A stretch of 44,010 bases of DNA from Candidatus Andersenbacteria bacterium RIFCSPHIGHO2_02_FULL_46_16 (GTDB taxonomy: Bacteria; Patescibacteriota; Andersenbacteria; UBA10190), in assembly GCA_001817065.1 (NCBI GenBank), contig MHHQ01000030.1, forward strand, positions 1 to 44,010, in the 5' to 3' direction. The notes beneath the pieces are model-generated. The model searched no databases. It was not told where the DNA came from and worked only from the letters and a program-made list of their open reading frames with translations. How positions within the stretch are numbered: the stretch's first letter is position 1; every line of letters begins with the position of its first letter. The position numbers and the translations under genes were made by a program. Shown piece after piece: positions 1 to 44,010 of this stretch.

Positions 1-87
1 CCACAAACTTTTCTGGGCTGGCGGTATCTGGCGTCAGCCATGATTAATTTCCGGGAGTGCTTTGGGAAAAACGGAGGGAAACGTTAG
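1..87 (+). CDS. 3' end of an unidentified reading frame, cut by the window edge
   Basis: A frame is open from the first base to TAG at 85-87, about 28 codons, and the next ATG follows at once at 88. The fragment contains TFLGWRYLASAMINF, which loosely resembles the end of sigma region 2 (F-x-x-W-L-x-x-I-A-x-N). It could be the N-terminal part of the sigma-like protein that follows, either as a separate coupled gene or as one gene split by a stop. Too short to identify. Confidence 0.35.
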   Translation, partial: PQTFLGWRYLASAMINFRECFGKNGGKR

Positions 88-348
88 ATGAGTTCTTTAG
101 AAAATATGACCCAATATGCTAGCTCCGATTCCATTACTCCGTTGCCGATTCTGCAGGCTGCCAATGACGTACGACTAATTTGCAAGGCCCTCCAATCACT
201 CAGGCCCGCCGATTCTAACACCCTAATTGATTTCTATTGGCGGGGACTTTCCATTAGGGACATGGCCAAAAAACAAAATGCCCCGTTAGGTACCATCAAG
301 CGGCGTCTCTATAACGCTCGTCAGCGTATCGCTCGCTACCTGCGATAA
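88..348 (+). CDS. sigma-70 region 4-like helix-turn-helix protein
   Basis: A protein of 86 residues. Its C-terminal half (RGLSIRDMAKKQNAPLGTIKR, then RLYNARQRIARYL) matches the region 4 helix-turn-helix of ECF-type sigma factors, the part that reads the -35 element. Region 2, needed for core binding and -10 melting, is not present in this frame. The start is supported by GGAGGG at 73-78, nine bases upstream and inside the end of the preceding frame. The gene is closed by a clear terminator at 367-394. It may be the C-terminal part of a split sigma factor, or a stand-alone region 4 DNA-binding protein. The fold is clear; the role is not. Confidence 0.6.
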   Translation: MSSLENMTQYASSDSITPLPILQAANDVRLICKALQSLRPADSNTLIDFYWRGLSIRDMAKKQNAPLGTIKRRLYNARQRIARYLR

Positions 349-366
349 TCTGCCTCAACGCCCAAC

Positions 367-394
367 AGCATAGATCATCGACCTATGCTTTTTT
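367..394 (+). terminator. Rho-independent terminator after the sigma-like gene
   Basis: AGCATAG (367-373) pairs perfectly with CTATGCT (383-389) around a nine-base loop, followed by a run of six T. An ATG at 385 in the murB frame lies inside the 3' arm, so it is not a plausible murB start. Confidence 0.8.
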
Positions 395-403
395 CTTATC
401 CGT

Positions 404-432
404 TTGCATATCAGCATGTGTTTATCCATATT
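404..432 (+). promoter_or_regulatory. murB promoter, probably leaderless
   Basis: TTGCAT (404-409), a 17-base spacer, then CATATT (427-432). The -10 box ends six bases before the ATG at 439, so the transcript should begin at or next to the start codon. It lies just after the upstream terminator. Confidence 0.5.
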
Positions 433-438
433 GAGCAT

Positions 439-1494
439 ATGCCAGCAACCAATTTACCTAACCTGCAAACTAATGTTGCGCTCGCCCCGTATACGACTAT
501 TCATTTGGGGGGACCAGCCAAATACTTCATTGACTGCACTTCTGTCCTCGAGCTCAAATCTGCCCTCGACTACGCGGCGCAAAACCGCTTGCCTGTGCAT
601 GTTCTGGGAGGAGGCAGTAATACGGTTTTTCCTGAAAGCGGCTACAACGGATTAGTACTAAGGGTAAACTGGCAGAGTATTGAATTCGTCGCGGATGGCA
701 AATATACGAAAGTCACCGCTAGTGCCGGTGAGCCCTGGGATTCGCTCGTTTTTGCTGCGGTCTCGCGTGGTTTAGGTGGGCTAGAAAATATGTCTGGTAT
801 ACCCGGCACAGTCGGGGCAGCACCAATCCAGAATGTGGGCGCTTATGGCCAAGATGTATCCCAAGTCATCACTTCCGTCACCGCTATTGATCGTTCAACG
901 CAGCAGGAGAGCAATTTTCCTAACGAACTATGCCAATTCGACTATCGCACCAGCCGTTTTAAAAAAGACGACCAGCATAAGTTTGTGATTACGAATGTGA
1001 CTTTTCGTTTATCTAACGAAGGTATACCTTCAATCTCTCACCCAGATGTGCTCGATGAGTTGAGGAATAAGGCTATAAGCGGCCGGGGTATTACTGCTTT
1101 AACACAACTGCGCACTGCTATTCTCAACGTGCGGCGACGCAAGTCTATGATAATTGACCCAGCCGATCCGCATTCCTGTTCTTGCGGTTCCTTCTTCGAA
1201 AACCCCATCCTAACCAAAACCCAGTACCGGTTGTTGGAAGAAAAGGCTGGCCAACCAGTGCCCGCCAGACCAGCCGGACAGTCATTCATCGTTTCCGCCG
1301 CCTGGTTAATAGAGCAAGCCGGCTTTCCTAAAGGTTATCGCCAAGATAGCGTAGGTGTTTCCGACCACCACAATTTAGCGCTAGTGAATTACGGCGGCAC
1401 CACTGCTGCCTTACTGTCCTTGGCTGAAGATATCCGGTCCAAGGTTAAAGATAAATTTGGTATACTACTCGAAACAGAGCCGGTTATCGTTTAA
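439..1494 (+). CDS. murB: UDP-N-acetylenolpyruvoylglucosamine reductase (MurB)
   Basis: Reduces the enolpyruvyl group of UDP-GlcNAc-enolpyruvate with NADPH and FAD, giving UDP-MurNAc in the cytoplasm, the second committed step of peptidoglycan synthesis. The start chosen gives 351 residues, normal for MurB. An N-terminal FAD-binding region is visible (APYTTIHLGGPAKY, then VHVLGGGSNTVF and GLENMSGIPGTVGAAPIQNVGAYG). The C-terminal domain carries the CSCGSFFENP motif with the catalytic serine of type I MurB, and ends in the usual conserved Glu region (LLETEPVIV). A longer frame from 385 is rejected because that ATG sits in the upstream terminator. The HD gene follows after 10 bases and is probably co-transcribed. 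Confidence 0.95.
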   Translation: MPATNLPNLQTNVALAPYTTIHLGGPAKYFIDCTSVLELKSALDYAAQNRLPVHVLGGGSNTVFPESGYNGLVLRVNWQSIEFVADGKYTKVTASAGEPWDSLVFAAVSRGLGGLENMSGIPGTVGAAPIQNVGAYGQDVSQVITSVTAIDRSTQQESNFPNELCQFDYRTSRFKKDDQHKFVITNVTFRLSNEGIPSISHPDVLDELRNKAISGRGITALTQLRTAILNVRRRKSMIIDPADPHSCSCGSFFENPILTKTQYRLLEEKAGQPVPARPAGQSFIVSAAWLIEQAGFPKGYRQDSVGVSDHHNLALVNYGGTTAALLSLAEDIRSKVKDKFGILLETEPVIV

Positions 1495-1504
1495 TGCTAT
1501 AGAG

Positions 1505-2101
1505 ATGAGCTTCAATCATCGCGACATAGAGTTCTTGTATGAAGTAGGCTCACTGCGTCACTTGCCTCGCGACTGGCGGCAGCAGGTGGGGCTTAATGTA
1601 GCCAATGACCTCGAACATACGATACGTGTTATTTGGTTGTCCTTATTGCTTGCCCGCCGCGAGGGTTTCAAGGATGAGGAAAAAATAATCAAAATGGCCC
1701 TCATCCATGACATAGCAGAAACCAGAACCGGTGACTTCAATTATATGCAGAAAGTCTACGTGCAAGCCGATGAAGCCAAGGCCGCCCATCATCTTTTCGC
1801 TGGTACCAGTCTGGTCGACTTTGACACGAAGATTCTCTCTGAATACACCAAACGCCGGTCGCTGGCGGCTAAAATAGTTAAAGATGCCGATAACTTGGAC
1901 GTAGATTTCGAATTACGTGAGATGGCTAATCAAGGTTCGCTTATGCTTGATAAGTGGCGGAAGACTCGTCAGTTAGTTCGTGATAAAAAACTCTACACAA
2001 AATCCGCTAAGTTGCTCTGGGATGAACTAGATCAGGTGGATGTCGCAGATTGGCACATGACTGCCAATAAATGGTTTAAAATTCCCACCGCTGGAAAATA
2101 G
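1505..2101 (+). CDS. HD-domain hydrolase (HDDC2/YfbR type)
   Basis: A protein of 198 residues with an HD metal-binding fold: H38 (DLEHTIR), H68-D69 with E72 (ALIHDIAE), and a later Asp in KDADNLD. This pattern fits the HDDC2/YfbR group, several members of which are 5'-deoxynucleotidases acting on dNMPs; nucleotide-pool housekeeping is the likely role, but the substrate cannot be read from sequence. The start at 1505 removes 16 residues that would overlap murB. It ends 34 bases before the convergent sortase stop, with CCCAGC/GCTGGG (2110-2143) as a weak shared hairpin. Confidence 0.85.
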   Translation: MSFNHRDIEFLYEVGSLRHLPRDWRQQVGLNVANDLEHTIRVIWLSLLLARREGFKDEEKIIKMALIHDIAETRTGDFNYMQKVYVQADEAKAAHHLFAGTSLVDFDTKILSEYTKRRSLAAKIVKDADNLDVDFELREMANQGSLMLDKWRKTRQLVRDKKLYTKSAKLLWDELDQVDVADWHMTANKWFKIPTAGK

Positions 2102-2134
2102 TGCCGTACCCCAGCATCAGCCCCAACCATTTGA

Positions 2135-2842
2135 TCAGCTGGGCTTAGGCGTCAATTTCGTTACGTTGGCCAACTCGCCCGTGACTAACATTCTTTGCTT
2201 AGTAGACCACAGCGGCCAGCAAGCCATTAGCGTTATTCTTGGCACCAGCGTTTCTGATTCGATTAAAACTGTCTTGGCCGGATTAATAATTTTCGTCTCC
2301 ACAATCCGATAAGTATACCGCGTATTATTGTAATCCACGTGGATTAAATTGTTGCTTGTCAGTTCGTTGATCTTTAAAAAAGCAAAACGGTACTTTCCTT
2401 TCCAGGGCTCGCCGGTACTATGTGCCGCTACGAAAGTATTACCCGGCCGACCCGGCACAATCCCGTTAGGATATAATGCCGCACCTGCCTCCAGGGTTTC
2501 TAAAACATCCTTATCAGCAATTGTCTGGCTCATGACCAAAGGAACCACTACGCCAATAGATGGTATTCTCAGCCAATTGCCTGGATCAGTTGTCTCGATC
2601 GGTATTAATTCGGGGAATAATTGCTTCAGAGGAACCTCAGTGGCCATTGGAATTTCAGTCTTATCTTCAATCACCGGTAGGGGAGGGTAATAAACGACTG
2701 GTTCAGTCCTGCTATTGACGATTAATGGCCAAGCCATAGACCAGGCTGAGGCACTGCCAAAAAGAAACAACAATCCCGAGACTGTTATCAGCACAGCCGC
2801 CCTGGCCTGACGCGTATTTAAAGTTTCTAAGCGCAAAAACAT
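2135..2842 (-). CDS. sortase-family transpeptidase, membrane anchored
   Basis: A protein of 235 residues with an N-terminal membrane anchor (about residues 16-38), a proline-rich linker, and a sortase beta-barrel. The catalytic triad is visible as His in AAHST, Cys in LMACWPLW, and Arg shortly after (TKQR). Sortases cleave a C-terminal sorting signal and join the protein to cell wall or to another protein outside the membrane. The CWPLW context is shared with the second sortase at 15867, so the two are paralogues. No obvious LPXTG substrate is encoded nearby. Its class (D/E-like) is an inference. Confidence 0.9.
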   Translation of the reverse strand: MFLRLETLNTRQARAAVLITVSGLLFLFGSASAWSMAWPLIVNSRTEPVVYYPPLPVIEDKTEIPMATEVPLKQLFPELIPIETTDPGNWLRIPSIGVVVPLVMSQTIADKDVLETLEAGAALYPNGIVPGRPGNTFVAAHSTGEPWKGKYRFAFLKINELTSNNLIHVDYNNTRYTYRIVETKIINPAKTVLIESETLVPRITLMACWPLWSTKQRMLVTGELANVTKLTPKPS

Positions 2843-2850
2843 AACCTGTT

Positions 2851-2878
2851 ATTATGCATTAAATACAATATAAGTCAA
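2851..2878 (-). promoter_or_regulatory. sortase promoter
   Basis: On the minus strand: TTGACT (2873-2878), a 16-base spacer, CATAAT (2851-2856), then eight bases to the ATG at 2842. This is a near-consensus promoter with an almost absent leader. Confidence 0.6.
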
Positions 2879-2895
2879 TTTTACTCTTGCCATAT

Positions 2896-2928
2896 AACAA
2901 AAATCCGCTTATTAAACGGATTTTTGTT
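2896..2928 (-). terminator. terminator of the histone-fold gene
   Basis: A perfect 12-bp inverted repeat, AACAAAAATCCG (2896-2907) and CGGATTTTTGTT (2917-2928), with a nine-base loop. It lies 25 bases beyond the stop of the minus-strand histone-like gene. The T-rich tract is mostly inside the 3' arm. Confidence 0.7.
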
Positions 2929-2953
2929 GTTTTTTCAAAATTAACATCCAGCT

Positions 2954-3133
2954 TTAGACGTCCTGTGGCTTCACAGTCGCGCGTTTGTTGCGTTGCGCTC
3001 TGCTTGCAGCAGCATCTAATAGGCTTTTCATTTCTTCGTTTAAAGCCCCGATTAACTCGCCAGACATCTTCACATTCTTTCCTTTGAGGTAGGCCCTAAC
3101 TTTGCTGGCTACTACTAAAACTTCACCTTCCAT
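2954..3133 (-). CDS. bacterial histone-fold protein
   Basis: A protein of 59 residues matching the single-domain histone fold: helix 1 (EVLVVASKVRAYLK), loop 1 (GKNVKMS), a long helix 2 (residues 24-48), then the loop 2 signature KRATVKPQDV. R51 and D58 could form the R-D clamp seen in histones, and R51-x-T53 is the usual DNA-contacting pair. Helix 3 is cut to a stub, as in the short bacterial histones of the Bdellovibrio Bd0055 type. The likely role is dimeric DNA binding and nucleoid organisation. The start at 3133 is set by a near-perfect SD (AAAGGAGGTG, complement of 3140-3149), the strongest in the window; an upstream ATG at 3193 has none. Confidence 0.75.
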   Translation of the reverse strand: MEGEVLVVASKVRAYLKGKNVKMSGELIGALNEEMKSLLDAAASRAQRNKRATVKPQDV

Positions 3134-3183
3134 ATAAAACACCTCCTTTGGTATAACATTGTCGTTCTTCCTGCATCGCACAG

Positions 3184-3213
3184 ATTGTACCACTGATAGA
3201 CGAAAACTCTCAA
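3184..3213 (-). promoter_or_regulatory. promoter of the histone-fold gene
   Basis: On the minus strand: TTGAGA (3208-3213), an 18-base spacer, TACAAT (3184-3189). Initiation near 3177 would leave a leader of about 45 bases carrying the strong SD, unlike the leaderless neighbours. Confidence 0.5.
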
Positions 3214-3286
3214 ATTAGGCTATCCACAAGCCAGGATAACCCTGCATTATTTATTAATTTAGTGATTAGCTATTAAGTCAGGGCTT

Positions 3287-4729
3287 TTATACCAGGAGTA
3301 ATATCACAGCCAATAAAATTACCAGCGTGGCATGGGTGATCATCCTCGGATGTTGAATCCTTATCTTAATCATCACTGCCAACAACAACAGAACCACAAT
3401 AATCAGGGTGATGGCGATAATCAATCTTCTGGCTATTGTGTTGAAGGGATAAGGAGAGAAGCTTACGTCATTGCTTCGTGCCGTAAAAATTGACGGCTGT
3501 AAATCAACCATACCGGCGACGTTAGTATTACCCACTTCGTCCAAAACACGCACTTCCACTGTTCCTTCCGGCAGCGGGAACACCAAGCTTTCTGGACCAA
3601 GTAAATCCGCTTCTGCTATCGTCTGGTTGTCTGCGCTAATGATTAATTTAACGAACTCGCCGGCCGGTAAGGTTAGCATTGCTTCCGGCGCATCTGTTTC
3701 CGGTGAGATCATAAACACCAAACCGTCTCGATCGACATTGGGACCCGTTGTATCTTTGCTCAGTTTCCAAGGATCAGTTGTTTGACTGACTAACCCGTTG
3801 CTGTTTTCTGCCCAAGCGATCAATTTCAGTTGACCATCAGCAAATTGTCTTAAATCAATTTCCTGTTGTGCGTATCCCAGCTCGCCGATCGCGAAATTAG
3901 CCACCTCTGTACCGTTAATCTGTAAATGAACTTTGGACTCTACCTCCGCTGCCGCTTGAACTCTCACGCTAGTTCGCACCACCGTTTGTTGGGTTAGGGC
4001 GGTAATAGTTGGCATGCTTGGGACTGCTGCCGGCTTGGCAGATGGCGCAGCCGCGGCTGGGATTACTGCCGCGGTCGGGATTGGCGTCGTCGTTTCTACA
4101 GCAGCTGGGAGACGGGCTGACAAGTTTGAAGATTGTGACGGACGAACTGAACCAGCAGTTAACCCAAACATATGAACAACCACTGTTGACGTGCCACCCT
4201 GGTATTCTCCCGTCAAGACACCAATGCCTGTCTCCACGTAATCAGGCTGTAAAATATTGTCCCGATGCGAAGGACTAGCCATCCAAGCATCCACTACGTC
4301 TTCTGCTTGCACGAAGTCAATGGCTAGATTTTCCCCAGCCACTGTGTAGGCATAATTGTTTCGTTGTATCCAAAACCAGGGGGTGACACCGGTGGGAGAG
4401 ATATGAGCAAAGTAATCATTATCTATCATATCCTGTGCCTTTTCTGTGGCGGCTTTTACGAGGCTCTCGTTCATCTTCAACGCTCCCAAACCGTTATTCA
4501 TTCTTTCCTCGTTAGTTAGTTGTAGAATCCGGGCATTTGTAATCGTTGACAACTCAGCGGTGGACGGCAGTAACAAAACTAAGGCCAATGCGGCGAGCTT
4601 AGCTGTCAAAATGAGACCTGACATAGCGACTAATGCCCTTCTCCTTAAAGCCAGCGGTTGATAATTATTTTCTGGCCGTGGAATTATGCATACTTTTGCC
4701 CCATGTAAAGCTTGTGCTGTTACTCCCAT
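3287..4729 (-). CDS. CAP (SCP/PR-1) domain surface protein with C-terminal membrane segments
   Basis: A protein of 480 residues. A basic N-terminus and a hydrophobic segment (about residues 36-56) form a signal anchor. The CAP domain (about 65-205) shows FAHISP, AGENLA and ASPSHRDNIL, which hold the conserved His, Glu and His. An Ala/Pro/Thr-rich linker follows, then beta-rich Ig-like regions, and two hydrophobic C-terminal segments. It is probably exposed outside the membrane. CAP domains occur in many bacterial surface and secreted proteins; the activity here is unknown. It diverges from manC with 83 bases between them. Confidence 0.85.
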   Translation of the reverse strand: MGVTAQALHGAKVCIIPRPENNYQPLALRRRALVAMSGLILTAKLAALALVLLLPSTAELSTITNARILQLTNEERMNNGLGALKMNESLVKAATEKAQDMIDNDYFAHISPTGVTPWFWIQRNNYAYTVAGENLAIDFVQAEDVVDAWMASPSHRDNILQPDYVETGIGVLTGEYQGGTSTVVVHMFGLTAGSVRPSQSSNLSARLPAAVETTTPIPTAAVIPAAAAPSAKPAAVPSMPTITALTQQTVVRTSVRVQAAAEVESKVHLQINGTEVANFAIGELGYAQQEIDLRQFADGQLKLIAWAENSNGLVSQTTDPWKLSKDTTGPNVDRDGLVFMISPETDAPEAMLTLPAGEFVKLIISADNQTIAEADLLGPESLVFPLPEGTVEVRVLDEVGNTNVAGMVDLQPSIFTARSNDVSFSPYPFNTIARRLIIAITLIIVVLLLLAVMIKIRIQHPRMITHATLVILLAVILLLV

Positions 4730-4753
4730 AGCTTGAATTATGAATCAAGAGTC

Positions 4754-4806
4754 AAGAATTAAGAAATGAAATATTTCTTGATTCTTATGTCTTTATTAGA
4801 TATTCT
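4754..4806 (+). promoter_or_regulatory. manC promoter overlapped by an inverted repeat
   Basis: TTGATT (4778-4783), a 17-base spacer, TATTCT (4801-4806), then six bases to the ATG at 4813, so the mRNA should be leaderless. A 14-bp inverted repeat with one G-T pair, AAGAATTAAGAAAT (4754-4767) and ATTTCTTGATTCTT (4773-4786), covers the -35 box. No gene end faces it, so it is a better candidate operator than a terminator. Confidence 0.5.
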
Positions 4807-4812
4807 CGTTTC

Positions 4813-5877
4813 ATGAACGTTGTGCTTATGGCCGGTGGTGGGGGAACTCGCTTATGGCCTCTATCGCGGCTTGCTAAACCTAAACAATTCATCGACTTGG
4901 GCGATGGCTATTCCTTAATGCAATCCGCCTATCAGCGCGCCCTTAAGCTAGCCGCTGCGGACCATATCTACTTGGCCACTTCCATCAACTATCGGGCATT
5001 TATCAAAGAGCAGTTGCCAAACATCAAGCCTGACCATATTTTTTACGAACCGGAAAAAAGAGATACTACTGCTGCCTTTGCCACCGTCGCCATTAGATTA
5101 ATGGAATTAGACCAGGGCAACGTGCCGACCATCTTTATGTGGGCTGACCATGTGTTCACCAACGAAGATCAATTCATCTCTGACCTGCTGCAGATTCCTC
5201 ACCTCCTCGAAGAGTACCCCGACCATATCGTCATTGTCGGCCATAATCCTATATCCCCGGAAACTACCTTGGGCTACATCGAAGCTGGCTCCGCGTTGCC
5301 TGAGCATCCCAACATTTTTATCGTCAAGCGCTTTAAAGAAAAACCGACTTTGTCAGTCGCCAAAAAATATTTATCCGCTGGCAACTTTTACTGGAACCTA
5401 GGTTATTTCTCCTTACGGCCAGAATATCTGCTCAATGAATTAGTTGTTCATAATCCTGACTTAGCTAGTATCATCGAGCAGTACAAGGTTGCCCTTAAAA
5501 AGTCCAAAAAAGCTGTCGCGGCAGCCTATCAACTGTTTCCTAAAAAATCGATTGAATATTTGCTCATAGAAAAAACACCCCGCCTGCTCGCCCTGACTGG
5601 CAATTATGGTTGGACCGATATCGGTTATTGGAGTACGGTCCAGGATGTTTTCGGTCAGGCTGGCGACCACGCACCCCACGGTTATCATCTCCATGTCAAT
5701 TCCGCAGGCAACTATATCTATAATACGACTAAACAAACTGTGTCACTATTAGGCGTCAAGGATACCATCGTCGTTGTCACCGATGATGCGATTCTGGTTA
5801 CCAGCAAGAAGGAATCTGGGAACGTTAAAGAAGTCATTAGTCGGTTGGAACAGGGAAAACATACCGACGTCCTTTAA
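4813..5877 (+). CDS. manC: mannose-1-phosphate guanylyltransferase
   Basis: Makes GDP-mannose from mannose-1-phosphate and GTP in the cytoplasm, feeding glycan synthesis. The nucleotidyltransferase signature is at the N-terminus (MAGGGGTRLWPLSR, then KPKQF). Further motifs are EPEKRDTTAAF, the Asp in MWADH, RFKEKPT, FYWNLGYF and GNYGWTDIGYW. At 354 residues it is a single-domain enzyme without the type II phosphomannose isomerase domain of bifunctional ManC proteins. mltG begins three bases after its stop, so they form one transcription unit. Confidence 0.93.
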   Translation: MNVVLMAGGGGTRLWPLSRLAKPKQFIDLGDGYSLMQSAYQRALKLAAADHIYLATSINYRAFIKEQLPNIKPDHIFYEPEKRDTTAAFATVAIRLMELDQGNVPTIFMWADHVFTNEDQFISDLLQIPHLLEEYPDHIVIVGHNPISPETTLGYIEAGSALPEHPNIFIVKRFKEKPTLSVAKKYLSAGNFYWNLGYFSLRPEYLLNELVVHNPDLASIIEQYKVALKKSKKAVAAAYQLFPKKSIEYLLIEKTPRLLALTGNYGWTDIGYWSTVQDVFGQAGDHAPHGYHLHVNSAGNYIYNTTKQTVSLLGVKDTIVVVTDDAILVTSKKESGNVKEVISRLEQGKHTDVL

Positions 5878-5880
5878 ATA

Positions 5881-6900
5881 ATGATCAGCATTGCCATTAC
5901 CAACATTCGCCGTGTTATATTTCTGCTGTTTCTGTCTCTAGTGGTTTTAATTATTGGTCTATTCCTTCTTCTATGGGGTACGCCAGTGATCAGTCGTACC
6001 GGTGAGCTAGTTATTCCTGAGGGTAGTTCTGCCCAAACCATTTGGCAGCAACTAGTCCAGCAAGACTATGTTGATAATACTGTACCATTGCGGTATTACG
6101 GCTGGCGTTTAGAGGCAAATAATAATATCAAGTCAGGGACATACACCTTGTCACCCGGCGAACATGTGCGTGATTTGATCAAGCGCTTAGTTGCTGGTGA
6201 TACAAATTCATCTGTTTTAACTGTTACTTTTCCTGAAGGTTTTACACTCGATCAAATAGCGGAGCGTATGGCCGCCCAAGGCATTGGCAAGGCGGATGAT
6301 TTCATTGCTGCCGCCATACCTGAAAAATTTATCGATCAATTCTCCTGGTTAAGCCAAGTGCCATTCTCACGCAATCTTGAAGGCTATCTGTTCCCGGACA
6401 CGTATCAATTTTATGCTGACGACACCCCTGTCGATGTGATCCAGCGCATGCTGGCCAACTTCGATGCCAAAATAAAGACGGCTCTTTTCAATGACAACAC
6501 CCAGCCAAATCATCCGCTTGATCAAGTCATTATCATGGCTAGTATTATCGAACGCGAAGTGATCAGCGATGAAGACATGGCTATTGTGTCCGGCGTATTG
6601 TGGAAACGTCTGAACGACGGTGTCGGCTTGGATGTCGACGCGACCGTTCGTTATGCGTTGCAGAAATGGGACAAGCCTTTAACTTATCAAGACCTGCAAA
6701 CAGAGTCGCCTTACAATACGCGCAGGTGGCCGGGCTTACCGCCTGGCCCCATCAGTAATCCAGGACTGCGTGCTATTCAAGCGGCGGTTAACCCGCAGGA
6801 ATCGGACTATTACTACTATTTATCCGCCCCATCGGGTAAAACCATCTTTTCCCGTACCCTAGAAGAACATAATATGAACAAAGCCAAATATTTGAATTAG
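5881..6900 (+). CDS. mltG: endolytic peptidoglycan transglycosylase MltG
   Basis: A protein of 339 residues with one N-terminal transmembrane helix (about residues 10-32) and an extracytoplasmic YceG/MltG domain. MltG cleaves nascent glycan strands and is thought to set their length. E224 in MASIIEREV matches the catalytic Glu of the family. The C-terminal signature is present as YNTRRWPGLPPGPISNPG and then AIQAAVNP. It follows manC at three bases, linking wall processing with sugar nucleotide supply in one operon. Confidence 0.95.
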   Translation: MISIAITNIRRVIFLLFLSLVVLIIGLFLLLWGTPVISRTGELVIPEGSSAQTIWQQLVQQDYVDNTVPLRYYGWRLEANNNIKSGTYTLSPGEHVRDLIKRLVAGDTNSSVLTVTFPEGFTLDQIAERMAAQGIGKADDFIAAAIPEKFIDQFSWLSQVPFSRNLEGYLFPDTYQFYADDTPVDVIQRMLANFDAKIKTALFNDNTQPNHPLDQVIIMASIIEREVISDEDMAIVSGVLWKRLNDGVGLDVDATVRYALQKWDKPLTYQDLQTESPYNTRRWPGLPPGPISNPGLRAIQAAVNPQESDYYYYLSAPSGKTIFSRTLEEHNMNKAKYLN

Positions 6901-6937
6901 GTTGTAGGCGTAGGTTGCGGACTGTAAACTATTATTG

Positions 6938-7243
6938 ATGGCCAAGAAAAAAAATATGATTCCCCCCAAAAAAGACTCGCTTGAACAGGCTTATAGTGGT
7001 TTTACTGTTGTCCTAGAAGACTTGCATGCAAAATTTGATGTATTTGGCGAAAACCTATCATCCCTTGTTGAACGAGTTACCGCGCTGGAGCAGCTAACAG
7101 AACAACAAAGCGAAGATATGCGTTTTGTCAAAGAAGAACTGCATCTGATCCGCTACGAACTTAAACAGAAAACCAGCTTGTCCGACTTACAATCATTAGA
7201 CAGAAGAGTAACTCGCTTGGAACGAAAAATCGCGGCGCAGTAA
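6938..7243 (+). CDS. small coiled-coil protein of unknown function
   Basis: A protein of 101 residues with a Lys-rich N-terminus (MAKKKNMIPPKK) and a predicted coiled coil over most of its length, with heptad-like spacing from about residue 25 to the end (FGENLSSLVERVTALEQLTEQ, ending LDRRVTRLERKI). No membrane segment. ATG at 6938 is preferred to the TTG at 6935. No SD is visible. The family is not recognised; it could scaffold or bind nucleic acid. Confidence 0.6.
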   Translation: MAKKKNMIPPKKDSLEQAYSGFTVVLEDLHAKFDVFGENLSSLVERVTALEQLTEQQSEDMRFVKEELHLIRYELKQKTSLSDLQSLDRRVTRLERKIAAQ

Positions 7244-7295
7244 AAAGCCCACCGCGGATGCAATGAGCTCGAAATTACTTGAGGAGGTTTGGAAT

Positions 7296-7547
7296 TCATT
7301 TGGGGGTATTTACAGGCTTTCTGAATTCCTGATACTTATCACTGCGAATGTCGTCGCCGGTTTGCAGTAATTTATCATCTAACGATGCTATGTATCTGGA
7401 GCAGATGATGCAATTACCGGCATTAAAATCTGCCCCCGTTTCTTCATTAAATTTCAAGACCACCCTTCTTTCTCGGCGAGAATCGAAATAAGTTACACCG
7501 ATATCTGGTTGATGAAGCTTTTGGCAAAAAGAACATATAATTCCCAT
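7296..7547 (-). CDS. small CxxC zinc-binding protein
   Basis: A protein of 83 residues with two Cys pairs, CSFC (residues 5-8) and CIIC (about 46-49), which would form one zinc ribbon or treble-clef knuckle, with a conserved-looking beta region between (RRERRVVLKFNEETG). The start is well supported by AAAGGAGAG about seven bases upstream on the minus strand. No function is recognised. It stands alone between the mltG unit and the L10 leader. Confidence 0.65.
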   Translation of the reverse strand: MGIICSFCQKLHQPDIGVTYFDSRRERRVVLKFNEETGADFNAGNCIICSRYIASLDDKLLQTGDDIRSDKYQEFRKPVNTPK

Positions 7548-7655
7548 GTTTCTCTCCTTTTATGTTATGTAACTGCGTGTAGGGGTATGAACAAATCGCG
7601 GTTAAAACATAAACATAACATCAATAAAAGTCAAGTAGTACATTCTCTAATGATG

Positions 7656-7664
7656 TGTTATACA
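7656..7664 (+). promoter_or_regulatory. extended -10 promoter of rplJL
   Basis: TG at 7656-7657, one base, then TATACA (7659-7664). Initiation is expected at about 7671, exactly where the leader fold begins. No good -35 box is seen, as is common with an extended -10. Confidence 0.45.
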
Positions 7665-7670
7665 GTTATT

Positions 7671-7733
7671 TGTCATCCGAAGACCTGTGGCAAAGCCTAT
7701 TAATTAGGCTTTTAAGTCCTTAGCAGAATGGCA
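7671..7733 (+). ncRNA. L10 leader, ribosomal protein autoregulatory RNA
   Basis: The outer helix is TGTCAT (7671-7676) with ATGGCA (7728-7733). Inside are CTGT (7685-7688) with GCAG (7723-7726), GG with CC, and a capped hairpin GCCTA/TAGGC (7695-7709). The conserved-type strands GAAGACC and TTAAGTCC sit at the positions expected for the kink-turn of L10 leaders. In the known system, L10 with L7/L12 binds this RNA and lowers expression of its own operon. The terminator at 7758-7777 suggests attenuation. Confidence 0.7.
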
Positions 7734-7757
7734 TAAACATTAATTGTTTTGAGTCTA

Positions 7758-7777
7758 CGGGTGAACACCCGTTTTTT
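7758..7777 (+). terminator. terminator-like attenuator in the rplJL leader
   Basis: CGGGTG (7758-7763), AA, CACCCG (7766-7771), then six T. No plus-strand gene ends nearby (the last ends at 7243), and rplJ starts 43 bases later. It is therefore best read as an attenuator acting with the L10 leader. Confidence 0.7.
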
Positions 7778-7820
7778 ATTAGACAAAAAATTGAGATTTA
7801 ATCATTGATAACTTATATTT

Positions 7821-8348
7821 ATGGCTCTTACCAGACAGCAAAAAGAGGACATTGTTTCAATAACGCAAGACCAGCTGGGTAGCGCTACATCATTTGTCAT
7901 GATTACATTTGACCAACTCACCGTGGTCGAAATTAACCAACTGCGCGACAAATTACACGCGGTCGGTGGTCGTTTGCGCATAGTGCCCAAGCGGTTGCTG
8001 AAAATCATTTTGCAGCAAATCAAACTTGATTTTGACCCGCTAAGTCTGGTCGGACAAGTCGCCGTGGCGTGGGCCGATGACGCGGTTGCTCCAGCCAAGA
8101 TATTGAATGACTTCGCGAAGAAGAACAAAGAGAAAATACAGTTAATGAGCGGGTCGCTTGAAGGCAACCTACTCACTATTGAGCAAGTTAAAGCTTTAGC
8201 CACCCTGCCTTCCCGCGAGCAATTGCTTAGTCAGCTTGTCAGTGTGCTGACTGGTCCGGCCCGTGGGTTGGTAACAGTCTTGTCAGGTGTGCAGCGCAAT
8301 TTTGTCCAGGTTCTGCAAGCTATAGCTGATAAAAAGACTCCTCAATAG
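7821..8348 (+). CDS. rplJ: ribosomal protein L10 (uL10)
   Basis: A protein of 175 residues. It forms the base of the ribosomal stalk, binding 23S rRNA and carrying L7/L12 dimers on its C-terminal helix. The family start is clear (MALTRQQKEDIV, then VMITFDQLTVVEINQLRDKL), as are GGRLRIVPKRLLKIIL and the C-terminal helices ending VQVLQAIADKK. The order rplJ-rplL is the usual one. No SD precedes it. Expression is probably controlled by the L10 leader and attenuator upstream. Confidence 0.95.
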   Translation: MALTRQQKEDIVSITQDQLGSATSFVMITFDQLTVVEINQLRDKLHAVGGRLRIVPKRLLKIILQQIKLDFDPLSLVGQVAVAWADDAVAPAKILNDFAKKNKEKIQLMSGSLEGNLLTIEQVKALATLPSREQLLSQLVSVLTGPARGLVTVLSGVQRNFVQVLQAIADKKTPQ

Positions 8349-8397
8349 ACCATTCAATCGTATGTATTTATAAATTTATCAATTAATATCTAAAACT

Positions 8398-8856
8398 ATG
8401 ACAAAAGAAAAAGATAATGGTCAAGAAAAAGACGATACAAAACCAGCCGACAGCCCAGCAGAGGCTGTAGAAGTACCTAAGAAATTCGTCAAGTTGGTCG
8501 AAGAAGTTTCCAGCATGTCTGTGCTTGAATTATCCGCGCTCGTTAAAGTGCTGGAAAAAGAATTTGGTGTATCAGCCGCAGCTCCGGTAACCGTTATGGC
8601 CGCCAATGGGGGAGATAGCGCTAGCAGTGAGGCCGCTCCCGTGAAAACCTCATTTAACATCGTCATTACCAATTCCGGTGCGCAGAAGATCGCTGTTATC
8701 AAGGCAGTCCGCGCCATTACTGAAATTGGCTTAAAAGACGCTAAAGACTTAGTGGATAAAACACCCGCCACTATTAAGGAGAACGTGCCGACAGCTGACG
8801 CTGAAGAAATGAAAAAGAAACTGGAAGAGGCTGGCGCTACCATCGAACTGCAATAA
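8398..8856 (+). CDS. rplL: ribosomal protein L7/L12 (bL12)
   Basis: A protein of 152 residues, longer than the usual 120-130 because of a charged N-terminal extension of about 25 residues rich in Lys, Glu and Asp. The dimerising N-domain ([20 protein letters not shown]), a short Ala-rich hinge, and the factor-binding C-domain ([20 protein letters not shown], then [17 protein letters not shown]) are all present. It recruits translation GTPases to the stalk. It lies 49 bases after rplJ and is closed by the terminator at 8875. Confidence 0.96.
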
Positions 8857-8874
8857 TCCCGTCCCACCTTTCCT

Positions 8875-8906
8875 GCGACCGCGTGCGACCCACGCGGTTG
8901 CTTTGT
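8875..8906 (+). terminator. terminator of rplJL
   Basis: GCGACCGCGTG (8875-8885) pairs with CACGCGGTTGC (8891-8901) with one G-U pair and a five-base loop, followed by TTTGTT. A strong stem with a weak T tail. Confidence 0.7.
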
Positions 8907-8940
8907 TATAGAAACTAATTACCCGGTAAAAAAAGCTTCA

Positions 8941-8949
8941 TGCTACAAT
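8941..8949 (+). promoter_or_regulatory. extended -10 promoter of the Clp unit
   Basis: TG at 8941-8942, one base, then TACAAT (8944-8949), nine bases before the ATG at 8959. An almost leaderless transcript is expected. Confidence 0.45.
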
Positions 8950-8958
8950 GTAACCATC

Positions 8959-9330
8959 ATGCTGATTGATTATTTACATTGGCAATTTGTTCTCAGCCCA
9001 AATTGGTTTATCAAACTCCTCTGGAATCTTGAGCGAGCTAGTGTTCGCTTCTTTTCTATCAGCCTGATGCTGCGCACGTTACTGTCCTACTGGCACAAAG
9101 ATGCAATGGCCTTTACTGGCGGAAGCCTCGGTAAGCTAGCCACGATTATCCTGTGGAATACTATTTCACGCCTGATTGGTCTTATTATTCGTTCGGCCGT
9201 CATTGCTATCTGGCTTGTTATTCAAGTTATTTTCATACCATTGTCACTGATTACTTTGGTGGCCCTTCTTCTTTGGCCTTTATTAGTCATCGTCGGATTA
9301 GCCATCGGCTTATCTTTACTGCTTGTTTGA
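8959..9330 (+). CDS. small membrane protein coupled to the Clp-like ATPase
   Basis: A protein of 123 residues with hydrophobic helices mainly in the C-terminal half (about residues 60-122, two long segments) and an amphipathic N-terminal part. No recognised domain. Its TGA stop lies eight bases before the ATG of the membrane-anchored Clp-like protein, so the two are probably translated together and may form a membrane complex. That partnership is inference from gene order. Confidence 0.6.
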   Translation: MLIDYLHWQFVLSPNWFIKLLWNLERASVRFFSISLMLRTLLSYWHKDAMAFTGGSLGKLATIILWNTISRLIGLIIRSAVIAIWLVIQVIFIPLSLITLVALLLWPLLVIVGLAIGLSLLLV

Positions 9331-9337
9331 AATCACT

Positions 9338-11812
9338 ATGAAGTTTCAATTCAATTTTTCCTCACGACGCTCAGCGGTTAAGTCTTACTTAGCTCTAACT
9401 TCCTGGTGGTACGAGGCAGCACTCTTTTCCTTCTTGGTAACTACTGTTCTCGGGTGGTCAACCCTATTCTTCATTTCCGCTCACATAATACTAGTTGGTT
9501 TAACCATCATCGCCACCTCAATTGGCGCTGGTCTATTAAATTTATGGTTATTTGCGAGAACCTATTATAGTAATCAGCCTATTGCCATCACCGTTAAAGA
9601 GGCACTTGGTAGAGCCTCCGTTAATTTTCCTAACTTAATCTCCTTTGATTTTCTCGTGACTCTTTATTTAAGCACTGGATTTATTCTAAATCGTGACAGT
9701 CTGCTGCAAGCCATTAGGCAATTAATTAGCTCGCCGCATAATTTTTCCTTCCTCAGTCGTTTGCAGATCAATAAAGCTAAATTAGCTGCGGCCATCGAGC
9801 AATCAGTCTGGCCTAAACTAACCTGGTCTGATTTTGCCAGCCGCACGATGAAAGTAGCTAATAAACTAAAATCTGATCAGATTGAACCCGCCCATGCGTT
9901 AGGCGCTCTTCTTATGCATCCGGCCATTAAGTCACAACTGCGCTCAGTTGGTCTGGTTGAAGAAGACATTCTATTTACGGCGTGGTGGCAAACCGAACTT
10001 CGTCGCGTCATAGAATTCAAGCGGCGCTGGTGGGACGAAAGACACCTATTGGCCTTCTCCGGCATCGGTTTATCTTGGGCATCCGGCTTCACACCTTTTG
10101 TTGATCGTTTTACTCGTTTCCCGCGTGGCAGTTTCTGGGATAGCGTATTATACGGACATGAGGGTAAGCTAAATGACATCATCAACACGCTTGCTCGTCA
10201 ACGGCAAAGCAACGTGTTGCTAGTTGGCGATCCTGGCGTAGGGCGCTTAGGTATCGTGCGGCAATTGGCTTGGCTGATACAAACCTCGCAAGCTCACGCC
10301 GCGCTCATTGGTCAGCGTGTTCTCTATGTCAACGCCGGCGAATTGATCGCGCAAGGAACAACCGGAGCTAGCCAAATGTCATTAATTACCCGCGCACTAA
10401 ACGAGATGGAACGGGCTGGCAATATCATCGTCATTATCGACGGCTTAAACGCTGTCTTGGGAGAAACAGGTGAACAGCGAATCAATTTAACCGACATTCT
10501 CATGCCCTTCTTAGCGTCTGCCACCGTACGAGTTATTGTTCTCACTTCTTCCGACGATTATCACCTTCGCCTTAAGTCCAATGAGGAAATCATTCAATTT
10601 TTTGAGGTTGTCCAGGTACCTAGTCTTTCTCCCGACGCCACGCTGCGGCGCTTAGCCTTAACCATCCAGAAAATTGAACGCCAGGCTCATCTATTTGTCC
10701 CGTATTTGACCTTGCGTGCTCTGGTTCAAGATACCGTCTCCATTCTGCCACATATACCATTTCCTGAACGAGCTTATGATTTTCTGGAAGAGGCAATTGT
10801 GCTGGCGCAGAACCGCCACGATAAAACCCTGTTGCCGGAGCATGTTGAACAAAGCATCTCGCGTAAAATCGGTGTCAACCTTGGCCAACTGCGAGGCCGC
10901 GAAAGAGAACAGCTGCTTAACTTAGAAGAAATCATGCATCGCCGCATGGTCAACCAAGACAATGCCATAAAGACATTAACTCACGCCATAATTAGAGCCC
11001 GTACCGAAGTTCGAAGCATCAAACGACCGATTGGGGCTTTCTTGTTTCTCGGTCCGACCGGTGTCGGTAAAACAGAAACCGCTAAAACGCTGGCTGAGTC
11101 ATATTTTGGCAGTGAAGATCACATGGTTCGGCTCGACATGTCTGAATTTCAGGGAACGGACAGTGTCGGTCGGCTGATCGGCAGCGCCAATCAACCAGTA
11201 GGCCGATTAACCTCGTTGATTGCCGATCACCCCTTTACCGTCCTTCTCTTGGACGAGTTTGAAAAAGCCTCATCAGAGGCGCACCAATTATTCTTGCAGG
11301 TATTTGATGAGGGTAACATAACAGATATTGCCGGTCGGCAATTCTCCTTTTTGCACACGATCATTATCGCCACCAGCAACGCCGGTGCCGAACTGATCTG
11401 GCAATCGGTGAAGGATGGCCACGTTCCTCCTAAGTTCGAGGAAACTCTCAAAAACCATATCCTTAGCCAAAATATTTTGCGGCCTGAGCTGCTCAATCGT
11501 TTCGATGCTGTTATCACTTATTCGCCACTGAGCATGGATCATATCCGGCAAATTGCTGCCTTGATGCTGCGTAGCCTAAACAAACGACTGGACGCTGAGC
11601 ATGGCGTGACTATTGTCATCACACCAGAACTAATCGAATTCTTAGTCTCGATTGGTTATCATCCTGAATTTGGCGCTAGACCTATGAATCGGGCTATTCA
11701 AGATACTGTGGAATTTGCTGTTGCTCAAAAGATTCTTCAGGGCAGTATTCAACCAGGTCAGCAAGTGACACTGATACCGGCTGAGTTATCCGCCCTAACT
11801 AGAAAGAGTTAG
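9338..11812 (+). CDS. membrane-anchored Clp-family AAA+ protein with degenerate first ATPase site
   Basis: A protein of 824 residues. The N-terminus holds hydrophobic segments (about residues 20-75), not the usual soluble Clp N-domain start. A Clp-N-like helical region follows (near EPAHALGALLMHP), then two AAA+ modules. Module 1 is degenerate: Walker A is GDPGVGRLG (297-305), with Arg and Leu where Lys and Thr belong, and Walker B reads VIIDGLNAV with Gly for the catalytic Glu. Module 2 is intact: GPTGVGKTETA (K578), LLLDEFEKA, TSNAGAE, and the C-terminal small domain (ILRPELLNRFD, GARPMNRAI). No ClpP-docking loop was recognised. It is likely an unfoldase or disaggregase at the membrane. ATG at 9338 is chosen over TTG at 9323. 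Confidence 0.85.
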   Translation: MKFQFNFSSRRSAVKSYLALTSWWYEAALFSFLVTTVLGWSTLFFISAHIILVGLTIIATSIGAGLLNLWLFARTYYSNQPIAITVKEALGRASVNFPNLISFDFLVTLYLSTGFILNRDSLLQAIRQLISSPHNFSFLSRLQINKAKLAAAIEQSVWPKLTWSDFASRTMKVANKLKSDQIEPAHALGALLMHPAIKSQLRSVGLVEEDILFTAWWQTELRRVIEFKRRWWDERHLLAFSGIGLSWASGFTPFVDRFTRFPRGSFWDSVLYGHEGKLNDIINTLARQRQSNVLLVGDPGVGRLGIVRQLAWLIQTSQAHAALIGQRVLYVNAGELIAQGTTGASQMSLITRALNEMERAGNIIVIIDGLNAVLGETGEQRINLTDILMPFLASATVRVIVLTSSDDYHLRLKSNEEIIQFFEVVQVPSLSPDATLRRLALTIQKIERQAHLFVPYLTLRALVQDTVSILPHIPFPERAYDFLEEAIVLAQNRHDKTLLPEHVEQSISRKIGVNLGQLRGREREQLLNLEEIMHRRMVNQDNAIKTLTHAIIRARTEVRSIKRPIGAFLFLGPTGVGKTETAKTLAESYFGSEDHMVRLDMSEFQGTDSVGRLIGSANQPVGRLTSLIADHPFTVLLLDEFEKASSEAHQLFLQVFDEGNITDIAGRQFSFLHTIIIATSNAGAELIWQSVKDGHVPPKFEETLKNHILSQNILRPELLNRFDAVITYSPLSMDHIRQIAALMLRSLNKRLDAEHGVTIVITPELIEFLVSIGYHPEFGARPMNRAIQDTVEFAVAQKILQGSIQPGQQVTLIPAELSALTRKS

Positions 11813-11899
11813 TTGATCAGCTCCTGGTATTTACAGGTTATACAAACACCCGCCTTTTGCCGAGCAAAACCAACCAACACTCAAAATAACATCTACCGT

Positions 11900-14119
11900 T
11901 TATTCCTCCAAAGAGATGACTAATATTTTTGTCCCGTCTAATACATATAGCTTAAGTTCGTCCTCGCTAACCGCAATGTCCTTGACATTCGATTCCTCTC
12001 CCAGGAATACTTGTCTCATCAAGTGACCAACTGTATCCCAGATCACCACTCGTTTGTTAACCGGGTCTAAAACGTATATATGGCGCAGATTCTCATTAAT
12101 CTCCAGGGACGCTTGATCTGAGACCTTGGGTTCCACTTGCTCCATTTCAAAATCCACTTCTTCGCCCTTCAGTAACTTCCTGATCACTCCATCGCTATGC
12201 AGAGTGTAAACATAGCCATCGACGCCCATATCAATAACATTGTTACGCGGGAAGGTTGTGCTGGTTACCCATGGATTACCGCCGCTGTAGCCGCGCAAAG
12301 TTTTGCTATAACCGTAAATATTGCCCATGGCGCTGTCGTACAAATAAACCCTGTTACCAAACGTTGCCACTGCCACCACGACCGATTGTTCGGACGGCAT
12401 TTGCACCTCCTGCTTTTGCAGCACCTCCGTCTTAATGTCGTATATCGCAAGGCCTGGTTCATCCGTGGCCAAGACTAAGTTCTTGTCTGCCTCCTGTGTC
12501 GAGCCGACTGTGAAAAAACCGATGCCGCTTGTATTCTTGCTTACCTTTTCTACCGCTCCATTTTCGCCGACTCGCACGATGACATTGCTGGCGGCATCAA
12601 AACTATACAAGGCCCCGTTAACGTAAAATATCTTAGTTGGTGCTTGATTTGTAATCACTGTCCCTAAATCACCGACGATTGTAGTCTCCTCTTGGGCTAC
12701 CCTCGTTACCTTATCCAGCCGGTCCTGGACAGCAGTAATCCCCGCCGCCAACTCCGCTACCTGCTCTCGGTACAACCCAGACAGCTGTACCCGATCGATT
12801 AATTGTTTAGCGTCAGCCAGGAGTGTTCGTGCTTGATCTCTGTTATCGTAGATTAGCGCTGTTTCGGCTGCTTCTTTCTTAGTTCTTGCTTCGTGTAAAA
12901 ATTCACTCGCTTGTTGTATCTGTTCATCCGCGGTTCTTTTTTGTTGCAGCAAGACCACACTTATACCTAATAAAATAGTTAACAGCACAGCGGTGACACC
13001 AAATATTTTACTGCTGCGGGGCAGTTTGCGCACACTGACAATTATTGCCCTGAGCAAATTACTGGCTACGACCTTCCATCCTGCGCTTCGCATAGTCAAC
13101 CATTTTCCTTTGCTGCCGGTTTCCCTGCCCAAACTATTTTTGTTGAAGTTCTTATTTTTCAGCGACTGCACACTGCGACCGGCCGTCTTGGACACATTAA
13201 ACAATGCTTTCCCGCTACGGCGTGAACCCTCTTTTACGTACGGCCAGATGACTTGTTTTGTTTGTTTTCCAGCGTACACTGCCAACCTGCCAATTAATAA
13301 TATTACCTTTTTGCCGATCGATCGGCTGATTATCAAGGGCTTTCGTGGGGATAATCCTGCGCCCACCGATATCGGTTGACGGTTAGTCATCGCTGATACG
13401 GTCCGCCTTTGCCCTCCGGTTTGGTCTGGTGACATTGCAATCACTACTACTGCCACCGGCAGTGGTCGCTTCTGGTCTTCGAACAACTGTCTTAATTGCA
13501 TTGCAATGGTTTCTGCTGATTGATCAGCGACGAAACGAACTAGATCATCACTGCGGTAAACCTGATCAAAATTACTGGTGCCAATGAATATTACGTCGCG
13601 TTCATTCACGAGTCCGCTGGCCACCGAAGAAAATGTTCTAAGTGGATCCAAGATAGGGGAGTGAGACATGCCAACTGACAGTAAAGTCAGCTTTTGAGCA
13701 CGGGACAATAGAACAATACCTTCGCCGGCCGTACTCACATGTAGGGTCATGTGTGGTACTTCATTGTTTTCCCCAACATGCTTGTTCGCTTCTGCTAATG
13801 CCGCAACAGACACATGAAACGACCCCATCCATTCACGCACACCCTGCTCCACTAAATCATGCAATATTAAATTAGCCTGATGTAAGGCTGACTCGAAACT
13901 GGCTAGCACCCCTCGGGCCGGATCACGATAATATTCTCGCTGCAAAGATTGAACCACCGTGTCAACGATTTCTTTGCCAGCGTAGTCCATTTTTTCTGTC
14001 TCCGCCACTGCATACAACCAGCCTAATTTAGCCTCACCGCTGGCTGGCTCGAATATAAAAGTATCACCCACAACGCGGGATCCATCAAACAACACTAATT
14101 CATCGGCATCTGGTACCAT
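11900..14119 (-). CDS. PP2C-like (probably inactive) protein with transmembrane helix and beta-propeller
   Basis: A protein of 739 residues. Residues about 1-230 follow the PP2C/PPM layout, but the metal-binding Asp motifs are replaced: AVAETEKMDYAG stands where DG-x-GG is expected, and GTSNFDQVYRSDDL where SDGL is expected. A Lys-rich linker leads to one transmembrane helix (about 368-390). A helical, coiled-coil-like segment follows (EFLHEARTKKEAAETALIY), then an extracytoplasmic region of repeated beta blades to the C-terminus, probably a six-bladed propeller. It resembles a transmembrane sensor with a pseudo-phosphatase inside. ATG at 14119 has a -10 box eight bases upstream; the longer frame to 14239 does not look protein-like. 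Confidence 0.75.
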   Translation of the reverse strand: MVPDADELVLFDGSRVVGDTFIFEPASGEAKLGWLYAVAETEKMDYAGKEIVDTVVQSLQREYYRDPARGVLASFESALHQANLILHDLVEQGVREWMGSFHVSVAALAEANKHVGENNEVPHMTLHVSTAGEGIVLLSRAQKLTLLSVGMSHSPILDPLRTFSSVASGLVNERDVIFIGTSNFDQVYRSDDLVRFVADQSAETIAMQLRQLFEDQKRPLPVAVVVIAMSPDQTGGQRRTVSAMTNRQPISVGAGLSPRKPLIISRSIGKKVILLIGRLAVYAGKQTKQVIWPYVKEGSRRSGKALFNVSKTAGRSVQSLKNKNFNKNSLGRETGSKGKWLTMRSAGWKVVASNLLRAIIVSVRKLPRSSKIFGVTAVLLTILLGISVVLLQQKRTADEQIQQASEFLHEARTKKEAAETALIYDNRDQARTLLADAKQLIDRVQLSGLYREQVAELAAGITAVQDRLDKVTRVAQEETTIVGDLGTVITNQAPTKIFYVNGALYSFDAASNVIVRVGENGAVEKVSKNTSGIGFFTVGSTQEADKNLVLATDEPGLAIYDIKTEVLQKQEVQMPSEQSVVVAVATFGNRVYLYDSAMGNIYGYSKTLRGYSGGNPWVTSTTFPRNNVIDMGVDGYVYTLHSDGVIRKLLKGEEVDFEMEQVEPKVSDQASLEINENLRHIYVLDPVNKRVVIWDTVGHLMRQVFLGEESNVKDIAVSEDELKLYVLDGTKILVISLEE

Positions 14120-14126
14120 GATTGTT

Positions 14127-14132
14127 AGTATA
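14127..14132 (-). promoter_or_regulatory. -10 box of the PP2C-like gene
   Basis: TATACT on the minus strand, seven bases before the ATG at 14119, consistent with leaderless initiation. The -35 region is weak. Confidence 0.4.
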
Positions 14133-14241
14133 GAAGCTGTACGACAATTTATAAAACGGCTTATTAGTTTTGCTTTTCTGTTATGCTTCAGCCATATTTG
14201 TATGAATGTATGTTTGCTGTATTTCCACACCTGTCGCATAG

Positions 14242-14269
14242 TTGCAGTCGAATAACTTTGTGTTAAGCT
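14242..14269 (+). promoter_or_regulatory. promoter of the winged-helix gene
   Basis: TTGCAG (14242-14247), a 16-base spacer, TG-T-TAAGCT (-10 at 14264-14269), then eight bases to the ATG at 14278. Again nearly leaderless. Confidence 0.4.
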
Positions 14270-14277
14270 ATCTTTTT

Positions 14278-14901
14278 ATGTCAACTAAACCATTTCCTTT
14301 AGAAAAACTATTTGGCTCCCGCACCCGAGTGAAGGTAATTACACTATTTACTACTGGTATTAGCCGCCCCTACTATGTGAGAGAAATATCTCGCGCTGTT
14401 AATGAACGGTTAAACGCTGTCCGTCGCGAGTTAGATATATTAATGAAAATTGGCATGCTCAACTCATACGAGAGCAAACGCCGCAAATATTACACCTTAA
14501 AGCCCGACTTTGTTTTGAATAAAGAACTCACCTCGATCATGGCAAAAGCTGGTCCTCTGATCGAAGATAGCTTATTCAAAAACATTGAAAAACTTGGTGA
14601 TGTGCAGTTTGCGTGTGCGACTGGCATCTTCACCCAGTCCGAAAACTCGCCGACTGATCTCTTTATTATTGGCACCATCGACGAACAAAAACTTAAATAT
14701 TTTGCCCGTCTGATCGAACATCAAATTGGTCATGAAATCACCTACACGCCTATCACGCTTAATGAGTATCGTTATCGGCGAAACTTTAATGACATGTTCC
14801 TGCGCCAAATATTTACCAACCCCTATACTGTGATTATCAATCACCTAGAGGGTGATTTACGGCCAGAAACCAACACCCGGCATCAGGCAGCTCTCGTTTA
14901 G
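14278..14901 (+). CDS. winged-helix transcriptional regulator with nucleotidyltransferase-like C-domain
   Basis: A protein of 207 residues. The N-terminal 85 residues form a winged helix (EKLFGSRTRVKVITLFTTG, then YYVREISRAVNERLNAVRREL). The remainder (from about residue 95) has the alternating pattern of a nucleotidyltransferase-like fold (TDLFIIGTIDEQKLKYFARLI, then RRNFNDMFLRQIF), as in CPR proteins annotated as ArsR-like or transcriptional regulators with such a domain. No clear catalytic G-S-x(n)-D-x-D pair is seen, so it may be a ligand or DNA sensor. It diverges from the PP2C-like gene across a shared promoter region of about 160 bases. Confidence 0.65.
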   Translation: MSTKPFPLEKLFGSRTRVKVITLFTTGISRPYYVREISRAVNERLNAVRRELDILMKIGMLNSYESKRRKYYTLKPDFVLNKELTSIMAKAGPLIEDSLFKNIEKLGDVQFACATGIFTQSENSPTDLFIIGTIDEQKLKYFARLIEHQIGHEITYTPITLNEYRYRRNFNDMFLRQIFTNPYTVIINHLEGDLRPETNTRHQAALV

Positions 14902-15065
14902 CCAGTCTAACTTCAGATCGCTCGATGGAATTGCGCCCCCATCCCGACTGCCCTCCAGCTAGACTAAATAGTTATTAGTCGGTATAAATATTACCAAGGA
15001 TAAAGGTAAGCATTGCCTTTCTTCTCATCTCACTAGCGAAATTTATCATTTATGCCAGCTCACGC

Positions 15066-15137
15066 GGGTGCATAGCTCAGCGGTAGAGCGCTACGTTCAC
15101 ATCGTAGAGGCCGAAAGTTCGATCCTTTCTGCACCCA
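15066..15137 (+). tRNA. tRNA-Val (CAC)
   Basis: The acceptor arms GGGTGCA and TGCACCC pair perfectly. D arm GCTC/GAGC, anticodon stem CTACG/CGTAG with loop TTCACAT (anticodon CAC), and T arm GAAAG/CTTTC with TTCGATC are all present. The 3' CCA is not encoded. The 164 bases before it (14902-15065) hold only a GACTAA/TTAGTC inverted repeat and no gene that I can see. Confidence 0.95.
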
Positions 15138-15183
15138 CTTCTGATCAAGTATTGATGTGTATTCATATTATTATTCCTTCTGC

Positions 15184-15210
15184 TTGACTGTGCTTGTTAA
15201 GTGCTATCAT
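15184..15210 (+). promoter_or_regulatory. promoter of the membrane protein-sortase pair
   Basis: TTGACT (15184-15189), a 15-base spacer, TATCAT (15205-15210) with an upstream TG (extended -10). This supports the ATG at 15230, since an earlier TTG at 15194 would lie before the start of transcription. Confidence 0.45.
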
Positions 15211-15229
15211 TCCCAGCTATTCTGACCAC

Positions 15230-15850
15230 ATGAGAGATCCCGCTGACATTTATACCCGACAGGGGACACCCGTCACAATCGTGGCTACTCGCATTGCCTA
15301 CTTATTCTATTTTCTTTTTGCTTTATGGACTCTGAAGTCCGATCGTTTTCCGTATTCGAACTTGCATTTCGTCTGGTTGGTCTATCTGATAGTCCTGTAT
15401 TTAATAGCGGAAAGGATCTATGCGTTATTCCTGCAGCAGGGGATTGACTTAAAGTTTTCCTTTCCGCTGTTATTTGCCATTTATTGTCTAACTCTGGTCG
15501 GACTTACCTTGGGCGGGCAAGAGAGGCTACCCCTGTTAAATCGTACTGAACATTTTGCCAGCTTTGTCTTACTGGCTTTTATTGTTTGGGTCTTCTTTAC
15601 CAAATATCTGCCGCAGAATGTCTGGCATGACCACCCGTACTACACTAGTCTATTAGTGCTGTCTGTAACCTCCTTACTAGGGGTCGGCAACGAATTAGTG
15701 GAACTAATAATGGACAGTCTGTTTGGCACAAAACTGATTGGTCCCAACCTTGATACCTCGCTCGATCTATTCATGAATACTTTAGGTAGCGGTCTTTACT
15801 TAGCTGTACGCCAAATACTTGGATCGGCCCAGCAGGAACATATAATTTAA
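15230..15850 (+). CDS. polytopic membrane protein, VanZ/DUF2238-like
   Basis: A protein of 206 residues with about six hydrophobic helices. Polar residues placed within them include NRTEHFASF, GVGNELVELIMD and NLDTSLDLFMNTLG, a spacing of Glu and Asp like that in VanZ/DUF2238-type membrane proteins. Enzymatic function is unproven. It lies 16 bases upstream of a sortase and is probably co-transcribed with it. Confidence 0.6.
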   Translation: MRDPADIYTRQGTPVTIVATRIAYLFYFLFALWTLKSDRFPYSNLHFVWLVYLIVLYLIAERIYALFLQQGIDLKFSFPLLFAIYCLTLVGLTLGGQERLPLLNRTEHFASFVLLAFIVWVFFTKYLPQNVWHDHPYYTSLLVLSVTSLLGVGNELVELIMDSLFGTKLIGPNLDTSLDLFMNTLGSGLYLAVRQILGSAQQEHII

Positions 15851-15866
15851 TTGCCCATCCATTGTT

Positions 15867-16472
15867 GTGAATAAACTACTTGTTTATCTCCTCGTCTTTT
15901 TTGTCGGTGTTGTAATTTTCCTTACCGGATTACTACTCGGTGTATACTATCACACCGAGTTTACCGTTCTTTGGCTTAACCAATTTTCCTCATCTATCCC
16001 AACACCGAGCACGACGCCACCACCCCTAGATTTAAGTGTCTCGTCAGTTATTCGTCTGCCCACGCTGCCGGACCCAATTCCTATCATTTATAGCGATACA
16101 CTTGATGAGTCCACTATTCAACAACACTTAAAACAAGGCGCGGTTGTCCTTCCTTTGGGTACAGCTTTTGGCGAACCAGGCAACGTTGTCGTCACTGCTC
16201 ACAGCAGTGGCACCGAAGCCTTTGGGCCTTATCGTTTTGCCTTTTCCCAGCTGTCGGAATTAACTGTTGGTTCAACCTTCTCCATCGCTACTCCCGCAGC
16301 TAACTATAATTATCGGGTATACACTAAGGAAATTGTTTGGCCGCATGAAGTAGACAAGCTTCCTCAAGGCGATCGATCGACTGTTACTCTCGTTACCTGC
16401 TGGCCTCTTTGGACCAATTTCCAAAGGCTATTAGTTCACTCCGAACTGACTAGCGTAGATTACAAGTTGTAA
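15867..16472 (+). CDS. second sortase-family protein
   Basis: A protein of 201 residues (GTG start) with an N-terminal transmembrane helix (about residues 5-27), a Ser/Thr/Pro linker, and a sortase domain with His in TAHSSG, Cys in LVTCWPLW, and Arg after FQ. It is a shorter paralogue of the sortase at 2135. Sortases covalently attach surface proteins. Its terminator at 16596 overlaps the MraZ boxes of the division cluster. Confidence 0.88.
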   Translation: MNKLLVYLLVFFVGVVIFLTGLLLGVYYHTEFTVLWLNQFSSSIPTPSTTPPPLDLSVSSVIRLPTLPDPIPIIYSDTLDESTIQQHLKQGAVVLPLGTAFGEPGNVVVTAHSSGTEAFGPYRFAFSQLSELTVGSTFSIATPAANYNYRVYTKEIVWPHEVDKLPQGDRSTVTLVTCWPLWTNFQRLLVHSELTSVDYKL

Positions 16473-16545
16473 TCGTTCCGGTTCACTCCGAACCAAGGTA
16501 GACAACGCAGTATTGTGGATAAGTCGTGTCTTTTTGTGTTGTGAT

Positions 16546-16600
16546 GTGGGATTATAAGTAGTATTGTGGAAATGCGTGGAAAACAGTGGGGAAAAGTGGG
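16546..16600 (+). promoter_or_regulatory. MraZ-box array upstream of mraZ
   Basis: GTGG(A/G) begins at 16546, 16566, 16576, 16586 and 16596. The last four lie at an exact 10-base period, and the first is two periods away. This matches the known MraZ operator form (TGGGN repeats separated by five bases). It is the expected autoregulatory site of the dcw cluster. Confidence 0.65.
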
Positions 16601-16646
16601 GCACCCCTGTGGAAAAGGCAATCTGTGGGGGTGCCCCACTTTTTTT
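16596..16646 (+). terminator. terminator of the sortase unit, sharing a MraZ box
   Basis: GTGGGGCACCCC (16596-16607) and GGGGTGCCCCAC (16628-16639) form a perfect 12-bp stem with a 20-base loop and seven T. The 5' arm includes the last MraZ box. Confidence 0.85.
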
Positions 16647-16666
16647 ACCCGCAAACATCCTGAACT

Positions 16667-16696
16667 TTGACAAACACAAAAACGCGACCTGATTAT
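16667..16696 (+). promoter_or_regulatory. candidate mraZ promoter
   Basis: TTGACA (16667-16672), an 18-base spacer, GATTAT (16691-16696). It lies after the terminator and about 70 bases after the last MraZ box. TATAAA near 16723 is an alternative -10. Confidence 0.4.
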
Positions 16697-16743
16697 TGTG
16701 GCTTTAGCAGTAGAGTCATAACTATAAATGTTTATCTCAAGAT

Positions 16744-17175
16744 ATGTTTTTCGGCGAACACTCACACACTATCGACAGTAAGGGGCGGGTCAGCATTCCG
16801 GCTAAGTACCGCGATCAATTAACCGATCAGTTAGTTATCACGCGCGGTCTAGATCATTGTTTATGGGTCTATACTAAATCGGAATGGGACAAAATCGCTG
16901 AGCGGTTGTCTGCTCTGCCGATTACGCAGAAAAAAAGCCGCGCATTTTCTCGCCTGATGTTGGCTGGTGCCTGGGATGCTCAGCTCGATTCACTAGGACG
17001 GATAGTTTTACCAGAGTACCTGCGTCAGTATGCTTCCTTAAGCAAGCACGTGATCATTGCCGGTTTATATAATCGGCTGGAAGTATGGGATGAAGATCGA
17101 TGGCAAAGCTACAGCGAAGAAACCCAGACTAATAGTGACGAAATAGCCGAAAGCATGTCAGAATTAGGCATTTAA
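16744..17175 (+). CDS. mraZ: transcriptional regulator MraZ
   Basis: A protein of 143 residues with two SpoVT/AbrB-like half-domains, DSKGRVSIPAKYR near residue 12 and DSLGRIVLPEYLR near residue 83. MraZ forms rings that bind tandem TGGGN-type repeats and regulate the division and wall cluster it heads. Such repeats lie about 145-200 bases upstream. rsmH follows after 10 bases. Confidence 0.96.
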   Translation: MFFGEHSHTIDSKGRVSIPAKYRDQLTDQLVITRGLDHCLWVYTKSEWDKIAERLSALPITQKKSRAFSRLMLAGAWDAQLDSLGRIVLPEYLRQYASLSKHVIIAGLYNRLEVWDEDRWQSYSEETQTNSDEIAESMSELGI

Positions 17176-17185
17176 ATCTAATGCT

Positions 17186-18217
17186 ATGCTTTATCATCAG
17201 CACATTCCGGTACTAACGGCCGAAATCATTGACCTGTTTCGACCGACACCAGCCGACAGCTTGCTTGATGCCACAATTGGCACTGGTGGACATGCCTTGG
17301 CTTATCTGGCGGCAAGCAAGCCAGGCGGAACAGTTGTTGGTTTGGACACAGATGCCAAAGCAATCACTGCCGCCCAGCACTATTTAGCCGCCTATCAAGA
17401 CCGCGTTACATTACTAACTGCTAATTTCGCTTTTCTCAAGGATTCATTAATGGGGGGAGGAATTCTTGTCAGCGTAGCAAGCAACCCATCCGCCGCTCGA
17501 TCGGTCGAGCCGGAGGATCAAAGCGCGCCGCGCAGCAAAGTTAACAGGAGTACTTCTGATTGTTTGTTCACTCACATTTTATTCGATCTCGGCATTGGCT
17601 CCCATCAGCTTGATGATCCAACCGCGGGTTTTTCGTTTCAAAGTGACGGCCCTTTAAATATGAAATTTAGCACGGGCGAAAGATTGCCTGCTTCCTCATT
17701 CCAATGCGTTAATTATGTCACGCAGCGGTTGGGTCATCTTCCCACGGCTTATGAATTAATTGCCAGGCTTTCCGTCCCGGAGTTAACCCTCATTATCCGT
17801 ACCTTGGGTGAAGAAAAATATGCTGGCCGAATCGCTCAAGCCATTAAGCGCCACTTGCCGGCTACTACCCAAGGACTCAGTGCCATAATTGCCCAAACGG
17901 TACCAGTTCACTATGAGCACGGTCGTATTAATCCCGCTACGCGAACATTCCAAGCTTTGCGACTAGCCGTTAATCGCGAACTTGAATCGTTAGCCGTAGC
18001 CTTGCCGCAAGCTGCCGACCTGCTCACAGGCAACGGTACCCTCGCCGTGATTAGCTTTCACAGTCTAGAAGACAGAATTGTTAAACAATACTTTCACCAA
18101 AGTGCACTCAGTCTTGTCACAAAAAAACCGATTACGGCCACGCCCGACGAAATTAAAAGTAATCCTCGATCCAGAACAGCTAAGCTAAGAGCTGCTCGCA
18201 AAAAACCGCCGAGCTAA
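17186..18217 (+). CDS. rsmH: 16S rRNA (cytosine-1402-N4) methyltransferase RsmH
   Basis: A protein of 343 residues. It methylates C1402 of 16S rRNA using S-adenosylmethionine. The SAM-binding motif LLDATIGTGGHA, the HILFDLGIGSHQLDD motif, GPLNMKF, NPATRTFQALRLAVN, ISFHSLEDRIVK and the basic tail (NPRSRTAKLRAARK) are all present. Unusually, about 25-35 extra residues (roughly 90-125, ending before THILFDLG) separate two core strands. They are encoded by a GC-rich imperfect palindrome at 17488-17518 and its flanks, with the frame kept open. The gene lies 10 bases after mraZ. Confidence 0.95.
   Translation: MLYHQHIPVLTAEIIDLFRPTPADSLLDATIGTGGHALAYLAASKPGGTVVGLDTDAKAITAAQHYLAAYQDRVTLLTANFAFLKDSLMGGGILVSVASNPSAARSVEPEDQSAPRSKVNRSTSDCLFTHILFDLGIGSHQLDDPTAGFSFQSDGPLNMKFSTGERLPASSFQCVNYVTQRLGHLPTAYELIARLSVPELTLIIRTLGEEKYAGRIAQAIKRHLPATTQGLSAIIAQTVPVHYEHGRINPATRTFQALRLAVNRELESLAVALPQAADLLTGNGTLAVISFHSLEDRIVKQYFHQSALSLVTKKPITATPDEIKSNPRSRTAKLRAARKKPPS
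17488..17518 (+). repeat. palindromic insert within rsmH
   Basis: ATCCGCCGCTCGA (17488-17500), loop TCGG, TCGAGCCGGAGGAT (17505-17518). The arms match except for one mismatch and one bulged base. It is more GC-rich than the surrounding gene and lies where RsmH families carry only a short loop, which suggests an in-frame mobile palindromic element. Confidence 0.5.
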
Positions 18218-18257
18218 CTAAGCCAAACATCATCTAATAATTAACAAACACCAACAC

Positions 18258-18680
18258 ATGACATCAATAAATAATCAATTTGTCCAACCGCGCCGCCCAC
18301 TTGCCCAGTCGTATTGGCGCCATCCTCAACATCAACAAACTCGTCGCTTCGCATCGATCTCTCGCTGGCAGAGCGGCAGTATAAACTCAACAACCATCTC
18401 CTTAGCTTTTGGATTGTTTATTATTCTTTCTATCTCTTTTCTAGGCTTCTTTTACCTCGGCCAAGTTCTGAATACGGCGTCTCAGGGCTCAGACATCCAG
18501 CAGTTGGAAGAAAGAATTGTTGAACTCAAAGAGAAGCAACGTCAGGTAGAACTAGAAGGAGCCCAATTGCGTTCTATTGATAATATCGAAAACCGTGTCC
18601 AAGATTTAAACTTAGTGGCCACTGGTAAAGTCACTTTTCTCAGTCCTGCAGTAGATCAAGTAACTGCCTTAGCTCGTTAA
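18258..18680 (+). CDS. ftsL: FtsL-like division protein
   Basis: A protein of 140 residues: a basic N-terminal cytoplasmic stretch, one transmembrane helix (about residues 48-72), then an extracytoplasmic coiled coil (QQLEERIVELKEKQRQVELEG) and a short tail. Size, topology and position between rsmH and ftsI are those of FtsL, which joins the divisome and helps to activate septal wall synthesis. FtsL sequences are poorly conserved, so the name rests mainly on topology and gene order. Confidence 0.8.
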   Translation: MTSINNQFVQPRRPLAQSYWRHPQHQQTRRFASISRWQSGSINSTTISLAFGLFIILSISFLGFFYLGQVLNTASQGSDIQQLEERIVELKEKQRQVELEGAQLRSIDNIENRVQDLNLVATGKVTFLSPAVDQVTALAR

Positions 18681-18717
18681 AACATTAATTGTTAGTCTCA
18701 ACAATTCTAGCCTATTA

Positions 18718-18746
18718 GCGACACCAGCTAGATTCACTTTTATAAT
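18718..18746 (+). promoter_or_regulatory. internal promoter of ftsI
   Basis: GCGACA (18718-18723), a 17-base spacer, and a perfect TATAAT (18741-18746). Transcription would begin near 18753, giving a leader of about 38 bases before the ATG at 18791 and excluding the TTG at 18746. Confidence 0.5.
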
Positions 18747-18790
18747 TGCTTCCCACCTGCTTCTTAGGCATACTTGTTGGAAATTTTCTT

Positions 18791-20677
18791 ATGCTCTCAA
18801 CCACTCAAAGATTATGGCTTTTAAATACTATCAGCCTCATATTTTTAGCTGTTTTAATCGCTCGCCTAATAGATTTGCAAATTATCCGGACGGGTTATTT
18901 TACCGCCATTGCCACCAGTCAACGGCAAAGAGCCGCCGAGTTGGCACCCAGTCGAGGCACTATCTATCTACAGGAACACAATAGCAGCGAGCTTTTTCCG
19001 GTGGCTGTAAATAACAAAAGCTGGATTGCCTATGCTGTACCTCGCGACATGACCGATCCGCTTCAAGTAGCCGATGCATTAGCCCCAGCCTTACTGCAAT
19101 TTCGTGAGCGCCAACAGCAACATATCGCTGCCATTCTCTCTGCTACCGGGCAACAACCAAACTCTGACCAGGTCCCTCCTGACCAACCAAATTATGATGA
19201 CCGGTTGGCTACACTGCGCGATGAGCTCTATCGCAAATTTAATCAACATACCGATCCCTATGAACCGTTTTTAAAATTCTATGAGTATCTTGATGATGAA
19301 TTATATAATTTCCTTTCTGAGCAGCAATTGACGGGTATTAAAATTGAAGAAACCACCTCCCGAGTTTATCCGGAAAAGACCCTCGCGGCTCACGCGCTAG
19401 GCTATGTCGGCTGGCTCGAAGATAAAAAGGTTGGCCGCTACGGTATCGAAGGAAATTTCGAGTCCAGTTTAGCCGGAGATCTTGGCTTCTTTAGCATGGA
19501 GCATGATACCACGGGCCAATTTATCGGTGTGGGATCGCGCCAGTTCGAGCCGGCTACGGATGGCGAAAGTATTGTCCTGACCTTAGACCGGGTTATCCAA
19601 TCCGCCATCGAAGACGAATTAAAGGATGGTGTTACCCGCTATGGTGCCGAACGGGGCAGCGTCATTGTGATGGATCCGCGCACCGGTGCAATCCTTGGCA
19701 TGGCTACCTATCCCACTTATGATCCTAATTACTACTACGCCATCAGTGACGCCAGGGTTCAGCAAAATCCCATCATCTCTGACATTTTTGAGCCTGGTTC
19801 GGTCTTAAAGCCGGTTATTATGTCGGCCGCTATCGAAGAAGGCTTGGTTACTCCGCAAACCACCGTTAATGACAATGGTCCGGTCAAGGTAGCGAAGTAC
19901 ACGATTAACACTTTTGATGGCAAGCATCATGGCGTGCAGACCATGACGCAAGTCCTGGAACAATCTAACAATATCGGTATGGTTTGGGTCGGTCAGCAGC
20001 TTGGTGCAGAAACCATGTATGATTTTCTGCGCCGCTTTGGCTTAGGAGAGAAAACCGGTGTTGAGCTGGAAGGCGAAACACAAAACACTCTTAAAGAACC
20101 GGACCAGTGGAATGTCGCTACGGTCGCCACCACTTCCTTTGGTCAGGGAGTAGCTCTGACACCGTTACAAATTTTGAATGCCATTAATGTCATTGCTAAT
20201 GACGGCACGCTTATGCAGCCATACATTGTCTCGCGGCGGCAGCCAAGCAATGGCGAGGAAGAAATCACGCTTCCCACTCAAGTGCGGCGTGTTATATCAC
20301 CGGCTACGGCGGGGGACGTCTCGGCCATGATGGTTAGCGTTATTGAAAACGGCGTCGCCACCTTAGCGCGGGTGCCTGGCTACTACTTGGCCGGTAAAAC
20401 TGGCACCGCCCAAGTCCCTGATGAAAAGGGGGCTTACTCACCAGACCGTAAAATTATTTCATTTGTCGGTTTCGGTCCCATCGACCATCCGCAATTTTCA
20501 ATCCTTATCAAACTAGATAATCCAGCCGGTCTGTCCTTTGCCTCCGGCACGGCGGCACCAATGTTTAAACGTATCTCTGAAAAAATTATAAATTATCTGC
20601 AAATCCCTCCTGATTACGATCCAACCAAACAGCCGCCTAAGTTTGAAGTAGGCAAAAGTGATCAGGCCGGCGCCTAA
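18791..20677 (+). CDS. ftsI: class B penicillin-binding protein, division transpeptidase
   Basis: A protein of 628 residues with an N-terminal transmembrane helix, a dimerisation/pedestal region, and a transpeptidase domain with the three active-site motifs: S337-x-x-K340 (EPGSVLKP), S392-x-N394 (EQSNNIG) and K536-T-G (AGKTGTAQ). It cross-links stem peptides in septal peptidoglycan outside the membrane. The place after ftsL in a dcw cluster argues for FtsI rather than elongation PBP2. Extra Gln-rich sequence lies in the pedestal (about residues 110-140). Length and motifs are otherwise normal. Confidence 0.93.
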   Translation: MLSTTQRLWLLNTISLIFLAVLIARLIDLQIIRTGYFTAIATSQRQRAAELAPSRGTIYLQEHNSSELFPVAVNNKSWIAYAVPRDMTDPLQVADALAPALLQFRERQQQHIAAILSATGQQPNSDQVPPDQPNYDDRLATLRDELYRKFNQHTDPYEPFLKFYEYLDDELYNFLSEQQLTGIKIEETTSRVYPEKTLAAHALGYVGWLEDKKVGRYGIEGNFESSLAGDLGFFSMEHDTTGQFIGVGSRQFEPATDGESIVLTLDRVIQSAIEDELKDGVTRYGAERGSVIVMDPRTGAILGMATYPTYDPNYYYAISDARVQQNPIISDIFEPGSVLKPVIMSAAIEEGLVTPQTTVNDNGPVKVAKYTINTFDGKHHGVQTMTQVLEQSNNIGMVWVGQQLGAETMYDFLRRFGLGEKTGVELEGETQNTLKEPDQWNVATVATTSFGQGVALTPLQILNAINVIANDGTLMQPYIVSRRQPSNGEEEITLPTQVRRVISPATAGDVSAMMVSVIENGVATLARVPGYYLAGKTGTAQVPDEKGAYSPDRKIISFVGFGPIDHPQFSILIKLDNPAGLSFASGTAAPMFKRISEKIINYLQIPPDYDPTKQPPKFEVGKSDQAGA

Positions 20678-20695
20678 CTATTCCCCGCCTGCCAT

Positions 20696-20717
20696 AAAGC
20701 AGTTTTTATGCTTTTGG
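20696..20717 (+). terminator. possible weak terminator after ftsI
   Basis: AAAGCA (20696-20701) pairs with TGCTTT (20709-20714) around a seven-base loop, followed by TGGTTTT. A short AT-rich stem, so uncertain. The rest of 20718-20863 shows no gene. Confidence 0.3.
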
Positions 20718-20863
20718 TTTTCGGTATAAACTAAGAGAACGTCTAGTAGAAATTTCTTCAAATCTCTGGTCACCAATCGTGTATGGCTACGGTGTTTAGC
20801 TTAATCCGCCACGGAGCTTCGATCGCCAGGGACGTTATCAACTATCCAATAAAGTGAAATGTC

Positions 20864-22105
20864 ATGCAAAATAAACTGCGTCAAAGAATTTTATGGTGGC
20901 GTGCTCAGGATTACCTAAAGCGTTATCACACACCGCTCATCGGTGTTACCGGTAGCACTGGCAAAACCATCGCTAAGGAAGCGGTCGCGGCTGTCTTGTC
21001 TGCGCACTATCGCGTACGCCATTCACCACTGGCTTACAACACCCGCTTGGGTATTGCCTTGTCCATTATTGGCATCACTGCCCGACAAATAACCAATCAC
21101 TGGTATAAACTCTTAACCATTAGCAAAGCAAAAGAACTCACATCATTTGAACCGGATGTGATGGTTTTAGAATTGGCTGCCAGCCATCCCGGGGATATTG
21201 ATTATATCGCCACTCATCTCTCATTCACCGGGGCTGTTATCACCAATGTCCAGTCGACTAATTTACACTTATTCACCACTAAGGAATTGATCGCTCATGA
21301 GCTAACTTCGTTAGTTGTGTCTATTCCTTCAACCGGATTTGTCATACTCAACAGCGATGACCCGCTGGTCAGCGCTATGCAGGCCAAGAGCCCAGCCAGT
21401 GTCATTTCGTATGGGACCTCGCCTGAATCTACTGTTCGTCTCATGCATGCACGCTTACGTGGTCGGATCGGTTATGCCTGTGATGTTAATATTGGCGGAC
21501 ATGTTTATGAGCTTCATCTACCCAACATCGTGGCTGACTACCACATCCTTCCCGTCATCAGTGCCTTGGCCCTCGCCTACGCCCTCAAACTGCCGCTCGG
21601 CAAAGCGATTCAATCCATCCAGCCTTTAGTACCACCGCCTGGCCATATGCGGCTGTTCGCCGGGCACAGCCGTGCCGCCTTACTGGACGACAGCTACAAC
21701 GCCTCGCCGGAAAGTATGCTAGATGCCCTGAATGTCCTCCGGCAATTTCCGGCGAAAAGAAAAATTGCCATTCTCGGTGATGTCTTGGACGCTGGAGTCC
21801 AGACAATAGCCGCCCATCAGCAAATAGGGGAGACCGTTGCCGATATTACCCATGTTTTTGTGACCGTTGGCAATAACATGAAACACGCCGGCGCTGCGGC
21901 CTTGCATCGATCCGAAGTTAACGGCCGCCAGGATACCTGTGATGTCCATAATTTCTCTTCCAGCCGCGATGTCGGCAAGTGGCTGCGTGATTTTTTGCAT
22001 CCAGACGATGTTGTACTCATTAAAGGATCTCGAGATATGCACATGGAAGAAGTCGTTCGTCGCCTCTTAAACAACTCCGCCGACGAATCTCAATTAGTGC
22101 TATAA
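20864..22105 (+). CDS. murF: Mur ligase, MurF-like, lacking the N-terminal substrate domain
   Basis: A protein of 413 residues. The ATP-binding loop GVTGSTGKT is at residues 27-35, against about 107-115 in ordinary MurF, so the N-terminal UDP-MurNAc-peptide-binding domain is missing. An in-frame TGA just before the start (20855-20857) rules out extension. The central domain (LELAASHPGDI, NVQSTNLHLF, LNSDDPLV) and C-domain (LLDDSYNASPESM, AILGDVLDAG, KGSRDMHMEEVV) are typical of MurF, which adds D-Ala-D-Ala to UDP-MurNAc-tripeptide. A relative that uses another substrate is possible. It is the last dcw gene before tRNA-Glu and the inserted element. Confidence 0.8.
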   Translation: MQNKLRQRILWWRAQDYLKRYHTPLIGVTGSTGKTIAKEAVAAVLSAHYRVRHSPLAYNTRLGIALSIIGITARQITNHWYKLLTISKAKELTSFEPDVMVLELAASHPGDIDYIATHLSFTGAVITNVQSTNLHLFTTKELIAHELTSLVVSIPSTGFVILNSDDPLVSAMQAKSPASVISYGTSPESTVRLMHARLRGRIGYACDVNIGGHVYELHLPNIVADYHILPVISALALAYALKLPLGKAIQSIQPLVPPPGHMRLFAGHSRAALLDDSYNASPESMLDALNVLRQFPAKRKIAILGDVLDAGVQTIAAHQQIGETVADITHVFVTVGNNMKHAGAAALHRSEVNGRQDTCDVHNFSSSRDVGKWLRDFLHPDDVVLIKGSRDMHMEEVVRRLLNNSADESQLVL

Positions 22106-22221
22106 AAAACTCTCGTCCGTGTCCACCAACCACCGGGCATAAACACTTCCATCAAGTTCTGACTTCCTTCTTTTGCCTTGATATTTTACGCTTTTCGTTT
22201 TACTCTTTACATTTAATTCAT

Positions 22222-22296
22222 GGCCTCTTCGTCTAGCGGCTAGGACACCAGGTTCTCATCCTGGAAACAGGGGTTCAATTCCCCTAGGGGCTACCA
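22222..22296 (+). tRNA. tRNA-Glu (CTC), attachment site of the integrative element
   Basis: Acceptor GGCCTCT pairs with AGGGGCT (with G-U pairs). Anticodon stem CCAGG/CCTGG has loop TTCTCAT (anticodon CTC), T arm AGGGG/CCCCT has TTCAATT, discriminator A, and CCA is encoded at 22294-22296. Its 3' end forms one attachment core, and the antisense strand of its 3' half encodes the last residues of the recombinase. Confidence 0.95.
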
Positions 22297-23797
22297 AATG
22301 TGATTTATTGTCGCCATAGTCCCGAATTGTCTGTAAACATACTGATATTTTCGGGGTTCGACACTTCTCACCATCCCATTCAAGACCTTTCGGGAATAAG
22401 TGGCGTTGGAACTCTACGCGAGGTTCTATTTCTTTGATGATTTCCCATGTCACAGCCGGATTCTCTAGCATCGCCAATCCTTTGTTTATGAGCTGCTGTA
22501 TGTTTACTTCCTGATACTGAAACTTAGCTTGCTCTACCTGTACATCTTCAATTTCGCCGTCTACTTTTGCCTTGCGCTCTATATATTCTGCGCGTTCCAA
22601 TAACTCATACCTAGGATCGTTTATCATGGCGGTCACAATCTTCTCACGCTCCTCGCGCAACATAGCCAGCTTTTTACCAAAACGTGCGCCTTCTTTCTTG
22701 TGCTCGGTCGCTTTACTCTTGGCAATATCCAGCATGACCTTCTTGAAAAGGCTCACGTATTGCTTTTTTGGTTTGATAATTCTCATCACATCTTCAAAGC
22801 TAACATGAACTGTATCTTGTTTGAATGACCGCGCTAGAGGACATGTTTTATTGTGGTGGTGATAGTAAGGATGGCGTTTGCCGGTCTTGCTGGTTGAAAA
22901 GCTGCCTTTGAAATTCATTCCACATTTTGGACATCGCAGGCGCACAGGAAATTCAGGGTTATACTTACTGCGTTGTGGCGCGGGGTTGAACGATTTATCA
23001 TCCACGACTTTAATACGTAAGTACAATTCAGACGGGATGAGTGGTTCGTGACTGCCATTTATTGTTTCGCCAAAGGCTCGCATCGTGCCGTGATAGAAAG
23101 GATTGTGCATAATACGCCAGACTGATTGATTGTACGGATCATTGCCGCCGCGCATCTTAAAACCTCGTTTCCGCAATCCGTTCGCTATTGCTTCGTAACT
23201 ATATCCGGCAGCACGTTGTTTGGCCGCCCAGGTAATAAGAGAGCCGTATTCGGGATGCGGCACACATATGGTTTTGCCGGTTCCTGCCTCTTTGCTTTTT
23301 ATGTAGCCGGTCGGTGCCGGAAATGGCCAGACGCCTTCCTTAAAGCGTTTATACATGCCGTCACGAGTTCGTTCAGCACGAATAGCATTGTCGAGTTCTG
23401 CAACACCCCAAAGGATGCCTCGCATGAATTTTCCCACCGGAGAGTCATCAATGTTCTCAGTAGCAGAGGTTAGCGCGACCTGCGCTTGAGAGAGCTTATA
23501 CATGATCTTGTGTTGGTCGTCAGTGTTGCGAGAAAGGCGGTCTAGTTTGTAGACGATCAAAGCATCAATACGATCCTTGTTGGTTTGCAGGTACGCCAGC
23601 ATGTTCAGTAGCTCTGGCCGATCCGCGAACTTAGCTGATTCACCCTCTTCTTTAAAAATGCGGATTATATTGAATCCTTCTTTTTCTGCGTGGGCTTTGC
23701 ATCGTTCAACCTGCGTGTCGAGACTGGTTCCTTTTTCGGCTTGCTTATCGGTGCTCACCCGAACATAGAAGACCGCATTTTTTGTTTCCTGGCTCAT
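22256..23797 (-). CDS. large serine recombinase (integrase)
   Basis: A protein of 513 residues. The resolvase catalytic domain (about 1-150) has nucleophile S15 in YVRVSTDKQ, plus KLDRLSRNTDD and the helix E (GVAELDNAIRAERT). The recombinase DNA-binding domain follows (about 165-270, YSYEAIANGLRKRGF and NPFYHGTM), then a zinc ribbon (LRCPKCGMNF, with later Cys) and a coiled coil (about 365-440). It catalyses integration and excision through a Ser-DNA intermediate. The final residues (HLVAPRGIEPLFPG) are antisense to tRNA-Glu, so this C-terminus is created by the junction. An extended structured region precedes it. Confidence 0.93.
   Translation of the reverse strand: MSQETKNAVFYVRVSTDKQAEKGTSLDTQVERCKAHAEKEGFNIIRIFKEEGESAKFADRPELLNMLAYLQTNKDRIDALIVYKLDRLSRNTDDQHKIMYKLSQAQVALTSATENIDDSPVGKFMRGILWGVAELDNAIRAERTRDGMYKRFKEGVWPFPAPTGYIKSKEAGTGKTICVPHPEYGSLITWAAKQRAAGYSYEAIANGLRKRGFKMRGGNDPYNQSVWRIMHNPFYHGTMRAFGETINGSHEPLIPSELYLRIKVVDDKSFNPAPQRSKYNPEFPVRLRCPKCGMNFKGSFSTSKTGKRHPYYHHHNKTCPLARSFKQDTVHVSFEDVMRIIKPKKQYVSLFKKVMLDIAKSKATEHKKEGARFGKKLAMLREEREKIVTAMINDPRYELLERAEYIERKAKVDGEIEDVQVEQAKFQYQEVNIQQLINKGLAMLENPAVTWEIIKEIEPRVEFQRHLFPKGLEWDGEKCRTPKISVCLQTIRDYGDNKSHLVAPRGIEPLFPG
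22288..22297 (+). repeat. left attachment core at the tRNA-Glu 3' end
   Basis: GGGCTACCAA covers the last acceptor bases, the CCA and one more base. The identical sequence is at 31707-31716. Confidence 0.6.
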
Positions 23798-23822
23798 ATA
23801 CTCTTTAAATTACCATACAAAA

Positions 23823-23908
23823 ATGGACGTACTGGTTGACCCGAATACCGTAAGGCTTCGGCAGTACGCCCATCAAAAAAGCCTACGGATGTTATTTTTC
23901 GGGTCAAC
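23823..23908 (-). ncRNA. pseudoknot-like structured leader or terminator before the recombinase
   Basis: Helix A: GTTGACCCGAA (23835-23845) with TTCGGGTCAAC (23898-23908). Helix B nested in A: CCGTAAGGCTT (23848-23858) with AAGCCTACGG (23879-23888), one bulge. Helix C: ATGGACGTACTG (23823-23834) with CAGTACGCCCAT (23862-23873), one G-U. Helix C joins the loop of B to sequence outside A, so it forms either a pseudoknot or an alternative fold. On the minus strand helix C is followed by TTTTT, so it can act as a terminator after the ATPase gene or an attenuator before the recombinase. Confidence 0.5.
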
Positions 23909-23970
23909 AGCTTCATTATACTATTTTTTCCATTAAGGCGCATATACTGTCAGATTTGTTTTATCAATTA

Positions 23971-25308
23971 TCAGTCTTCTTTTGATAAAGTCTTTTCGAC
24001 GCTGTGCAATCGGAGTTGCTGGTATTCGTCTTCCAGGAACCAGTGGAATTCGGGCTTTAAGGTTATTTCACCCTCAGGGCGACCTACGGTTTCATCAGGA
24101 TCGCCGGACATGTCCACCACTTTGAGGATTGCAAGCGCTCGCATCTCCTTTAGAGCAGTAGGCTTTGAACAGGTCAATGCTTCTTCAACATCACTCGTGC
24201 TCATTGTCCCGCCGTATTCGAGCAGTTTATTAAACAATTTAGCCCTAGCAGGAGGGGCACTGTCAGCAGACAAGGCTAGTGCTGGCTTTAAGTCTGATTG
24301 CGCTATGGTATTGCGACCATAGATTATCGCGTGTCCTCTCGCTAGGTTATAGAAGCAAGTCAGTATACGATCCGGCTTTTCAATAGTCGGAGCGGTGAAG
24401 TTATACCGCGTCCCACCCTCTGCTTTTTCTTCCCACACATTGATTGTGCCTCGAAGTCTCGCCAGTAGACGCGCGCACCGCACTAAAACCTTTATCAATT
24501 CAGGGGCATCGCCTTCCTTGTCCCACTCGATTCCGGCCTGATGTTTGTGCCAGAGAGAGTAAATGAATTCTTTTGTCGCATCCCTACACTCATATTCCTT
24601 GTCCTTATAATTCGTTTCCCGAAGCTGGGTAACGTATTGATTGTCGTCCTTATCAGGGCTGTTTAGATTCAAGAAGAACAAACGCGACCCCAAATTGCCC
24701 ATTAACTTCCATACTCTTGGATTCATAGGCGTTGATCCGGCCAAGATGTTAAATAGGTAATCTCCAGTGTATTCACGCTGGCCGTGAACCCCTGTATCGG
24801 TCTGCAAACCTTCACCATCCAAGACTCTCGTTAAGACTCCAAGGCTCTTTAATAGGTCGTCATCACGCTGTCCAAAGATTGGTGCTAAATCGCGGATCAG
24901 GAATAGCTTGTGACGGATTCTCGGCAGTAGATCAATCTTTTCCAAGTCCTTGCGCTTCACATTCGTGGCATTGCTGACAAATGAAGCCGGAGTGAAAGTA
25001 TCGGTCGAATAGGTTATATCAGGAATATCAGAGAAAAAGTTTATCGTGATTGTTTTACCCGCACTCGGAACATCAACGAGTACAAGCGCAAAGGGATTTC
25101 GCACGTCCTTTATGAGTATTTGGGCTAGGACCGATAGGCCGACCTCTGCCGCAAAGCGATAATCAGGAAATAGCTTATCAATGGTCTCACCCCACTGGTC
25201 AATGTTTATGTGCCGGAGTGGCCTCGGTACTTTTTTAATGCGTGAATATGTCTCGACTCTCGCCTTATCAGCAATATCAAGCGTTCTTTTTACTTCACTT
25301 TCCTTCAT
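23971..25308 (-). CDS. P-loop ATPase, probable replicative helicase or initiator of the element
   Basis: A protein of 445 residues. Walker A is DVPSAGKT (about residues 79-86), a Walker B-like strand is KLFLIRDLAP, a sensor-like strand FNILAGSTP follows, and an Arg sits in GSRLFFLNL. This layout suggests an AAA+ or superfamily 3-type helicase core, with a C-terminal winged helix (STSDVEEALTCSKPTALKEM). Its start overlaps the stop of the CHC2 protein by four bases (ATGA), so the two are translationally coupled. Primase-type zinc finger plus ATPase is the usual replication module of phages and integrative elements. The exact family is not recognised. Confidence 0.65.
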   Translation of the reverse strand: MKESEVKRTLDIADKARVETYSRIKKVPRPLRHINIDQWGETIDKLFPDYRFAAEVGLSVLAQILIKDVRNPFALVLVDVPSAGKTITINFFSDIPDITYSTDTFTPASFVSNATNVKRKDLEKIDLLPRIRHKLFLIRDLAPIFGQRDDDLLKSLGVLTRVLDGEGLQTDTGVHGQREYTGDYLFNILAGSTPMNPRVWKLMGNLGSRLFFLNLNSPDKDDNQYVTQLRETNYKDKEYECRDATKEFIYSLWHKHQAGIEWDKEGDAPELIKVLVRCARLLARLRGTINVWEEKAEGGTRYNFTAPTIEKPDRILTCFYNLARGHAIIYGRNTIAQSDLKPALALSADSAPPARAKLFNKLLEYGGTMSTSDVEEALTCSKPTALKEMRALAILKVVDMSGDPDETVGRPEGEITLKPEFHWFLEDEYQQLRLHSVEKTLSKED

Positions 25309-25979
25309 AGGCGTTGCAATTCCACTACCGCTTCACGGAAGCCGCAATTACGAATCTTTTGAACAAACGTGATAACATCGCCACCTTCGCTACAAGCAAA
25401 ACACCACCAGCGTTTGTTCTCTGGGTAAACAACAAATGACGGTGAGCGGTCATCATGGAATGGGCATCGGCCTTTGTGTGTTCTCCCGCTCTGGCGTAGT
25501 TCAACCCATCGGCTTACCACGTCCACAATATCTAGCCGGTTCTTGAGTGTACTTACGTCAATATGGCCAGGAATGTCAGCGGGTTTGGTAAAAATCTTCT
25601 GCTGCTCCAATAGCTCTAAACAGTGTTGTAGTCGGCGAATGTGCCACTCAATCTGCCTCAGCTCCTGCTGCATTTTAGGGAGCATGACTTCATAGAGGCC
25701 GCGTAGTGAAATTTGATTTTCTATGATTGGTAATGTCAGGATAATACGTTCTAGCTCTATGATCTGTGCTTTCTTGCGCTGCCATTCCCGACAGTAGCGT
25801 TTCAGGTTGTCGCAGACAGGCTCACGGGCATCTTCACAAAATGTCTCAATCGCAATCTCCGGTGTAATCTCTGGAGCTGTGTACTCTTGCGCTCCCTCAG
25901 AACTAGACGGTACATTAAGGGCATGAAAAGACTCTCGTTTGCCACGCGGGTCTTTTTCTTTTTGTAACCTCTCACTCAT
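25305..25979 (-). CDS. CHC2 primase-type zinc-finger protein without primase core
   Basis: A protein of 224 residues. The C-terminal 75 residues match the DnaG zinc-binding domain: a lead helix (LKNRLDIVDVVSRWVEL), then CPFHDDRSPSFVV and WWCFACSEGGDVI, giving Cys-His-Cys-Cys zinc ligands. The N-terminal 140 residues are charged and helical. No TOPRIM or polymerase domain is present, so it cannot make primers alone; it may tether a host primase or recognise the template. The start at 25979 has AAAGGAGG six bases upstream; longer frames do not. Confidence 0.8.
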   Translation of the reverse strand: MSERLQKEKDPRGKRESFHALNVPSSSEGAQEYTAPEITPEIAIETFCEDAREPVCDNLKRYCREWQRKKAQIIELERIILTLPIIENQISLRGLYEVMLPKMQQELRQIEWHIRRLQHCLELLEQQKIFTKPADIPGHIDVSTLKNRLDIVDVVSRWVELRQSGRTHKGRCPFHDDRSPSFVVYPENKRWWCFACSEGGDVITFVQKIRNCGFREAVVELQRL

Positions 25980-26118
25980 CACGAGCCTCCTTTCGCGCCT
26001 GCTCATACGCTTTCTCCCCAATGAAATAGAAGAAGGCGAGAACATCCTCCAGCTCTTTGTCACTTACTTCGTAGCCCTGCGGCAATGCCTCGCGGGCTTG
26101 TTCAAGCGTCAAAGTCAT
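25972..26118 (-). CDS. 48-residue coupled micro-ORF
   Basis: MTLTLEQAREALPQG, then an acidic helical protein with AFFYFIGEKAYEQARKEARDE at the end. The ATG at 26118 overlaps the previous stop by four bases (ATGA), and its stop overlaps the CHC2 protein start by eight. AAGGTGA lies about six bases before the start. Unbroken coupling on both sides supports real translation. No known family. Confidence 0.6.
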   Translation of the reverse strand: MTLTLEQAREALPQGYEVSDKELEDVLAFFYFIGEKAYEQARKEARDE

Positions 26119-26357
26119 AACCGCTCACCTTCGTAAATGAGCTGCTTGGCTCGTCTTTCCGCTGCCCAGAAGTCTGAGGGGTCACAGCGTAGTTCTCCTC
26201 GCTTGAGCTGGGTTAAGTTCTGTTGTAATCGCGGGCTGTCCTCAAATACAAAAACGACTCTCCTCGGATTGCTGGTATCCGTTGAGAGAATTGGATGCTT
26301 CTGCATCAGCAAAACACTGGCTGTCAGAAAATCGCTTGTTTCGTATTCTATCGTCAT
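26115..26357 (-). CDS. DUF5659-like small protein
   Basis: A protein of 80 residues resembling DUF5659: TSDFLTASVLLMQKHPIL, SNPRRVVFVFEDSP, then GELRCDPSDFWAAER. Proteins of this kind are common next to primase and helicase genes in mobile elements of CPR and other bacteria; the biochemical role is unknown. It heads a chain of four overlapping genes. Its SD is buried in a hairpin at 26368-26387. Confidence 0.7.
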   Translation of the reverse strand: MTIEYETSDFLTASVLLMQKHPILSTDTSNPRRVVFVFEDSPRLQQNLTQLKRGELRCDPSDFWAAERRAKQLIYEGERL

Positions 26358-26367
26358 AAATAATTCT

Positions 26368-26387
26368 GCCTCCCATTCTAGGGAGGC
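26368..26387 (-). promoter_or_regulatory. hairpin sequestering the SD of the replication operon
   Basis: GCCTCCC (26368-26374) pairs perfectly with GGGAGGC (26381-26387) around six bases. On the minus strand GGGAGG, the only SD before the ATG at 26357 (11 bases away), is the 3' arm. There is no T tail, so it is not a good terminator. The stem could gate translation of the operon. Confidence 0.45.
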
Positions 26388-26419
26388 TGCGCAAAGAAAC
26401 GACGAGAAAAAAGCGAGAT

Positions 26420-27295
26420 TTACGTGGTATTTTTACGATCAACTTTCTGGTTACCGCAACGTAACGCATAACCCTGCTTTGGCTTGGTCACGATCATATT
26501 TTCTATATCCCTGTCATCCATGCCAGCGTCGCGCAGTATGTTCTTGAGATCACGCAGAATAGTTTGTATTACACGGCCGTGACTCTGATGGGGTAACACC
26601 TTAATTTCTCTTTCGCCAACTTTTTTAGTTCCTGTCTCCGGTGCAGACAAGTCGAATTCCGCACCCAACTCTAAGTAGGTAACAGTATTTGGCTGTTTTT
26701 CCAACAAAAGCTTAAGCATTCTCATTGGCTTCGTTTCTGCTGAAATCTCCTTGGCTTTATGCTTATCGTATTGCACTGTGCCCTTGCTAAAGTCCGCCGC
26801 CAGTCCGGCGCATATCAATGTATCTTCCTTGCTAGGAGATTGGGGCTGTTTATTACCGTCTAGAACCTGGACTCTGCTTTTCCTTACCGCCTCCTCCATG
26901 TGCTTTAGTTCTTCAAAGTCCTTTATCTCTAGTAGGAATATATTGTCACTCTCTTCTTTCGAGACGTGAACGCCATAATGTTTGATTGAGCTAATAGAAT
27001 ACGCTTGGGTTAACCAAGAATCATTGCCTTCGAACAATGGCATCGTAATTTTCTCTGTCCTCGCAACCCTGCCCTCTGGGTCCACTTTGCGGAGGACCGC
27101 GACTATATCCTCGTATTCAAAACCCTCTTTTCGGAATCCGTTCAATGGGATTTTATTGAATGTCAGCCGATTAACTGCTCTTATCTCCACCTCGTCCATG
27201 AGGATTTTCAGAACCTTCTGGACCCTCTCCAGGTTGCCAGGGGAGAGTTCGGTAAGCCAAGTATATTGCGTATTTATCTTCATTCTCATTTGCAT
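26420..27295 (-). CDS. winged-helix regulator of the element (OmpR-type C-domain)
   Basis: A protein of 291 residues. The C-terminal 95 residues match the OmpR/PhoB winged helix: MRMLKLLLEKQPNTVTYLEL, VIQTILRDLKNILRD, and IENMIVTKPKQGYAL where the wing motif is expected. The N-terminal 190 residues have mixed alpha/beta character, with no receiver phospho-Asp motif that I can identify. It could be the element's repressor or replication initiator. It diverges from the cargo genes across a structured region. The start at 27295 is chosen by length; ATGs at 27289 and 27283 are possible. Confidence 0.6.
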   Translation of the reverse strand: MQMRMKINTQYTWLTELSPGNLERVQKVLKILMDEVEIRAVNRLTFNKIPLNGFRKEGFEYEDIVAVLRKVDPEGRVARTEKITMPLFEGNDSWLTQAYSISSIKHYGVHVSKEESDNIFLLEIKDFEELKHMEEAVRKSRVQVLDGNKQPQSPSKEDTLICAGLAADFSKGTVQYDKHKAKEISAETKPMRMLKLLLEKQPNTVTYLELGAEFDLSAPETGTKKVGEREIKVLPHQSHGRVIQTILRDLKNILRDAGMDDRDIENMIVTKPKQGYALRCGNQKVDRKNTT

Positions 27296-27344
27296 ATTTG
27301 TTCTATTCAGGGTACACCAAAAACACAACGAAATATAGCCTAAA

Positions 27345-27478
27345 CCCTGCCTTTGGGCAGGGCATGGCGTAAACCCTCAGAGATACTGAACCCATCGTTC
27401 AGCACTTCTCTGAGGTCATAGCTGGAAACGGCTATGGGCAGCCGTAAGGTTGCCGCTGGCGGTGGGCTTTGTGTTTAC
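27345..27478 (+). ncRNA. multi-helix structured RNA upstream of the cargo genes
   Basis: Consecutive perfect or near-perfect hairpins: CCCTGCC/GGCAGGG (27345-27362), CCTCAGAGA/TCTCTGAGG (27375-27415) with inner CTGAAC/GTTCAG, CATAGC/GCTATG (27417-27436) and GGCAGCC/GGTTGCC (27437-27454) with a GTAA tetraloop. GTAAAC (27369-27374) and GTTTAC (27473-27478) can close the last three into a multi-branched junction. It lies 31 bases before the prepilin-like gene. It fits no riboswitch class that I recognise. The strand is assumed from the cargo orientation. Confidence 0.5.
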
Positions 27479-27509
27479 TGCCAAAAGTGCTATTAAGAGC
27501 AGGTTACTT

Positions 27510-28424
27510 ATGACTATGAGAATAAAAAACAATCACCGTTATTTTCAGCAGGGTTTTGCCTTACTGCCTGTTATTATTGCTATCGCGGCGTTAGTTCTTG
27601 TTGGTGGCGGAGGTGCTGCCGTATACCAAGTCCAGCGAAGCAACGAAGTGGAAAAATCAGCGCTACGCCAAGAGCTGCAAGAACTGCAAAATCAGAAAGA
27701 GGAGGAGACCGTCGAGGAAGAGTCCATGAAGGAAGATAAGCAGGAAGAGGAATCATCGCCAACACCTTCACCCGCCCCCGAGTCAAAGCCAGTAGTCAAG
27801 ACCGCCACAACTTCCGCACCTACAACAAATCAGCCAGCCGCCAGCGAGTCCAATATACCGCTCATTGTCGAGCAGGAATTTGAGAAAGCGTATGGTCGTA
27901 AGCCATCGAGTGCCGAGAGCAATTCTTGGAAAAGCAAATACCGCACTAATTCGTGGTCACGGAGCCAGTTATATGACGCTCTCGTGGCTTCTCAGCCAAA
28001 ACCCTCAGCCGTAGCAAACACCAGCTCGACTCAGAACAACAAATCAAGCGCAGTCAGCATTGAATTGTGTAAGACCAACGCAAAAGCAGAAGCAGATAAA
28101 ATGTTAAATGACGCGCTAGCAAAATCTCCCATGCTTTTGGAGTTAACCGCATCCACAAAGATACGCGACATTGAGCAGGCGGCATTAAAATATGGGGTTA
28201 TCTCTCAATCAGAAGTCCCTGACATACAGTCCAGTTACTATGGTTTTAAGAATAGTGGCGCTTCGACTCAAGAAGCACAGCAGCTCACACAAACAACACT
28301 TGCTGCATATAATTCTTGGCTAGGAGATATTCAAGACAAAGCTCAAGCACAGCTTAATGCATTGCGGGCAAAAAGGGATAAAATAGAGGAGGAACTATAC
28401 TCAAAGTGTCTCAGTAACCTTTAA
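27510..28424 (+). CDS. prepilin-like surface protein with DUF4214-like segment
   Basis: A protein of 304 residues. The N-terminus is basic, then QQG followed by FALLPVIIAIAALVLV, a type III (prepilin) signal and helix as in CPR surface proteins; Pro replaces the Glu at position +5 of mature pilins. A charged coiled coil (residues about 45-85), a Pro/Ser/Thr linker, a DUF4214-like motif (EQEFEKAYGRKPSSAESNSW), and a C-terminal helical region follow. It is likely exported and assembled or anchored at the surface. The start at 27510 is preferred to 27450, which lies in the structured region. Confidence 0.65.
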   Translation: MTMRIKNNHRYFQQGFALLPVIIAIAALVLVGGGGAAVYQVQRSNEVEKSALRQELQELQNQKEEETVEEESMKEDKQEEESSPTPSPAPESKPVVKTATTSAPTTNQPAASESNIPLIVEQEFEKAYGRKPSSAESNSWKSKYRTNSWSRSQLYDALVASQPKPSAVANTSSTQNNKSSAVSIELCKTNAKAEADKMLNDALAKSPMLLELTASTKIRDIEQAALKYGVISQSEVPDIQSSYYGFKNSGASTQEAQQLTQTTLAAYNSWLGDIQDKAQAQLNALRAKRDKIEEELYSKCLSNL

Positions 28425-28434
28425 TAGCGAAATT

Positions 28435-29427
28435 ATGACGATGAGAATAAAAATTAACTTTCTTGTTCCAGCCCTCCTCCTTATCGGACTAGGTGTTGGC
28501 AGTGCGGTTGTTGCTAATACTGATACCGATGCAGCTAAAGCCCTTTTGCGGGAGATAATAGAATGTGCCAAGCAAGCCAAGAAAGACAAGTTGCTGAAAG
28601 GCTATGAAGTGGCTAATATCACCCGTCCAGCCAATCATGCCCTGCGGGACTTAAGAATCTATGAGCAACGTCTTAAGCAAGGCCGAGATGAGGCAGCCCA
28701 GGATCGTTACGAGTCGTACCTTGAGAATTTAGATAAGATTGACGAGGCTCTTGATGAGATAAATAAGAGGCCAGAGCGAGAGGAATTTGTTGAGAAGATA
28801 CGAGCACTACTTAATGAGATTCGTAACCCTTCAACCTCTCTGGCGATTGTCGAGGATAACTTCAATGACTATACCAATGGCTCTGTTGTTGGGCAGGGTG
28901 GCTGGGAGAGCTACGTCAACGGTGAGAACTTTATTGTCCAGGATGCCGTTACCAACGAAGGAGACAAGGCACTTCACATCAGCGCTTTGGCCGACAGTGT
29001 TGCAACCAAGAAAGGCACGCCGCGTTCAGATGGTAGACAGGCCGTATATGTGCGGACCGAGAACCGCTCTAGCTGGGGTCCGTATCCTGATGGCAACGCC
29101 CAGTTTCGCGTAACTAAAAACTCATGGGCTGGCGGGACGGATATTTTTGCGGCTGTCACTTTCAAGAGCGATGGCAATGTAGCCTACTTCGACCCCATCA
29201 GTGAGAGCTATCAAGACTTTGATACCTACAACGACAACGAGTGGACGTTATTAGAAATTGAATGGCGTTCAAGTGATAAAATGGCCCGCTACCGAATGAA
29301 CGAAGGCACATGGACGGACTGGAAAACATTTAAGGGTGCCGCGTCGTTTACAGACTTTGATTATGTCGGATTCGATTTCATTCTGCCTAGCGGGTCGGGA
29401 GGGGTGCGTTTTGATACGCTGAAATAG
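28435..29427 (+). CDS. secreted protein with helical stalk and lectin-like C-domain
   Basis: A protein of 330 residues. A signal peptide or anchor (about residues 6-27) is followed by a charged helical segment (30-140). A C-terminal beta-sandwich of concanavalin/LamG type begins with DNFNDYTNGSVVGQGGW and ends with a VGFDF strand. Such domains bind glycans or other surface ligands. It starts 10 bases after the prepilin-like gene and begins with nearly the same first 20 bases. An adhesion role is inferred. Confidence 0.65.
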   Translation: MTMRIKINFLVPALLLIGLGVGSAVVANTDTDAAKALLREIIECAKQAKKDKLLKGYEVANITRPANHALRDLRIYEQRLKQGRDEAAQDRYESYLENLDKIDEALDEINKRPEREEFVEKIRALLNEIRNPSTSLAIVEDNFNDYTNGSVVGQGGWESYVNGENFIVQDAVTNEGDKALHISALADSVATKKGTPRSDGRQAVYVRTENRSSWGPYPDGNAQFRVTKNSWAGGTDIFAAVTFKSDGNVAYFDPISESYQDFDTYNDNEWTLLEIEWRSSDKMARYRMNEGTWTDWKTFKGAASFTDFDYVGFDFILPSGSGGVRFDTLK

Positions 29428-29434
29428 AGGCTGT

Positions 29435-29674
29435 GTGAGCTACAAACATCAAGCATTATTGGTAGTCAGCATCCTTGCAACTGCGACCGCTTTGCTAATC
29501 GCGAGCTTGAGCTTTGCTTTTAGTCAGTACATTCGGATACTAGAACATAACCTTGATGTTGTGAACAGTATGCGATTATGTGCCAACTTGAGCGGTGAGG
29601 CAGTCGGTGACTGTTCTGATGCAGTAAAGAGGCAAAAGGTAACACTGCCTTTTAAATTGTTTGGCTATGAGTAG
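29435..29674 (+). CDS. tiny single-pass membrane protein
   Basis: A protein of 79 residues with a GTG start just after AGAGG and seven bases beyond the lectin-like gene stop. One N-terminal hydrophobic helix (about residues 7-30), then a polar part with two Cys (CANLSGEAVGDC) that could form a disulfide outside the membrane. Its stop overlaps the next start by eight bases. No known family. Confidence 0.5.
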   Translation: MSYKHQALLVVSILATATALLIASLSFAFSQYIRILEHNLDVVNSMRLCANLSGEAVGDCSDAVKRQKVTLPFKLFGYE

Positions 29675-29891
29675 TTTCAGAGAGTCGGCCGACAAGCTGT
29701 CAAAGAACTGGAAAAACACATTGATATATTTGATTTCAGCCTTTGCGTTGGGTGGGCTCATTGGAGACACCACAAAGAATGAGCTTTTGTTGTCGCTGTT
29801 TTTCATTCTCATCATATTTCTTATTTTTGCTTGCCTTGAGGCAGATCCCGTATTTCCTAATTTGTTCCGCTCTAAAAGCGATGATGAGTGA
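29667..29891 (+). CDS. tiny two-helix membrane protein
   Basis: A protein of 74 residues with two adjoining hydrophobic segments (about residues 20-36 and 40-60) and short charged ends. It overlaps the genes on both sides by eight bases, which suggests translational coupling. Family unknown. Confidence 0.5.
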   Translation: MSSFRESADKLSKNWKNTLIYLISAFALGGLIGDTTKNELLLSLFFILIIFLIFACLEADPVFPNLFRSKSDDE

Positions 29892-30192
29892 CAATCACGT
29901 ATCATTTCTTGGGTGGATAAAGTCTGTCGTAAATTTTTTCTATGGCTTTGATGTCCCAGATGAATACCGAGGTGCAACATTTGATGTGAAGCAAATGAAC
30001 TCAATTTCTGATCCAGAGTTGAAATTAGTAGCAGCTTACGGTTGGAAGGAGCAAAACTTTGACCCGATGTCTAACAATAAAAAGTGGGAGATGGGATTGT
30101 GGGTTGAAAAGCAAGCCTCAAGAGTAAATATGAAGCTGGGTTTTTTCTTCGGGTTCTTTGTAGCTAGTATTATCTGGCTCATTCTTCAGTGA
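29884..30192 (+). CDS. small C-terminally anchored protein
   Basis: A protein of 102 residues (starting MSDNHVSFLGWIK). A soluble N-terminal 75 residues precedes one C-terminal transmembrane helix (LGFFFGFFVASIIWLILQ), so it is tail anchored. The start at 29884 is favoured by overlap coupling; the frame upstream of it is the shadow of another gene. It is the last gene of the cargo operon. Unknown family. Confidence 0.5.
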   Translation: MSDNHVSFLGWIKSVVNFFYGFDVPDEYRGATFDVKQMNSISDPELKLVAAYGWKEQNFDPMSNNKKWEMGLWVEKQASRVNMKLGFFFGFFVASIIWLILQ

Positions 30193-30578
30193 TGACAGCT
30201 AACCCGCACGGGCGTTCCTCTTGAGCGGAACCGCCGCGCTGGACCTCATCTGTCATCGCCAATCCCTTACCGTCTGCCAAGTAAATAGCGAAAACCACAA
30301 TCATCCTGCCGAGCATTTCCGCCTGGCGTATCCGCCGACGTGGGGCGGACGAACGTCGGGCGGCCTGAACGTCGCAAGAATGCGAAATTTTCAGACATTC
30401 GCCAGCAGTCCCTTTAGGGACTTAGTAGCTGTCGAACGTCATTGAAAATTAGCATTTTGCGGACGTTCTAGCCCAGCCGCCGTTAGCGGCCAAAGGCCGC
30501 CCCGCCCCATTCCTGCGGAAAGCTGCAGGGCAAAGCCCTGCCACGACGCGCATCCATAATCCCAACAAGGCTTGGATG
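30191..30578. ncRNA. long GC-rich structured noncoding region
   Basis: No convincing gene lies in 30193-30579. Inverted repeats follow one another: GATGACAG/CTGTCATC (30191-30257), CCGACGT/ACGTCGG (30335-30359), AGTCCC/GGGACT (30407-30422), GAACGTC/GACGTTC (30434-30468), GCGGCC/GGCCGC with AAA loop (30486-30500), GCAGGGC/GCCCTGC with AAA loop (30525-30541) and CATCCA/TGGATG (30551-30578). GAACGTC also occurs near 30351 and 30366. Either strand could be transcribed. A structured RNA or an origin-like region are both possible. Confidence 0.4.
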
Positions 30579-30579
30579 G

Positions 30580-30882
30580 TTAGTCCGTACTTATCTCCTC
30601 AACCATTCCTTTGTATCGCTGCCTGCGGTAATCCACATCCAAACACTCCCGACACCCTACAGCTCTCGACAGCGGGTGTTTAAGCAGCACACCGCATCGC
30701 CGTTCACAAGTAGGACAAATGAACCAGGTGCGCTTTCCGCCGTACTGTGTGCTCGTGGTGGCCATCTTTACATTGTAATCGCCAACTTCAATGCCTGACT
30801 CAATAAGGACCTGGCGTGCCTGTTGGACCGTTTGCCGGACCACTTCATTCACCCCGATTCTTTGGCATTGTTCTACTAACAT
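30580..30882 (-). CDS. zinc-ribbon protein of mobile-element type
   Basis: A protein of 100 residues. After a helical N-terminus, a beta motif (GKRTWFICPTCERRCGVL) and a second Cys pair (GCRECLDVDYRRQRY) match a zinc ribbon common in plasmid, phage and integrative-element proteins, usually written as W-F-x-C-P-x-C-G-R-R then C-R-x-C-x-x-L-x-Y-x-S-Q. Function is unknown, presumably nucleic-acid binding. It starts six bases after the neighbouring 224-residue gene ends. Confidence 0.6.
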   Translation of the reverse strand: MLVEQCQRIGVNEVVRQTVQQARQVLIESGIEVGDYNVKMATTSTQYGGKRTWFICPTCERRCGVLLKHPLSRAVGCRECLDVDYRRQRYKGMVEEISTD

Positions 30883-30888
30883 CCTAAA

Positions 30889-31563
30889 TCATTTGGGGTT
30901 TATGATTTCCTCGTCTTCTTTTGGCTCTGGTTTGTCCATATTGAACTGCTGCGCTTGGGCGACATAGGCGTTCTTGGTTTTTAGGTGGACGTTCAGGGGC
31001 GGTTGCTTGAGCTGAACCAGCATTTGGTAGGAAGTTGTGAAATGGCGGTGAGCGCGGTCAATTTCCTTGCTCATAGTGGACATAAACTGGTTAAGGTTGT
31101 TACTAGTTGATCCTTGCTCCACGCAGCGGGTAAAGGCTTGGGAGGCGCGGAGCACTCTCATATAGCCGCTCACGGCCATGTCAACCAGGGCTTTTTCGGC
31201 ATGGGTTTTGCAGTCAAAATCCTTGATGAGCTTACGGCGCAGCTCAACGACCAGTCCTCTATAATGCTCGGAGACTGCCAGAACAAGTACATAGTCGTTA
31301 TCGAAACCAAACGTCAGAGCCGCAGTTGTCGCTTCATCCTGTTCTGCCTGATAATCATAGTCATCTCGTTTAACCATTTTGTTGAAGATTCGCTCCATAT
31401 CTGCCAGATTCCATCGGTCAGGATCAAAAGCAAAACTTACACTTTCAAGTATTAGCTCCCTGATTTCTGCGTTGGTGACCTTTTTTGCTATGCTTTTCGG
31501 ATTGCTTTTGGCAAGTGCAGCGGATTTACTTTTGGGTTGTCTTTTGGCTATTTTCTTCGTCAT
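30889..31563 (-). CDS. unknown basic-tailed helical protein of the element
   Basis: A protein of 224 residues. The N-terminal 30 residues are rich in Lys, Ser and Ala (KKIAKRQPKSKSAALAKS), followed by a mostly helical body (EHYRGLVVELRRKLIKDF, ALVDMAVSGYMRVLRAS) and an acidic C-terminus (PKEDEEI). The basic tail suggests nucleic-acid binding. It is paired with the zinc-ribbon gene. No family recognised. Confidence 0.55.
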   Translation of the reverse strand: MTKKIAKRQPKSKSAALAKSNPKSIAKKVTNAEIRELILESVSFAFDPDRWNLADMERIFNKMVKRDDYDYQAEQDEATTAALTFGFDNDYVLVLAVSEHYRGLVVELRRKLIKDFDCKTHAEKALVDMAVSGYMRVLRASQAFTRCVEQGSTSNNLNQFMSTMSKEIDRAHRHFTTSYQMLVQLKQPPLNVHLKTKNAYVAQAQQFNMDKPEPKEDEEIINPK

Positions 31564-31706
31564 GGGATTGATCGTAAGGGTTCCACTATCAGGCTAAATT
31601 CAACTAAGCGTAGTGCTTGCTGCTAACCCACCGCCAAGTACTCGCTCCCGAAACGCTGCTAATGCCTGCAATTCTGTTACAATGGAGTTCCACTTACTCT
31701 TAATAC

Positions 31707-31716
31707 GGGCTACCAA
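31707..31716 (+). repeat. right attachment core
   Basis: GGGCTACCAA, an exact copy of the core at the tRNA-Glu 3' end. The interval to the left (31564-31706) has no gene of its own, but on the minus strand it could continue the recombinase frame if the two cores were joined. Confidence 0.55.
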
Positions 31717-31723
31717 TTCAAAC

Positions 31724-31755
31724 AATATAGACCGGCATATACTGGTCTATATTTT
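31724..31755 (+). terminator. terminator, probably the ancestral tRNA-Glu terminator
   Basis: AATATAGACC (31724-31733) and GGTCTATATT (31744-31753) form a perfect 10-bp stem followed by TT. It lies seven bases after the right core, where the terminator of an uninterrupted tRNA-Glu gene would be. Confidence 0.6.
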
Positions 31756-31776
31756 ATATGCTTGGAACCAGCAGCA

Positions 31777-31943
31777 GGGGAATTGAAGGGTATGGCGAGA
31801 GGATAAACTGATTCATCTTCGAGACAACCCAGGCTCCAAAGGAGGAGCGGAGCATGTGCCAGTAGGCACTGCGCAGCGACGGGTGAGGATAATTCCCCAT
31901 ATTCTCCCAACACAAAAGAGGACGCTAAAAGCGTCCTCTTTTT
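31777..31943 (+). ncRNA. candidate independent structured RNA with its own terminator
   Basis: GGGGAATT (31777-31784) pairs perfectly with AATTCCCC (31891-31898). Inside lie GAGGAT/ATCTTC, an ACCC/GGGT helix, CTCC/GGAG and GTGCC/GGCAC hairpins, arranged as a multi-branched fold. On the plus strand it ends in the terminator at 31914-31943. It is not a leader of a plus-strand gene (the next starts at 32464). I could not match it to 6S, SRP, tmRNA or RNase P RNA. Confidence 0.4.
31914..31943. terminator. bidirectional terminator
   Basis: AAAAGAGGACGC (31914-31925), loop TAAAA, GCGTCCTCTTTTT (31931-31943). It serves the minus-strand zinc-ribbon gene ending at 31959 and, on the plus strand, the structured RNA. 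Confidence 0.85.
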
Positions 31944-31958
31944 CTGTGCTTACACGAA

Positions 31959-32225
31959 TTAACCTCTGTGCTTTCCAAAACAGTCCCGGCAATATACCGG
32001 TCTGTCGCCTGTTGGTTGGAACGGAACCTTAGCCGCTCCACCACAATCCGCACAGGTGGCATCGTACATCTGACGATCTCCACCGCGTGAGCCGTGTTGT
32101 TTCTTAAAACAATCGTTACAGTATACCGGTCGATCACCCGACGGTTGAAAAGGAACCTTTGCGTCCCTGCCACACTCGGCACACTTTACGTCAAACATTT
32201 GACGTTCCTCGTTTGAATCTCTCAT
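31959..32225 (-). CDS. double CxxC-x17-CxxC zinc-ribbon protein
   Basis: A protein of 88 residues made of two tandem copies of the CxxC-x17-CxxC domain: CAECGRDAKVPFQPSGDRPVYC followed by xxC in the first copy, and CADCGGAAKVPFQPTGDRPV in the second. Each copy would hold one zinc. This family (TIGR04272-type) is frequent in CPR and related genomes, with unknown function. The start is well supported by AAAGGAGGA about nine bases upstream. A long leader of about 150 bases precedes it. Confidence 0.8.
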   Translation of the reverse strand: MRDSNEERQMFDVKCAECGRDAKVPFQPSGDRPVYCNDCFKKQHGSRGGDRQMYDATCADCGGAAKVPFQPTGDRPVYCRDCFGKHRG

Positions 32226-32266
32226 TGATAATCTCCTCCTTTCATGTTGGTCCCTTACGGAACCCT

Positions 32267-32391
32267 AAATCGAGGTCTTCGCACTCCTTTAAGTCGACGC
32301 TCGATTTAACACAAAAGGTTTCTCTACACGTCTCCTGCGAGGAACGTTTCCCTCAGTGCAAATCTTGTCATATATAAGCCTATCTTGTCAA
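32267..32391 (-). promoter_or_regulatory. long leader and repeat region of the zinc-ribbon gene
   Basis: AAATCGAG (32267-32274) and CTCGATTT (32300-32307) form a perfect 8-bp stem in the minus-strand leader. Upstream, TGACAAGAT occurs twice on the minus strand (complements of 32362-32370 and 32382-32390) exactly 20 bases apart, the outer copy overlapping a TTGACA box (32386-32391). A repressor or activator site is possible. The -10 box is not clear. Confidence 0.35.
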
Positions 32392-32463
32392 TACTATTGT
32401 GAGGTCGCCGCTTTGTCCTTAAACTTAAATAAACACTAAATATTTAACCATTATGATTATCCT

Positions 32464-33081
32464 ATGAAATTTCTCTTACCCAAACTTTCTTATAGTTATA
32501 ACGCTCTCGAGCCATACTTTGACGCTCGTACTATGGAACTACATCATACCAAGCATCACCAGACCTATACCGACAAACTCAACGAAGCTATTGCCAAGCA
32601 CCCTGAATTACCTGAGCAGTCAGCTGAAGACCTAGTGACAAATTTAAGCGCATTGCCGGCGGACATTAGAACCGCCGCACAAAACCACGGCGGTGGCTAC
32701 ATTAACCATAAATTATTTTGGACCATCTTATCTCCTGAACATAATCCGCTGTCAACTTCCGATCTAAAAACGGAACTAGCGGCGAAATTTGGCAATGATG
32801 AGCATTTTATTGAGGAATTTACCAGACAAGCTACAGCGCATTTTGGTAGCGGATGGGCCTGGCTAGTAGTTGATGGCGACGATCAGTTGCAGCTGACTAC
32901 TACGTCCAATCAGGACAGTCCCCTTACGCTAGGGCATAAGCCAATTTTAACACTGGACCTTTGGGAACACGCGTATTATCTAAAATACCAGAATCGGCGC
33001 CCTGAGTATATTACCGCTTTTTGGTCTATCGTTAACTGGCCAGCAGTTAGTAAAAACTATCAACAGGCTATAGAGCATTAA
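32464..33081 (+). CDS. sodA: iron/manganese superoxide dismutase
   Basis: A protein of 205 residues. It converts superoxide to oxygen and peroxide. The four metal ligands are visible: H27 (MELHHTKHH), H82 (INHKLFW), D165 and H169 (LDLWEHAYYLKYQ). GSGWAWLV and the substrate-gate Tyr and His residues are present. Whether it uses Fe or Mn cannot be settled by eye. TATGAT at 32452-32457 ends six bases before the ATG, so a leaderless message is likely. No signal peptide, so it is cytoplasmic. Confidence 0.95.
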   Translation: MKFLLPKLSYSYNALEPYFDARTMELHHTKHHQTYTDKLNEAIAKHPELPEQSAEDLVTNLSALPADIRTAAQNHGGGYINHKLFWTILSPEHNPLSTSDLKTELAAKFGNDEHFIEEFTRQATAHFGSGWAWLVVDGDDQLQLTTTSNQDSPLTLGHKPILTLDLWEHAYYLKYQNRRPEYITAFWSIVNWPAVSKNYQQAIEH

Positions 33082-33165
33082 TTGTCGATAGTCATTCTTT
33101 CGTCTATAAAAGAAGGCTTTTGGAGTAGTAACGGCTGGGTTTATTTGTTCCACAAAATCTCGGAC

Positions 33166-33195
33166 TAGCTAAATCGCCAAATTTTGGCTATTTTT
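33166..33195 (+). terminator. terminator after sodA, ending five bases before the next ATG
   Basis: TAGCTAAA (33166-33173) pairs with TTTTGGCTA (33182-33190) with one G-U, followed by five T. The next gene starts at 33201. Confidence 0.55.
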
Positions 33196-33200
33196 ACTTC

Positions 33201-34748
33201 ATGCAGTTGCGCGAAGATGTTCAAAATTTGATTACTTACTTTCAGGTGCCTACACCTGAACCGCCTCCGGAGAGTCTCATTGAAGTATCCTCTGCTACCA
33301 AGCGTATCGCTTTCGCCTATGAGCGTTTCCGCAATACCCTGGAACCGGATGAAGAGGAGCTGCTACGCCGTAAAGCAATTCTTCGCATATTGGAGCGACG
33401 ACTCTTCGAGGATCGCTCGCCCGTTATCATCGCGACTACCTTACTTCAGGAATTGATCCGGGCCAACTATATCAAAAACTGTCCGAAATCCTACACTCAA
33501 AAAATCGGTCATATCCTGCGTAAGGCTAAACATATTTATGCCGCTCTTTCTCCGTCGAACGCGGAATGGTTCCTTCGCTTAGTCGCAGTCGCCATTGACC
33601 ATCAGCTTTACCCGCCAGACCGGCAAGAAGCACTCGTTCATCTGATGTACCACGATACTTTCTCTAGAATTGCTTGGACCGACAATTTTGTCACCGAGAA
33701 CGATCGTCCTACCCAGTTATACTTAGCCTGTCATCGCGCTCTTTTTGCTGCTGATAATAGTGAACTAGCTTACCATTATTTTATTCATCATTTTCCTGAC
33801 TGGCAGCAGGACGAGCTTGATGTTTTCCAGGTTGATAATTTAGCCGAAAACATTCCGCAATTCTATAACTTTATTACCACGGCTTTAGAGCATCCCGCTT
33901 GTGATCGATTGACCCGTCTACTGCGTCCCGTGGCTGTCCCGTATCTAACATTGCGCGATATGGTAACCGAGCGACAAGAATCTGCTTTTGATTCAGACCA
34001 AGTATTTATGAATGCCGCACAAGAAGCGGTGGTTAATCGTTCCAAAAAAACGCGTAGTCGCATTAGCCGGCGGGCCTGGCATAGCATCTTGTTCCTGTTT
34101 ATGACTAAAACATTGCTAGCCTTATTGCTGGAAATACCTTATGAAAAATATCTGATTGGCCAAATTCATTATTTATCTCTCGCAGCCAACATCTCATTCC
34201 ATCCTTTGCTGCTTTTTATCCTGGCCACTACTGTGCGCCTGCCCGGACAACGTAATACCGAACGTGTTATCGAACAGTTGCGCAAGATAGTATCTGGCGA
34301 GGGCGAGTTGCCTACCATTATGATTAGTGCCCCTCGCCGTTATGGCACAACGACCTGGTCTGCCTTTGCCATTTTTTATGCTCTCCTATTTATTGTTATC
34401 TTTTGGGGCTTATTCTCCTTGCTAGATCGCCTCGAATTTTCCCTCTTAGCCATGTTCTTCTTTATTGTCTTCTTGGGCTTAGTTAGTTTTTTGGCTACTC
34501 GTATTCGCCGGTCGGCTGATGAACTGCGCGTTATTTATAAGGGAGAAACTATTTTCTCCGCCATGACCAGTTTTTTTGCCTTGCCCATCTTGGAATTCGG
34601 TCGTTGGTTAGCCCAAAATATTCGTCAGCTAAATATTGTGCTTTTTCTAATGGACCGTGTCCTCGAAGCACCCTTCAAGATACTAATTGATGTCACTGAA
34701 GAGTGGTTTGATTTTATACACGACCGCCGGGAAGAGATTGTTAAATAG
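33201..34748 (+). CDS. large membrane protein of unknown function
   Basis: A protein of 515 residues. The N-terminal 285 residues are soluble and helical (RRKAILRILERRLFED, then DRQEALVHLMYHD). Four or so transmembrane helices follow, around residues 298-315, 330-350, 390-415 and 418-440, with amphipathic helices at the end. No catalytic motif is recognised. Its T tract just upstream could double as a -10 box (TATTTT, 33189-33194) for a leaderless start. Confidence 0.7.
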   Translation: MQLREDVQNLITYFQVPTPEPPPESLIEVSSATKRIAFAYERFRNTLEPDEEELLRRKAILRILERRLFEDRSPVIIATTLLQELIRANYIKNCPKSYTQKIGHILRKAKHIYAALSPSNAEWFLRLVAVAIDHQLYPPDRQEALVHLMYHDTFSRIAWTDNFVTENDRPTQLYLACHRALFAADNSELAYHYFIHHFPDWQQDELDVFQVDNLAENIPQFYNFITTALEHPACDRLTRLLRPVAVPYLTLRDMVTERQESAFDSDQVFMNAAQEAVVNRSKKTRSRISRRAWHSILFLFMTKTLLALLLEIPYEKYLIGQIHYLSLAANISFHPLLLFILATTVRLPGQRNTERVIEQLRKIVSGEGELPTIMISAPRRYGTTTWSAFAIFYALLFIVIFWGLFSLLDRLEFSLLAMFFFIVFLGLVSFLATRIRRSADELRVIYKGETIFSAMTSFFALPILEFGRWLAQNIRQLNIVLFLMDRVLEAPFKILIDVTEEWFDFIHDRREEIVK

Positions 34749-34807
34749 TCAGCTGCTCTTCCATGCCTCTCTATCATGTTTTCACGTCTGCTGTGCTAAA
34801 ATTGCAG

Positions 34808-34835
34808 TTGCTTATTAAGGTCAACTTGCTATCCT
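34808..34835 (+). promoter_or_regulatory. promoter of the anchored unknown protein
   Basis: TTGCTT (34808-34813), a 16-base spacer, TG-C-TATCCT (-10 at 34830-34835), then eight bases to the ATG at 34844. Nearly leaderless. Confidence 0.45.
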
Positions 34836-34843
34836 CATAAACT

Positions 34844-35698
34844 ATGCGTAAACGCTTTTTCATCCGATTCATTCTTATTGTCGTTGCGCTGACTGTAATT
34901 TCGCTGCTTGTTTACTGGACCCGTCCCAGCCGCGTAGTGGATACCGCCTTAGCTAAATTAGCACGCTCTGATACACAACAGTTTTACTCGACCATCTCTA
35001 TCACTAATCCAGAAGCCTCGGTCGACATCCTCGGCGAAAAAGCCGCCGTTGATTTATTAGTTAATGGTCAGTTCAAGCGCGAGGCAGATCGACGTGATAG
35101 CTTAGAAGCAACTGTCCAATTGACCACCAAAACGGAAACGTTAACTATGTTGGTTGAAGCTAATACTCGCTTTATTGGCGACCAGGCTTATTTCCAAATT
35201 ACCAAGGCGCCTCCTTCCCTCCCTCTTTTGGCTGAATTGAAAAATATCTGGATCGAACTTCCGCGAGGTACACAACAATCACCCTCCGCACTACCTGACC
35301 AAGAGAATACTTTTGTGACCGTTAAAGCTGGTCCACGTCAAGAATTAGATGGTACGACAGTTAAAACCTATCAAGCAATCGCTACCTCGGCTGCCGTTAT
35401 TAGAATGATGGATTCCATTGCTCAGGTACTCGGCACTCATTTAACCGCTGAACAAATTGCCAACATCCAGCAAGGCGTGGCTAACGCAGAAAATGTGCCG
35501 ATAGAACTGGCTATCACGCCGTGGTCCAATGAGATACGCCGAATTTCTCTGGTCACAACCGTCCCGGGCAGTAATAATAATATGAGTATCGAATTGAAAT
35601 TTACCGAACGAAATAAACCGGTCGAGATAGCAGTCCCAACTGACGCAAAAAAACTTAGCGATATCGCCGGAGCCTCCGACCAAGCCGATGGAGAGTAG
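34844..35698 (+). CDS. membrane-anchored extracytoplasmic protein of unknown function
   Basis: A protein of 284 residues with one N-terminal transmembrane helix (about residues 5-25) and a beta-rich external domain. Alternating strands such as SLEATVQLTTKTETLTMLVE and ISLVTTVPGSNNNMSIELKF suggest a LolA/LppX-like half-barrel, which in other proteins binds lipid. That assignment is inference from the pattern only. Closed by the terminator at 35706. Confidence 0.6.
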   Translation: MRKRFFIRFILIVVALTVISLLVYWTRPSRVVDTALAKLARSDTQQFYSTISITNPEASVDILGEKAAVDLLVNGQFKREADRRDSLEATVQLTTKTETLTMLVEANTRFIGDQAYFQITKAPPSLPLLAELKNIWIELPRGTQQSPSALPDQENTFVTVKAGPRQELDGTTVKTYQAIATSAAVIRMMDSIAQVLGTHLTAEQIANIQQGVANAENVPIELAITPWSNEIRRISLVTTVPGSNNNMSIELKFTERNKPVEIAVPTDAKKLSDIAGASDQADGE

Positions 35699-35705
35699 GT
35701 CTTTT

Positions 35706-35730
35706 GAGGCCATCCTTGCCAGCCTCTTTT
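35706..35730 (+). terminator. terminator
   Basis: GAGGC (35706-35710) and GCCTC (35722-35726) with an 11-base loop, followed by TTTT. A short stem but well placed, eight bases after the stop. Confidence 0.5.
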
Positions 35731-35841
35731 GGTTTACCCCCACACCCAGAAAGCGCCGGCCTTTAAGGCCGGTGATGAATGGTTTTTATATTAGCTCCAC
35801 TGAAAAGCCCTGACCTTTAGGCAAGGGTGTGGGGGTTTACC
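35731..35841. repeat. MITE-like palindromic repeat before rmuC
   Basis: A perfect 12-bp inverted repeat, ACCCCCACACCC (35736-35747) and GGGTGTGGGGGT (35825-35836), is flanked by the direct repeat GGTTTACC (35731-35738 and 35834-35841). Inside is a GC-rich hairpin, CCGGCC/GGCCGG (35756-35772), of the kind found at IS200/IS605 ends. The total is about 111 bases with no coding. A GTG at 35827, in frame with rmuC, lies inside it. Confidence 0.5.
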
Positions 35842-35852
35842 TCTATCGCGTA

Positions 35853-35858
35853 TATAAT
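35853..35858 (+). promoter_or_regulatory. -10 box of rmuC
   Basis: A perfect TATAAT, seven bases before the GTG at 35866, fixing that GTG as the start of a leaderless gene. The -35 would fall in the right arm of the palindromic repeat. Confidence 0.55.
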
Positions 35859-35865
35859 ACAACCA

Positions 35866-36930
35866 GTGACGCAACAAATACTCATACTAATATTTGGATT
35901 ATCAACTGGGTTGGCTGCCGCTTGGCTTATTTTTCGTCGTCGCCCTTTGTCAGATTCTAGCTTTCACCAGTTGGAACAAGCCTTGGCTGCACGTTTAGAT
36001 AATATTACTACACAGATTGAACGGCGTTTGTCCGATAACGTCCGCGCCATCAACGAATCTAAGAGTTTTATTTCTAACCAGTTGAACCATAGTGAAAGAA
36101 CTGCACGCGATGTCAGTGTCGGTCTGGGCAAGCTCGAGCAGGCGACAGCCGCTTTGCAGCGAACCAACCAGGAAATTTCATCATTTCAAAACATGCTCAA
36201 GCATCCGAAAATTCGGGGTGGTTTTGGCGAAGTTTTACTAGGCAATCTATTAGCCGACGTATTGCCCCACGATCGTTACCAGCTGCAATATACTTTTCCG
36301 GGGGTAGGGGATATAGCCGATGCAGTCATCCTCTTGCAAGACAGTTATAAAGTTGCCGTCGATGCAAAATTTCCTCTGGCTAATTATCAGCTAATGGTCA
36401 ATGCCGTCGATGCGGCAGACAAGAAAAATATGAGGCGGGCATTTTTACGAGACATAAAAAAACATATTCATGATATTTCTACTAAATACATTGTTCCGCA
36501 AGCGAAAACCTTGGACTATGCATTTATGTATATACCAGTCGAAGCGGTCTACTACGAAACCATGATTCATGACCATAACGAGGAAACCCTCTGGGAGTAT
36601 TGCCTGCAGCATAAAGTGATTCCAGTTTCCCCTAATAGCCTGCTGGCGTATCTGCAAACGGTTTTAGTTGGATTACGGGGCATGAAAGTCGAGAAGCAAG
36701 CCAAAGAAATTCTCGAACACATCGGACAAATCCGCCAGGATTTTGGACAATTTGCTACAGACTTTGCGACGATTGGCAGCCATTTAAATAATGCTAAGAA
36801 TCGCTATGATGATTCTGCTCGTCGCCTGGATAAGTTTAGTAACCGTTTAGAGCACATTGAAACAGTGGGGGATCGCCCACTGCCTGCCAATCCTCCCGCT
36901 GCAATTGAATCGGAGAATCAAATATCATAA
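35866..36930 (+). CDS. rmuC: RmuC-family DNA recombination protein
   Basis: A protein of 354 residues with a GTG start. An N-terminal transmembrane helix (about residues 4-22) is followed by a coiled coil (25-110), then the RmuC nuclease-like domain (KHPKIRGGFGEVLLGNLL, VAVDAKFPLANY, DYAFMYIPVEAVYYE, VIPVSPNSLLAYLQT). The D-A-K core matches a PD-(D/E)xK-like site. RmuC limits DNA inversion and rearrangement at repeats. The longer frame from 35827 begins in the MITE-like repeat, before the -10 box, and is not used. Confidence 0.92.
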   Translation: MTQQILILIFGLSTGLAAAWLIFRRRPLSDSSFHQLEQALAARLDNITTQIERRLSDNVRAINESKSFISNQLNHSERTARDVSVGLGKLEQATAALQRTNQEISSFQNMLKHPKIRGGFGEVLLGNLLADVLPHDRYQLQYTFPGVGDIADAVILLQDSYKVAVDAKFPLANYQLMVNAVDAADKKNMRRAFLRDIKKHIHDISTKYIVPQAKTLDYAFMYIPVEAVYYETMIHDHNEETLWEYCLQHKVIPVSPNSLLAYLQTVLVGLRGMKVEKQAKEILEHIGQIRQDFGQFATDFATIGSHLNNAKNRYDDSARRLDKFSNRLEHIETVGDRPLPANPPAAIESENQIS

Positions 36931-36997
36931 CATTTCGTAACAGTTAAATTCGTCTGGAAAACACTATACTCACGTATTATTTTCATAAAAAATGAGA

Positions 36998-37026
36998 TTG
37001 ACTTTATATCGTATATATATTAATAT
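36998..37026 (+). promoter_or_regulatory. possible promoter in an AT-rich stretch
   Basis: TTGACT (36998-37003), a 17-base spacer, TAATAT (37021-37026), within an alternating TA tract that offers other -10 choices. Confidence 0.3.
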
Positions 37027-37073
37027 AAAACATCAGAAATTACAGAATGTTCATTAAAACCGGAGTCTACGCC

Positions 37074-37400
37074 ATGTTGGAAGCGCTCACCCCGATTCTT
37101 GCCCTCCTTCTCACTCTGTATGCATTAAGCGTTGTAGTATCGCCCATGATTGGCCGTCGTCTAGATCCATTCTTCCTGGCACGTCCTATAGCACGATGGA
37201 TGATTCGACTTCCTGCCCGTGCATGTCGCTGGTTGTCGAAGTTATTCGATCGCTGGTCGGGTTTAGCCTGGAAACGCGCCAATCGTACTCAGTTCGTACC
37301 TCTTAAGATAACCTTATATCTGACATCAGCCGCACTTGGCATGACTGGTATGCTCTTAACAATCCCGGCGGAACTACTTGGCGAAATAAAACGGCTATAA
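37074..37400 (+). CDS. small membrane protein, unknown
   Basis: A protein of 108 residues with a hydrophobic helix near the start (TPILALLLTLYALSVVVSP), a strongly basic, Arg/Trp-rich middle (ARWMIRLPARACRWLSKLF), and a second hydrophobic segment near the end. GGAG at 37062-37065 lies eight bases before this ATG; a start at 37047 would add nine residues. Family not recognised. Confidence 0.5.
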   Translation: MLEALTPILALLLTLYALSVVVSPMIGRRLDPFFLARPIARWMIRLPARACRWLSKLFDRWSGLAWKRANRTQFVPLKITLYLTSAALGMTGMLLTIPAELLGEIKRL

Positions 37401-37425
37401 AAAAACCAACAAAAACTCCGCCTCA

Positions 37426-37457
37426 CCCCGCCGCAATTTTTGCTCCGGGGATTTTTA
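37426..37457. terminator. terminator between convergent genes
   Basis: CCCCG (37426-37430) with CGGGG (37446-37450), and inner GCAA (37433-37436) with TTGC (37440-37443), followed by a T-rich tail. It lies between the plus-strand small membrane gene and lexA. Confidence 0.65.
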
Positions 37458-37543
37458 TTTTTGCCTATCGTCGCCGAGTGATTTCTCTAGCTTCGCCTTT
37501 CTAATTTGTTTAGGATTTGGCGGCTTCGAATTTCAAATTTATT

Positions 37544-38170
37544 TCAGTATTGCCTCATCACCGCTCTGACAATTCCTTGAATTACCGGGTTCTTTGAAAA
37601 TAAAGGTTTCATTTTTTTATTGGCGGGTTGTAGCCTAATCCGGGATTTTTCCCGATAATATCGTTTCAAAGTAGCGTTTTCATTATCCAGCAACGCCACC
37701 ACTACATCGCCGTTCTGCGGATAAAAATTTCTTTCTACCACTACATAATCTCCATCCAAAATACCATCATCAATCATCGAGTCTCCTTTAACTTTCAGCG
37801 CATAGCAATTCAAATGCGGCAATAACTCCATCGGTACTGACAAGGATTCTTTCTCCGCAATTGCCTCTATGGGTTGCCCGGCGGCAATCACTCCGACCAA
37901 TGGCAGCTCCACGCTCTTAGCAAAAAGCCTGGCTTTATCGGTCAGTTCTACCGATCTCATATGTCCTTCGCGCAGTTTTATGTATCCCTTATCCCGTAAA
38001 GCTTGTACGTGATTATAGGCAGTGGCTGGCGACTTTATCCCCATATCACGCATGACGTCACGATAGCTGGGGGCGTAATTATGCTTTACTAAAAACTCGC
38101 GAATGGCTTCTAGCGCTTCGCTTTGTTTTTTCGTCAGATCATTCTGAACTTTCTCTAATCCACCAATCAT
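37544..38170 (-). CDS. lexA: LexA repressor
   Basis: A protein of 208 residues. An N-terminal winged helix (LTKKQSEALEAIREF, then SPATAYNHVQALRDKGYI) joins a C-terminal self-cleaving S24 peptidase domain. The cleavage site is A97-G98 (VIAAGQP), with nucleophile S131 (KGDSM) and K169 (NATLKRY). LexA represses the SOS regulon and cuts itself when RecA-ssDNA filaments form. The ATG at 38170 is chosen because a LexA-box-like sequence and a -10 (TATACT on the minus strand) lie immediately upstream. A longer start would be inside the operator. Confidence 0.95.
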   Translation of the reverse strand: MIGGLEKVQNDLTKKQSEALEAIREFLVKHNYAPSYRDVMRDMGIKSPATAYNHVQALRDKGYIKLREGHMRSVELTDKARLFAKSVELPLVGVIAAGQPIEAIAEKESLSVPMELLPHLNCYALKVKGDSMIDDGILDGDYVVVERNFYPQNGDVVVALLDNENATLKRYYREKSRIRLQPANKKMKPLFSKNPVIQGIVRAVMRQY

Positions 38171-38173
38171 ATA

Positions 38174-38187
38174 CGAACATAAGTATA
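38174..38187 (-). promoter_or_regulatory. candidate LexA box of lexA
   Basis: CGAACATAAGTATA matches the Gram-positive-type LexA box (CGAACATATGTTCG) at 10 of 14 positions, with a perfect left half. It overlaps the -10 and start of transcription, four bases before the lexA ATG, fitting autorepression. Confidence 0.5.
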
Positions 38188-38273
38188 ACAAACAAAATAA
38201 TAAATACTAGCCAGTTTTCCACCATATAAAACCTAAACTTTAATCCCGTGTACTGCACATAAACTATGTTATT

Positions 38274-39725
38274 ATGCAATGGATGCTAATAGACATATTG
38301 CGAAATGATTTATTTAGGGCTCTAGGGGCATTATATACTGTCCCCAGAGGGTGTTTTGAGACTTTCGCAACAAGTCTAATAACTATTATTCGTAAATATT
38401 TTCATTTTTACATCCTGTCCCCAGTTCTACTGTTACTGCTATTGTCTATCTCATTGTCCTTACCCGTATTTGCCCAAAGTAAACCTTCTCCTTCTCCCGC
38501 TGAAACGGCTTCATCAGCCCTAAACAAACTACAGGCCAACCAAGCCCGGCTTAAAGCTAAGCAGGATGAATTATCTGCTTTGGACACCAAAATCAAAGAT
38601 TTATCACAAAAACAAACCACGGCATCAAGCGAAGCGGAATTAGCCGCTGATCAATTGGCCTATATCAGCCAGCAGCTACAGACCGCCCAATTACAGTATG
38701 ATCAAACTCTGCTTAGCATCACGGTGCTCAACCAGGACATTGCTGACTCAGAGAACGACATTAAAACCCTAGAGGCTGCTACCGAACAAACTCGTCAGCT
38801 TCTGCGTCATTCGTTGCGTGATCTTTACCAGCAAGAACAAACTTCTTTGTTGGATGTGGTGCTGGGCTCAACTAGTTTAAGTGCGCTGATGACCGAGCGC
38901 CGTGTTTATTATGAGATCCAACAACGCGCCTTACAATACGTTGATGAGCTAAAAGAGCGCCAGCAATCCGTTGCCAAACACCTGGCTGATTTAGATCTCC
39001 AGCAGCAGCAGATGCAGCAGCTGAAAGAACTTCAAGCATACCAACAGTCTGATTTAAATGAGCAACAAATCGCTAAGGATGATTTTTTGCGTCTCAAGCA
39101 ACAGCAACAAGCCCAATATGCCCGGGAAATTGCCGAAACCAAGCAGACGCGAACCGAAATCGAGCAGCAAATGTTCTCCTTGCGCGGTCTGGGTGTTGAT
39201 TTAGCATTAACTGACGCATTTCAAGCCGCTCGCTTTGCTAGTGCATTAACCAATATTCGACCTGCCTTATTGTTGGGTATTGTCAAAGTCGAAACTAACG
39301 TAGGCGAGACACTCGGCAGCGGTCATTTTCCTGACGATATGCATCCCGCGAGCCGTGATGCTTTCCTTAAGCTTACCGCCCAATTGCAGCTTGATCCTGC
39401 TAAAACACCAATTTCCCGTCGGCCGACTAATTATCAGGGATGGGGTGGTGCGATGGGCCCCGGCCAATTCATGCCCGACACGTGGCTAGGTATTGCACCT
39501 CGCTTAGGTCAATTAATCGGCAAGCCAATGCCTGACCCCTTTGCCTTACCAGATGCTCTGGTTGCTGTCGGTGTTATGATGGCTGATCGCGGTGCAACCA
39601 ACCCAGCCATGGAAGCTGAAGCTATTGGTCGCTATTTGGCTGGACCTAATTGGCAATATCATCTTTGGTACAGTGCACGGGTATTAGCGGTCGCAGCCGA
39701 GTATGAAAAAGAAGGCCTTGAATAA
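38274..39725 (+). CDS. coiled-coil lytic transglycosylase
   Basis: A protein of 483 residues. After a signal peptide (LLLLLLSISLSLPVFAQ, near residues 51-67), a long PcsB-like coiled coil (75-320) leads to a C-terminal MltB/SLT-type lysozyme-fold domain. The likely catalytic Glu is in LGIVKVETNVG, and GWGGAMGPGQFMPDTWLGIAPRL is split here as GWGGAMGPGQFMPDTW and LGIAPRL. The coiled coil resembles those controlled by FtsEX-type complexes, so regulated wall cleavage at division is plausible. The 47 residues before the signal peptide are unusual, so a later non-ATG start may be the true one. Confidence 0.8.
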   Translation: MQWMLIDILRNDLFRALGALYTVPRGCFETFATSLITIIRKYFHFYILSPVLLLLLLSISLSLPVFAQSKPSPSPAETASSALNKLQANQARLKAKQDELSALDTKIKDLSQKQTTASSEAELAADQLAYISQQLQTAQLQYDQTLLSITVLNQDIADSENDIKTLEAATEQTRQLLRHSLRDLYQQEQTSLLDVVLGSTSLSALMTERRVYYEIQQRALQYVDELKERQQSVAKHLADLDLQQQQMQQLKELQAYQQSDLNEQQIAKDDFLRLKQQQQAQYAREIAETKQTRTEIEQQMFSLRGLGVDLALTDAFQAARFASALTNIRPALLLGIVKVETNVGETLGSGHFPDDMHPASRDAFLKLTAQLQLDPAKTPISRRPTNYQGWGGAMGPGQFMPDTWLGIAPRLGQLIGKPMPDPFALPDALVAVGVMMADRGATNPAMEAEAIGRYLAGPNWQYHLWYSARVLAVAAEYEKEGLE

Positions 39726-39846
39726 TCGTCCTGCGCCGATTAGCCTACCTAGAAGTGTCATTATCCCGCTGTTGCTATTTGTGCATTATCGTACTATCTT
39801 ACGGCTTACTTAATCAGTGGCCTGACGATTATTATATAAAGTAGCC

Positions 39847-40191
39847 ATGAGCCCATTATCTGACTCTATTCGTCAACCACTGGTGCTAATTATTGCGTTA
39901 TCTATCACGTTGAATGTAACTCTATGGTTGTTAGTCTTTCTCTTATTTCCGACCTCCGACGCTGCGGTTCTTCATTATAGTATTGGTATTGGTATTGACT
40001 TTATTGGTTCCACCCGCCAGATTTACCTGTTGCCCGCCATCGGCTTGATTGTTCTGTTTGGTAATACCTTATTGGGGATTACTATTAAAAACACAGATAT
40101 CAGATCAGCCTGGTTGCTTTGGAGTATTATTCCTCCGGTACACTTAATTTTACTCGGTTCATTCTTTTTGATCTGGTGGATCAATCAATAA
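39847..40191 (+). CDS. small membrane protein upstream of a glycosyltransferase
   Basis: A protein of 114 residues with three hydrophobic helices (about residues 10-35, 58-78 and 88-110). TATATA at 39833-39838, eight bases before the ATG, suggests a nearly leaderless message. It lies nine bases before the GT2 gene and may be its partner. Similar short proteins are common in CPR envelope operons; the function is unknown. Confidence 0.6.
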   Translation: MSPLSDSIRQPLVLIIALSITLNVTLWLLVFLLFPTSDAAVLHYSIGIGIDFIGSTRQIYLLPAIGLIVLFGNTLLGITIKNTDIRSAWLLWSIIPPVHLILLGSFFLIWWINQ

Positions 40192-40200
40192 ACAATCAAT

Positions 40201-41844
40201 ATGATGGCGCAAATACACATTTCAAACCTGGCCCTGGAACTTGATTTCGACTACATCGTCCGGCGCTTTTTCTCTATACTGCCCGGCGCATTATCCTGGA
40301 CCACCCTAATTGGGCTAACCGTCCTATCTTTTGTGGTTCCGTATTGGATTGCCATCTTTATCATCGTTTACGATGTCTATATCCTTATCAGAGCTATTTA
40401 TATATCGGTCCATCTGGTCTACGCCTATTATCGCCAACATAGAATGCGCCACATCGATTGGATTGATCGTTGCCAGAAGATCACTAGCAATTTAGATGAT
40501 TATCTTAAGCAAACCCAGCAAGATCTTAATCACCATTCCGACCGCGTTACTAAACAACTATTTAATGAGCTATTATTAACTAAGCACAGTAACGTTGCCA
40601 TTCTCCCCTGGGACCAAATCCATCACGTTATTATCCTGCCTACGTACAATGAATCATTAGACGTTTTACGTCACTCACTAACATCGCTGGCGGCCACCCA
40701 TTTTCCTTCCGCACGTTTGCATGTGGTGGTTGGTTTTGAAGCAAGAGCTGGGCAGGCTGCCCAGCAAAGAGCAGCCGTCTTGACCGCGCAGTTTCGTCAT
40801 CAGTTTGGTTCATTTATTACCACTTTTCATCCTGACAACTTGCCAGGTGAAAAAAGAGTTAAAAGTGCTAATGCCACTTGGGCGATTCAAGCTATGGAAG
40901 AAGTTTTGCAAACAAAAAATATACCAGTCGATTATGTCTTAGTCAGTAACTTCGACAGCGATACTGTCGTCGGGCACTCTTACTTTGCGTATCTAACGTA
41001 TAAATTCATCACTCATCCAGATCGCTATCGGGTCAGTTATCAACCCTTGCCCATGTATCACAATAATGTTTGGGATGCTCCCTCCTTTTCTCGCGTTATA
41101 GCTACCGGTTCTACTTTTTGGCAAATGATCGAATCAACTCGGCCCGAAAGGCTAGTCACTTTCTCCAGTCACTCCATGACCTTGCGCGCCTTGCGAGAAG
41201 TAGGTTACTGGCAAACAGATATCATTTCCGAAGACTCGCGGATATTTTGGCAATGCCTCTTGCATTATAACGGTCATTATCGCACTGAACCTCTCTATAC
41301 TTCTGTCTCCATGGATGCAGCCTTAGCGGATAGTTGGTGGCAAACGCTTATTAATCAATATAAACAAAAACGACGTTGGGCATGGGGGATAGAGAACTTT
41401 CCCTATCTCATGACCGGATTTTTTCGAAATCTTAACATCCCTCTTCATACCAAATTAACTTACACGTTCCGCACCCTGGAAGGACATTATTCTTGGGCGA
41501 CTACTCCTATCATTATCGCTGGACTAGGTTGGCTGCCGATTTTCTTTGGCGGTCCCCAGTTTCACAGCACAGTGCTATCGTACAGTTTGCCTTATGTGAC
41601 CCGCACTATTATGACCATCGCTATGTTTGGACTTCTGGTCTCCACAACACTGTCCTTACTTCTGTTGCCCAGTCGACCTGCGCATGTTAGCCGCTGGAAA
41701 TATCTGCCCATGACCTTGCAATGGGCATTATTTCCGCTCATCGCCACCATCTTGTCAGCTTTTCCTGCCCTAGATGCAGAAACACGGCTAATGCTTGGTC
41801 GTGACTTGAGTTTTAATGTTATGCAAAAGACCAGAAAATATTAA
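40201..41844 (+). CDS. membrane glycosyltransferase, family 2
   Basis: A protein of 547 residues. Two N-terminal transmembrane helices (about 30-75), a cytoplasmic GT-A domain, then further helices near the C-terminus (about 435-530). Motifs of processive GT2 enzymes are present: VIILPTYNES, the D-x-D-type NFDSDT, SEDSRIF (catalytic ED), and QKRRWAWG (the Q-x-x-R-W motif). It probably transfers sugars from nucleotide donors to a lipid or polymer across the membrane; manC in this window may supply GDP-mannose. The substrate is not determinable. Confidence 0.85.
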   Translation: MMAQIHISNLALELDFDYIVRRFFSILPGALSWTTLIGLTVLSFVVPYWIAIFIIVYDVYILIRAIYISVHLVYAYYRQHRMRHIDWIDRCQKITSNLDDYLKQTQQDLNHHSDRVTKQLFNELLLTKHSNVAILPWDQIHHVIILPTYNESLDVLRHSLTSLAATHFPSARLHVVVGFEARAGQAAQQRAAVLTAQFRHQFGSFITTFHPDNLPGEKRVKSANATWAIQAMEEVLQTKNIPVDYVLVSNFDSDTVVGHSYFAYLTYKFITHPDRYRVSYQPLPMYHNNVWDAPSFSRVIATGSTFWQMIESTRPERLVTFSSHSMTLRALREVGYWQTDIISEDSRIFWQCLLHYNGHYRTEPLYTSVSMDAALADSWWQTLINQYKQKRRWAWGIENFPYLMTGFFRNLNIPLHTKLTYTFRTLEGHYSWATTPIIIAGLGWLPIFFGGPQFHSTVLSYSLPYVTRTIMTIAMFGLLVSTTLSLLLLPSRPAHVSRWKYLPMTLQWALFPLIATILSAFPALDAETRLMLGRDLSFNVMQKTRKY

Positions 41845-41938
41845 TTGGCCCGTAGTGGCCTACTCTTAATTGATAAATCCGTCATAACCCCGCTCTATTT
41901 TCTCTGGCCATCTACTACTAACCTTTTCTGTACCACCT

Positions 41939-42973
41939 ATGTTTTATAATCTCTTTGACCCCACCCCTCTAACCCAGCTCCATATTATTATTGCCGGTAC
42001 GAGTTTTATACTGGTCTATCTTAGTTTGGCCATCATGCTCAAGCAACCGACACGTTTTCTACGGGTCGTGCCTGCACATCACGCCGTATATTTCGCTGGC
42101 TTTGTCCTAGTAGCCGTTATCGCCTTAATAGCCTTTGTGTCTATCGAGAGCAAACCTTTGCGTTTCGGTTTGCTCTCGGCCGCTTTTCTAACTTTATTGA
42201 TCGGTCTATATGACGAACAATACTCATTGTCCCCCCGGGCACAACTAATCTGGCAAATCATGATTGCTACTATCGTTGTTTTGTGGGGCTGGCGGATCAG
42301 TTATATTAGCCAACCTTCTGCTAACGGCATAATTTATTTAGACCAATTTACCCTGGGTCCGCTGGTCTGGCCTGCATCATTCCTCACTATTGCTTGGCTG
42401 CTGCTGATCATGAATGCTATCAATTGGTTAGACGGTATTGATGGCTTAGCGGCAGCTGTTGGCGTAATCGCTTTGTCCACTCTGTCCTTATTAACCTTAT
42501 TGCCATCAGTGCAAGACTCGCGGACCCTTACCCTCTCGTTGCTAGGTGCCGGTGCAGTACTTGGTTTCTTGGTATGGAATTTTCCTCCCGCTCGTGTTTT
42601 TCTCGGTACCAGCGGCAGTTGGTTTCTAGGTCTCTATATAGGTTTAGTAGCCATCATGAATGGTGGCAAAATTGTGACCACCCTACTTGTGTTAGCGATT
42701 CCGGTAGTTGATTTATTTTTTGTAATAATTCAGCGCTTATTTACTGGACGTCATCCATGGCTAGGGGATAAGACCAGCCACTTGCATTATCGTCTGGTGA
42801 GAGTTGGCTTATGTCCCCGCACCGTTGTTATCGTCGCTATCATTATTAGCCTCTTGTTGGGAGTAGGCGCATTGACCCTGCAGACACGTCAAAAAATTAT
42901 CGCTTTTATCGCCTCAGTAGTTATGCTAAGTTTAATTAGTGTTGAATTGATATGGCACGCCCGCCGCTCATAA
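41939..42973 (+). CDS. WecA/MraY-like glycosyl-phosphate transferase with altered motifs
   Basis: A protein of 344 residues with about ten transmembrane helices, fitting the family that moves sugar-1-phosphate from UDP to undecaprenyl phosphate. NAINWLDGIDGLAA and the loop RHPWLGDKTSHLHYRL match family motifs. Two key sites differ: LIGLYDEQYSLSP has DE in place of the usual DD pair, and FLGTSGSWFLG has Thr where the conserved Asp of G-D-S/T-G stands. Activity may be changed or lost. The DUF192 gene overlaps its end by 22 bases. Confidence 0.8.
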   Translation: MFYNLFDPTPLTQLHIIIAGTSFILVYLSLAIMLKQPTRFLRVVPAHHAVYFAGFVLVAVIALIAFVSIESKPLRFGLLSAAFLTLLIGLYDEQYSLSPRAQLIWQIMIATIVVLWGWRISYISQPSANGIIYLDQFTLGPLVWPASFLTIAWLLLIMNAINWLDGIDGLAAAVGVIALSTLSLLTLLPSVQDSRTLTLSLLGAGAVLGFLVWNFPPARVFLGTSGSWFLGLYIGLVAIMNGGKIVTTLLVLAIPVVDLFFVIIQRLFTGRHPWLGDKTSHLHYRLVRVGLCPRTVVIVAIIISLLLGVGALTLQTRQKIIAFIASVVMLSLISVELIWHARRS

Positions 42974-43428
42974 TCCTCTTCGTCGCCATAGTTGTTTCTC
43001 TGGTTTCTGTTTTTGCGGCCTTCATTATAGCTCCTAGTTCCGCCTGCCGTGATTTCAACGCTGGTATCATCACCTATGACAACCACCAGCAATTATCTGT
43101 CGCCCTTGCTCGTACCACTGTCGAACATCAACAAGGATTGTCCGGTTGTTCATCGTTGCCACCAGGCCAGGGTATGTATTTTATTTTTCTTGTTAAAACC
43201 GATATCTCTTTCTGGATGAAAGATATGAAAATACCGATTGATATTGTCTGGCTATCCGATAATAAAGTTATTGGTATTACTTCCGCTGTACCGCCTCCCA
43301 CTTCCCCTCAAGCCGTTTTACCGTTATATCCAGCACCCGCCCCAGTTGATGCCGTATTAGAAATTGGTGCTGGCGAAGCCCAGAAGTTGAATATCCACCA
43401 AGGTTCAACCCTTGAAATTAGCTACTAA
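42952..43428 (+). CDS. DUF192 family exported protein
   Basis: A protein of 158 residues with an N-terminal signal anchor (LIILFVAIVVSLVSVFAAFI) and a DUF192 domain: ARTTVEHQQGLSGCSSLP, GQGMYFIF, SFWMKDMKIPIDIVWL, VDAVLEIGAGEAQKL. DUF192 proteins are widespread, small and mostly periplasmic; their role is not established. The start overlaps the preceding transferase gene by 22 bases. Confidence 0.9.
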   Translation: MARPPLIILFVAIVVSLVSVFAAFIIAPSSACRDFNAGIITYDNHQQLSVALARTTVEHQQGLSGCSSLPPGQGMYFIFLVKTDISFWMKDMKIPIDIVWLSDNKVIGITSAVPPPTSPQAVLPLYPAPAPVDAVLEIGAGEAQKLNIHQGSTLEISY

Positions 43429-43573
43429 TCGGCCTTACGGCTCCTTTTCTTTTATTGATTGTTAAACCACAATACGGTTCAGATTCTCTTCACCGTTTAG
43501 CCGTGTTGATCACCGAAGCAGTCCTGTCATTACCGCAAAGTCGCTGTAGTATTACCTGTCTATTACCATTTTC

Positions 43574-43602
43574 TTGACAATGTGTTATTGTTGACTCATT
43601 AT
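43574..43602 (+). promoter_or_regulatory. rplU promoter
   Basis: A perfect TTGACA (43574-43579), a 17-base spacer, CATTAT (43597-43602), then ten bases to the ATG at 43613. TATATT at 43600-43605 is an alternative -10. Confidence 0.6.
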
Positions 43603-43612
43603 ATTTCAATCT

Positions 43613-43930
43613 ATGAAATTAGCTGTAATTAAGACCGGGGGAAAACAATATTTAGTTTTTGACAAACGGATCCTTAAAGTTGAAAAATTAACTATCCCAG
43701 TCGGACAAACTATCACATTCACTGACGTCCTAATGATCTCCACCGGCAAAACTATTAAAATTGGCAATCCTCAAGTATCTCAGGCTTCCGTCTCGGCTAA
43801 AATTATTCGTCATGGTAAAGCCAAGAAGGTAACCGGTGTAAAAATGAAAGCAAAAAAACGCCATAAGAAATACTTTGGTCATCGCCAGCCCTTCACGGAA
43901 ATTGAAATAACCACGATAAAAACTCGCTAG
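43613..43930 (+). CDS. rplU: ribosomal protein L21 (bL21)
   Basis: A protein of 105 residues, normal for bL21. The start MKLAVIKTGGKQYLV and the C-terminal motif (KMKAKKRHKKYFGHRQPFTEI) are diagnostic. It binds 23S rRNA in the large subunit. The usual partner rpmA is not downstream; instead a strong terminator at 43965 closes the gene, so here rplU is monocistronic. Confidence 0.97.
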   Translation: MKLAVIKTGGKQYLVFDKRILKVEKLTIPVGQTITFTDVLMISTGKTIKIGNPQVSQASVSAKIIRHGKAKKVTGVKMKAKKRHKKYFGHRQPFTEIEITTIKTR

Positions 43931-43964
43931 TACCACCACACTTTAATTATCAATACCACCATAC

Positions 43965-43993
43965 AGCTCAGGAAACTTCTCCTGAGCTTTTTT
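43965..43993 (+). terminator. terminator of rplU
   Basis: AGCTCAGGA (43965-43973) and TCCTGAGCT (43980-43988), a perfect 9-bp stem with a six-base loop and a run of six T. Confidence 0.9.
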
Positions 43994-44010
43994 CGTGGTG
44001 AATGTCCAGT

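Follow-up and report, generated by a model that had tools for sequence, protein, structure and literature searches.

A probable face-to-face-type histone encoded in Candidatus Andersenbacteria, members of the Patescibacteria that also encode HU

To our knowledge, detailed characterisation is limited to two bacterial histones, and a literature search for histones in Patescibacteria or Peribacteria returned nothing relevant. HLp of Leptospira perolatii forms a face-to-face (FtF) tetramer, around which about 60 bp of DNA are wrapped (PMC12701072), whereas HBb (Bd0055) of Bdellovibrio bacteriovorus is a dimer, which bends or coats DNA (PMC10627809, PMC11317129). The defining feature of FtF histones is a predicted or observed face-to-face homotetramer, and dimer histones lack the Arg and Asn residues that join the FtF dimers (PMC11390915). 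The archaeal HTkC of Thermococcus kodakarensis is also of the FtF tetramer type, with a truncated helix 3 (PDB 9F2C; PMC11390915). In the available main texts of PMC10627809 and PMC11390915, bacterial FtF histones are mainly those of Spirochaetota, Planctomycetota, Bdellovibrionota and Myxococcota, and the words Patescibacteria, CPR and candidate phyla are absent; Patescibacteria are likewise not named in the available text of the HLp paper (PMC12701072).

The histone gene considered here occupies positions 2954–3133 on the minus strand of the window, i.e., the whole stretch of 44,010 nucleotides analysed, which is contig 30 of an Andersenbacteria genome (1.36 Mb, 98.5% complete, 32 contigs, 2% contamination). 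The coordinates given in the preliminary description were correct, the strand being added here, and the CPR host suggested there is a member of the Patescibacteria. The reading frame extends from ATG (3133–3131) to TAA (2956–2954) and encodes 59 residues (MEGEVLVVASKVRAYLKGKNVKMSGELIGALNEEMKSLLDAAASRAQRNKRATVKPQDV) with a net charge of about +3 and a pI of 9.8. A reading of 79 residues from GTG at 3193 was dropped, since both the Shine-Dalgarno (SD) sequence and the orthologues match the shorter form. Upstream, about 150 bp belong to the gene alone, and on its 3' side a terminator-like hairpin precedes the next gene.

The window encodes a real bacterial histone with a single fold. The AlphaFold2 model (30 aligned sequences, mean pLDDT 90.5) was obtained for the single chain and contains helix 1 at residues 9–18, helix 2 at 27–48 and a one-turn helix 3 at 56–58, where the chain stops. 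The histone fold and the truncated helix 3 read earlier from the sequence were thus recovered; of the helix-strand-helix-strand-helix order proposed with them the strands were lost, the model being helix-loop-helix-loop-helix with no strand of at least three residues. A helix 3 of 3–4 residues together with a shortened helix 2 is the arrangement of the FtF alpha3 histones; the helix 3 of about 10 residues and the longer helix 2 of archaeal nucleosomal histones (HMf/HTk) are not seen in the model. HLp was the first match of the model in Foldseek (TM 0.90, rmsd 0.8 Å), followed by HTkC and HBb (TM 0.85–0.89), far above eukaryotic histones, and the four distinct PDB chains matched by phmmer were all alpha3 histones. 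Neither a different fold nor a better match to an unrelated family, either of which would have spoken against a histone, was found. As scans of the single protein against Pfam and NCBIfam gave nothing significant, the protein was assigned to its family through sequence, profile and fold searches of the PDB. The DUF1931 pseudodimer (PF09123), which consists of two fused folds, was rejected, the protein having 59 residues, one fold and no PF09123 match; weak matches to PF09123 were seen in 9 of 31 histone relatives.

Residues R45, N49, R51 and D58 correspond to R49, N53, R55 and D62 of HLp and are invariant in these 31 relatives, drawn from Andersenbacteria, other Patescibacteria, Planctomycetota and other bins. 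The dimer–dimer residues of the FtF profile, Arg48 and Asn52 (HLp R49 and N53), are represented by R45 and N49, and the DNA-binding lysine of helix 1 (profile K16, HLp K15) by the invariant K11. The loop-2 signature pointed out previously is indeed conserved, and the RxTxxxxD motif (R51, T53, D58) is invariant in the same 31 relatives. The HLp DNA contacts A13, S14, K15, K17, K21 and G29 have their counterparts in A9, S10, K11, R13, K17 and G25. Identity to HLp (PDB 9QT0, 9QT1, 9QT2; PMC12701072) amounts to 47% over 58 residues, and the two proteins have in common the R/N/R tetramer residues, the RD clamp, most DNA-contact residues and the C-terminal end. Unlike HLp, the window histone has no N-terminal tail and is not encoded beside smc; the DNA contacts T27 and T56 are replaced by M23 and A52, and the interface residues S52, T61 and F63 by R48, Q57 and V59. 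HTkC, at 33–34% identity, shares the Arg at the tetramer position, but the Asn is replaced by Glu and loop 1 is longer by two residues.

By homology with HLp, formation of a tetramer and DNA wrapping are probable. Two chains would pair head-to-tail via helix 2, and the resulting dimers could then associate in twos to give a stable FtF tetramer, with two separate interfaces to which the end of helix 2 on the C-terminal side, loop 2 and helix 3 contribute. DNA would be wrapped non-specifically on the tetramer's basic rim, which takes up about 60 bp in HLp, with local compaction as the result. The A-S-K residues that open helix 1, R13 and K17, and loops 1 and 2 could hold the DNA in place. The reading of the whole as an alpha3 histone of FtF type, whose tetramer wraps DNA and which is probably abundant beside HU, is considered likely.

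The SD sequence AAGGAGGTG (3140–3148, minus strand) lies 6 bases before the ATG and is a 9-base match to the 16S 3' end, the longest among the gene starts of the window. The runner-up has 7 bases, belongs to an internal start and has a poor spacing of 3, and nearly all others have 3–4 bases, close to the chance level, so that the earlier statement of the strongest SD in the window holds for the window. Among random 15-mers, 0.12% reach a 7-base match. The same AAGGAGGTG is found 6–7 bases before the ATG in all nine Andersenbacteria orthologues. Among 112 ORFs with 200 residues or more from the same loci and the window, a set picked mechanically and including non-genes, the SD never exceeds 7 bases. 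In histone relatives outside Andersenbacteria, the SD has 4–8 bases. Throughout the genome, AGGAGGTG at 3–8 bases before ATG occurs at 17 sites, and the reversed control yields 9. About 14 of the 17 precede plausible ORFs, and the genes behind such sites encode HU, a prepilin, secreted or surface proteins, small cysteine-rich proteins and the histone. SD motifs are scarce at gene starts generally, which makes the small number of genes with a long SD conspicuous; the ribosomal L10-like and L7/L12-like genes (7821–8348 and 8398–8856) have no SD beyond chance.

The promoter of the gene (3184–3213, minus strand) consists of TTGAGA, an 18-base spacer and a TG-extended TACAAT. A promoter scan alone was at the chance level (3 found vs. 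2.1 expected), and it is the comparison of orthologues that backs the promoter proposed in the preliminary description: TTGAG ... TGGTACAAT is common to relatives, and the extended -10 pattern TTGAG ... TGGTAnAAT is present in several orthologues. The terminator also proposed there corresponds to a terminator-like inverted repeat, AACAAAAATCCG / CGGATTTTTGTT (2896–2928, minus strand), with arms of 12 bp and T runs, located after the stop codon and usable on both strands, and a strong hairpin occupies the same place in 9/9 orthologues. A separate observation concerns the leader. Directly after the presumed -10 box, 24–33 bases before the SD, the leaders of L002, L003, L005, L006 and L007 carry GATGTGGAA(A)A; of the six exact copies of GATGTGGAA present in about 175 kb, five belong to histone leaders. 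In four of these, TGTGGAAAA fits the DnaA-box consensus TTWTNCACA (0.007 expected per 45-base stretch). In the window, the place of the relatives' element GATGTGGAAAA is 3166–3176 (minus strand), where the sequence is degenerate (GATGCAGGAAG).

A dedicated promoter, a 9-base SD and a terminator characterise a separate, strongly translated gene, hence probably an abundant nucleoid protein. Strong translation is likely from these sequence signals, and abundance, for which the SD and the promoter speak, appears fairly probable. HU is encoded in all 13 genomes of the class; the histone therefore adds to HU and would work beside it. Replacement of HU by the histone, as in Leptospira, was rejected, since HU is encoded in 13/13 class members and in 67 of the 74 genomes of family f63 discussed below. 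The histone itself is found in 9 of the 13 class genomes (8/11 good genomes, 6/9 genera). It is absent from the other four, cleanly so in G008, where the CAP-like and sortase-like neighbours are retained about 40 bp apart, which looks like a clean loss. The gene is thus not indispensable, as this sister genome is 99% complete and keeps the neighbours.

A protein of FtF fold could also be a minor or specialised DNA-binding protein, such as a regulator or a stress or life-stage factor, and not a general organiser. The presence of HU in every class member, the histone-free G008 and the weak expression possible for related histones, as for the ZZ histone (PMC11390915), agree with such a role. The exceptional SD of 9/9 orthologues and the promoter and hairpin conserved among them argue against it, as does strong purifying selection on the protein, synonymous differences (pS) being far above non-synonymous ones (pN) in every pair listed (e.g., 0.78 vs. 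0.14 between the window and L003, and 0.39 vs. 0.04 within the closest pair). This explanation is rather unlikely.

An abundant FtF histone also has to be weighed against a dimer histone like Bd0055/HBb (PDB 8FVX, 8CMP), which would bend or coat DNA with no wrapping. HBb was among the comparisons proposed initially, and it has the same alpha3 fold (TM 0.87–0.89, 35% identity); the RD clamp, the helix-1 S-K motif and the N-terminal stretch E-V-L-V-V-x-S-K-V are also common to both proteins. The nearest type, however, is HLp by sequence, profile, fold and FtF residues. HBb has one extra residue in loop 1 and Ser and Asp in place of the FtF Arg and Asn, which dimer histones lack, whereas both R45 and N49 are present here. 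Sequence and profile scores are far closer to HLp: 50 bits (E 1.6e-12) vs. 18 bits (E 0.04) for HBb in phmmer with the single protein, and 96 vs. 48 bits with the family profile against PDB. In a tree of 58 columns, in which few columns and long branches make details unsure, HLp and the Andersenbacteria histones are on one side of a supported branch, and HBb, HTkC and the f63 histones on the other. A dimer histone is therefore improbable.

Contamination or recent transfer from another phylum, with no lasting role, is extremely improbable: bacterial histones are patchy, surveys warn of contamination (PMC10627809) and the host assembly has 32 contigs and 2% contamination, but the gene lies inside a 44-kb contig amid housekeeping genes, the orthologues from 6/9 genera form one clade, and shared synteny within the family largely refutes this explanation. 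The genomes of family f1 that were read share one gene order, namely mannose-1-phosphate guanylyltransferase-like, CAP-like, histone and sortase-like (names assigned by reading sequences, not by search); in family f2 the histone is located elsewhere. The window also contains a probable integrated element (22256–27328), judged by reading sequences, with genes for a large serine recombinase-like protein (22256–23797), an ATPase/helicase-like protein (23971–25308) and a primase-like zinc-finger ORF (25305–26063).

Among 380 Patescibacteria genomes, a histone match was found in 26, concentrated in Andersenbacteria and in the family designated f63 (74 genomes: G167, G380–G438 and others). Within f63, the histone is present in 68/74 genomes (55 of 57 good ones) and in 37/40 genera, and an FtF-type histone is close to a core gene of this whole CPR family. 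The FtF Arg/Asn pair is present in most f63 singlet histones read; L074 and L081 read R-A-K-E-N, with the pair intact. Tandem doublets, with two complete alpha3 folds per ORF, occur in G167 (L101:3834–4298, plus strand), G368 (L103:4254–4619, minus strand), G233 (L102 and L077) and G413 (L132). The FtF Arg is missing from the N-terminal half of the f63 doublets (KAAQANDRKTV), so that their dimer–dimer interface may be asymmetric or one-sided.

The histone is of a known kind (FtF), and the lineage appears to be new for it. A broader proposal, which is rather doubtful as a whole, would be that in two separate clades of Patescibacteria a long-standing, strongly translated FtF histone wraps DNA into small nucleosome-like beads beside HU, its synthesis in Andersenbacteria perhaps being tied to replication via the element that resembles a DnaA box and lies where transcription presumably starts. 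The FtF histone of Andersenbacteria, together with the near-universal one of f63, widens the range of these proteins into the small-genome CPR bacteria. Andersenbacteria encode HU, unlike Leptospira, which has none, and an HU-containing host is a natural setting in which to ask what such a protein contributes on top of HU.

Follow-up and report, generated by a model that had tools for sequence, protein, structure and literature searches.

The window, a stretch of 44,010 nucleotides, is one whole contig (C30) of a parent genome of 1.36 Mb that is 98.5% complete, and the relatives of this genome in the phylum sample are Patescibacteria. Positions 22288–31716 hold an element located at the 3′ end of a tRNA-Glu(CTC) gene. 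Encoded in it are a large serine recombinase (LSR), a replication operon and a divergently oriented cargo operon, together with two genes termed zn100 and p224 (Table 1). The element is a 9.4-kb integrated, plasmid-like mobile element of a CPR bacterium.

Table 1. Features of the element and its insertion site, in window coordinates
Feature	Position	Strand	Remarks
tRNA-Glu(CTC), attB target	22222–22296	+	ARAGORN, Rfam
LSR, 513 aa as integrated	22256–23797	−	
Left attachment core GGGCTACCAA	22288–22297	+	
Inverted repeat between integrase and ATPase	23798–23945		fold z −2.4/−3.0
MCM-like AAA+ ATPase	23971–25308	−	C-terminal winged-helix-like part
CHC2 zinc-finger protein, no Toprim domain	25305–26063	−	PF01807, 97 bits
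48-aa micro-ORF	25972–26118	−	
DUF5659 protein, 80 aa	26115–26357	−	PF18903, 33.5 bits; in about 10 related elements
302-aa protein, possible regulator	26420–27328	−	weak winged-helix match only
LOOT RNA (RF03000), leader of cargo operon	27337–27454	+	85.9 bits; gathering threshold 46.4 bits
Prepilin-like or membrane-anchored cargo protein	27511–28424	+	
330-aa cargo protein	28435–29427	+	earlier labelled lectin-like
Three small ORFs	29435–30192	+	hydrophobic segments
Strongly folding region between cargo and zn100	30310–30450		z −6.2; no Rfam match
zn100, 100-aa cysteine-rich protein	30580–30882	−	in about 18 related elements
p224, 224-aa protein	30889–31563	−	in 8 related elements
Conserved integrase tail (RIKSKWNSIVTELQALAAF...)	31600–31706	−	joined to integrase frame only in circular form
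Right attachment core GGGCTACCAA	31707–31716	+	

The tRNA-Glu gene is intact and ends in AGGGGCTACCA, with the CCA encoded in the gene, and a copy of its 3′-end bases (GGGCTACCAA) is present at the far boundary. Taken alone, a 10-bp core repeat near a tRNA end is weak evidence for a boundary; by simple arithmetic, about 0.3 matches per 10 kb are expected by chance. We accept the repeat as the boundary because it lies exactly on the 3′ terminus of the tRNA, a genome of the same family is free of the element, and the right core coincides with a match to the tail profile described below. In the element-free genome (G008) the gene order is PBP, MurF, one ORF, tRNA-Glu, purD, a zinc-ribbon gene, SOD, p515, p284 and RmuC: the flanking genes of the window in the same order, with none of the element's genes between them. 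The comparison concerns flanking gene order in different genera of one family. MurF stays near tRNA-Glu in further family members, and the CCA encoded by the window tRNA-Glu is absent from the tRNA-Glu gene of the element-free members. The difference reflects either insertion in the window lineage or loss elsewhere, and we favour insertion because of the boundary repeats.

These results bear out the original prediction of a tRNA-Glu-inserted integrative element with replication genes, a serine recombinase adjoining the tRNA, a 10-bp core repeated 9.4 kb away, and a divergent cargo operon; comparison of relatives at the tRNA-Glu site, which it had proposed, gave the element-free order above. 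An old, immobile and decayed island with a fortuitous repeat is highly improbable. The repeat is short and no circle was observed, but all main ORFs are open, the repeat coincides with both the tRNA end and the tail, and related elements are distributed patchily across families.

The predicted coupling of ATPase, CHC2 and micro-ORFs in one operon is also seen in the sequence, the CHC2 ORF overlapping the start of the ATPase by 4 nt (ATGA). With moderate confidence, the predicted fold of the ATPase resembles MCM helicases (MCM2-7, MCM8/9), RavA and BchI/magnesium chelatase. Foldseek, run on a moderate-confidence model, returned MCM proteins as best matches (E 4e-5, TM about 0.4). The likeness to MCM-type AAA+ helicases with primase modules is one of predicted fold; the sequence-only search was uninformative and gave no match to solved structures. 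Single-protein searches of genome and viral contigs gave no match; an ATPase alignment search did find relatives. Among the other genomes of the phylum sample, eight encode homologues (46–57% identity), and across many other CPR genomes identity is mostly 46–59%; the ATPase is found at 42 loci in GTDB genomes, mostly CPR, with no match in PLSDB or INPHARED. Outside CPR, the loci carry the labels Melainabacteria, Caenarcanales, WOR-1, Neomarinimicrobiota, Opitutales and archaea; some are short contigs and could be misbinned. The distribution is patchy in CPR genomes and across families, with an LSR and a tRNA typically adjoining. Domains were read by eye: most relatives are longer, the ATPase being preceded by CHC2- and Toprim-like parts; in L055 a primase-polymerase-like N-terminus replaces these parts; and in the window the protein is split and has no Toprim. 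Primase activity of the window CHC2 protein, which lacks the Toprim domain, is doubtful.

The cargo region is less defined. Of the three strongly folding noncoding regions predicted earlier, the LOOT RNA and the region between cargo and zn100 hold up (z −6.2 each), and the inverted repeat between integrase and ATPase folds more weakly. LOOT is found in 83 of 380 phylum genomes. It occurs 13 times in 1.37 Mb of LSR element loci, about 27-fold enriched, though three of these loci supplied seed sequences for the model. Among the labels given earlier to the cargo, that of tiny membrane proteins agrees with the hydrophobic segments in the small ORFs, and neither 'lectin-like' nor 'prepilin-like' has a significant Pfam match. 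A lectin fold for the 330-aa protein is unconfirmed, its predicted model being poor (pLDDT 37). For the prepilin-like protein a single weak relative was seen, in the element L027 (26% identity). For the earlier suggestion that surface-displayed cargo alters attachment to a partner, we find nothing beyond the hydrophobic segments. As predicted, the ten largest element proteins scanned contain no match to virion, conjugation or restriction families. The same ten include no relaxase, coupling protein or type IV secretion genes and, in PHROGs and Pfam scans, no virion, packaging or lysis genes of temperate phage; the PHROGs matches are to integrase and primase only, the spanin-like matches being weak (E>0.007).

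The integrase has a resolvase catalytic domain (PF00239, 122.7 bits; S15 is invariant in the alignment), a recombinase domain (PF07508, 44.2 bits, over the cut-off) and a zinc-ribbon match below its cut-off (PF13408, 17.4 against 25.3 bits); it contains no tyrosine recombinase catalytic domain. The catalytic and recombinase domains and the short core are shared with phage large serine integrases (TP901-1, StB27 and others), but the alignment with these ends near residue 463, and the element LSR has an extension beyond it that crosses attP. The most informative feature of the locus, absent from the original prediction, is that the LSR frame passes through the 10-bp core and reaches its stop codon inside the tRNA-Glu gene, antisense. 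The attachment core is inside the integrase gene, and the last 13 residues of the integrated enzyme (LVAPRGIEPLFPG), from LVA onward, are read from the core and the antisense tRNA. Two further LSRs in the same genome run into antisense tRNA, at tRNA-Tyr and tRNA-Arg, and most ATPase-family elements have the same layout, with many kinds of tRNA gene.

We surveyed 102 Patescibacteria LSRs chosen independently of the ATPase. Antisense tRNA is overlapped by 83 of them; 6 have a tRNA nearby without overlap and 13 have no tRNA. With all loci pooled, overlap is seen in 77 of 85 tRNA-facing LSRs and in 0 of 8 other convergent genes (Fisher p=1.3e-7). An integrase stop ahead of the tRNA is rare. Neither a circular junction nor an excised copy was seen, and in none of the 102 is the tail in place. 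Among tyrosine recombinases, a weak control since their lengths suggest host Xer, a tRNA lies within 1.5 kb in 6 of the best 30 loci. Tyrosine integrases can likewise terminate in tRNA-antisense peptides. The gene layout of the element is widespread across CPR. Overlap by itself was rejected as proof, and the tail was analyzed in addition, because antisense tRNA frames are often open.

When the ends of the window element are joined at the core, the integrase frame continues into a different C-terminus, ...LVARIKSKWNSIVTELQALAAFRERVLGGGLAASTTLS, giving a predicted enzyme of 538 aa. The right ends of the window element, L134, L161 and L162 were defined by DNA repeat search, and the sequences after the core in the last three are LVGGTWNLIVADLKAWREF (L134, tRNA-Glu), RLKSDWNLICSELSRWKQQ (L161, tRNA-Met) and LIYANWNDILWDIQRIKGV (L162, tRNA-Arg). 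For many type-B loci this search found no right end. A tail profile was built from these four tails and applied leave-one-out. It ranked the in-frame core copy first in L066, L133, L136, L140, L142, L144, L157 and L164 and second in L141. Among the 15 loci with a top score of at least 18.5, the best match fell on an in-frame core copy in 11, against 3 of 63 decoys; the nominal joint log10 p of the scan is about −33, with loci treated as independent. With the profile built without the window element, its right-core frame is the best of 7,768 windows scanned. Strong profile matches were also seen in L095, L138, L139 and L153 without a matching core copy, perhaps as ends of other elements. Longer tRNA fragments (19–21 bp) at L132, L133 and L148 were set aside as right ends. 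In L133 and L148 a shorter in-frame core yields a tail resembling the others; since the tail itself influenced this choice in part, L148 is left out of the set below, and L133 is included on the strength of the blind profile scan.

In 13 elements, which occupy six kinds of tRNA gene, the tail is conserved as protein, mostly as x5-W-N-x-I-x-x-E-L, and always starts at the core; for a given frame class, its distance from the end of the tRNA is constant. W-N is at the same position in 11 of the 13 tails; Y-N replaces it in L141, and L164 deviates. Identity among the 13 integrases is mostly 17–46% (one pair, 59%). The tail is probably helical. In a codon test on pairs picked after the tails had been seen, tails are more alike as protein than DNA divergence predicts for the window against L161 (P=1e-4), L162 (0.0016) and L134 (0.026), and the similarity falls in the other two frames. 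A second tail type, ETMxDWYxVL, is found in two copies in L053 (L053a and L053b) and in L150, with P 1e-4 for L053a against L053b and against L150. In L053 (16769–16779 and 19939–19952) and in L140, one right-end core follows another and their tails are related, as if related elements had inserted in tandem. The two right-hand cores of L053 have about 60 bp downstream in common, as tandem elements or a repeated structure.

Could the tails be alike because attP is conserved as DNA read by the integrase, the open frame being a by-product? The nucleotides adjoining the core show strong conservation in L049/L069 and in L135/L148, and the L049/L069 pair (P 0.09) is not above the DNA-level expectation. 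Yet the conservation reaches 50–70 nt away from the core in a single reading frame, with third codon positions varying, and P falls to 1e-4. DNA conservation alone is thus largely refuted and is a very unlikely explanation, while the first ~8 codons of the tail may be conserved as DNA, the core-adjacent bases being an integrase-binding site. Because the LSR frame runs through the core and the tail, conserved at the protein level, always begins there, integration is predicted to be an event that must swap the conserved tail for a tRNA-antisense peptide. The boundaries, the frame, the tail conservation and this predicted swap are read directly from the sequence.

What makes a serine integrase integrate rather than excise is a central problem, commonly explained by a separate directionality factor. 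We suggest that the tail swap probably acts as a self-limiting switch, in which the 538-aa enzyme of the circle integrates and the 513-aa integrated form lacks the tail. We infer circular replication, a role of the tail in direction, and loss of p224 and zn100 expression. The circle would replicate by its own module of CHC2 protein and MCM-like helicase, and the LSR would recombine attP with the 3′ end of tRNA-Glu. Because attP falls within the 3′ end of the integrase gene, the circle would encode the enzyme with the tail and the integrated copy the enzyme with the antisense peptide. The tail would most likely be required for, or strongly favour, the integration reaction. In the predicted circle p224 starts only 36 nt after the integrase stop, so the replication genes, the integrase, p224 and zn100 could form a single operon in this order. 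By severing this operon after the integrase, integration would separate p224 and zn100 from it. Integration would also end production of the integration-competent enzyme, a one-shot step, and the integrated form would not readily repeat or reverse the reaction. The two forms of the enzyme could, on the other hand, act alike.

A less probable reading, which we consider rather unlikely, is that the swap is real but direction is set by a separate excision factor. The position of attP in the 3′ end of the gene would then come from enzyme and site moving together as a compact unit, and the tail would only stabilise the protein or aid DNA binding. This would fit the strong divergence of the tail outside W-N and E-L and the otherwise intact appearance of integrated LSRs. 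Phage LSRs align just to residues ~2–463, so catalysis may not need the tail region, and p224 or zn100 could be the excision factor. A dispensable tail, however, should leave many genes stopping before the core, and such stops are rare. Extending the self-limiting tail swap to Patescibacteria as a whole, where serine integrases would have taken over tRNA targeting and the swap would set direction without a separate directionality factor, is a tentative proposal, about which we are somewhat more doubtful than hopeful.

In mycobacteriophage integration-dependent immunity of the BPs type, attP lies in the repressor gene and integration alters the repressor, the integrase being tyrosine or other. 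The element is similar in that attP lies in a gene whose C-terminus is changed by integration, but here the core crosses the integrase gene, not a repressor gene. The archaeal 'suicidal' tyrosine integrases (SSV1, pTN3, pT26-2; PMC8371274) also have attP in the integrase gene, a product altered by integration, and targets that include tRNA genes. They differ in that the element enzyme is a serine recombinase of an unrelated family, its hosts are bacteria, mainly CPR, and only the C-terminal tail is exchanged, leaving the catalytic domain unsplit. A 2021 review of the archaeal systems states that self-disrupting integrases are limited to archaea (PMC8371274), and a 2014 paper that tRNA genes are not known as targets of serine integrases. 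tRNA genomic islands with tyrosine integrases (Islander, PMC4383910) share the 3′-end insertion and the displaced fragment at the far end, whereas the element enzyme is a serine one. We found no published report of the integrase/attP/tail arrangement in the open-access literature; subscription papers are mostly outside this search and priority is unproven. The arrangement would add serine integrases to the enzymes that target tRNA genes and show that integrases which alter themselves are not confined to archaea. It would also establish a mobile element common in CPR bacteria, a group for which little is known about such elements. A natural family with a recombination-rewritten C-terminus would supply matched long and short enzymes for tests of directionality, and its many tRNA-specific serine integrases are potential genome-engineering tools.

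Some ATPase-family elements have other integrase ends. In L062 (13185–13395, Melainabacteria-labelled) the LSR enters a group I intron that seems to interrupt a tRNA. L051, L057, L059 and L063 carry a divergent LSR group whose 3′ end is without a tRNA; three of the C-termini are alike (I-H/N-R-x-x-W) and may mark another target.
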